DNA of 38,683 nucleotides. It comes from an uncultured Treponema sp. (GTDB lineage Bacteria; Spirochaetota; Spirochaetia; Treponematales; Treponemataceae). A program made the translations under genes and the position numbers. Positions 1 to 38,683 of this stretch are shown piece after piece. The number at the start of each line of letters is the position of its first letter. The stretch's first letter is position 1. The notes under the pieces were generated by a model that was not told the DNA's origin, did no database searches, and was given only the letters and a program-made list of their open reading frames with translations. The stretch spans positions 1-38,683 of the forward strand of contig CAMHIV010000004.1 of NCBI GenBank assembly GCA_946185185.1, in the 5' to 3' direction.

Positions 1-3000
1 TCCCAGCCACTGTCATCCTGACTGAGTTTGAATTTTCCAATCGCATCTGACAATGCAGTTGCGTTGGAAGAGCTTGCGGAAAGGTATTCTGTTCCGCGCT
101 TCCATGCGGACGGAGTAATTGTGGCCACAGTTGTGACTCCAGACGGTGGAGTCAAGGTTCCTGAGACAGTGATTGTTTTTCCTTCTGCAAGGTAAATATC
201 ATTTTTTCCGGCCCCTATCACGCGCTCATCACCAACAACAACACCAAACGGAATGGAAACATTTCCCTGCACGGAAACTTCTTCTTCTTTAGCTACATAA
301 ACAGCTCCCCCGTTACTGTCGGCTGCATTTTCCTTAATCTCGCCTCCTAAAAGTTCAAGGTTTGTTACATTCGTTTCATTCGTTCCGATTGCCCCACCAT
401 TATAGGTACAATAATTGTAGGCAATATTTCCGGAACTGATTTTCAAGGAGCCTTCATTTAAGTATAATCCTCCGCCGTAGTCAGAAGAATTTCGGCACAC
501 GCCTCCAGTCCAGTCACTCTCAACCGCAGAGCCGCCTTCATTTTTGTAACCAAGATAGACAGAGCCATGACTATAAATTCCTCCGCCATAATAGCCCGCT
601 TTGTTTGAACAACAAGAATCTGGCTCACTTGGAGCATCATTATGTCCCACATAAGTATGAGAGGCTGTTTCTTCAATATAGTCGCCGACATAGCTTGAGC
701 CATTCATATAAAGACTTGCACCAGTTTGTACAAAAATTCCTCCGCCCCATAAACGGGCATAATTTTCAGTTACCATGGCTCCGTCAGAAAGTTCCAGACA
801 CGCGTTTTTATTTAAACGAATGCCGCCGCCACCCTTTGTACCAGAAGAAGATAAGTCTTTGCTCCATCCTCGTGTAATCTTTAGATTTTCAATTACGACA
901 GGCACTGCTGATGAAATGACAAGGGTCCTATCTGCATAATTACCGTCCAAGGCATCCTTTGGGCTTCCGTCTGCGTTCGGATTTAAATAAGAGGCACCCT
1001 TTAGCGTAAGTCTTGAGCACTTTTCAGTAGTAAATTCGCCTGGGATTTCGCTTTTTCCAACGATTTTTCCGTCAATATAGATGACTTCATTTCCGCCGCC
1101 GTCAATGGCACCAAGAGCCTGAGTCAAAGTTGCATAAGGATTTGCTTTTGTTCCTGCCGCATCAGAATCCGTACTTCCACCCCGCGAGCAGACAAAATAG
1201 TCCGTTCCCTTTGTTCCCTGCCCCGCAACATAAATAGGGGCTGCAAGGAATCCTCCTGTGCTTGAGGTATTTTTATTTATGTTGAAGTCTCCGTCACTTA
1301 TCTTAAACCTGGAAGCAACTTCATTTGTAATAATTGCAGTTTCCGATTTAAGGACAATTGAATTTCGAACCCAATTCTGAGGGGTAATGGTTGCAACAAT
1401 ATTATCAGAGCTTGTAAGATCCCCTTTAATAGTAACGGCCCCCTGTTCATTCTCGGAATTTCTTATAAGATAGACATCATTTTTGCCGATTTCACCGTCG
1501 TAAGGTATTCGGGCTCCTCCACTTATATTAAATATTGCATTTGGATAAACCGCTACAGCTCCACCCCATTTATTTCCACTTTCAACTGTGTTTCCTTCAA
1601 TGGAACCCCCACTAAGATTAAACGATGATCCTGCGCTCCAAACGCAAACTCCAGCACCGACACTATTTTGTGTATTCTTTGCTTTATTACCGCAGATTTT
1701 TCCCCCGGACATATTAAACTGTGAAGTTCCAGTAGTTAAAACAGCCCCACCTAACGCATCATAAGAAGAACCATCTCCAATTTGGCAGCCTGAAATTTCA
1801 CCGCCTATCATATTAAGCTTTGAATTATCTTCAAGATAAAAGCAACCGCCCATGTGAATTGCAGAGTTACCGCTTACAAGACCTCCATTTAAATCAAAAA
1901 TTGAAGAGTCCTTTAATCTTATAGGTCCACGATGGTTTGTTTCAGTTCCTTTATTTTCACTTATTTCACCGCCATTCATAGTAACGGTTGCACTAACTGC
2001 ACAAAGTGCCATACCACCATGGTTTCCATTAACATTTTCATCAGTAACGTTATTTTTAGTAATTTTTGCTCCAGTATTGATTATCAGTTGTGCCGAGTCC
2101 GTTAAATAAACACCACCACCAAGTTGTTTTGCATAGTTTTCAATAACAAGAGCCCCATCGCCTAGAGTAACCTCAACACCGGAACCTTGTGCATAAATTC
2201 CTCCGCCACAATCAGCACCATTTCCCCCAGTAATCTTAAGATTTTTAATTTCAACAGGAACCGTTGAAACAACCTTAAGAACTGTACCAGTAGTATCAAC
2301 TGTCAACGTATCAACAGGAACTCCATCAACCGGTTCATTTGCCCCGCAGATTGTAATTTTTTGTGCCTTACTGTTGATTGAAGCTGGTACTTCAAAATTA
2401 CCAGACAGTTCGCCCTTAATGTTAATCGTGTACTCGCCACTTGCATTTCCGTAAGAGGCAATCGACTTAAAGGCTTTATTCAATGTGGCAACAGGACCGT
2501 AATAAGAGCCCGCATTATTATCGTTTCCGCCGTTTGCGGCAGAGGCTACATAGATATTTGAAATCATGTAGCTGTTTACTAAACTACTTGTTACTACAAA
2601 ATTCCCGGAAGAATCAATTACACTATCAGCATCGCCGATTGAAGCACTTGCATTCCATTTGTCGCTGGTAAGGCCATCGTAAATATTAATTGTCTGGTAA
2701 GAAGAAAAAAGTAATGTTGGATGCTCGGCTGTTGAATCATAAAACAAAAATCGGACTGTGTACGAGCCGGAAGCCATTGTTACTGTAGTATCAGGGAGTC
2801 GCACAGTCGTACCTGAAACTGTAAGCGGAACCTCTGTATCTAAACCAGCAGCCCCCCATTTACCAGAATCTCCGCTTACAAACTTCATTACAACTTTTTT
2901 TACTTTTTCAGAAACGGTCATGGTAATTTTAAAATGACCTTCGCCGTCAGATTTCTGCAAAGGATGAAGAACAAAGGTTTTGTTAAAAACAGAATCTTCG

Positions 3001-3482
3001 GCTGTTACCGTCTGAGTAATTTCATCAGAAATATATACTGTTGTTCCTTCGCCGTTTTTAATTCCGGCTTTTAATTTCCAGGTTCCGGGAAGCAGAGTAA
3101 TTGTAAAGGTTCCATCAGTGTTGTCAAAAGAAATATTATCCTGTGGAACTTCTTGCCCTGCAGAGTTTTTTCCTTCAATAAAATATGTGTATCCTTCCAG
3201 GTTTGAAACATCGATACCAGTACCACGAGTAGAATTCTTTCCCGCCGCATTTGCCGCTTCAATAAATTCAGATGGGACGGCACCTTCCGGCATGGAAATT
3301 TTTCCGCTCATCCTTACCATGGATTTTTTTAACGCACTGGCTTTTTGTGCTTCCTGTATTTTTTGGCTTACAACTACAAAAAGCGCAATATTGTTGTTAT
3401 CGTTAGAGCCCGTATCACAGGAAATAAGTCCTGCAATCAAAGAAAAAATCAAAAAATAAACAAAACCTTTAGAATTTTTCAC
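1..3482 (-). CDS. Beta-helix / GGAIY-type repeat lipoprotein, partial (continues beyond the left edge)
   Basis: Not in the ORF track because it is open to the window edge. GTG start at 3482..3480 preceded by AAGGAG. N-terminus reads MKNSKGFVYFLIFSLIAGLISCDTGSNDNNN, a signal peptide with lipobox LISC. The frame at the left edge (SSNATALSDAIGKFKLSQDDSGW) matches the start-codon frame. Many 'GGAI(Y)...N.A..' motifs typical of right-handed beta-helix proteins. Confidence 0.85.
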   Translation of the reverse strand, partial: MKNSKGFVYFLIFSLIAGLISCDTGSNDNNNIALFVVVSQKIQEAQKASALKKSMVRMSGKISMPEGAVPSEFIEAANAAGKNSTRGTGIDVSNLEGYTYFIEGKNSAGQEVPQDNISFDNTDGTFTITLLPGTWKLKAGIKNGEGTTVYISDEITQTVTAEDSVFNKTFVLHPLQKSDGEGHFKITMTVSEKVKKVVMKFVSGDSGKWGAAGLDTEVPLTVSGTTVRLPDTTVTMASGSYTVRFLFYDSTAEHPTLLFSSYQTINIYDGLTSDKWNASASIGDADSVIDSSGNFVVTSSLVNSYMISNIYVASAANGGNDNNAGSYYGPVATLNKAFKSIASYGNASGEYTINIKGELSGNFEVPASINSKAQKITICGANEPVDGVPVDTLTVDTTGTVLKVVSTVPVEIKNLKITGGNGADCGGGIYAQGSGVEVTLGDGALVIENYAKQLGGGVYLTDSAQLIINTGAKITKNNVTDENVNGNHGGMALCAVSATVTMNGGEISENKGTETNHRGPIRLKDSSIFDLNGGLVSGNSAIHMGGCFYLEDNSKLNMIGGEISGCQIGDGSSYDALGGAVLTTGTSQFNMSGGKICGNKAKNTQNSVGAGVCVWSAGSSFNLSGGSIEGNTVESGNKWGGAVAVYPNAIFNISGGARIPYDGEIGKNDVYLIRNSENEQGAVTIKGDLTSSDNIVATITPQNWVRNSIVLKSETAIITNEVASRFKISDGDFNINKNTSSTGGFLAAPIYVAGQGTKGTDYFVCSRGGSTDSDAAGTKANPYATLTQALGAIDGGGNEVIYIDGKIVGKSEIPGEFTTEKCSRLTLKGASYLNPNADGSPKDALDGNYADRTLVISSAVPVVIENLKITRGWSKDLSSSGTKGGGGIRLNKNACLELSDGAMVTENYARLWGGGIFVQTGASLYMNGSSYVGDYIEETASHTYVGHNDAPSEPDSCCSNKAGYYGGGIYSHGSVYLGYKNEGGSAVESDWTGGVCRNSSDYGGGLYLNEGSLKISSGNIAYNYCTYNGGAIGTNETNVTNLELLGGEIKENAADSNGGAVYVAKEEEVSVQGNVSIPFGVVVGDERVIGAGKNDIYLAEGKTITVSGTLTPPSGVTTVATITPSAWKRGTEYLSASSSNATALSDAIGKFKLSQDDSGW

Positions 3483-3523
3483 AGTAAACTCCTTTTAATC
3501 CCGCTTATATAAAACTAATGCCA

Positions 3524-3620
3524 TAACTTTGCGGTGGTTGAGGCTCTCGAAACCTCCGAATATGGTCATTTCGACAAGCCCTTCGACAAGCTCAGGGACC
3601 GCTCAATGACCGCAAAGTTA
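3524..3620. repeat. MITE/REP-like inverted-repeat element with near-perfect terminal inverted repeats
   Basis: TAACTTTGCGGTggTTGAG at 3524-3542 pairs with CTCAatGACCGCAAAGTTA at 3602-3620 (17/19, the outer 12 bp perfect). Interior carries the tandem motif TTCGACAAGC-CC-TTCGACAAGC. The element is flanked by 13-bp direct repeats TTATATAAAACTA at 3505-3517 and 3630-3642. Confidence 0.75.
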
Positions 3621-3629
3621 ATAACCTTG

Positions 3630-6071
3630 TTATATAAAACTATTTATCACAATTGGCAATGTTGCGTCATATGTATATCCGTCGTATTCAAATACAACGT
3701 ACAATTCATAAGTTCCACCAACAGCTGTATTTTCAAATACAACTTTTCCGTCTGACAGATATGGTGTCCAGTAATCTTCGCTTACTTCATCGCCGGAATA
3801 AGTTACTTTGAACAACTTGAAGGTACAGTTAACTTCATTTCCGCCATCTGCAACCTTCAAAATTACAGTTCTATCCTGATTTGCAGGAATACTGTAGCTA
3901 AGAGAAAGACTGTAATTTGCAATCTGAACACTTCCGCAGCTCAATGCGAATACGGCTTCACCAGAATCATCTGTAATTCCATAGTTGGTTTCTGTAATAA
4001 ATATTGAGCCCGGAACTTTTGTATTTGTCGTTCCGTAGTCATAACCATGGGTAAGAACAACGTTTTCTGTCTTTGTAGGATTTTTATCCATCGAAACGCC
4101 GATAGAGCTTCCGGTTATGTCGCCGTCGATATTAATCACGGTTGTAGTGTAAAGGTTTGCGTTTGTTGAACCGTCTTCTTTTGTGCTTCCGGTAATTATA
4201 TTTTTGCCGCTAAGCGTTAATGTGCCGTTATTTACAACTGCACCAAAGTTCTTGCCGCGGTTTCCGGTAATTTCACAGCCGTACATACTTACTTCTGAGC
4301 CGGAATTTATCTGCAAAGCAGCGCCGGTATCAGATGCTGTTGTTGTATTTGAAGTAAAGCTTGAATTAGTCAGCGAAACTTTTCCACTTCTTACAAGAAG
4401 TGCAGTTGCTTTGGCATTTGTAAATTCAAGAGAGCTGATATTTACTTCACCGGAACCAACATTTGCAATGTTGCAGATTTGAGAAGCCTGGCCGTCAATT
4501 GTCCATTTTCCGCCGTTTCCAATGATATCCATTTTTCCGTCAAAATCATCCGGAATATTAATAAAGGCATTATTATTTGCCGCCAGATCAAAGTCAGAAG
4601 GAATTGTAAGATCCGAAACCACATAAATAAGAACACCGTCATCTTTTTCGTAGTAGCCTTTTTGTACAGAATCAATGTATTCATCGATTGCACACTGAAC
4701 TGTACGCAATGGTGAACTAATTGCACCGGTATTTTCATCTTCGCCAGTTTCGCTTACATAATAAGTCGGCATGCGCTGAACAGACATTGGATTAGCAGCA
4801 GGTATTTCCGAAAAATCACTTGAAACATAATAGTTTTTTGAAGCCCAGGCCTGAACTTCGTATTTTCCCTTTGGAAGCGGAACTGTAATCTGATGGCCGG
4901 AAGTTACCTTTGCCCCGATTAAAGTGTCGCTCGTTTTTCGAGAAAATACTTTTTCGCCGTTTATTTCTTTGAAAACATAATTAATTGTTACTTCGCCACA
5001 TTCAGAATGTTCAGTGTCGGTGCAAAGCCCGTTGTGAGTAAATACCGCATCCGCAAGTCCAGTGTTTTCATCAACAGAGATTTTTTGACTCGGAAGATTT
5101 GGTTTGCAAAGCTGTTTTGCCTGGTTAGAAACGGTTGTAGTTGTGCTCAAACCCGCATCATCGATTACGGTCATTGTAAAGGTTACAACTTCATTTCCAC
5201 CCGGCGGCACAACGCCAGAATTGTAATAAATGCGTGAAAATCCCGGAGGACAAATTGCATCTGCAAATTTATACCCGTCTTCGTTTAATGGGAGAACAGA
5301 AACTGAGCCGTATTCATAAAGGGTATCTTCGTCCGAATAAGTGCCGTTGGAATAAGACTTATACACCTTGCCGCCGTCAAAATATCGCAGTTCGTCATTT
5401 ACCCGAATTGTGCGTGTATCTTTTGAATGAATTTTCATTGCATCCTGGGTAATTTCCGGAATACAAAAGCAGATGTAATAAGTCGGGTTAGAAGCTGTTG
5501 AAAGCTGAAACATCGGGCTTTGCACAGCCGGCGGAGGAGAATTTGCATAGATGTCCAGTGAAAAGGATTCAAAGCTCCGGTTTGACATTGGTTCAAGCAA
5601 AGTGATTTCGCCGGAAAGATTTCCACCGCCATCAAGTTCTTCTATTAAATCCTTGGAAATTTTCATTGTTACCCGGGAAGTATCAATTCGGTCCTGAGTA
5701 AACTTTATCGGAGCAGAATCAGTAATGCCTGCAGCAATATTTTCGTTCTTAATTTTATTGTAAGCGGCTGTTGCAGCACCAGATGTAAAATTATAACCAA
5801 AAGTAAGGGAATATTTCTGCGGGTTTCGCATTATAAAGGTGTAGGTTTTATCGCTTGTGCAGTCGTAGCAGATTCTTCCGCTGTTATCTGTTCGGTAACT
5901 GTCGTTTGCATAGGATTTGTAGATTGCGGCGGTTTCGGTGTAGTCCTTAAAAAATTCGTGCATGTCAGCATTAAAGGAATCGCCGTCAAACATTTTGCAG
6001 GAATGAACACAGAAAAGTGCGGCAATCGAGAAGATTATTTTTTTCAGAAAAACTGTAACACTTACTTTCAT
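3630..6071 (-). CDS. Predicted lipoprotein with right-handed beta-helix domain
   Basis: 813 aa ORF. N-terminal signal peptide MKVSVTVFLKKIIFSIAALFCVHSC with a lipobox-like Cys. Contains 'YYVSETGEDENTGAISSPLRTVQCAIDEYI' and beta-helix-like NXSFTSNTTTASDTGAALQINSGSEVSMYGCEITGN. Confidence 0.85.
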   Translation of the reverse strand: MKVSVTVFLKKIIFSIAALFCVHSCKMFDGDSFNADMHEFFKDYTETAAIYKSYANDSYRTDNSGRICYDCTSDKTYTFIMRNPQKYSLTFGYNFTSGAATAAYNKIKNENIAAGITDSAPIKFTQDRIDTSRVTMKISKDLIEELDGGGNLSGEITLLEPMSNRSFESFSLDIYANSPPPAVQSPMFQLSTASNPTYYICFCIPEITQDAMKIHSKDTRTIRVNDELRYFDGGKVYKSYSNGTYSDEDTLYEYGSVSVLPLNEDGYKFADAICPPGFSRIYYNSGVVPPGGNEVVTFTMTVIDDAGLSTTTTVSNQAKQLCKPNLPSQKISVDENTGLADAVFTHNGLCTDTEHSECGEVTINYVFKEINGEKVFSRKTSDTLIGAKVTSGHQITVPLPKGKYEVQAWASKNYYVSSDFSEIPAANPMSVQRMPTYYVSETGEDENTGAISSPLRTVQCAIDEYIDSVQKGYYEKDDGVLIYVVSDLTIPSDFDLAANNNAFINIPDDFDGKMDIIGNGGKWTIDGQASQICNIANVGSGEVNISSLEFTNAKATALLVRSGKVSLTNSSFTSNTTTASDTGAALQINSGSEVSMYGCEITGNRGKNFGAVVNNGTLTLSGKNIITGSTKEDGSTNANLYTTTVINIDGDITGSSIGVSMDKNPTKTENVVLTHGYDYGTTNTKVPGSIFITETNYGITDDSGEAVFALSCGSVQIANYSLSLSYSIPANQDRTVILKVADGGNEVNCTFKLFKVTYSGDEVSEDYWTPYLSDGKVVFENTAVGGTYELYVVFEYDGYTYDATLPIVINSFI

Positions 6072-6082
6072 TCATTCCCCCG

Positions 6083-7429
6083 CTAAAATTGCCAGCCCGC
6101 AGAAATAGACGGAATAATCATTCCGTAAGACATACCCGATGTAAAGGCTGCAACAAAATCCACGTTACCTTCCGTATAAAATCGTTTTGTAAAATACTTC
6201 TGGAACGCAACGCCAACATTTACGCTGATATTCGTACTGTCAAAATGCTCAGATTCAACGTCGTGATCAAAATGGAACACGTAGTCCATAAAATAAGTAA
6301 AGCCTGCGCCGGCATGAAGTTCCACATTTGCACTGTGTTTGAATTTTATCTGCTGCTTTTCCGGTTCCAGTGGATCCTGCCAGACCGTTTTTTTGTTAAA
6401 AACTTTCTGGTACACAAAATCAAGATGTGCAGTAACAAGGTTTCCGTCGATTTTGTAGCTGTCGAATTCAGTATTCATCCGGGTATAACTACCGTTAAGG
6501 GCAGCACCAAAATATCCCCACTTTCGTTTGAACGGCATGAACGTAATTTTTGAAACAGCAGTCAAAGGCCACACTCGGGAATTCATAAACTCATCGAAAG
6601 TGCCATCATAAACTATTACAGGCAAACCATATCCCAATGAAACATCAAGGTCAACCCGCTTTTTAAATCGTACTTCAAATTCACTGGAAGTATTTTTAGG
6701 GTTTATAAGTCCACTGGCATCTGTTGCAAGAAGATGATATTTTCCCGGCGGAATCAATTCCGGATTTACATAGAACAAAAATTCAGAGTTGTTTCTGCGG
6801 TTTATTTTGTAGTTCTTTTCCGGATCAATAAATTCAATCTTAAAAGTTTTTAATGCATTTACTTTTAAAATATATTCTGTGTGGCGGGTATCATCGGTGA
6901 GTTCTTCCGGCAAAAAGAGATTTTTACCGGTAACTTTTACAAGCCCGTCGTTGTATTCATCGAGATAGATTTTGGAAGGAGAAATTGTAGAAACTTCAGG
7001 TTCAAAGGCTTCAATAATTTCCAAATCAATCCAGTCAGTCGGTTCCTGTTTGCGGCTCAAAAGGTCGTAAGGAGTAATTCGATAGCGATATGTGCCGACA
7101 ACAAGGCTTGGCCGAACCTTTACGCTGGTGCTGTTATCAGGTAATTCAAGGTAAGGAACCAGTTCACCGTCTTTATTTTCAAGAAGAACTTCTTTCCATT
7201 CGCCTGTTTTGCGGTTATAAGATTGAATTTCAAGGCCGTAAAATCTTATGTAATCGGATTCTTCGTCTTCCCATTCAAGATTCTGCCAGTTTTCTTCTAT
7301 TTCGTGAGCGCGCTGTTCATCTTCGTCTTTAGTAATTAACATTTTTTTCTTATCCTTTGCCCACACAGCAACAGAACTCAAAATCGACGAAAATAACAAA
7401 ATTGAAAGGAAAAACTTTTTCGACTGCAT
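6083..7429 (-). CDS. Predicted secreted/outer-membrane beta-barrel-like protein
   Basis: The ORF extends to 7504, but the start at 7429 (MQSKKFFLSILLFSSILSSVAVWA, signal peptide) lies directly after the upstream stop at 7431. The C-terminal half is rich in alternating aromatic strands and ends in ...ISAGWQF, a terminal-Phe beta-barrel-like ending. Confidence 0.75.
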   Translation of the reverse strand: MQSKKFFLSILLFSSILSSVAVWAKDKKKMLITKDEDEQRAHEIEENWQNLEWEDEESDYIRFYGLEIQSYNRKTGEWKEVLLENKDGELVPYLELPDNSTSVKVRPSLVVGTYRYRITPYDLLSRKQEPTDWIDLEIIEAFEPEVSTISPSKIYLDEYNDGLVKVTGKNLFLPEELTDDTRHTEYILKVNALKTFKIEFIDPEKNYKINRRNNSEFLFYVNPELIPPGKYHLLATDASGLINPKNTSSEFEVRFKKRVDLDVSLGYGLPVIVYDGTFDEFMNSRVWPLTAVSKITFMPFKRKWGYFGAALNGSYTRMNTEFDSYKIDGNLVTAHLDFVYQKVFNKKTVWQDPLEPEKQQIKFKHSANVELHAGAGFTYFMDYVFHFDHDVESEHFDSTNISVNVGVAFQKYFTKRFYTEGNVDFVAAFTSGMSYGMIIPSISAGWQF

Positions 7430-7430
7430 T

Positions 7431-10310
7431 CTACTTTTTCCTTCCGTATTTTTTATTTTTCTTTGACGACTTGATTTTTTTAGAATCAACTGTTGGAACG
7501 TCAATTACAAACTCAGATTCAGCAACTTCACCGGCAAGAGATTTTACGCGTTTTGCACTTGCCACAGTTTTGCGGCCTTCTACCGACCACGAATACTTTC
7601 CGTTTGTTTCTGAAATTACACGGTATTCGTCTTCCAAAAGATTTAGGGTAATCAAGTTTTCCTTTATTTCTTTTTTAATATTCACATTTTTGTTGGCGCG
7701 GTCTTTTCCACGAATGCGAACAATATAGGTTGACGCGTCCGGCACCGGACTCCACGAAAGATTAAGCACCGGCGGGTTGTTCTTAAGATATTCGCCGTCC
7801 ATATTTGCAGGACTTGGTGTAAGTTTTTTTGCAGAAGAAAGTTTTTTATACGCAGAAAGAGTAAAGCGGCCGCGTTTAGATTCATCCGTATTTGAAATAT
7901 CGATAAAATCTTCTGCTGTATGAGCGTGAACTACTACTTCATAAGTTCCGGCTTCAAAACCCCGTTCAGGGTCTGCGTTCAGCGATTTTGGCGCAATTTT
8001 ATATCCCTTTTTCACTTCTGCATCAGTAGGAATTTTAATTACAACTTCGCGTTCTTTGCCATCTGTGCGGGTAATTACAACCTGGGCATCAGAAACTTTA
8101 TCAACAGAATACCAGTTTATATCTACACCGTTTAAGAACGCATTCAAACCGTCCAGCACTGCATTTTTTTGAGGGAGTGTAACTTCTACCGGGCGCAGTT
8201 TGAACAACTGGAACCGCGCTTCTGCAATTCGGCCGCTTCGACGGCTTACAACACCAGGCACTGCATTGGCACGCGCCTGTACTTCGATTTTATAAGAATC
8301 CTTGTCGACAAAGCCTGCGCCGTTATACATATCCACATTTACAAGCGGTTCAGTAACATTGTCTTCGTAAACAAGTTCATCTTTTCTATTAATAATAGAA
8401 ACCTTGTAAAAATCGGCGCCGTCAACCTCTTTCCATCTGAATTCAAACGGCTTTGTTTCCCGGGCAACAGCTCTTCCGCCCGGCACAGGATTTTGCAAAA
8501 CAGAAGCATCCAGTAAATCTAGAACTTCAAAAGATTTTGGTGCAGTGTAAAAAATCTGGTCAATTTCTTCGGACTTAGAGTTCAAGCGCCACCAGTAGGT
8601 TCCAATCGGCAATAAAACGCCCTTAAGGCTGAAGCCGTTTCCGTCTGAAGTATAAACAAGTTTTTCAAAATCAGAATCTTTTGCAATTTCCAGAATTGAA
8701 TTATAGGATTCCGGCAGATTTCGCTTCCAGGTAAATACCATATCCTGCATCAAGGTCCAGGCAACACGATATCCGTCTGCAGGTTCAACTGTGCGCTGGT
8801 CAATTTTTCCTTCCAGAGCGTAGAAAACTTTTTTGCCCGTAATTTCAGAAATATTATCTTCACTGTCGATTGTCTGAACGGTCCAGTAGTATTTTTTATT
8901 TTCAAGCTCAGAATAACCTTTGAGCGAAAAAGTATTTGCAGAAACTTCGCGGCTCAAAACCGGTTCCAAAAGATTTTCGTTTTCAGAAATCGTAATTTTA
9001 TAGCGGGAAGCTTCCGGATCTGCATGCCATGAAAAACTAATCGGTCGGGCAGAACGTTCACGGTCAACTGTTGCATTTTCAGCCGGCAAAAACATTTCCG
9101 GACTCACAAGTTCACCCTGGCGGAGAATGCGGAATTCACCAGTTTTTGAAGGAGCTCTGTAGCCGGCATGATTTATAGTATAGAACGGAGTTACCTGCCA
9201 CCAGTATCGCCCTTCCGAAAGATTTGCGTACACGGCAGATGTTGTTGTGCATTTCTGTTCGATAACCGGTTTTTTAAGCTCCGGATTATCAGCAATTACA
9301 ACACGATACGAAGAAGCCTGCGGAGATTCAGACCATATCAGGCGAACTGCAGGAAAACGTTTTCTGTAAGAATAGGCAAAATCCTTTTCCGGCGAAATCA
9401 AAACTGGTGCCGGAGAAGAAATCATCTGGATTTTTCCTTCTGCCTCAACGGAAGAAGAATTCTTTGGATTAACAAATCTCCAGTAATAAACACCCTGCTT
9501 TAATTCAAGCTCCATTTTTTCTGTAAGATTTACAGTACGGCTTGCAAAACGATTTCTAAAGCCCTTGTCCAGCGCAAGTTCAAAACGGAACTGCTCATTT
9601 GAAGAATAATTTACGAAATTCCAGTTAAACAAAACTTTTTGGCTTGTTCCTTCGTGGAAAATAATTTTTTCGTTTGGAGAAGGATAAGTTACTGTAAAGG
9701 TCGGGGCTAAAATTTCGCCGTCCTGCACGCTGAGTGCTTCACCCTGAGAAATCACACTCTGTCCGCCATCTTTTGAAGTGATGTTTGCAGACCCGTTTAC
9801 AACCTGAACTTTATCGCCGGCAAATACAGAGCTTCCGGCTTCAATATCGATTTTTACACCATTTGAAGTAAGTTCAAAACCATTTTCCGCTTCAACAGAA
9901 TCTATAAACGCAGCACCTCTTACAACCGATGCATTAAAGCCTCGTCCTTCAGATTCTTTTTCGTCAAAAATCTGAATCATGGAATTTTCCTGCAGAACAA
10001 GTTTGTTTCCGTCATTAAAGGTTACTGTTGCTTCTGCAAGCTCCGAGGTATGAATCGTATCGCCGTTATAAAGAGGACTTTCCTGCCGCAATCTATCCCA
10101 AATCACGCGTTCAAGGAATTTTCGCTGAGCAGTACGGTATTTAAATGAAATTGTTGCAATTGGCTCTTCGTTCAGTTTGCTAAGCGTGCGGTAAAAACTA
10201 TTGTAAAAAAGAACGGAATTGAGCGCAGCCCCTGCCATACAAATCAAAATCGCAAGCAGGAAAGAAAGAGCAATGTCATTTCTTAACTTGGATTTTGTTT
10301 TCTTCTTCAT
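7431..10310 (-). CDS. FecR-domain protein with repeated fibronectin-III-like modules
   Basis: 959 aa ORF. N-terminal TM anchor followed by FecR-type 'ESPLYNGDTIHTSELAEATVTFNDGNKLVLQENSMIQI'. Repeated 'F.W....A..Y...I' modules downstream. Confidence 0.85.
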   Translation of the reverse strand: MKKKTKSKLRNDIALSFLLAILICMAGAALNSVLFYNSFYRTLSKLNEEPIATISFKYRTAQRKFLERVIWDRLRQESPLYNGDTIHTSELAEATVTFNDGNKLVLQENSMIQIFDEKESEGRGFNASVVRGAAFIDSVEAENGFELTSNGVKIDIEAGSSVFAGDKVQVVNGSANITSKDGGQSVISQGEALSVQDGEILAPTFTVTYPSPNEKIIFHEGTSQKVLFNWNFVNYSSNEQFRFELALDKGFRNRFASRTVNLTEKMELELKQGVYYWRFVNPKNSSSVEAEGKIQMISSPAPVLISPEKDFAYSYRKRFPAVRLIWSESPQASSYRVVIADNPELKKPVIEQKCTTTSAVYANLSEGRYWWQVTPFYTINHAGYRAPSKTGEFRILRQGELVSPEMFLPAENATVDRERSARPISFSWHADPEASRYKITISENENLLEPVLSREVSANTFSLKGYSELENKKYYWTVQTIDSEDNISEITGKKVFYALEGKIDQRTVEPADGYRVAWTLMQDMVFTWKRNLPESYNSILEIAKDSDFEKLVYTSDGNGFSLKGVLLPIGTYWWRLNSKSEEIDQIFYTAPKSFEVLDLLDASVLQNPVPGGRAVARETKPFEFRWKEVDGADFYKVSIINRKDELVYEDNVTEPLVNVDMYNGAGFVDKDSYKIEVQARANAVPGVVSRRSGRIAEARFQLFKLRPVEVTLPQKNAVLDGLNAFLNGVDINWYSVDKVSDAQVVITRTDGKEREVVIKIPTDAEVKKGYKIAPKSLNADPERGFEAGTYEVVVHAHTAEDFIDISNTDESKRGRFTLSAYKKLSSAKKLTPSPANMDGEYLKNNPPVLNLSWSPVPDASTYIVRIRGKDRANKNVNIKKEIKENLITLNLLEDEYRVISETNGKYSWSVEGRKTVASAKRVKSLAGEVAESEFVIDVPTVDSKKIKSSKKNKKYGRKK

Positions 10311-12390
10311 TCAGGTCAACCTTTTCAAATTCCGGAATCGGGATTCCAAGCATTGCGCGAACTTCGTTCAAAGTTTTTGGACCTTTTGGCCCTACAGCTT
10401 TTTCGCAGTCTTTGTCCAGAACAAAGTCCTTGTCGCCAGCCTTAAAGAATTCTTCAAGGTTGAATTCCGGCATATTAACTACGCCATAAAAATGCTGTGC
10501 ACCCTTTCCTTTTACTTCAAATTCTACAGGAATCTGCTCTATTACAAGTCTTCCTGCGTCAATTTCACTTTTTAAAATTTCGCGTGTATCTTCAGTAATA
10601 AGAATGTCTGTTCCACAAGGCTTATTTGAACTTTCTGTTCGGGAAGCAAAGTTTACGGCATCACCGATGGCAGTATATTCCATTTTATCCTGACCACCCA
10701 TGATACCAGCTGTTGCTCGACCTGTGTTCAAACCACAACCAATTCTGATGTGCGGCTTATATTTTGCGTTTGGTTCATTTTCGTGCTGTTTTGTAAAGGC
10801 TTCTGCATCTTTGTTGTATTTCATAAGTGCATAGCGCATTGCGATTGTCCCGCGGATTGCATTAAGTGCATCTTCTTTTACATGTTCCGCGTGCTGAGCA
10901 GCAAGTTCCTTCTTTTTTGGATCTGAATCAGGCAGGTTTTCAAAGCTCAAATCTTCATCCCGAAGAATTCCCCATACCGCCATGATTGCGTCACCTTCAA
11001 ACTTATCAACGTTTCCGTGACTGAGCGAAATACAGTTTACCATTCGGCCCATGTAGTCGTTCAAAAAGCCGATAATTTCGCGAGGAGAATCATTTCCAAA
11101 CTTATTTTTAAAGCCGTCTGAAATTGCAGTAAAACCACGAATATCGCTGAAAAAGATTGTAATATCTTTAAGATGCGGTTCAAAATCGATTTCTTTGCGG
11201 GCAATCGCCTTGGCAACGCCTTTGTTTGTAAACTTTGCAAAAGTATCCAGAAATTCCCGTTCATTCTGAGTTGATTTATTCAAAACACCGATTTCGTCCT
11301 GGCGCTTCGTGTTCAATTTAGAAATAATCGGCGTGTCAAAGTTACCGTCCTGAATTTCCATTGCTGCATCGGAAAGCCGGGTCAAAGGAATGGAAATTGC
11401 AACTTTTGCAAATATCAGAACAAAAATAATCGAAAGAAAGAAAATTACCAGCATCAGATAAATATTGTCCTGTCGAGTTTTTCGCACTCCTTCCAGGGCT
11501 GTATCATAAGACACTGTTGTAATAATCACTATGTCGGCGATATTCAATTTTCGGTATGCACCAAAATACGAAGTTTTTTTGCCGTTTTCATCTTTTTCCT
11601 TGTACGGTACCTGCATTGATTCAAGATTATTAAAGCTTGATTCTCTGATTTTCTTTACAAGCGAATGATTTGTATAACTTGTTCCAGCAAGAACCTTTTC
11701 TACATCCGGATGCGAAATTATTTCATCCAGATTATTTATCATGAATGTTGTATTTCCAGAACCGGTTCCCAAAATTTCAGAAAGACTTTCAATCGAAAAG
11801 ATTATGATACAAGCCTGATCACGGCCGTTTTCTTTCCACGGAAAAAGAAGCCCCATAACAGGAAGGCCAAAAAACGGCGAAAGGTTCAAAGCGATTGTTT
11901 CACCATGAATTGATTTTACAACATCTTCCTTTCGGGCAGAAAGAAACTCATTTATTACGGTCGATTCAATTTCGTTTGAAATAAAAAACTGAGCATTCAC
12001 AATACGGTCATCGCTGGGATTTCTACGGTCAATTCCATTTTCAGAAAGAACATAAATTGCGGCGATTTCCGGATTTCGTTCAAGAAAGAGAGTGGTTGCC
12101 TGTCGCGCATTGGAAGATTTTCTTCCGCCGCTTACAACACCAATAAGATCAAGAAGCTGGGATACATTTGCCTTGATTGAAGAAAGTTTATCTTCGACTG
12201 TACTTGCAGAACGAGTGTTTAAAGAAAGGTTATTATTTTCGGCAGTAACTTTAACATCTTTTCCCATTATGAGAGTAGAAATTATCGTTACAGAGCCCAA
12301 AGAAACAAGGACAATAAATCCAATTATAAGTGCAAGTTTTACGCCAATCGGAAATTTGACGTCACCTGTCTTAGGAACAGCCTCTCCCAT
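10276..12390 (-). CDS. Class III adenylate/guanylate cyclase with extracellular sensor, TM and HAMP regions
   Basis: The ORF extends to 12438; the start at 12390 (MGEAVPKTGD) has upstream GGAGAG. Catalytic motifs FFSDIRGFTAISDGF, FEGDAIMAVWG and DKMEYTAIGDAVNFASRTE are present. The HAMP-like linker 'AISIPLTRLSDAAMEIQDGNFDTPI' follows the second TM. Confidence 0.9.
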   Translation of the reverse strand: MGEAVPKTGDVKFPIGVKLALIIGFIVLVSLGSVTIISTLIMGKDVKVTAENNNLSLNTRSASTVEDKLSSIKANVSQLLDLIGVVSGGRKSSNARQATTLFLERNPEIAAIYVLSENGIDRRNPSDDRIVNAQFFISNEIESTVINEFLSARKEDVVKSIHGETIALNLSPFFGLPVMGLLFPWKENGRDQACIIIFSIESLSEILGTGSGNTTFMINNLDEIISHPDVEKVLAGTSYTNHSLVKKIRESSFNNLESMQVPYKEKDENGKKTSYFGAYRKLNIADIVIITTVSYDTALEGVRKTRQDNIYLMLVIFFLSIIFVLIFAKVAISIPLTRLSDAAMEIQDGNFDTPIISKLNTKRQDEIGVLNKSTQNEREFLDTFAKFTNKGVAKAIARKEIDFEPHLKDITIFFSDIRGFTAISDGFKNKFGNDSPREIIGFLNDYMGRMVNCISLSHGNVDKFEGDAIMAVWGILRDEDLSFENLPDSDPKKKELAAQHAEHVKEDALNAIRGTIAMRYALMKYNKDAEAFTKQHENEPNAKYKPHIRIGCGLNTGRATAGIMGGQDKMEYTAIGDAVNFASRTESSNKPCGTDILITEDTREILKSEIDAGRLVIEQIPVEFEVKGKGAQHFYGVVNMPEFNLEEFFKAGDKDFVLDKDCEKAVGPKGPKTLNEVRAMLGIPIPEFEKVDLNEEENKIQVKK

Positions 12391-12463
12391 CTCTATTCTC
12401 TCCATATAAATGTTACTGATAAAACTATTTGTAAACATAGCATAATATTCATATAATGAAAAT

Positions 12464-13378
12464 ATGCTTTCTTACTTACACGGGTTCCATGCGGGAAATC
12501 ACGCGGACATTCTTAAACATCTCTGTCTTTTGTACACGATTCAGTATTTCAACAAAAAAGACAAACCTTATTCCGTTTTTGACACTCATTCCGGAAGGGG
12601 CTTATACGATTTACAGGATGAAAAGGCATTAAAAACCGGAGAAGCTGCCCGCGGAATCGGAAAACTTTTGGAAGCCAGTGAAACCTTTCCGGAAAGCGTT
12701 CCTCAGGAGCTTTACGAATATCTGAATTTTGTAAAAAAATCTTTGAAAGAAGGCTTTTATCCCGGAAGCCCCGCAATCGAAAAATTCTTCTTAAAAGAAA
12801 AAAGTAATTTATTTTTAACCGAACTGCACAAAACTGAATTCGAAGCTCTTGGTCATAACTTGAAAAAAATCGAAAAAAACACCGAGTGCCTTGTAAAAAT
12901 CGAAAATAAAGACGGTTTTGCTTTCTTAAAAGCTTCTACCCCACCGGATATTAAACGCGGATTTATCTTGTGCGACCCGAGCTACGAAGAAAAATCAGAC
13001 TATGAAAACGCTTCTTCAATCTTAGTTGACGTGCATAAAAAATGGTGTGGCGCAACAATTCTCTTGTGGTACCCGCTTTTGCAAAACCGCGCCGACGACA
13101 TAGAAAACATGAAGCAAAGAATTCTTGCCTACGCAAAAAAACAAAATGCAAACACGGAAATTCTGAACGCAAAACTCTGCATTGACACAGAAGATTCCCA
13201 TGTTGAAACCTCGCTAAAAGAAGCAATCGGAAGCGCAAAACCCCGGCTTTACGGCAGTGGAATGTTTGTTGTAAATCCCTGCTGGGGGCTAAAAGAACAT
13301 CTGGAAAAATGCCTCCCATACCTCACACGAATCCTCCAGTCAGAACAAAACGGCTCCTGGGCTGTTTCTCTATTGTAA
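12464..13378 (+). CDS. rlmJ: 23S rRNA (adenine(2030)-N(6))-methyltransferase RlmJ
   Basis: 304 aa. MLSYLHGFHAGNHADILKHL start, DTHSGRGLYDL, FYPGSPAI, LCDPSYE (DPPY-type) and GSGMFVVNPCW motifs. Confidence 0.9.
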   Translation: MLSYLHGFHAGNHADILKHLCLLYTIQYFNKKDKPYSVFDTHSGRGLYDLQDEKALKTGEAARGIGKLLEASETFPESVPQELYEYLNFVKKSLKEGFYPGSPAIEKFFLKEKSNLFLTELHKTEFEALGHNLKKIEKNTECLVKIENKDGFAFLKASTPPDIKRGFILCDPSYEEKSDYENASSILVDVHKKWCGATILLWYPLLQNRADDIENMKQRILAYAKKQNANTEILNAKLCIDTEDSHVETSLKEAIGSAKPRLYGSGMFVVNPCWGLKEHLEKCLPYLTRILQSEQNGSWAVSLL

Positions 13379-13463
13379 TAGGATGAATGCCGAGTTTTAC
13401 AACATCGTTTTGCGACTGGTAGCCAATTATGGTGGAGCATTTGTAAAACTCGGCATTCATCCT
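13375..13463. repeat. Inverted-repeat element, 23-bp perfect arms; shares its terminus with the element at 37201-37508
   Basis: AGGATGAATGCCGAGTTTTACAA at 13380-13402 is the exact reverse complement of 13441-13463. GTAATAGGATGAATGCCGA at 13375-13393 is identical to the reverse complement of 37490-37508. Confidence 0.85.
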
Positions 13464-13577
13464 CTAGAAAAGTTTTGCTTGTGAAATCCAAAACCCGTGG
13501 TACACTTTTATAGTCGGGTGGCAGAGTATGTTACGGCTTAAACCGCAGCATCCATGACAGACAACAGGAGGTTCCTT

Positions 13578-15029
13578 ATGAGCATTACCCTACATTCTCT
13601 TGGCGCAGCAGAAGAAGTTACCGGTTCAAAACACGTTCTTGATATCGATGGAAGACAGATTCTTATTGACTGCGGAGCTTTTCAAGGAAAGCGAAAATTA
13701 TCAGACGAAAAAAACAGAAATTTTGACATAGACGCAAAAAATCTTGAAGCCGTAATTCTTACTCACGGACATTACGATCACTGTGGTCTTTTACCAGTAC
13801 TTACAAAAAAAGGCTTTGAAGGCAATGTTTACGCAACACCAGCAACTCGTGATATTGCAAACCTTGTCATGATGGACAGTGCCCGTATTCAGGCTCGAGA
13901 TGCAGAATTCCTTGCAAATCAGGCAAATAAAAAGGGCGAAAAATTCAGCTGGAAGCCATTATTTACAGAAGATGATGTTGTAAAAACTGCAAACCAGATT
14001 ATTTCCCTTTCTTACAACCGAAAAATGTATATTGCACCGGATGTTCAGCTTGAATTTTTTGATGCCGGCCACATTCTTGGTTCTGCATTTGCAAGCCTTA
14101 ACATAAAGGGCTGGCACCATGCAGGAATTAATGCACCCTATCAGCATTCAACCGGGGACAACGAAACACGCATTTTATTCACCGGCGATATCGGACGAAA
14201 AGAAAAACCAATTATTCGTCCGCCGGCAACCGATTTTCCGGCTCCAGATTACATCGTAATGGAAAGTACCTACGGAAACCGACTCCATGAAAACCGCGAA
14301 TTTGCGCTTAAAGAATTGGAACGAGTTGTTCGGGATACATGTGCAAAGAAAGGCAAAATAATTATTCCTTCATTTGCCATCGAACGCGTTCAGGAACTGG
14401 TTTTCTATCTGCACCTTCTTACAGACAAGAAAAAAATTCCTGTTGTGCCGATTTACGTTGATTCGCCAATGGCTTCAAATGCAACCAGCGTTTTCCGCGT
14501 ACACCCGGAATGCTACGACGAAAGCGTAAATGAAGCGTTCCTCAAACACCACAAAAATCCATTTGGTTTCGGTTCGCTCACTTTTACAACCAGCATAGAA
14601 GAATCAAAGGCGCTGAACAAAAAAGAAGGCCCGATGATTATTATCTCTGCAGACGGTATGTGCGAAGCAGGACGCGTTCTTTATCACCTTGCAAACGACA
14701 TCAGTAATGAACGAAACACAATTCTTATTGTTGGTTACATGGCAGAAGACACCCTCGGCAGAAAAATCCGTGATGGAGAAAAAGAAGTTAAGATTCTTGG
14801 CGACATGTATCAGGTAAAGGCAAAAATCGAACAGATTAATGCATTTAGTGCCCACGCCGATTACAAGGAAATGACTGAATGGCTAAAATCAATCGATACC
14901 AGCCGCTTGAAGAATATTTTTATGGTACATGGAGAAAAAGATGCGCAGGAATTCTTTACGGATTACCTGCATCAGAATGGATTCCCAAATGTAACTGTAT
15001 GTAAGTACGGCGAATCGTATGAACTGTAG
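13578..15029 (+). CDS. MBL-fold metallo-hydrolase, beta-CASP RNA-nuclease family
   Basis: AGGAGG upstream of ATG 13578 (ORF-track start 13554 is probably too long). LTHGHYDHCG, ESTYGNR, IPSFAIERVQEL, SADGMCEAGR and AFSAHADY motifs. Confidence 0.9.
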   Translation: MSITLHSLGAAEEVTGSKHVLDIDGRQILIDCGAFQGKRKLSDEKNRNFDIDAKNLEAVILTHGHYDHCGLLPVLTKKGFEGNVYATPATRDIANLVMMDSARIQARDAEFLANQANKKGEKFSWKPLFTEDDVVKTANQIISLSYNRKMYIAPDVQLEFFDAGHILGSAFASLNIKGWHHAGINAPYQHSTGDNETRILFTGDIGRKEKPIIRPPATDFPAPDYIVMESTYGNRLHENREFALKELERVVRDTCAKKGKIIIPSFAIERVQELVFYLHLLTDKKKIPVVPIYVDSPMASNATSVFRVHPECYDESVNEAFLKHHKNPFGFGSLTFTTSIEESKALNKKEGPMIIISADGMCEAGRVLYHLANDISNERNTILIVGYMAEDTLGRKIRDGEKEVKILGDMYQVKAKIEQINAFSAHADYKEMTEWLKSIDTSRLKNIFMVHGEKDAQEFFTDYLHQNGFPNVTVCKYGESYEL

Positions 15030-15030
15030 T

Positions 15031-15738
15031 TTAAAACTCTTTCTTGATTAAAGGAAGCTCTTTTTCCCAGACGGCTGCCATGTAACGGTAGCCGTTTTCA
15101 TTTGGGTGGATTCCGTCTTTGCACATAAGTGTGCGGTAATTCGAGTGCTCAAGCATTGCACGGCGCATATCCACAATTTGAACATTATTTTTCTGAGCAA
15201 TTTCCACAAGATGCATGTTATAAAGCTCATGATTCAAATATAACTTGAATGAGTACTGATTTAATTCTTTAAGAATAATTTCCCGGTCATGACCTTCTGA
15301 AATATGTTCAAACCACCAGTCGGCAACCAGCGGCGGCATTGTCATAACAAGAGGAGTAACCTTTGCATTGCGACATGCGTCTATCATTTCCTGCATAATG
15401 CGGTCAAAATCTTCTATTTTTGTGCGTGGAAAATGCTGCTCATCTGGAGTTTCACAAACTTCCGACCAGGAATAATCACAGTCGTTTCCGCCGCTTTCAA
15501 GAATGGCAAGGTCTCCGCAAACACCTTTTTCCAAATCTTTTACAAGGCGGCGCTGGGTTTTAGATGCAATAGAACCAAAAACACTTTGATTATGCAGCTC
15601 AAATCCAAGTGCGCGGCTTGCAAGGTCAAGACTGGTATCTTCAATAATATCAAAAAGGTGGCCGCTTTCAGTTCCAGTCACAGCCCCTTTTAAAATCGAG
15701 TCACCATATACGCTGATTTTATTGATTCCGTTTCGCAT
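15031..15738 (-). CDS. SGNH/GDSL-type hydrolase
   Basis: 235 aa. 'VYGDSILKG' (GDS block), 'ILESGGNDCDY' (GxND block) and 'KDGIHPNENGY' (DxxH block). Confidence 0.9.
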   Translation of the reverse strand: MRNGINKISVYGDSILKGAVTGTESGHLFDIIEDTSLDLASRALGFELHNQSVFGSIASKTQRRLVKDLEKGVCGDLAILESGGNDCDYSWSEVCETPDEQHFPRTKIEDFDRIMQEMIDACRNAKVTPLVMTMPPLVADWWFEHISEGHDREIILKELNQYSFKLYLNHELYNMHLVEIAQKNNVQIVDMRRAMLEHSNYRTLMCKDGIHPNENGYRYMAAVWEKELPLIKKEF

Positions 15739-15771
15739 TATTAAACTCCATTTTCAGTCGGCATTATCCAA

Positions 15772-16392
15772 TTAATTTCCAATCGTACCTTTTGTGCTAG
15801 GTACTGCGCCGTTGCGGCGGGCATCAATTTCTACGGCAGAGCGTATTGCTCTGGCGCTGGCTTTGAAAAGACCTTCCATTTTGTGATGATCGCTTCTTCC
15901 GCGGATTGTATCAAGGTGAAGATTACACTGAGCTCCGTTTACAAAGCCTTGCCAGAAATCTTCAAAACAGTCTGTCTGGAAACTTGCTTCTTTTCCGTCC
16001 TGTCCGATAGAAACAAGAGGAATACCTGTAAGCTGTGCATTGCAGGAAAGATATGGCCGTCCGCCAAAATCAACTGCAGCCTGCAACAAGGCTTCATCCA
16101 TTGGATAAATAAAGCAGCCGGTTCTAAAAATTCCTGCACAGTCGCCAAGGGCTTTTGCAAAACACTGGCCTAAAACAATACCAGTATCTTCAATCAAGTG
16201 GTGCTGATCAACTTCAAGGTCTCCCTTAAGTTCACCAGTCAAATCAAAAAGTCCATGTTTACAAAAACTTTTAAGCATGTGATCAAAGAATCCGATTGGA
16301 TTTTTTACATCACACTTTCCAGTTCCGTCTAAATTTAATGTAAGCGAAATCTGAGTTTCGCCGGTTTTTCTTTCAACAGTAGCAATTCGCAT
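15772..16392 (-). CDS. hisB: Imidazoleglycerol-phosphate dehydratase
   Basis: 206 aa. 'GFFDHMLKSFCKHG', 'DQHHLIEDTGIVLGQ', 'GRSDHHKMEGLFKASARAI'. Confidence 0.95.
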   Translation of the reverse strand: MRIATVERKTGETQISLTLNLDGTGKCDVKNPIGFFDHMLKSFCKHGLFDLTGELKGDLEVDQHHLIEDTGIVLGQCFAKALGDCAGIFRTGCFIYPMDEALLQAAVDFGGRPYLSCNAQLTGIPLVSIGQDGKEASFQTDCFEDFWQGFVNGAQCNLHLDTIRGRSDHHKMEGLFKASARAIRSAVEIDARRNGAVPSTKGTIGN

Positions 16393-16425
16393 AAGTCAAT
16401 ATTACCACATAACTGGAAATTAAGG

Positions 16426-17637
16426 CTATATCACATTTTCTTTTAAAAGCTTAATCATTGCATCTGCAACTTTCGGATCAAACTGAGTGCCTTTGTTCTT
16501 TTCAAGTTCAGCAAGGATTACACTATTTTCAAGTTTTATTCGATATGAACGGTCTGTGTGCATTGCGTCATAAGAGTCGGCAACACAAATTATCCGCGCC
16601 TGAATCGGGATTTCTTCACCTTTTAAGCCCTTTGGATAACCTTTTCCGTCATAACGTTCATGGTGATAAAGCGCCGCAGCTTGAATTCCATCCACCATCG
16701 TAAAGCCTTCAAGAATGTCGGCTCCATAAAGCGTATGCTTCTTCATTTCAAACCATTCTTCATCATTAAGTTTTGACGGCTTACAAAGTATTTCACGAGG
16801 AATCAACACTTTTCCTACATCGTGCATCATTCCCATGTAATAAATTGATTTTTGGAAATCTTCATCATAACCGAGTTCTTCTGCAATCTTTTTAGAATAC
16901 AAACCAACATGAGAAGAATGCATCTTTGTATACTCATCCCGAACGTCGATAAATCTAGCACAAAGTCGAAGCAAACTTTCAATTTTTTCATTATCAATTT
17001 TTGACTGCTTTTCTACGAGATAAAAAAGAATGACCGAAATGACAAAAACTATAAATGCTACGCTAAAAAGAGAAGTTGCAATAATAAAAAGCTTATCCTT
17101 AGCTGGATTGTGATAAAATTTTCCGGAAAGATAAAAATCACTTGTTGTAAGAAGTTCATCGGTATACAAAACAAAGCCAAGTTTAACATTGTTGTGAGCC
17201 GGAGCAATCGCTGTAAACGCCGGCGAGCTTCCGCGAATCGTAATTGTACTTCCGTTATTAATGTATTCTCCATTCCAGCTTGAATCAATCCGACTTTCCT
17301 CAGGAACTGTCATATTCAAAGTCCAGTCTACAAACGGAAAATCTGTTTCGTTGTGAATATAAATATCATACTGACTTCCCCAGCTTCCGTTATCTTCCTG
17401 CCAGCAGTTTTTTACTCCGTCACTTCGAATTGGGATTTCCATCGTTACATCGAGTTTTCCAAGAGAACTTGGCGCATTTGAAATTTTAGAATAATTTACG
17501 ACAATTTTGTTTAAATATGAAATCTGGTACAATGTTGCAAAAACAAACAAGAAAGAAAAAACAGTAATAATAAACGAAACCAATAACATCCGACTTTTTT
17601 TAAATGGACGTACCAATTTATTTATAATTTTTCTCAT
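16426..17637 (-). CDS. HD-GYP domain protein with N-terminal membrane/periplasmic region
   Basis: 403 aa. 'MMHDVGKVLIPREIL' and 'YHHERYDGKGYPKGLKGEEIP' HD-GYP signatures; two predicted TM segments flanking an extracytoplasmic domain. Confidence 0.92.
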   Translation of the reverse strand: MRKIINKLVRPFKKSRMLLVSFIITVFSFLFVFATLYQISYLNKIVVNYSKISNAPSSLGKLDVTMEIPIRSDGVKNCWQEDNGSWGSQYDIYIHNETDFPFVDWTLNMTVPEESRIDSSWNGEYINNGSTITIRGSSPAFTAIAPAHNNVKLGFVLYTDELLTTSDFYLSGKFYHNPAKDKLFIIATSLFSVAFIVFVISVILFYLVEKQSKIDNEKIESLLRLCARFIDVRDEYTKMHSSHVGLYSKKIAEELGYDEDFQKSIYYMGMMHDVGKVLIPREILCKPSKLNDEEWFEMKKHTLYGADILEGFTMVDGIQAAALYHHERYDGKGYPKGLKGEEIPIQARIICVADSYDAMHTDRSYRIKLENSVILAELEKNKGTQFDPKVADAMIKLLKENVI

Positions 17638-17706
17638 ACAAAATATTTTACCACTAAGAATTAAAGTTGTAAAAAATAATTAACCCTAGTTTGCAACAAA
17701 GAAATC

Positions 17707-19056
17707 ATGTACAATCCAAATATGAACGACATCAGAAATTATTCAGTTATGAAACTGGCATGGCCGATTTTTATGCAAATGCTTCTTTCCATGGCTTTAG
17801 GCTACGCGGATACCGTAATGCTAAGCCATTATTCTGATGTTGCCGTTGGTGCGATTGGAAATGCCAATCAGATTATGGGATTTTTAACCCTAGCCTTTAC
17901 GATTGTTTCTAGTGCGACAGGCGTTGTTGTTGCTCAATACCTTGGAGCGAAAAAATACGACCTGATGGACAAAATTTATACAGTCGCAGTTGTTTTCAAT
18001 CTGATTCTAAGTATTTTCGTCTGTTTAATTGTAACAATTTTCAGCCAGCACCTTTTAAAAGCAATGCATGTGCCGGAAGTTATGTTTTCCCAGGCACTTT
18101 CATACATGAATATTGTAGGTCTATTTCTTTTTACAGGCGCAGTAACAAATACTCTTTCACGCATTTTTAACTGCAACGGAAAAACCGTAATCGGCTTTGT
18201 AGTTATGCTTGGAATAAACCTTCTGAATATAGCCGGAAATTACCTGTTTTTATTCGGACCATTTTCATTTTTAGGACTTGGAATCAAGGGAGTTGCAATT
18301 TCAACAAGTGTCAGCAGTATATTCGGGATGATTATATCTTTCGTTTTATTCCGGATTTTTATCAAAGGAACTATTTCGCTCCGATACCTTTCTCCATTTC
18401 CAGGTGACATTCTTGCAAAATTAATAAAACTTGGACTTCCAAGCGCCGGCGAAAACATTTCCTACAATATTGCACAAATTTTGATAACCATTTTTGTAAA
18501 TACAATGGGTGCAGTTTCAATAACAACAAAAATATACTGCAACATTCTATGCGGATTTTCTATTATTTTTTCAAATTCTGTTGCCGGCGCCAGTGCAATT
18601 ATCACAGGACACAGCGTTGGAAGCGGTGATTACGAATTTGCATACCGGCGGGTTTGGAAATCTCTTTTCATCGCGATGATTGTTTCAATCGTAATCGCCG
18701 GCACAAACTATCTGATTTCCCCATTTACGCTCAAGCTTTTTACACAAGACGAAAATATCATACAACTTGGCCATAAGATACTGTTTATAGCGTTTATTCT
18801 TGAATTTGGAAGATGCATAAATCTTGTAGTAATACAAAGCCTTAGAGCCGCCGGCGATGTTTTATTCCCTACCTTACTGGGAATCGGTTCCATGTGGGGA
18901 ATTTCTGTGGTTTTTGCCTGGATTCTGGGTATTTACTTCAAACTAGGACTTCCCGGCGTATGGATTGCTATGGCCGCCGACGAAATTTTCAGAGGAATAG
19001 TTGTCTTAATTCGCTGGAAAATCGGACTGTGGCGTGGAAAATCCGTTGTAAACTGA
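17707..19056 (+). CDS. MATE-family efflux transporter
   Basis: 449 aa, about 12 hydrophobic segments. 'MKLAWPIFMQMLLSMALGYADTVMLSHYSDVAVGAIGNANQI' is a typical MATE N-terminus. Confidence 0.92.
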   Translation: MYNPNMNDIRNYSVMKLAWPIFMQMLLSMALGYADTVMLSHYSDVAVGAIGNANQIMGFLTLAFTIVSSATGVVVAQYLGAKKYDLMDKIYTVAVVFNLILSIFVCLIVTIFSQHLLKAMHVPEVMFSQALSYMNIVGLFLFTGAVTNTLSRIFNCNGKTVIGFVVMLGINLLNIAGNYLFLFGPFSFLGLGIKGVAISTSVSSIFGMIISFVLFRIFIKGTISLRYLSPFPGDILAKLIKLGLPSAGENISYNIAQILITIFVNTMGAVSITTKIYCNILCGFSIIFSNSVAGASAIITGHSVGSGDYEFAYRRVWKSLFIAMIVSIVIAGTNYLISPFTLKLFTQDENIIQLGHKILFIAFILEFGRCINLVVIQSLRAAGDVLFPTLLGIGSMWGISVVFAWILGIYFKLGLPGVWIAMAADEIFRGIVVLIRWKIGLWRGKSVVN

Positions 19057-19057
19057 T

Positions 19058-19987
19058 TTACGGCAATCTGTTTCCTGCTGCCTGGTAAATTTCGTACCAT
19101 TCCTTTCTGGAAAGTACTACATCGCAGGCTCTTGCCGATTCCTGTACACGACCAGGATTTGTTGTTCCAATCACAGCCTGAGTTTTTCCCGGATAACGCA
19201 AAATCCAGGCAAGAGCAACGGCAGTGGCATTTGTATTCTGTTCTCCGGCAATTCTATAAAGCACACGATTTAAATCCGGAAAACGTTCATTATTAAGGTA
19301 AACGCCTTCAAAAAATCCGTACTGCATAGTTGACCAGGCTTGAACTGCAATATCATTCATACGGCAGTATTCAAGGATTCCGCCGTCACGCATTGTAGAA
19401 CCATCCCACTTCATATTTGTCTGCAAAATTGCATCAATCATCGGAGTGTGGCATGGTGAAAACTGCACTTGATTTGCACAAATCTTGAAAGGAACATATT
19501 TTGAAACATAAGAAAGAGTTCCCGGATTGCAGTTAGAAAAACCGAAGTTTAAAACTTTTCCTTCCTGATGAAGTTTTGTAAAAGCCTCTGCAATTTCTTC
19601 ACCTTCCATGAGCACATCCGGGCGGTGAAGTAAAAGTGAATCAATATAATCTGTTTTTAAGCGGGAAAGACTTGCATTCACGGCATTAATGATATGGTCT
19701 TTTGAAAAGTCATACCAGGTCAGGCCGTTTTCACTTCGAATTCCGCATTTGGACTGAAGAAATACTTTTTTGCGCAGTTCAGGATTTTGTTCAAAAACCC
19801 GCCCTAAAAGTTCTTCTGCGCCACCGTTTGCATAACAGTCTGCTGTATCAAAAAAATTAATTTCTGAATCCAAAGCTGTTTTGCAAAGGAAAGCATGGTC
19901 TTCAACAGACTTATCACTTGTGCGCATAAGCCCGAGAATAATCTTTGAAACTTTTGTGCTGTTTGAACCAAAATCTATAAACTGCAT
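19058..19987 (-). CDS. Aldo/keto reductase
   Basis: 309 aa. 'FFDTADCYANGGAEELLG', 'DYIDSLLLHRPD', 'VIGTTNPGRV'. Confidence 0.92.
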   Translation of the reverse strand: MQFIDFGSNSTKVSKIILGLMRTSDKSVEDHAFLCKTALDSEINFFDTADCYANGGAEELLGRVFEQNPELRKKVFLQSKCGIRSENGLTWYDFSKDHIINAVNASLSRLKTDYIDSLLLHRPDVLMEGEEIAEAFTKLHQEGKVLNFGFSNCNPGTLSYVSKYVPFKICANQVQFSPCHTPMIDAILQTNMKWDGSTMRDGGILEYCRMNDIAVQAWSTMQYGFFEGVYLNNERFPDLNRVLYRIAGEQNTNATAVALAWILRYPGKTQAVIGTTNPGRVQESARACDVVLSRKEWYEIYQAAGNRLP

Positions 19988-20002
19988 AGGCTCCTGGAAA
20001 AT

Positions 20003-20875
20003 CTATTTAATTACCTTTCTAAGTTCGTATTCAAGAATGTCTGTTGCGCCAAGAGTGCGGAGTTTTGGCAAAAGTGTTGGAACTTCACTCTTTTTAACAG
20101 CGATTTTTACAGCATAACCATCGTCGCCGAACAATGGAGAAACTGTCGGGCTTTTCATAGAAGGAATACCCTTTATCAATGCATCAAAGTTTGACTTAGA
20201 AACATTCATTTCCAGCATTACACGGCTGCGGGCTGCAAGAACGGCTTCAAAAAGCATTTTAAGTTCCATGATTTTCTGCTTTTTTTCAGGATCTGCCATA
20301 GCAGCCTTTGAAGCGTACATTCTTGTTGAAGATTCCATCAATGTGTCTACAATCTTAAGGCGGTTAGCGCGCAAAGAAGAACCTGTAGAAGTATTATCGA
20401 TAAGAATCTGAGCTAATGCTTCATCTGTATCCTGAACAAATCCTTCACTTGTTCCCCAGGTGCGGAAAATTGTTCCGTCAATTTTTTTGCTTTCAATGTA
20501 TTTTTTTGTAAGAGCCTGATATTCAGTTGCGATTGTAACTTTTTCTTTCAAAAGTGCATCGTAATCTTTTGTTTCAGGAATTGCTGCAACAATGCGAACA
20601 GGGTCAAAACCAAGGTCCATAATTTCTTCAACCTGATCCTGAACACCATTTTCATAAACCCAGTCTTTTCCACTGAATCCAACATCAGCTTTGTTCTGAG
20701 CAAGCAATGCACTTGTAATCTGTGGTTTTACAACCTGAAATGCCAAATCTTCCTGATTTGTTGTCGGAAAATAAGTTCTGTCTGGAAGATGGATAGAAAT
20801 GCCAACATCGTTTAAAAGTTCATAAACCGATTCATAAATGCGGCCTTTTGCGAGAAGAATCTTAAGTTTTTCCAT
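20003..20875 (-). CDS. hisG: ATP phosphoribosyltransferase (HisG, long form)
   Basis: 290 aa. 'LKILLAKGRIYESVYELLNDVGI', 'KADVGFSGKDWVYENG', C-terminal regulatory-domain-like extension. Confidence 0.88.
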   Translation of the reverse strand: MEKLKILLAKGRIYESVYELLNDVGISIHLPDRTYFPTTNQEDLAFQVVKPQITSALLAQNKADVGFSGKDWVYENGVQDQVEEIMDLGFDPVRIVAAIPETKDYDALLKEKVTIATEYQALTKKYIESKKIDGTIFRTWGTSEGFVQDTDEALAQILIDNTSTGSSLRANRLKIVDTLMESSTRMYASKAAMADPEKKQKIMELKMLFEAVLAARSRVMLEMNVSKSNFDALIKGIPSMKSPTVSPLFGDDGYAVKIAVKKSEVPTLLPKLRTLGATDILEYELRKVIK

Positions 20876-20889
20876 CTTGTAACTCCAGT

Positions 20890-20901
20890 GCGTTTAAACG
20901 C
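20890..20901. promoter_or_regulatory. 12-bp perfect palindrome GCGTTTAAACGC in the hisG leader
   Basis: Perfect palindrome about 15 nt upstream of the hisG start codon; no larger feature explains it. Confidence 0.35.
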
Positions 20902-20961
20902 GATTTTTATTTTCTACAATATACTAAAAAAACACACTGAATTCAACGACTGTACACATAC

Positions 20962-22491
20962 TTACTTGGCACAGGCTTTTTTCAAAATCTCTATCAAATC
21001 GGCATAATCTTTTTTCAGATTTTCCTTTGATTCGCAAACCATTACTTCAACTTCATTGTGAAAAAGCCGGTCCTTTGCTGTAATCGGCATGTAATTTACA
21101 TCACTGTGAATGTAATAATGCTCAATACAACCAAGCGGAAGAATATAAACCCGCGCACTTTCGATTGCAGCAAGAATATACCAGGTTGCATTTATGATGA
21201 GCGGAATAGTTCTTGCCAGCGGAATCGGGAGAATATCCTTGAGCTTGTGATTTAAACGCAGGATTCCCATAAGAACAACCGCTTTGAATGTATCAAGGCC
21301 TTCAGGTTTTTCATACTTATCGTAAAGAGCACGCAATTTTTCTATAAAAATATCAATTTCGGGACTTATCGAAAAATCGATTTCACAGACTGCTTTACCA
21401 ACGGCAACAATATAGGATTCCAGTCTGTAGATTAATTTTTCCAAGGTAACCGGCGTTTCCATTTCTCTTCGGGTAAAAAGCATTCTGTAAAAAGGCTGCT
21501 GCTTTTCATTCTGTTTTTCAAGCCAGGAAAGAACTCTTTCATCATCACAGACAACATCCCTCAATTTTCCTGCAAACAATGAATCCAGATCCGTAATAAT
21601 TCTACCGTCAGTGCCTAAGAGCGAACAAACCTTAAAGAAGACACCAAGCTCATCCTTTCCGCCAACATCGATTACACCCGTTCCAGCCGTTCCATAGTGA
21701 CTTTCCACACAATCCAGCAGATTTGTAAACATCTGCTGATCCGTATAACCTTCTACAAAAATCTGATTATCACTGAAGAAAAACTGCTTGTGATAAGTGT
21801 TAAAGCGCGGAAGAAAACGGCGGAAAAGAATTTCATCCTTTTCACTCAATTCATCGATACTCGTAGGCAGGCGGTTTACATGACAAACCACAACGCCAAT
21901 CAAATCATCTGCAAAACGCAAATCAATAAAATACGGAGAATGTGTTATCAAAAAGAAAATACGTTTTGGATCTTCGGCGGCAACCTTACGGATTTCGTTC
22001 ATAAAAAACGACTGAAACTGCGGATGAAGATGAAGTTCCGGCTCATCCAAAATCAATACATCAGATTTTAAACCGTATAGTGCGACTAGAAGGGTAAGAA
22101 TTTCTTTTAAGCCGTGACACTCGCCTTCCTGAAAACTGTATTCTACTCCCCAGGCTTTGTTCACAACCATTGGAACAACAGAACCATCCGGTCGCTGTTC
22201 AAAGCGAATCATTTTTCCAAACATATTGGAAAGAACCTGTTCAATTTTTTCGCGAATTTCAGAATCTTCTTTAAGTTTTAAAAGAAGTTCATCCTGATTC
22301 GCCCGTTCCGAACGCAAAAAATTTACCTGAAACCCTTTCTGCTCAAACTGTTCTGCAACGGCTTCTGCAAGCAGGGTTTTTCCGGAACCGTTCGGTCCAA
22401 CGATAATATTAACCTGATTCCAGTTATTCTTTTTGAATACAGCTCTTCCCCATAAAAATGGCAGCTTAACTCTAGTTTCAACTTCGAACAT
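20962..22491 (-). CDS. OLD-like AAA ATPase with C-terminal TOPRIM-type domain
   Basis: 509 aa. Walker A 'VGPNGSGKTLLAEAV', Walker B 'DVLILDEPELHLHPQ', TOPRIM-like 'FVEGYTDQQM', 'VGGKDEL' and 'IITDLDSL'. Confidence 0.85.
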   Translation of the reverse strand: MFEVETRVKLPFLWGRAVFKKNNWNQVNIIVGPNGSGKTLLAEAVAEQFEQKGFQVNFLRSERANQDELLLKLKEDSEIREKIEQVLSNMFGKMIRFEQRPDGSVVPMVVNKAWGVEYSFQEGECHGLKEILTLLVALYGLKSDVLILDEPELHLHPQFQSFFMNEIRKVAAEDPKRIFFLITHSPYFIDLRFADDLIGVVVCHVNRLPTSIDELSEKDEILFRRFLPRFNTYHKQFFFSDNQIFVEGYTDQQMFTNLLDCVESHYGTAGTGVIDVGGKDELGVFFKVCSLLGTDGRIITDLDSLFAGKLRDVVCDDERVLSWLEKQNEKQQPFYRMLFTRREMETPVTLEKLIYRLESYIVAVGKAVCEIDFSISPEIDIFIEKLRALYDKYEKPEGLDTFKAVVLMGILRLNHKLKDILPIPLARTIPLIINATWYILAAIESARVYILPLGCIEHYYIHSDVNYMPITAKDRLFHNEVEVMVCESKENLKKDYADLIEILKKACAK

Positions 22492-22494
22492 AGG

Positions 22495-24615
22495 CTAGTC
22501 CTTTCGTCTTACTTCGAATTCTATCTTCGGATTTTTTACAACCGAATCCGCCCGCTTTTTATATTTTTTATAAAGATATTCCTGCGCCCTGAAAGGCTTT
22601 GCATCTTTTGCTGTTTCAATTTGAGCCCACTGACCATTTTCCTTAAGTTCAAGAGCATTTTCTGTATCCTTAAAATAAACTTCAAGGATTTCTTTTACTT
22701 CCTCAAACACTTTTGAATCAAGAATCGGGAACATAAGTTCAATGCGGCGGTCAAGATTTCTAGACATCCAGTCTGCACTGGAAAGATACAATTCTTCATC
22801 GCCGTCATTCTGGAAATAGAAAATGCGTGAATGCTCAAGATATCGGTCGACAATAGAAACAACGCGGATGTTTTCGCTAAGCCCCGAAATTCCTGGAACC
22901 AGCATACAAACTCCACGGATATTCAAAAGAACCTTTACACCTGCCTGACTTGCTTTGTACAGGGCTTCAATAATTTCTTCGTGAGTAAGAGCGTTCATCT
23001 TTGCCATGATAAGTCCCGGATGCTCCGGCGTACTGCGTTCAATTTCACGCTGAATCATAGAAAGAAGTTTTGTTTTTAAAGTAACCGGTGCCATTCCCAG
23101 CTGCTTCATGGACTGCAAGGTTGAATAACCCGTTACAAGGTTAAAGAAAAGACTTGCATCGTTTACAATTTCATAATTTGAAGTAAACAGAGAAAGATCC
23201 GAATAAATCTTTGCGGTCTTTGGATTATAATTTCCGGTTGCAAGATGCGCATAGCGTCTGATAGAACCATTTTCGCGGCGCATAACCATTATAATCTTTG
23301 CATGAACCTTTAAATTTACAAGCCCATAAATTACCGTTACACCTGCGTTTTCCAGCTGATGGGCGCGGGCAATATTTCGTTCTTCGTCAAAACGAGCTTT
23401 TAATTCTACAAGAACAACAACCTGCTTTCCTTTTCGCGCAGCACGTTCCAAAGCCGCAACAATAGGAGAATCCGTACCAGTTCTGTACAAAGTCATTTTT
23501 ATTGCAAGAACTTTAGGGTCGTCAGCCGCATCATTTATGAATTTTACTACAGGTTCATAAGATTCATACGGAACGTGCAAAAGAACATCGTGCTGCTTAA
23601 TAGTGTCCCAGTAAGGTTCATCTTCCGGCAGAGAATCAGGGTAATATTTTTCCCATTCAGGGAAGCTCATTTTTCCGTCATCAATTTCCCGCAGGCCCAT
23701 TAAAACACCTGGATTTACGATATCTTCGACCTTGTATACATCGTCATCCTCAAGTTCAAGTTTTTCCATCAAAAAGCGGGTAATTTTTTCACTGGTCTGA
23801 TTACAAGTCATCTGAACCGGAAATGAACTTTGTCTTTGAACGAGAACTTTTTCCATCTCGTTTACAAAATCCCTTCCGGATTCTTCATCAACTGCAAAAT
23901 CAGCATCCCGGGCAATTTTAAAAATCAATGTTTCTTCAACTGCAAAACCAGGGAAAAGCTGAGTTCCGTACTGAGTAATAATTTCTTCGATAAGTGCAAA
24001 ATCTTTTCTGCCGCTTTCACTTGGAAGCCACAAAATCTGCGGAATTCCAGAAGGAATTTGAACAAGCGAAATTCGATCTTCTTCGTCGCTTCCCTTTAAA
24101 ATTTCATTTGCATTTCGAATACCTGAAATCGGTTTTAAAAGGAAAGCCGCATACAGAGAAAGATTTCCGATGTGAGGAAAAGGTTCTGTATCTGTTCGAA
24201 GCGGCGTTAAAAGCGGGAATAATTCCGAAAGGAAGAAATTCAGAGCATAATCACTTTGCGACGCCGAAAAATCAGCCGGTTTTACATAGCAGATATTTTC
24301 TTTTGCGAGACTTGGCAAAATATCGTTTTTAAGGCAGTTATGCTGCTCCCGAATCAAAAGATGAGATTTTGCAGAAATCTGCTTGAGCACCAGCTCCGGT
24401 GTAAGCCCCGAAACATCCTGCAATGAAGGAGAATTATCCAGCATTCGTTTTACAGAAGCTACACGAACCTGGAAAAATTCATCAAAATTCGAAGTTACAA
24501 TGGAAAGAAACTGAAGGCGTTCCAAAAGAGGATTTTCTTTTCTCAAGGCCTGATGCAATACACGACCGTTAAATTCTACCCAGGAAAGTTCTCTGTTAAA
24601 AAATCTTGATTCCAT
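22495..24615 (-). CDS. ppk1: Polyphosphate kinase 1
   Basis: 706 aa. 'FFNRELSWVEFNGRVLHQA', 'YAHLATGNYNPKTAKIYSDLSLFT'. Confidence 0.95.
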   Translation of the reverse strand: MESRFFNRELSWVEFNGRVLHQALRKENPLLERLQFLSIVTSNFDEFFQVRVASVKRMLDNSPSLQDVSGLTPELVLKQISAKSHLLIREQHNCLKNDILPSLAKENICYVKPADFSASQSDYALNFFLSELFPLLTPLRTDTEPFPHIGNLSLYAAFLLKPISGIRNANEILKGSDEEDRISLVQIPSGIPQILWLPSESGRKDFALIEEIITQYGTQLFPGFAVEETLIFKIARDADFAVDEESGRDFVNEMEKVLVQRQSSFPVQMTCNQTSEKITRFLMEKLELEDDDVYKVEDIVNPGVLMGLREIDDGKMSFPEWEKYYPDSLPEDEPYWDTIKQHDVLLHVPYESYEPVVKFINDAADDPKVLAIKMTLYRTGTDSPIVAALERAARKGKQVVVLVELKARFDEERNIARAHQLENAGVTVIYGLVNLKVHAKIIMVMRRENGSIRRYAHLATGNYNPKTAKIYSDLSLFTSNYEIVNDASLFFNLVTGYSTLQSMKQLGMAPVTLKTKLLSMIQREIERSTPEHPGLIMAKMNALTHEEIIEALYKASQAGVKVLLNIRGVCMLVPGISGLSENIRVVSIVDRYLEHSRIFYFQNDGDEELYLSSADWMSRNLDRRIELMFPILDSKVFEEVKEILEVYFKDTENALELKENGQWAQIETAKDAKPFRAQEYLYKKYKKRADSVVKNPKIEFEVRRKD

Positions 24616-24629
24616 TCTCTCCCTCCAAT

Positions 24630-26159
24630 CTACGCCAAAATAATCTTGTAGCCAAATACTGACTCAAAAAGCTCACCCTTTTCTTCAAGGGCAAAACGTT
24701 CCAAAGCAAGATTTTTTATTCCCGGCGTACTAATCACCAGACTGTCGCCCTTTAACTTAATATTCAAATCCGAAAGAACACGCCCGTGACTTCTATCCAA
24801 AGCATCCGCTATTCGCAAAATTGCGGTCAGCTTAAGAATCTGCATTCGGTCACTTCGCGGCAAAATCTGAAACTGTTCACTATCCTGTGGCTGCTGTTTA
24901 CCTCGATGATAACGGGCAATTGTTGCAACTATAATATTTTCAGTTCTAGTAAGCCCGAAAATTTCAGAATGGCGGATAATGTATTCTCCGTGTTCCTGAT
25001 GATTACTCATGTTGATGAAGTTTCCGATATCGTGCAAAATCGACGCAACTTCCAGAAGAAGCTTAGAACGTTCGTCGAGAGAAAGTTCATTTTCAAGGCT
25101 CGCATACAGCTTCAGTGCATTCTGGCGTACATGTTCGGCGTGAGCTTCATCGCCATGGTATTTTCTGAGCAGGTTTACAGAGCTTGCAATTATCTGCTCG
25201 TTAAATTCATTTTTAAGTTCTTCGCTAGGATTTTTTGTCTTGCTTATAATAAGACCATCACGAATATTTGTTTCCGGAACAATAATAGTCTTTACCTGGG
25301 AATGATGAATAAACATCTTGTAAATCAAAAGACTAAGCGGAAGTGTAAGCGCATCGTTGTAAGAAATTTTGAATCTGGCAACACATTCGTCTACTGAATA
25401 AGTCTGTATTTCATCTACAAACCGGTCAAAATCTTCCCTTTCGATTGCCCAAAGCCAGGTAGAAATTGGTTTACCAACATTGATTGCAGAAAGAGTTGCA
25501 TCCGAACCAACCGCGATAAACTGTTTTGTTTCCGAAATATTAAGTTCGCTTTCAAAAAGTCCTTTGGCGTTTATTGTATATTCTTCGACATACCGCTGAA
25601 TATCTTCGAGATTAGTTGTCTGACCACGCATTTTTGGCGCAAGTCGAACGGTTCCCAAATGCAAACTATGAGCACCGGCCATTTTACCGTTTTTCATAAG
25701 CATAACTTCGGTTGAACCGCCGTTTACTTCCAGAATAACGGCATCTTCAAAATGGAATGTCCGATTTTCATCCTGCAGACATTCGGTAACTGCAAGATAC
25801 ATAAGACGGTTTTCTTCAATTCCGTCGATTACTTTAACTCTGAATCCGGTTGAAGAAAAAATCTTATCCATTACCGGATCTTTATTACTGGCTTCACGGA
25901 AAGCGGAAGTGGCAATTACATTTGTTTGTTCAGGAGTGATTCCCCAGCCGGCAAGCTGTTCCTTGTATCGCTGGAGAATATGAAGGCATTGAGATTGGGT
26001 TTCGCGTGCTATCGTACCAACTGTAAAAACATCGCGTCCGAGAGGAACAGGCATTTCAGAACGGTCAAGAACATTTCTCTTTCGGTCTTCTGTAAATTCT
26101 GCAACAAGCAGACGCACACCAGTAGAACCGATTTCAATAACAGCTTCTGGAGTAGCCAT
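24630..26159 (-). CDS. Ppx/GppA phosphatase with C-terminal HD domain
   Basis: 509 aa. 'VIEIGSTGVRLLVAEF', 'EVNGGSTEVMLM', 'LHDIGNFINMSNHQEHGEYII'. Confidence 0.92.
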   Translation of the reverse strand: MATPEAVIEIGSTGVRLLVAEFTEDRKRNVLDRSEMPVPLGRDVFTVGTIARETQSQCLHILQRYKEQLAGWGITPEQTNVIATSAFREASNKDPVMDKIFSSTGFRVKVIDGIEENRLMYLAVTECLQDENRTFHFEDAVILEVNGGSTEVMLMKNGKMAGAHSLHLGTVRLAPKMRGQTTNLEDIQRYVEEYTINAKGLFESELNISETKQFIAVGSDATLSAINVGKPISTWLWAIEREDFDRFVDEIQTYSVDECVARFKISYNDALTLPLSLLIYKMFIHHSQVKTIIVPETNIRDGLIISKTKNPSEELKNEFNEQIIASSVNLLRKYHGDEAHAEHVRQNALKLYASLENELSLDERSKLLLEVASILHDIGNFINMSNHQEHGEYIIRHSEIFGLTRTENIIVATIARYHRGKQQPQDSEQFQILPRSDRMQILKLTAILRIADALDRSHGRVLSDLNIKLKGDSLVISTPGIKNLALERFALEEKGELFESVFGYKIILA

Positions 26160-26189
26160 ATTTTCCTCCCCAAAACAAACGATGTTACA

Positions 26190-27620
26190 TTACAACTTAT
26201 CAATAAGCATAGAACACTTTCCGCTTGGGATTGGGAGTGTTTTCTTCTTTTGATCTATAATGTTGATTGTAAAGTAGTAAAGTTTTTCGCTTTCCATCTG
26301 GATTTCCCAGCCACGCGGACTCTTGTTACTCAAAATTGTAATAAGGTTGCGTTTGAGGGAAAGATTTTCGATTCCCATGATTTCGAGGTTTGGAATAATC
26401 CAGTCTACGGTCTTTCGTGGCAAACTGATAGAAAGGCCAATTACGTTTTCAATCATGAGTGCAATTGTAGAAAGCCCTGTTGCAGCAAGAAAATGTGCTC
26501 TTGGGAAAGTTGTAGAACCTTCCATTGTTGCCATTTGAGCACTTGCCGGTTTGTATGCTTCAAAAACATCGCCTTTCTGATTTTCGTCGGTAGGCATAAG
26601 ACCTTCCAAAACGAAATAAAGGTGACGGATTGAACATTCGCGTGCAAGTTCGTATTTCTGATACTTTTCAAGACCTTTTACAATAATAAAGTTGAACATC
26701 GGGAAAACGCTTCCGCAGAACCCTTCGCCATTTTCGCTGAATTTTGCGCTGTCAGCAGAAAGTGATGGGAACGGATGTTCTGTTCCAAAGGTAGCCGGAT
26801 TCATAAGATGAGCAATCAAAGTTTCTGATTTGTCGGCACTTGGAATTTCAGCAAGAAGTGGCCAGAAACCGGCAATTGTTTTTTCCGGAAGCCTATTCAT
26901 ATCTTTGTCGAGATCGTGATAGAAACCTGTATCGTTATCCCACATCATCGAATTGATTCGAGTTTTCAAAGAGAAGTAGTTACGACGATACTGGAAGCTG
27001 AGTTCCTTGTCATTTAAAATATCTCCAAGGGCAGACATGTGCGCACAGTTGATTGCCATACAAGCGTTAAAATCAACCGGATAACATGTTCCTTCACGAG
27101 GAGCATTAAACATTGTACTTGCTGTTGCAGGAACTGCATAAAGTCCGTTTTCCTGCTTAAACGTAGCATCAATCCAGGAAATATACTTCTGCAAAACAGG
27201 CATTATTTCCTTGATGCGTTTTTTATTAGCTGATTTATGATAAAGATTGAACTCTGCCCATGCAAACAATGGAAGTCCAATTCCTTCCGGATTGTCTGAT
27301 GAAAGTATCGGTTCATTTGTCTTTGTGTCGTATCTCCACCGAATTGCCCCGTTTTCTTCCTGCTGCTTGTAAAAATAATCGATGTTCAAATTTGCATCGT
27401 AATTCCTGTTGGAATAAACTAGAAAGAATGAGGACAAAATAGATTCAAACTGGTCTATGACTAACTTATCTCCCTCTGGATACATAAAATAACCGTCAGC
27501 AGTTTTTTCTCCTGTCTTCGGGTTGAGCCAATAATCCGATAGCATAGTCCAAGTTTTGTTGTAAATGTCTACAAAATCCTGATCATAGAAGTGGATTTTT
27601 GGAAAGTCGTGTTTGTTCAC
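26190..27620 (-). CDS. Trehalase/MGH1-like (alpha/alpha)6-barrel glycoside hydrolase
   Basis: 476 aa. 'GIGLPLFAWAEFNLYHKSANK', 'YPVDFNACMAINCAHMSALGDIL' and 'MMWDNDTGFYHDLD', characteristic of GH37/GH63-like barrels. Confidence 0.7.
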   Translation of the reverse strand: MNKHDFPKIHFYDQDFVDIYNKTWTMLSDYWLNPKTGEKTADGYFMYPEGDKLVIDQFESILSSFFLVYSNRNYDANLNIDYFYKQQEENGAIRWRYDTKTNEPILSSDNPEGIGLPLFAWAEFNLYHKSANKKRIKEIMPVLQKYISWIDATFKQENGLYAVPATASTMFNAPREGTCYPVDFNACMAINCAHMSALGDILNDKELSFQYRRNYFSLKTRINSMMWDNDTGFYHDLDKDMNRLPEKTIAGFWPLLAEIPSADKSETLIAHLMNPATFGTEHPFPSLSADSAKFSENGEGFCGSVFPMFNFIIVKGLEKYQKYELARECSIRHLYFVLEGLMPTDENQKGDVFEAYKPASAQMATMEGSTTFPRAHFLAATGLSTIALMIENVIGLSISLPRKTVDWIIPNLEIMGIENLSLKRNLITILSNKSPRGWEIQMESEKLYYFTINIIDQKKKTLPIPSGKCSMLIDKL

Positions 27621-27724
27621 AAAAACTCCTAAAATTTCTATTGCGCATAGAGCAACAATTTTATCTAGTATATCACATTTTCAATTAAAACGGTATAATT
27701 TTCAAACATTTTAGGAGATTTTCT

Positions 27725-30073
27725 ATGTATCAGTCCTTTGTTTATGTAGAAGCGAGAATACAATTACCGCCAGTTTCAAGCGTTTTTATCACAGACGAAA
27801 AAACTCACAAAATAAATATAAATACTCAGGTTCTTCAACAGGTTTATGTTTTGGCAAAGGCTCTGGAATGTAAAATTTCTACAATTTCAGACATTGAACA
27901 CATTACTAATCTCCCGCAAAACCTTGAAGACGGAAAAAAGATTACCGGCTATTCTGTGCGGATTGCAGAAAACGGCAAACTGAATCTGCGCTTTCACAGC
28001 CACCAGAAAACAATTTTAATAGAAGAAGTTCGCATCGAAGAAGATTTAGGACGCCTTACCCATGCAAACGGTAATACACGCATGGATTATTCCTGTGCCG
28101 GTTATCCTAGTATCAGAATCCGCACCCAGTCCAGTTTTGAACTTGGGGAAGAAGTTCACATTTTCCTTGATGAACTTCGCCGTCTGACTCAGTATCTGAA
28201 CATTTCAAGCGATATGTACAAAGACGGTTCCATCCGCTGCAATGCCTATGTTGCTCTTTCAAAATATCCTGCTCTTCCAGACTATTATGTAAAGCTCAGA
28301 AACCTGAATTCCTTCAACTTTGCTCGAAAAGCAGTAAATCACGAGCTTACCCGCCAGGAAAACATGCTTTCTGCCGGCGAAAAAATTTTGAGCGAAAGCC
28401 GACTTTGGAATGAAGCAAAATCATGCACAGAATCCTTTCAGGAGCGCGATGTAAACAGAATCCGATTTGAACACTTAAATCCGCCTCAGACAATAAATCT
28501 TGAAAGCGCCGAAAAGGATTTGCTTTCCGCAGAAAATTTTGAACTCCCGGAACAAAGGCGACAACGACTTAAGAAACAGTATGGAGTTAGCCGATTGCGC
28601 TCAGAATTCCTCTGCGATACAAAGGAACGCGCTGACTTTTTTGAAAAAACCTGTGCTCTCGGCGCAAATCCGTTGAATGCCGCCCACTGGATGGCAAGTG
28701 AATTGATGCGCCTATTAAACAAATCAAATCTTTCACTCAAAAAATCAAAAATCACGGAACAACATTTTGCATGGATTATTAAACAACTGGATTCAAGTGA
28801 AATTCACAGTGCAACTGCAAAAAAACTGCTTCGGGCGTCTTTTGAAACCGGTCATTCACCTGAAAAATTGATGAAAACCCTGAACATCAGCGAAATCAAC
28901 AGCGAAAAAGAACTGCTTCCGTATGTTCAAAAAATCATCGCCGAAAATCCGGAACACTGCAAAAAACTTAAGAACGGAGAAATGGCACCTCTTGAAAGCC
29001 TTACCGGTCTTGTAATGAAAGAAACAAGCGGCAAGGCCGTTCCTCAGGTTGTAAAATCTCTTCTGAAAAAAGAATTAAATATCAGCGTAATTTACACAAT
29101 TACTACCGGAGGCGCAATTTCTGCAATCCGCCATCAGGACGGAACAATTTCCAGCGGAGATTCTTCAGAACTTAAACACATTGTAAAACGCATTTTTCCG
29201 GATACACCAATTCAGTTTACTTCCGCAGGTCAGTATCTTAGCGAAGAACTGGAACCTTATAACTGGGCAGATTTGATTTCAGAAATTGCACTTCGAATCA
29301 ACGCCGGAACTGCAAGCGGTATCGTTGTAACGCACGGAACCTACACTCTTTCATATACAGCGGCATTACTTTTCTGGCTTTTCAGTGATGCAGACGTACC
29401 AATCGTTATCACGGCAAGTTCCACACTTCCTTCTGAATCCATGGAAGCGGAAACAAACCTTCGGCTGGCAATAGAAACTGCCGCAGAAAAGAAAGGCGGA
29501 GTATATGTTGTTTTTGAAGGAAAAATTCTTTCGCCTCTGAACCTGCACTTTGACCGCCCGGGCAACTTCTGCAACTGGAACCTTGCCGAAGCAAAATTCA
29601 AAGAAAGTGGTCCGATTGCAAATGTATTCAATGGAATCGGCGAACTGGATACCGAAGTACTGGGAAAAATCCTTGTTGAAGCCAGCAGCAAAATGTTCAT
29701 GTGCAGGCTCTATCCTGGCTTTAGAAGTGACCTTTACAAAGATATCCTTAAATATTCAAAAGTTCATTCAATCTTCTTGGAAATGTACGGAATTGGCTCG
29801 GGAAATATAACAGACAGTGATTTTTCGCTAAAGCCAATGCTTCTTGCAGGAAACAGACGCGGAATTCGTTTTTACTGCACCAGCCAGCAGAAAATGGCTC
29901 TAGACTTTTCGCAGTATGTAACCGCTCATGGCGTCTGGCGTGAAGGTGCCGTACCAATGGGATATCTTACAACAGAATCTGTAATCGCTTTGTATTACGC
30001 CTGTTCAATCTGCGCCGATAATGACCAGGAACTAGATGAATTAATGGAACAATACGCTTCGATATACAGCTAG
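27725..30073 (+). CDS. Fusion protein: GatB/GatE-like domain + GatB/YqeY tail + asparaginase (GatD-like) domain
   Basis: 782 aa, SD AGGAG upstream. GatB-like 'VRIEEDLGRLTHANGNTRMDYSCAGYPSI...LRRLTQYLNISSDMYKDGSIRCNAYVAL...VKLRNLNSFNFARKAVNHELTRQ...SRLWNEAKS'. YqeY-tail-like 'VQKIIAENPEHCKKLKNGEMAPLESLTGLVMKETSGKAVPQVVKSLLKKEL'. Then asparaginase-like 'VIYTITTGGAISAI...GIVVTHGTYTLSYTAALL...PIVITASSTLPSE'. Confidence 0.88.
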   Translation: MYQSFVYVEARIQLPPVSSVFITDEKTHKININTQVLQQVYVLAKALECKISTISDIEHITNLPQNLEDGKKITGYSVRIAENGKLNLRFHSHQKTILIEEVRIEEDLGRLTHANGNTRMDYSCAGYPSIRIRTQSSFELGEEVHIFLDELRRLTQYLNISSDMYKDGSIRCNAYVALSKYPALPDYYVKLRNLNSFNFARKAVNHELTRQENMLSAGEKILSESRLWNEAKSCTESFQERDVNRIRFEHLNPPQTINLESAEKDLLSAENFELPEQRRQRLKKQYGVSRLRSEFLCDTKERADFFEKTCALGANPLNAAHWMASELMRLLNKSNLSLKKSKITEQHFAWIIKQLDSSEIHSATAKKLLRASFETGHSPEKLMKTLNISEINSEKELLPYVQKIIAENPEHCKKLKNGEMAPLESLTGLVMKETSGKAVPQVVKSLLKKELNISVIYTITTGGAISAIRHQDGTISSGDSSELKHIVKRIFPDTPIQFTSAGQYLSEELEPYNWADLISEIALRINAGTASGIVVTHGTYTLSYTAALLFWLFSDADVPIVITASSTLPSESMEAETNLRLAIETAAEKKGGVYVVFEGKILSPLNLHFDRPGNFCNWNLAEAKFKESGPIANVFNGIGELDTEVLGKILVEASSKMFMCRLYPGFRSDLYKDILKYSKVHSIFLEMYGIGSGNITDSDFSLKPMLLAGNRRGIRFYCTSQQKMALDFSQYVTAHGVWREGAVPMGYLTTESVIALYYACSICADNDQELDELMEQYASIYS

Positions 30074-30084
30074 TTAAAACAAAA

Positions 30085-30111
30085 AAAGCTGGATATAAAA
30101 ATCCAGCTTTT
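30085..30111. terminator. Bidirectional intrinsic terminator-like hairpin
   Basis: AAAAGCTGGAT (30085-30095) and ATCCAGCTTTT (30101-30111) form an 11-bp stem with A/T tracts, between convergent genes ending at 30073 (+) and 30140 (-). Confidence 0.85.
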
Positions 30112-30139
30112 AACAATTCATTTGCTAGTCGCAGACAAA

Positions 30140-30709
30140 TTAGTTCTTTGCGCGTTCAACGAATGAACCGTCGCGTGTATCGATTACGATTCTTTCACCG
30201 TCGTTGATGAAGAGTGGAACGCGAACTTCGATTCCTGTATCGAGTGTAGCAGGTTTCAAAGACTTACCAGATGTATCACCTTTAACACCAGGTTCTGTGT
30301 AAGTGATTGTACGAGTAACCTGAACAGGCATATCGATACCTACTGGTTTTCCTTCGTAGAATGTAAGTTTTACTTCAAGATCATCTTCTGGAGTAATGTA
30401 TCCAGCGTAGTCACCAAGATTATCCTTTGGAAGTTCGAACTGTTCGTAAGTTTCCTGATCCATGAAAACGTATGTGTCACCGTCAACATAAGAAAGCTTT
30501 GTTACGTGAGCTTCAAGGTCTACTTCGTCGAACTTTTCACCAGCGTCGATACCAAGATCCATTGTTGATTTTGTAACAAGGTTCTGAACGCGAAGGTTTG
30601 TAACCATACCAGCACGACCTGAGCGCTGACCAAGCATCTTCTGAACGATGAGTGGATTTCCTTCATACATGAAAGCTGTACCAACTTTCAACTGTGATGT
30701 CATTAACAT
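30140..30709 (-). CDS. efp: Translation elongation factor P
   Basis: 189 aa. 'LKVGTAFMYEGNPLIVQ', 'YVDGDTYVFMDQETYEQFELPKD', 'EPGVKGDTSGKSLKPATLDTGIEVRVPLFINDGERIVIDTRDGSFVERA'. Tip-loop residue is Arg (R32 in this reading). Confidence 0.95.
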   Translation of the reverse strand: MLMTSQLKVGTAFMYEGNPLIVQKMLGQRSGRAGMVTNLRVQNLVTKSTMDLGIDAGEKFDEVDLEAHVTKLSYVDGDTYVFMDQETYEQFELPKDNLGDYAGYITPEDDLEVKLTFYEGKPVGIDMPVQVTRTITYTEPGVKGDTSGKSLKPATLDTGIEVRVPLFINDGERIVIDTRDGSFVERAKN

Positions 30710-30828
30710 AACTATATAACCTCAAAAATAAAGTTTCAAAAATTGCATTACTAGCAGATTTTCTAATTATAAGGTATTTTCAGATTTAAGTCATCAGTAA
30801 AAATCAGGAATTGTGACATTCGTTCTTT

Positions 30829-31794
30829 TTATCCCGCAAACTGCACTTGGGTATCTGGAAGTTCGAGTTCTTTGTGGGCATAACTGTAAAGGATTTCGGC
30901 TACATTTTTGAGAGGTTTTCGGATGTTCAAGCCCATGCTGTAGGCAAAATCGTTGGCGGCTTTGGTGGCATTTGGGTTCCAGAGTCTGGCGTTTTCAAGA
31001 TTGATGAAGGTGCAGGCTTCGGCTTCTGAAATTGCCTTGATGTGGGCATTCATTGAACTGATACTCGGATCGTTTGTCGGGTTCTTTACAGAAACAATTG
31101 CGACTCTTGTATTTTTTGCACCATTTTTAATCGATTCAATAAGGGACAGATACAGATTATCAAAGTTTTCCTGAGATTTTGCAAAAAGCTCCTTGTCGTT
31201 TTCACCAAGATGAAGAATAAAGGCTTCCGGCATAAGAGGTGATATTTCGCTCTGGATATAATCTTGTGCGGCAGAAAGGCTTAAAGTGTCGCGGCTCTTA
31301 TTGTAGATTGGAAAGTTAAAGGAAAACTCGTTTGCAAGATTTGAAACCGGAATCATCTTGTCTGTACCGGTTCCCAAAAGAATTACTGCATTTTTTTCTT
31401 CTGCCGGAGTTTCATCGCAAGTTTCAATATTTTCTTCTGCAGAAATACGGAGGGAGTTTTCCTTCTGATTCAGGCGGGACTTTATGTCTTTTGCAGTCAT
31501 CTTAAGTGTTTTTGTAGCACCGGCTTTTTTATCAAGCGATTTATTTCTTATGTAAACAAGCACATTTGTAAAAACTATCAAAAGGTTCAGAAAGTATACG
31601 ACAAGAACATAGTTGTACTGGTGGTGAATAAATTTAGCGGTAATTCCTGCGATATAGCCTGTTATTATCAAGATGATAAAGGCAAGGCTGGTTCCCTTTG
31701 CGGTTCTGGCCTTGTAAGCTTTTCTTACATTCAGAGGCCATGAAAAACCAAAACATACAAGCATTACAGCTTCAAAAAGATGTGCAAAATCCAT
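30829..31794 (-). CDS. PQ-loop/SemiSWEET-like membrane domain fused to an SGNH-like domain
   Basis: 321 aa. N-terminus 'CFGFSWPLNVRKAYKARTAKGTSLAFIILIITGYIAGITAKFI' (three hydrophobic segments); C-terminus 'VILLGTGTDKM ... FILHLGENDKEL' resembles SGNH blocks. Confidence 0.65.
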   Translation of the reverse strand: MDFAHLFEAVMLVCFGFSWPLNVRKAYKARTAKGTSLAFIILIITGYIAGITAKFIHHQYNYVLVVYFLNLLIVFTNVLVYIRNKSLDKKAGATKTLKMTAKDIKSRLNQKENSLRISAEENIETCDETPAEEKNAVILLGTGTDKMIPVSNLANEFSFNFPIYNKSRDTLSLSAAQDYIQSEISPLMPEAFILHLGENDKELFAKSQENFDNLYLSLIESIKNGAKNTRVAIVSVKNPTNDPSISSMNAHIKAISEAEACTFINLENARLWNPNATKAANDFAYSMGLNIRKPLKNVAEILYSYAHKELELPDTQVQFAG

Positions 31795-31830
31795 TTTTAT
31801 AACTCCAAAAAATTAATTTACAGATTTTAT

Positions 31831-31980
31831 ATCGAGGTTTACAAATTCTTTGCGAAAATCAGTTCTCAGCAGGAACCGGACTTCAAAAAACGGCTTCCGC
31901 GCTTCGCTTGTGCAGATGTTTTTTTAAGCCCGAACCCTGCTTACACTAATTTTCAAGGTAATCTCTTTACCTCGACATTA
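31831..31980. repeat. Diverged copy of an intergenic repeat also present at 37201-37506
   Basis: 31864-31953 aligns end to end with 37243-37350 with one 18-nt indel. CCGCGCTTCGCTTGTGCAGATGTTTTTTT (31897-31925) is identical to 37294-37322. Confidence 0.8.
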
Positions 31981-32067
31981 AATCTGCAACTAATCTATTC
32001 CAACCGCAGTCCACACTTCAATTTTTTGAAAGTTTAAAAATCTTTTTTGCGCTTTTTGGGGACTTTT

Positions 32068-32110
32068 TTTACTTTCTAAAGGTTTTGTTTACTTTTAAAT
32101 GTGCTAGAAT
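32068..32110 (+). promoter_or_regulatory. Putative promoter/operator of the two-component system
   Basis: Direct repeats TTTACTTTCTAAA (32068-32080) and TTTACTTTTAAA (32088-32099), 20-bp period, followed by extended -10-like TGcTAGAAT (32102-32110) immediately upstream of GTG 32117. Confidence 0.4.
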
Positions 32111-32116
32111 AGAGAT

Positions 32117-33367
32117 GTGAAAAAACAAAGAAGCGGAAATCTAAACTTAATTCGAAAAGAAATTCAGACTACCCATCTTATTTTGATTATTTCGATTACT
32201 GTTCTATTGAGTTTTGGTGGAACTTTTATCAATATCAAATCCAGCGACAAATCCTTTAATCAGACTTTGCAGGACACTTCGGCGCTTATTGCCCGCTTGT
32301 ATTCGTTTACAAAGGATTTGCCTCAAGATGATTTTATTGAATACATGGATTCAGTTGTGCAGACACTGCCGGACGTAGACGTTATTTCTATCGTTGGAAG
32401 CGATAATGTGCGCATCTATCACACAAACCACAGCCTTATCGGAACAGAATTTGACGGCTCTCATCCGGATTTTAATAACTTTAAGGATTTGTATTTTACC
32501 GAAAACAGTATTGGTCCATCTGGCCCGCAGCGACGAAGCTACAAGGCGATTTTTAATTCTGACGGGGAATATGACGGCTTTATTATGGCAATCCGCCTGC
32601 GAACTTCGATTGTAAATGCAACGATTCATACCACAGGACTTTTTCTTGTGGTCGTTCTTGCATCTGTTTTAATTGAACTTTCTGTCTCCGGCGCAATTTT
32701 CAGAAAAATCCGGCATCAGTTTTTAACTTTTACAGAAGATTTTGAAGGAACCAAATTCCTTGTAGATTCAATGCGGGCAAACAATCACGATTTTACCAAC
32801 AAGCTTCATGTAATTCTGGGTCTGATTCAAATCGGGGAATACGAAAAAGCCCAGTCCTATATTCAGAATATTTCAATAATTCAGCGGGAAACTGTAAGCA
32901 GGGTTATGAATGCCGTTGATAATTCTTCCTTTGCAGCCCTTTTAATCGGGAAGATTGCACGGGCTTCGGAATGCAATGTAAAATTTATTCTGGAAGAAGG
33001 AATTTCGTTTAAATCCGGCGATATAGATATTCCTTCCGAGGCACTTGTTACGATTACAGGAAATCTTATCGATAATGCCCTTGATTCCATGAACAGCGAA
33101 GGCGACTTTATGAAAAAAAGCCACGAGCTTACCTTTGGCGTTTACACAAAACCGGAAAATCTTCTTATAACCGTAAAAGATAATGGCTCCGGAATTCCGG
33201 AAGAAATCCATGACAAAGTTTTTGAAAATGGCTTTTCAACAAAAGGTTCCGGTCGCGGGGTAGGTCTCTACCACACCAAACAACTTGTAGAAAGCCTGGG
33301 CGGAACAATCAGCTTCGAAACCCAGCCCCATAACGGCTGCTGTTTTATGGTGAAAATTGAGAGGTAG
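32117..33367 (+). CDS. CitA/DcuS-family sensor histidine kinase
   Basis: 416 aa, GTG start. Two TM segments with an extracytoplasmic sensor domain; 'MRANNHDFTNKLHVILGLIQIGEYEKA' (Spo0B-like H box), 'NLIDNALDSM', 'VKDNGSGIPEEIHDKVFENGFSTKGSGRGVGLYHTKQLVESLGG'. Confidence 0.93.
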   Translation: MKKQRSGNLNLIRKEIQTTHLILIISITVLLSFGGTFINIKSSDKSFNQTLQDTSALIARLYSFTKDLPQDDFIEYMDSVVQTLPDVDVISIVGSDNVRIYHTNHSLIGTEFDGSHPDFNNFKDLYFTENSIGPSGPQRRSYKAIFNSDGEYDGFIMAIRLRTSIVNATIHTTGLFLVVVLASVLIELSVSGAIFRKIRHQFLTFTEDFEGTKFLVDSMRANNHDFTNKLHVILGLIQIGEYEKAQSYIQNISIIQRETVSRVMNAVDNSSFAALLIGKIARASECNVKFILEEGISFKSGDIDIPSEALVTITGNLIDNALDSMNSEGDFMKKSHELTFGVYTKPENLLITVKDNGSGIPEEIHDKVFENGFSTKGSGRGVGLYHTKQLVESLGGTISFETQPHNGCCFMVKIER

Positions 33368-33370
33368 AGT

Positions 33371-34039
33371 ATGTATAAGGTTCTGGTAGTTGAAGACGAC
33401 CCTATGGTCAGAATGATAAATGAACAGTATGTCCGCATGAACAAGGACTTTTGCATTGCCTCCAGCGTAAAAAACGGTCAGGAAGCCCTGGATTACATAA
33501 AAGAAAACAAAGTGGACCTTGTTATTCTGGATGTTTTTATGCCTTTTATGAACGGGGTAGAATTTCTTAAAAAACTCCGGGAGCAAAAGCTTAAAACAGA
33601 AGTAATTATGGTAACCGCCGCAAACGACACCGCAACCCTTGAAGAAACTATGCACCTTGGCGTGATTGATTATCTTGTAAAACCCTTTGCCCTTGAACGA
33701 TTTCAGGTGGCACTTGAAAAATTTACTGCAAAAATGAATGCAATAAATGGTTCCGACGTGCTAGACCAGAACCTTATCGACAGTATTATTTCCAATTCAC
33801 CCCAGAAAAAATCAAAAGAATATCCAAAGGGCATTCAGGAAAAAACTCTTGAACGCATAAAATCCTGCTTTGAAAATAAAAATGACTGGCACAGCGTAGA
33901 ACTTATTGCCGAAAAACTTGGAATTTCAATCGTAACAGTCCGCCACTATGTTAATTATCTTGTAAAGGAAGGATTTTTGCAGGAAAGCATTAATTATGAA
34001 ACCGGCGGCCGACCTTCTATGCTTTATAAAAAAAATTAA
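33371..34039 (+). CDS. CitB/DcuR-family response regulator
   Basis: 222 aa. 'VLVVEDDPMVRMINEQYV', 'VDLVILDVFMPFMNGVEFLKKLR', 'DYLVKPFALERFQVALEKF'; C-terminal HTH 'AEKLGISIVTVRHYVNYLVKEGFL'. Confidence 0.93.
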   Translation: MYKVLVVEDDPMVRMINEQYVRMNKDFCIASSVKNGQEALDYIKENKVDLVILDVFMPFMNGVEFLKKLREQKLKTEVIMVTAANDTATLEETMHLGVIDYLVKPFALERFQVALEKFTAKMNAINGSDVLDQNLIDSIISNSPQKKSKEYPKGIQEKTLERIKSCFENKNDWHSVELIAEKLGISIVTVRHYVNYLVKEGFLQESINYETGGRPSMLYKKN

Positions 34040-34042
34040 TTA

Positions 34043-35467
34043 TTAACTCTCGCGCATTTTATAATCTTTATCCGCATCTATAAGTCCAATCATAATTTTG
34101 GCATATTCCGGATCAAACTGAGTTCCGATGCCGTTTTGAATTTCGTTCCGCACAAATTCCTGAGAAAGAGTTCCACGATAACTTCGGTTACTGGTCATAG
34201 CATCATAAGCATCGGCAACTGCAATTATACGGCCGATATCCGGAATATTTTTTCCAGAAAGACCTTCCGGATACCCTTTTCCGTCGTATCGCTCGTGATG
34301 GTAATATGCACCATCACAAATTCCAGGAGCCTGGCGGATATTCGAAAGAATCTGCTTACCAATAACAGGATGAGCCTTTATCAAAGTGTATTCTTCGTCA
34401 GTTAGTCTGCCGGTTTTATTGATGATACTATCTGGAATACCGATCTTTCCAACATCGTGCAAAAGCGCATACAAATAAATATCCTTGCATTCCGATTCAG
34501 ATTTTCCAGATATTCTTGCAATCTCCCGGGAATATTCTGCAACTCTAGAAGAATGGCCATGAGTATATTTATCCTTGGCATCTATTGCAGTTGCCAGAGC
34601 AAGAGCAGTTTCTTCTGTAATTTTGGTAAGACCATCGATACTTCGCGAAACAATATCTTCCATCTGATATACAGAATGAGCAAGATTTCCAAGTTCATCA
34701 CGATTTTTTACAGCAAGCAGTGCACCACTTGGCTTTCCGCGCTCAGATGAAAAACGATTTGTTTCACGAGTGATTGCGATAACAGGTTTTATGTAAGTAA
34801 AATTAAAATAAATAGAAAATAAAGCTGCAAATATCGCTGTAAAAATAGTCGAAGCAATAACAACAAAAGTTACAAAAGACTTTCTGGCATTAACAAATTC
34901 CTGAATATTTTTCTGGGCACCCAAAAGAGCAACAATTTCACCCTTTGAATCAAAAACTGGAATTTGAGCCGTAACATGAGAGCCTACTCTGCTTTTAATC
35001 GTGTGTCTTACAAGAGAAATTTTTTCTTCGTAAACGCGTTTTGTGGTTCTGTGATAACTCGGCTCGAAATAATCTTCCTCGTAGCCAAGTGGATAAGGAG
35101 ACCATTTTCCATGCTTGTTTACCGGATCATAAAAATAGAAAATATGAGTATATTCCGGAGCCTGAACTGCAGAAACATAAATCACATTCAAATCAAAATT
35201 ATCAACTAATTTCTGCAAAACATCCAAAACCCGTGCATGAGCTTCATCAGGCTGTTTTGTAACAAGATATTTTTCGAAATCATCAGGATTCAGATAAGAA
35301 CGCGCAGCCTCTGCAATTTCCTGAATACTGGAATTGTACTGACAATAAAACTGTCTGTTAAATGCATACCAGCTGACACAAATCAGAATCGAACTAAGCA
35401 GAATGTCAGCAAGCGCGGCACGTAATACAACCTTTTTTGTTATGCTAGGAAATCTCATATGCTTCAT
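34043..35467 (-). CDS. HD-GYP domain protein with N-terminal sensor and HAMP-like region
   Basis: 474 aa. 'LLHDVGKIGIPDSIINK', 'YHHERYDGKGYPEGLSGKNIP', 'AVADAYDAMTSNRSYR'; TM-flanked extracytoplasmic domain. Confidence 0.92.
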   Translation of the reverse strand: MKHMRFPSITKKVVLRAALADILLSSILICVSWYAFNRQFYCQYNSSIQEIAEAARSYLNPDDFEKYLVTKQPDEAHARVLDVLQKLVDNFDLNVIYVSAVQAPEYTHIFYFYDPVNKHGKWSPYPLGYEEDYFEPSYHRTTKRVYEEKISLVRHTIKSRVGSHVTAQIPVFDSKGEIVALLGAQKNIQEFVNARKSFVTFVVIASTIFTAIFAALFSIYFNFTYIKPVIAITRETNRFSSERGKPSGALLAVKNRDELGNLAHSVYQMEDIVSRSIDGLTKITEETALALATAIDAKDKYTHGHSSRVAEYSREIARISGKSESECKDIYLYALLHDVGKIGIPDSIINKTGRLTDEEYTLIKAHPVIGKQILSNIRQAPGICDGAYYHHERYDGKGYPEGLSGKNIPDIGRIIAVADAYDAMTSNRSYRGTLSQEFVRNEIQNGIGTQFDPEYAKIMIGLIDADKDYKMRES

Positions 35468-35503
35468 TAACTCGTAGTATAAACCAAGTTTTACAAAATG
35501 TAA

Positions 35504-37153
35504 CTATTGCAACTTCTTAAACACATTCATGTCCATTTCGCCGGAAGATTTGGCTACAATGGCGGTAACTACAACGTCTCCGAGGCAGTTACTCATACAC
35601 AGGAACATACCAATTAATGGACCGATACCCATAATCAAGCTTACGCCTTCTGCAGGAACATGGAGCTGCTCCAGCAAAACAGACAGACAGATTACAACAC
35701 CACCAGGAATTCCAGGAGCACCAATCGAAAGAATAATAATCGTAACTGCCATTGTAATAAGATGTCCACTCGAAACCGGCATACCATAAACTTTCGCAAT
35801 AGCCAGGGCAAAAACCGAAAGCATTATACAGGTTCCATGCATATTAAGTGTAGAACCAAGTGGAATGGTCAAACTGCAGACTTTTGAACTGATTCCAAGC
35901 TTTGTCTGACAGGCTTCAATATTAAACGGAATAGCCGCGTTTGAAGATGCAATAGAAAAGGCCTGTACCATAGTCGGAAAATATTTTTTTAAGAGAAGAA
36001 TTGAATTTAACCTTCCCAGCAGAACCATTAAAATCATGTAAAAAACAATCATAACAAGAAGGCCGAAAATAAATGTAAACATCATTCCCGTAATAGAAAG
36101 CAAAGTTCCGGTACCAGTTATCAGAATCATAGATGCAATAGAACAAAAAATTGCGACAGGCATAAAATTAATCAGGATTCCGACAATTTTAATGAACAAT
36201 TCATTAAAAGCACTGAACAGAGATGTTAACACAATTGAATACTGACCAATTAATCCTGTTGCAACACCGCATAATACCGAAAGAATAATCAGCTGAGGCA
36301 TATTGTCAGTTAGAAATGGTTTTACAAAATTAGATGGAAAAATATTTATAATATTTTCTCTGATTGAAATTTCAGAATGCATTAGAGCTTGTGATGAGAC
36401 AACTCCATCTGTAATAAAAGTCGTATGCCCCGGTTTGAACAGATAGAAGGCTCCGATTCCGACAGAAACAGCAACTATTGTTGTAAGAAAATATAAAAGA
36501 AGGGTTTTTGTACCAATTTTCCCTAATTCACGCAAATTCGAAAAACCACTGATACAGTGAACAATTGAGAAAAAAACAACCGGCGCAATAACCATTCTTA
36601 AAGTGTTCAGATAAATAGTTTTTACCGGAGAAAGAACATAATCGTTCACCACCTGCCCAATTGACTGTGGAGCTAGAGCAGAAAGAACAAGTGCAAAAAC
36701 AATGGAGCTAAAAAAAGCCGCGAGTGTTTTGTAAAGAAAATTTCTTCGATATCTGTACAGAGTTATGCGAACATAATTATACCCGTCTTTATGTCTGTAT
36801 CGCAAATCTCCACCAAGAGAACGGAGCATGATATGGCGAAGATTATCCAACGCCTGCTGACCAACATCTTCGTCTGATTGAACGGCTGCAAAATGAATGT
36901 TGTCCATAAGGTTGTATTCATAACCAGGAGCGCTCATTTCAATAGTTGTACGGCCAAATGGTTTTTGAAGACTTATGCGAAGTGAACCTTTTCCGTTTGA
37001 ATGGTTAATTAAACTTTCAATTGCATCACGCGCAATCAGTAAAGTTTTTGTGTTGTCACGCTGGGGAACAAATAATTTAAGTGATTCTAAAATAAATTGA
37101 GCGGCTTTGCCGACCTCACTTTCTTCTATTGCGAATTGTGAAACTCTTCTCAT
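35504..37153 (-). CDS. Dicarboxylate/amino acid:cation symporter (DAACS) with N-terminal GHKL-ATPase-like domain
   Basis: 549 aa. DAACS motifs 'SSNAAIPFNIEACQTKLGISSKVCSLTIPLGSTLNMHGT' and 'MSNCLGDVVVTAIVAK'; about 140 aa soluble N-terminus preceding the first TM. Confidence 0.88.
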   Translation of the reverse strand: MRRVSQFAIEESEVGKAAQFILESLKLFVPQRDNTKTLLIARDAIESLINHSNGKGSLRISLQKPFGRTTIEMSAPGYEYNLMDNIHFAAVQSDEDVGQQALDNLRHIMLRSLGGDLRYRHKDGYNYVRITLYRYRRNFLYKTLAAFFSSIVFALVLSALAPQSIGQVVNDYVLSPVKTIYLNTLRMVIAPVVFFSIVHCISGFSNLRELGKIGTKTLLLYFLTTIVAVSVGIGAFYLFKPGHTTFITDGVVSSQALMHSEISIRENIINIFPSNFVKPFLTDNMPQLIILSVLCGVATGLIGQYSIVLTSLFSAFNELFIKIVGILINFMPVAIFCSIASMILITGTGTLLSITGMMFTFIFGLLVMIVFYMILMVLLGRLNSILLLKKYFPTMVQAFSIASSNAAIPFNIEACQTKLGISSKVCSLTIPLGSTLNMHGTCIMLSVFALAIAKVYGMPVSSGHLITMAVTIIILSIGAPGIPGGVVICLSVLLEQLHVPAEGVSLIMGIGPLIGMFLCMSNCLGDVVVTAIVAKSSGEMDMNVFKKLQ

Positions 37154-37200
37154 GAGTTAAATTATAAACTCAAAAATGTATTTTTCAAATGAATTATGAA

Positions 37201-37508
37201 AATAGGACGAATGTCGAGTAGTTATTCTTCATTAAAATTGGCTCTCAGCGTGAACCTGCCCACAAAAAACGGCTGCTTACGCGCACTTCGTGACCGCGCT
37301 TCGCTTGTGCAGATGTTTTTTTGGGTCAGTCTCCCGCTTACGCCAATTTTAATTAAATATTTGCAAACTCGACAGTCTTCCTGCTAAATAATTCCTGTTG
37401 AACTATTGCAAGAAGTGTCACAACAAACAGAATGTTTTTCCATAATGCCTCGCTTCCCTCGCGCCAATTTTAATTATGTTTTTTCAAATTCGGCATTCAT
37501 CCTATTAC
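37201..37508. repeat. About 300-bp MITE-like element with imperfect terminal inverted repeats
   Basis: AATAGGACGAATGTCGAG (37201-37218) versus TTCGGCATTCATCCTATT (37489-37506), 15/18 as inverted repeat. Internal 15-bp direct repeats CGCCAATTTTAATTA at 37341-37355 and 37462-37476; inverted copy ATTAAAATTGGC at 37231-37242. Confidence 0.8.
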
Positions 37509-37518
37509 GTCAATCTTC

Positions 37519-38646
37519 TCACCCGCACAGCTCATCTATGAAATCCAGTAAATTCTGGGCGAGGTTGCCGTTTTTTAGGAGGCTTGCGGAAAAAGCTGAA
37601 AAGCTGGGCCGAAGTTTTTCGAATGCGAAAAGGAAATTGGTGAGGGATTCTTCCAAATTTCCAGTTTTACCGTTGTAAATCAGCCAGCAGTTTTCGACAA
37701 TAGAAAATAATTCCGGCAAAAAAAACGGTTTCATGGCATCTAATAAAGCCTGGACTTTTACAAGCTGGTAATCTTCGCTTTGCGGGTAGGCGTGCCATAC
37801 ATACGGGATTCCACATAAGGCGGCGCGACTTAAGCTGTCTTCTCCACGGATAAAAAGCAAATCCGCCGAGCACAAAAGTGCATCCCATTCTGTCTGGGGA
37901 ATAAAATCCATGGGAATTAAATCAAAGAAATCTTCCGAATTTTTTTTGCATTCTGAATACGCTTTAAAAAATGATTCAAAGCCGGCACCTTTTGCAAGCT
38001 TCACCTGAAGTTTAGATTCCGGTTTTAAAGAGCCGTTAAATTTTTGAAATGCTTTTACAGCCGGAGTCCAGTCTTTTGGATAACTGAAAAATACTATCCT
38101 ATGAGAATTGCCTTCTCCACCTTTTTTTAAAGAGTCTAGAAACGGTTTATCTAGAATCAGACCACCAGTTTTTGAAGTAAAGCCCGGCATAAAATTTATT
38201 TTTTTTACGCGGGCACTTCGAGTAAGAGAAAGCAATTTGTGAAAAGTTTCGGCATAAGGTTCGGCTGTAAGGTAATCGAGCATAATGATTTGAACTATAT
38301 TAGGAACCGTTTCCGAAAAAAGAAGCTGCTCAAGCCATTCCGGGCGTCCACACTGAAAGCATTCCAAAATAATGTGAGGCGGATTTTTTCTAAAAAGTTC
38401 GATACAAGACGAAGAATCCCATTGCAAAATCTGCCAGCCATTAACCAACTGAACTTCTTTTGAAGGATTTACGCCCGGTTCAAGAAGCGAAAAAGAATCC
38501 AGGTTATCAACTACGATTCGAAGATTTAGCTTCCCAGAAAGCTCTGTAAGGGCGCGGGCAAGCCGATAAACTACGCCGATGTCGCCAAAATTATCAACAA
38601 CTTTGCACAGAATAGTAATATCGTTAGGATTCAATTTTTCACACAT
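37519..38646 (-). CDS. earP: EF-P arginine rhamnosyltransferase EarP
   Basis: ORF extends to 38682; likely start at ATG 38646 (MCEKLNPND). 'CKVVDNFGDIGVVYRLARAL', 'LDYLTAEPYAE', 'FMPGFTSKTGGLIL', 'LLFIRGEDSLSRAALCGIPYVWHAYPQSEDYQLVKVQALL' are hallmark EarP motifs. Confidence 0.88.
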   Translation of the reverse strand: MCEKLNPNDITILCKVVDNFGDIGVVYRLARALTELSGKLNLRIVVDNLDSFSLLEPGVNPSKEVQLVNGWQILQWDSSSCIELFRKNPPHIILECFQCGRPEWLEQLLFSETVPNIVQIIMLDYLTAEPYAETFHKLLSLTRSARVKKINFMPGFTSKTGGLILDKPFLDSLKKGGEGNSHRIVFFSYPKDWTPAVKAFQKFNGSLKPESKLQVKLAKGAGFESFFKAYSECKKNSEDFFDLIPMDFIPQTEWDALLCSADLLFIRGEDSLSRAALCGIPYVWHAYPQSEDYQLVKVQALLDAMKPFFLPELFSIVENCWLIYNGKTGNLEESLTNFLFAFEKLRPSFSAFSASLLKNGNLAQNLLDFIDELCG

Positions 38647-38665
38647 GGGAAACAGTATACAAGGT

Positions 38666-38683
38666 GGTTTCGAGAGCCTCAAC
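38666..38683 (-). repeat. 18-bp repeat shared with the element at 3524-3620 (truncated by the window edge)
   Basis: GGTTTCGAGAGCCTCAAC at 38666-38683 is the exact reverse complement of 3537-3554. Confidence 0.7.

Follow-up and report, generated by a model that had tools for sequence, protein, structure and literature searches.

A gene of an uncultured Treponema sp. joins a GatB-like half with replaced catalytic motifs to an asparaginase-like domain that lacks its nucleophile. We read this gene as an ancient paralog of a long form of GatB specific to spirochaetes, probably reprogrammed as a sensor or regulator without catalytic activity, and put the probability of this reading at about 0.55. 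The gene is carried on contig CAMHIV010000004.1 of assembly GCA_946185185.1, within the 38,683-nucleotide stretch of DNA that was analysed and is called the window below. An earlier note on this DNA had described the fusion and taken it for a double pseudoenzyme; its observation is confirmed and its interpretation is supported in part.

The open reading frame is real and encodes 782 amino acids, with the Pfam domains in the order that had been proposed: GatB_N (residues 32-242, 1.7e-30), GatB_Yqey (304-451, 1.5e-37), Asparaginase (456-604, 1.1e-23) and a weak Asparaginase_C match (659-774). Against GatB models the protein scores 266 bits (NF004012, cut-off 338) and 244 bits (TIGR00133, cut-off 314.8), missing both, and its asparaginase half reaches 89 bits with the type I model and 79 bits with that of GatD. 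An AlphaFold model of the protein (mean pLDDT 83, pTM 0.56), a check that the note had proposed, matches GatB structures over residues 1-452 (9a6e_A, 7.1e-39; 3ip4_B, 1.2e-36) and also matches asparaginases (4q0m, 4.1e-18; 1wls) and GatD (1zq1_A), with a Foldseek probability of 1.00 for both folds. The window protein therefore has the same three-part fold as bacterial GatB over residues 1-452; unlike bacterial GatB, it falls below every GatB cut-off, has replaced metal and phosphate motifs, carries an extra C-terminal domain and is encoded without an adjacent gatA or gatC.

The host genome, a Treponema-like assembly that is 85% complete, was also checked for gatCAB as the note had suggested, and it encodes an ordinary separate GatB (contig C230 of G000), GatA and AsnRS. 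Neither gatA nor gatC was found among the neighbours of the window gene, and gatA is on a separate contig. The fusion is the sole asparaginase-fold protein of this genome. No RNA families were found within the window. A second GatA-like amidase of ~500 aa is present in the same genome (G000:C58:4516-5898) and at 168 bits lies below the GatA cut-off.

Table 1. Features of the window and residues at the substituted sites (family counts refer to the 56 dead copies defined in the text).
Feature	Position	Strand	Evidence or residue counts
GatB/YqeY/asparaginase-fold fusion gene, 782 aa	27725..30073	+	ORF, Pfam, orthologs
GatB cradle (GS-fold), residues 1-250, catalytic motifs substituted	27725..28474	+	Pfam GatB_N
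Helical part and YqeY tail, residues 304-451	28634..29077	+	Pfam GatB_Yqey 1.5e-37
Asparaginase-fold domain, residues 456-782, nucleophile-less	29090..30070	+	Pfam; Foldseek 4q0m, 1wls, 1zq1_A
Arg11 codon (GatB His of Ex[EH] motif, Mg ligand)	27755..27757	+	R 56/56; H in all live GatB
Arg103 codon (GatB His of HLEED)	28031..28033	+	R 56/56
Arg131 codon (GatB Glu of LIEIVTEPD, Mg ligand)	28115..28117	+	R 53/56
Asn173 codon (GatB Asp of RCDAN)	28241..28243	+	N 55/56
Lys190 codon (GatB Glu of ExK)	28292..28294	+	K 56/56
Ala464 codon (asparaginase nucleophile Thr, TGGT to TGGA)	29114..29116	+	dead copies A 46, S 5, T 4, V 1 of 56; live long GatB A 37/37
Tyr540 codon (Asp of HGTD), window clade only	29342..29344	+	Y 6/56, D 50/56
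His608 codon (catalytic Lys), window clade only	29546..29548	+	K 47, H 6, R 3 of 56
Divergent MGH1-like/trehalase-like glycoside hydrolase, conserved neighbour	26190..27620	-	
Ppx/GppA-type phosphatase, conserved neighbour	24630..26159	-	
Polyphosphate kinase, conserved neighbour	22495..24615	-	
Sigma-70-like promoter match 5' of the ATG	27672..27699	+	no better than chance
11-bp stem between fusion gene and efp, terminator-like	30084..30111	.	called on - strand

The fusion was found in 49 of 247 genomes of the Treponema order, from three families, with one copy (in G064) broken, and searching 395 phylum genomes and 398 class genomes with a profile recovered it in many more families, all inside the class. 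An alignment of 57 fusion copies from the Treponema order, 41 loci of other orders and 55 ordinary GatBs cleanly separates two kinds of fusion, live long GatB proteins and dead copies, the latter being every copy of the Treponema order but L114, 56 in all. The dead copies form one clade in both halves (SH-aLRT 100 in the better-model subset), and in the domain tree their asparaginase half nests within the live long forms; the tree of the GatB half came from a quick search and has long branches, which makes its clades more secure than its deep order. All GatB-fused asparaginase-like domains of spirochaetes form a single clade that excludes AnsA, AnsB, the other asparaginases and one GatD-like protein, which makes one fusion event the simplest account of these sequences. 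The spirochaete long-GatB family is defined here by a GatB half joined to an asparaginase-like domain of this clade, and the window protein has both. Stand-alone proteins of ~165 aa with only the asparaginase N-domain (ITGGTFDK...HGTD) and no C-domain occur in two genomes, as L163 (G045:C1:1048773-1049222) and L164 (G187:C93:217471-217920), and short N-domain matches akin to these are present in G305 and G321.

The changes that the note had listed at Arg11, Ala464 and Tyr540 lie where it had placed them, and the catalytic lysine for which it saw no clear candidate corresponds to His608; in the Lys608 column, phmmer aligns the lysine exactly to the Lys of RTSK and MAFFT is one column off. Substitution of both catalytic centres extends to the family, with the GatB-half motifs replaced in 56/56 dead copies and the asparaginase nucleophile Thr in 52/56. 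Across orthologs, the GatB changes and the change of Thr to Ala are family-wide, whereas HGTY and Lys to His are limited to a T. porcinum-like clade. Likewise, the zinc Cys segment that had been described as unrecognisable is indeed absent from the window clade but is present in many family members.

We compared 97 live GatB halves with the 56 dead ones over residues 1-451 in an unbiased scan. Of the positions invariant in live proteins, the dead copies keep 25, show relaxation at 39 and carry a different but constant residue at nine (H11R, H103R, E131R, D173N, G182P, E190K, I191L, K192R and T225S). The asparaginase half has no switched sites, and 48 invariant residues are common to its live and dead forms. 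Carboxylate-amine ligases carry the motif Ex[EH] in strand 1, acidic residues in strands 2 and 3, [HD]x[NH] in strand 4 and Ex[RK] in strand 6 (Iyer et al., PMC2588565); the dead family has E-x-R, E105 and E106 together with Arg131, mostly N-x-Y, and K-x-R at these places. Yeast GatB coordinates Mg2+ through H36, E156 and E186 and contacts ATP through E34, T189, N230 and S232 (PMC4027206). When mapped by motif spacing, H11 and E131 correspond to H36 and E186, both arginine in the dead family, and the E156 equivalent is kept, as are E9, T134, N193 and N195, which correspond to the four ATP contacts. The switches H11R, H103R, E131R, D173N, E190K and K192R cover nearly all metal and phosphate motifs while the predicted ATP-contact residues stay fixed. 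This pattern, with two metal ligands exchanged for arginine beside a kept E156 and four kept ATP contacts, argues for an altered mode of ligand binding and against a simple loss of function.

The asparaginase of E. coli, AnsB, has the triads T12-Y25-E283' and T89-K162-D90, and its ligand is contacted by S58, Q59, G88, T89, D90 and E283' (PMC8460627). Equivalents of S58, G88, T89 and D90 are kept in most family members, where the pocket residues are Ser506, Glu507, Gly538, Thr539, Asp540 (50/56) and Lys608 (47/56). The window protein retains Thr539 and has otherwise lost the second triad (Asp to Tyr, Lys to His), which is intact in most other family members. Like type I L-asparaginases (AnsA, 4q0m, 1wls), the family has the fold and most of the pocket residues; unlike them, it has a replaced Thr and a fused GatB, the Tyr-loop is not recognisable in the window protein, and the window clade has lost Asp and Lys as well. 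By their titles, crystal structures 5dnc, 7c8x and 6pa9 hold Thr to Ala or Val asparaginase mutants with intact Asn bound, and the activity of human ASPG depends on the equivalent Thr19 (PMC5443537). By analogy, a domain that binds its ligand without hydrolysing it is a reasonable proposal for most members. The loss of Asp540 and Lys608 weakens the case for amino-acid binding by the window protein itself, and in its subclade the ligand may differ or have been lost. Alanine at the nucleophile position appears, on the asparaginase tree, to be ancestral within the fused clade and Thr or Ser to be secondary; catalysis could persist in the nine members that carry Thr (four) or Ser (five). The four Thr-bearing copies are from Treponemataceae (L100, L104, L112 and L113, in G221, G166, G153 and G240) and keep the remaining residues of that triad.

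These residues bear on two rival readings. In one, the fusion is an enzyme of altered chemistry: either its GS-fold site, now lined by Arg and Lys, works on a nucleotide or acyl-phosphate substrate in the absence of the usual metals, or its asparaginase site has another nucleophile, such as the Ser or Thr of the nine members. The ATP-contact residues, E105 and E106 are invariant or nearly so and most members have an intact triad of the T89-K162-D90 type, yet the Ex[EH], [HD]x[NH] and Ex[RK] motifs have changed along with two of the three metal ligands, conservation points to no alternative nucleophile, Ser466 being variable, and the window clade is also without the triad Asp and Lys, so we hold such an enzyme to be very improbable. 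The other is a structural adaptor that senses no small ligand, with the asparaginase fold serving for dimerisation or as a scaffold, and the dead GatB binding GatCAB, AspRS or tRNA. The asparaginase part is strongly conserved outside its pocket, asparaginases form intimate dimers (PMC8460627), and several live GatB lineages have lost the domain cleanly without a separate asparaginase gene, no split asparaginase gene being found beside a domain-less GatB. However, S506, E507, G538, T539 and D540 rank among the best-conserved residues in live and dead forms alike, and the GatB pocket switched to specific, fixed residues instead of relaxing, which leaves the adaptor an unlikely though credible account.

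The earlier note had taken the domain order for the two subunits of archaeal GatDE placed on one polypeptide. A GatB/E-type protein is indeed paired with an asparaginase-type one in both, but the window protein is a single polypeptide, is without the AspRS-like domain inserted in GatE and has lost its nucleophile. GatD needs its asparaginase nucleophile, and the GatD-type set Thr-Thr-Asp-Lys reads Ala464, Thr539, Tyr540 and His608 in the window protein. A GatDE origin is ruled out by the scores (65 bits against the GatE model versus 266 against GatB), by the missing GatE insert and by the domain tree, in which the fused domains form a clade separate from a single GatD-like outgroup row; these sequences suggest that the fused domain arose separately from GatD. 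One genome from the spirochaete phylum encodes a 461-aa GatD-like protein, L174 (G305:C109:20532-21101).

Live long GatB proteins of other Spirochaetia orders have all catalytic positions intact (H11, H103, E131, D173, E190 and K192), score 521-568 bits as GatB in their GatB halves (cut-off 314.8), and are the only GatB in 18 of the 25 genomes tested. In their loci gatA is directly upstream in 33/36 and an archaeal-type AspRS is directly downstream in 32/36; one of these AspRS genes, at the L114 locus, reaches 478 bits against the model of aspartate--tRNA(Asn) ligase (cut-off 353). These loci resemble gatC-gatA-gatB-AspRS operons that serve tRNA-dependent asparagine formation; the genomes tested also carry AsnRS. 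A second, archaeal AspRS was acquired for this purpose by Deinococcus/Thermus (PMC4206432). As in the asparagine transamidosome (ND-AspRS, GatCAB and tRNA-Asn), live long GatB goes together with GatA, GatC and an archaeal-type AspRS in its operons; the window gene, by contrast, stands outside any such operon. One genome of the Treponema order, G187, carries both a dead copy and a live long GatB, the latter in a gatA-gatB-AspRS operon (L114:8315-10762, G187:C53). The other live GatBs examined in the family of G187 belong to the GatB lineage of L114 and have no asparaginase-like domain. The domain of L114 branches deep, and copying from the dead paralog is ruled out. Ordinary GatBs with long frames were also considered as additional fusions and were rejected, their added length being upstream run-on.

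The ordinary GatB of Treponemataceae is of a different lineage, common to other classes and to the second GatB of family f80. This lineage differs from that of the native spirochaete long GatB, an observation made at G000:C230, L121-L123, L195, L250 and L251. The f80 genomes G613 and G625 carry both GatB lineages, as if caught mid-replacement.

Dead copies are divergent from an MGH1-like glycoside hydrolase gene in 47/57 loci, often followed by Ppx/GppA and then polyphosphate kinase, and live gatCAB operons are divergent from the same hydrolase in 25/36 loci, several of the others being contig ends. Since both adjoin the hydrolase, the dead copy appears to occupy the old gatCAB position. A functional tie between fusion and hydrolase is unsupported, as the hydrolase is present in 225/247 genomes of the Treponema order with or without the fusion; the adjacency is inherited gene order and no evidence of a common function.

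Our preferred reading of a paralog turned sensor or regulator starts from long GatB as a working GatB in gatCAB operons, its asparaginase-like domain already without a nucleophile. A second copy at the hydrolase-adjacent position in the Treponema order has neither gatC nor gatA beside it and has exchanged its Mg and phosphate ligands for Arg, Lys and Asn, with the predicted ATP contacts kept and the asparaginase-like half retained without any fixed change. The GatB pocket may now bind a nucleotide or other polyphosphate, arginines taking the place of Mg2+, and the asparaginase-like pocket may bind an amino acid (Asn, Asp or similar) that is not hydrolysed. The states of the two pockets would control a helical and tail part holding tRNA or a translation partner; in the window subclade the amino-acid pocket has changed further and its ligand may differ. 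The earlier note had held the tRNA-binding parts to be well kept, but the tail is no better conserved than the remainder, identity to ordinary GatB being 24-27% in every part, helical/YqeY tail included, and tRNA binding by the tail is for this reason something that we infer. A protein that still binds tRNA or GatA/GatC would fit the kept GatB shape and tail and the presence of GatA in 15/15 genomes tested; it is improbable, however, as the tail is not specially conserved, the fusion gene has no GatA/GatC adjacent to it, and inherited partner contacts would be mismatched in Treponemataceae, which use a GatB of another lineage.

A more specific form of the sensor reading is doubtful: a translation sensor with three inputs, produced when an amidotransferase subunit was duplicated and reprogrammed, in which the GatB pocket would read a polyphosphorylated nucleotide such as (p)ppGpp or Mg2+-free ATP, the asparaginase pocket an amino acid, and the tail would bind tRNA. 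If it were true, free asparagine would be sensed in the live parent, a GatCAB, by the pseudo-asparaginase on its GatB. In many spirochaetes the GatB of tRNA-dependent amidation seems to bear such a domain, which is apparently undescribed, as is a duplicate in the Treponema order in which a near-whole metal and phosphate site has turned into fixed basic residues while the predicted ATP contacts and the second domain stayed constant. Live parent and reprogrammed copy lend themselves to direct comparison, both for the passage from translation enzyme to regulator and for a tuning of GatCAB by free asparagine. The folds and the route from enzyme to pseudoenzyme are already known; the combination and the extent of the active-site exchange were not found described. 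No GatB-asparaginase fusion or domain was found in the open-access literature, most subscription papers being outside the search, and the papers searched hold no description of an asparaginase-like domain on the GatB proteins of transamidosomes.

All three parts of the window protein are under strong purifying selection, with dN/dS of 0.01-0.16 in the cradle, the helical/tail and the asparaginase parts, and the window clade is like the others in this (Nei-Gojobori estimates, with dS saturated for several pairs). Relatives at 55-94% identity are from Treponema sp. and T. porcinum, and close ones among them, L032-L035 (72-94%), share the substitutions of the window protein. Sequencing error and a decaying pseudogene are ruled out by these common substitutions and by a low dN/dS, about 0.02-0.1 in each of the three parts. 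The fusion gene is nevertheless dispensable, since many Treponema no longer have it and the G064 copy is broken. The broken copy, L111 (G064:C21:43099-45448), is interrupted by in-frame stops beside an intact glycoside-hydrolase gene and is a recent loss.
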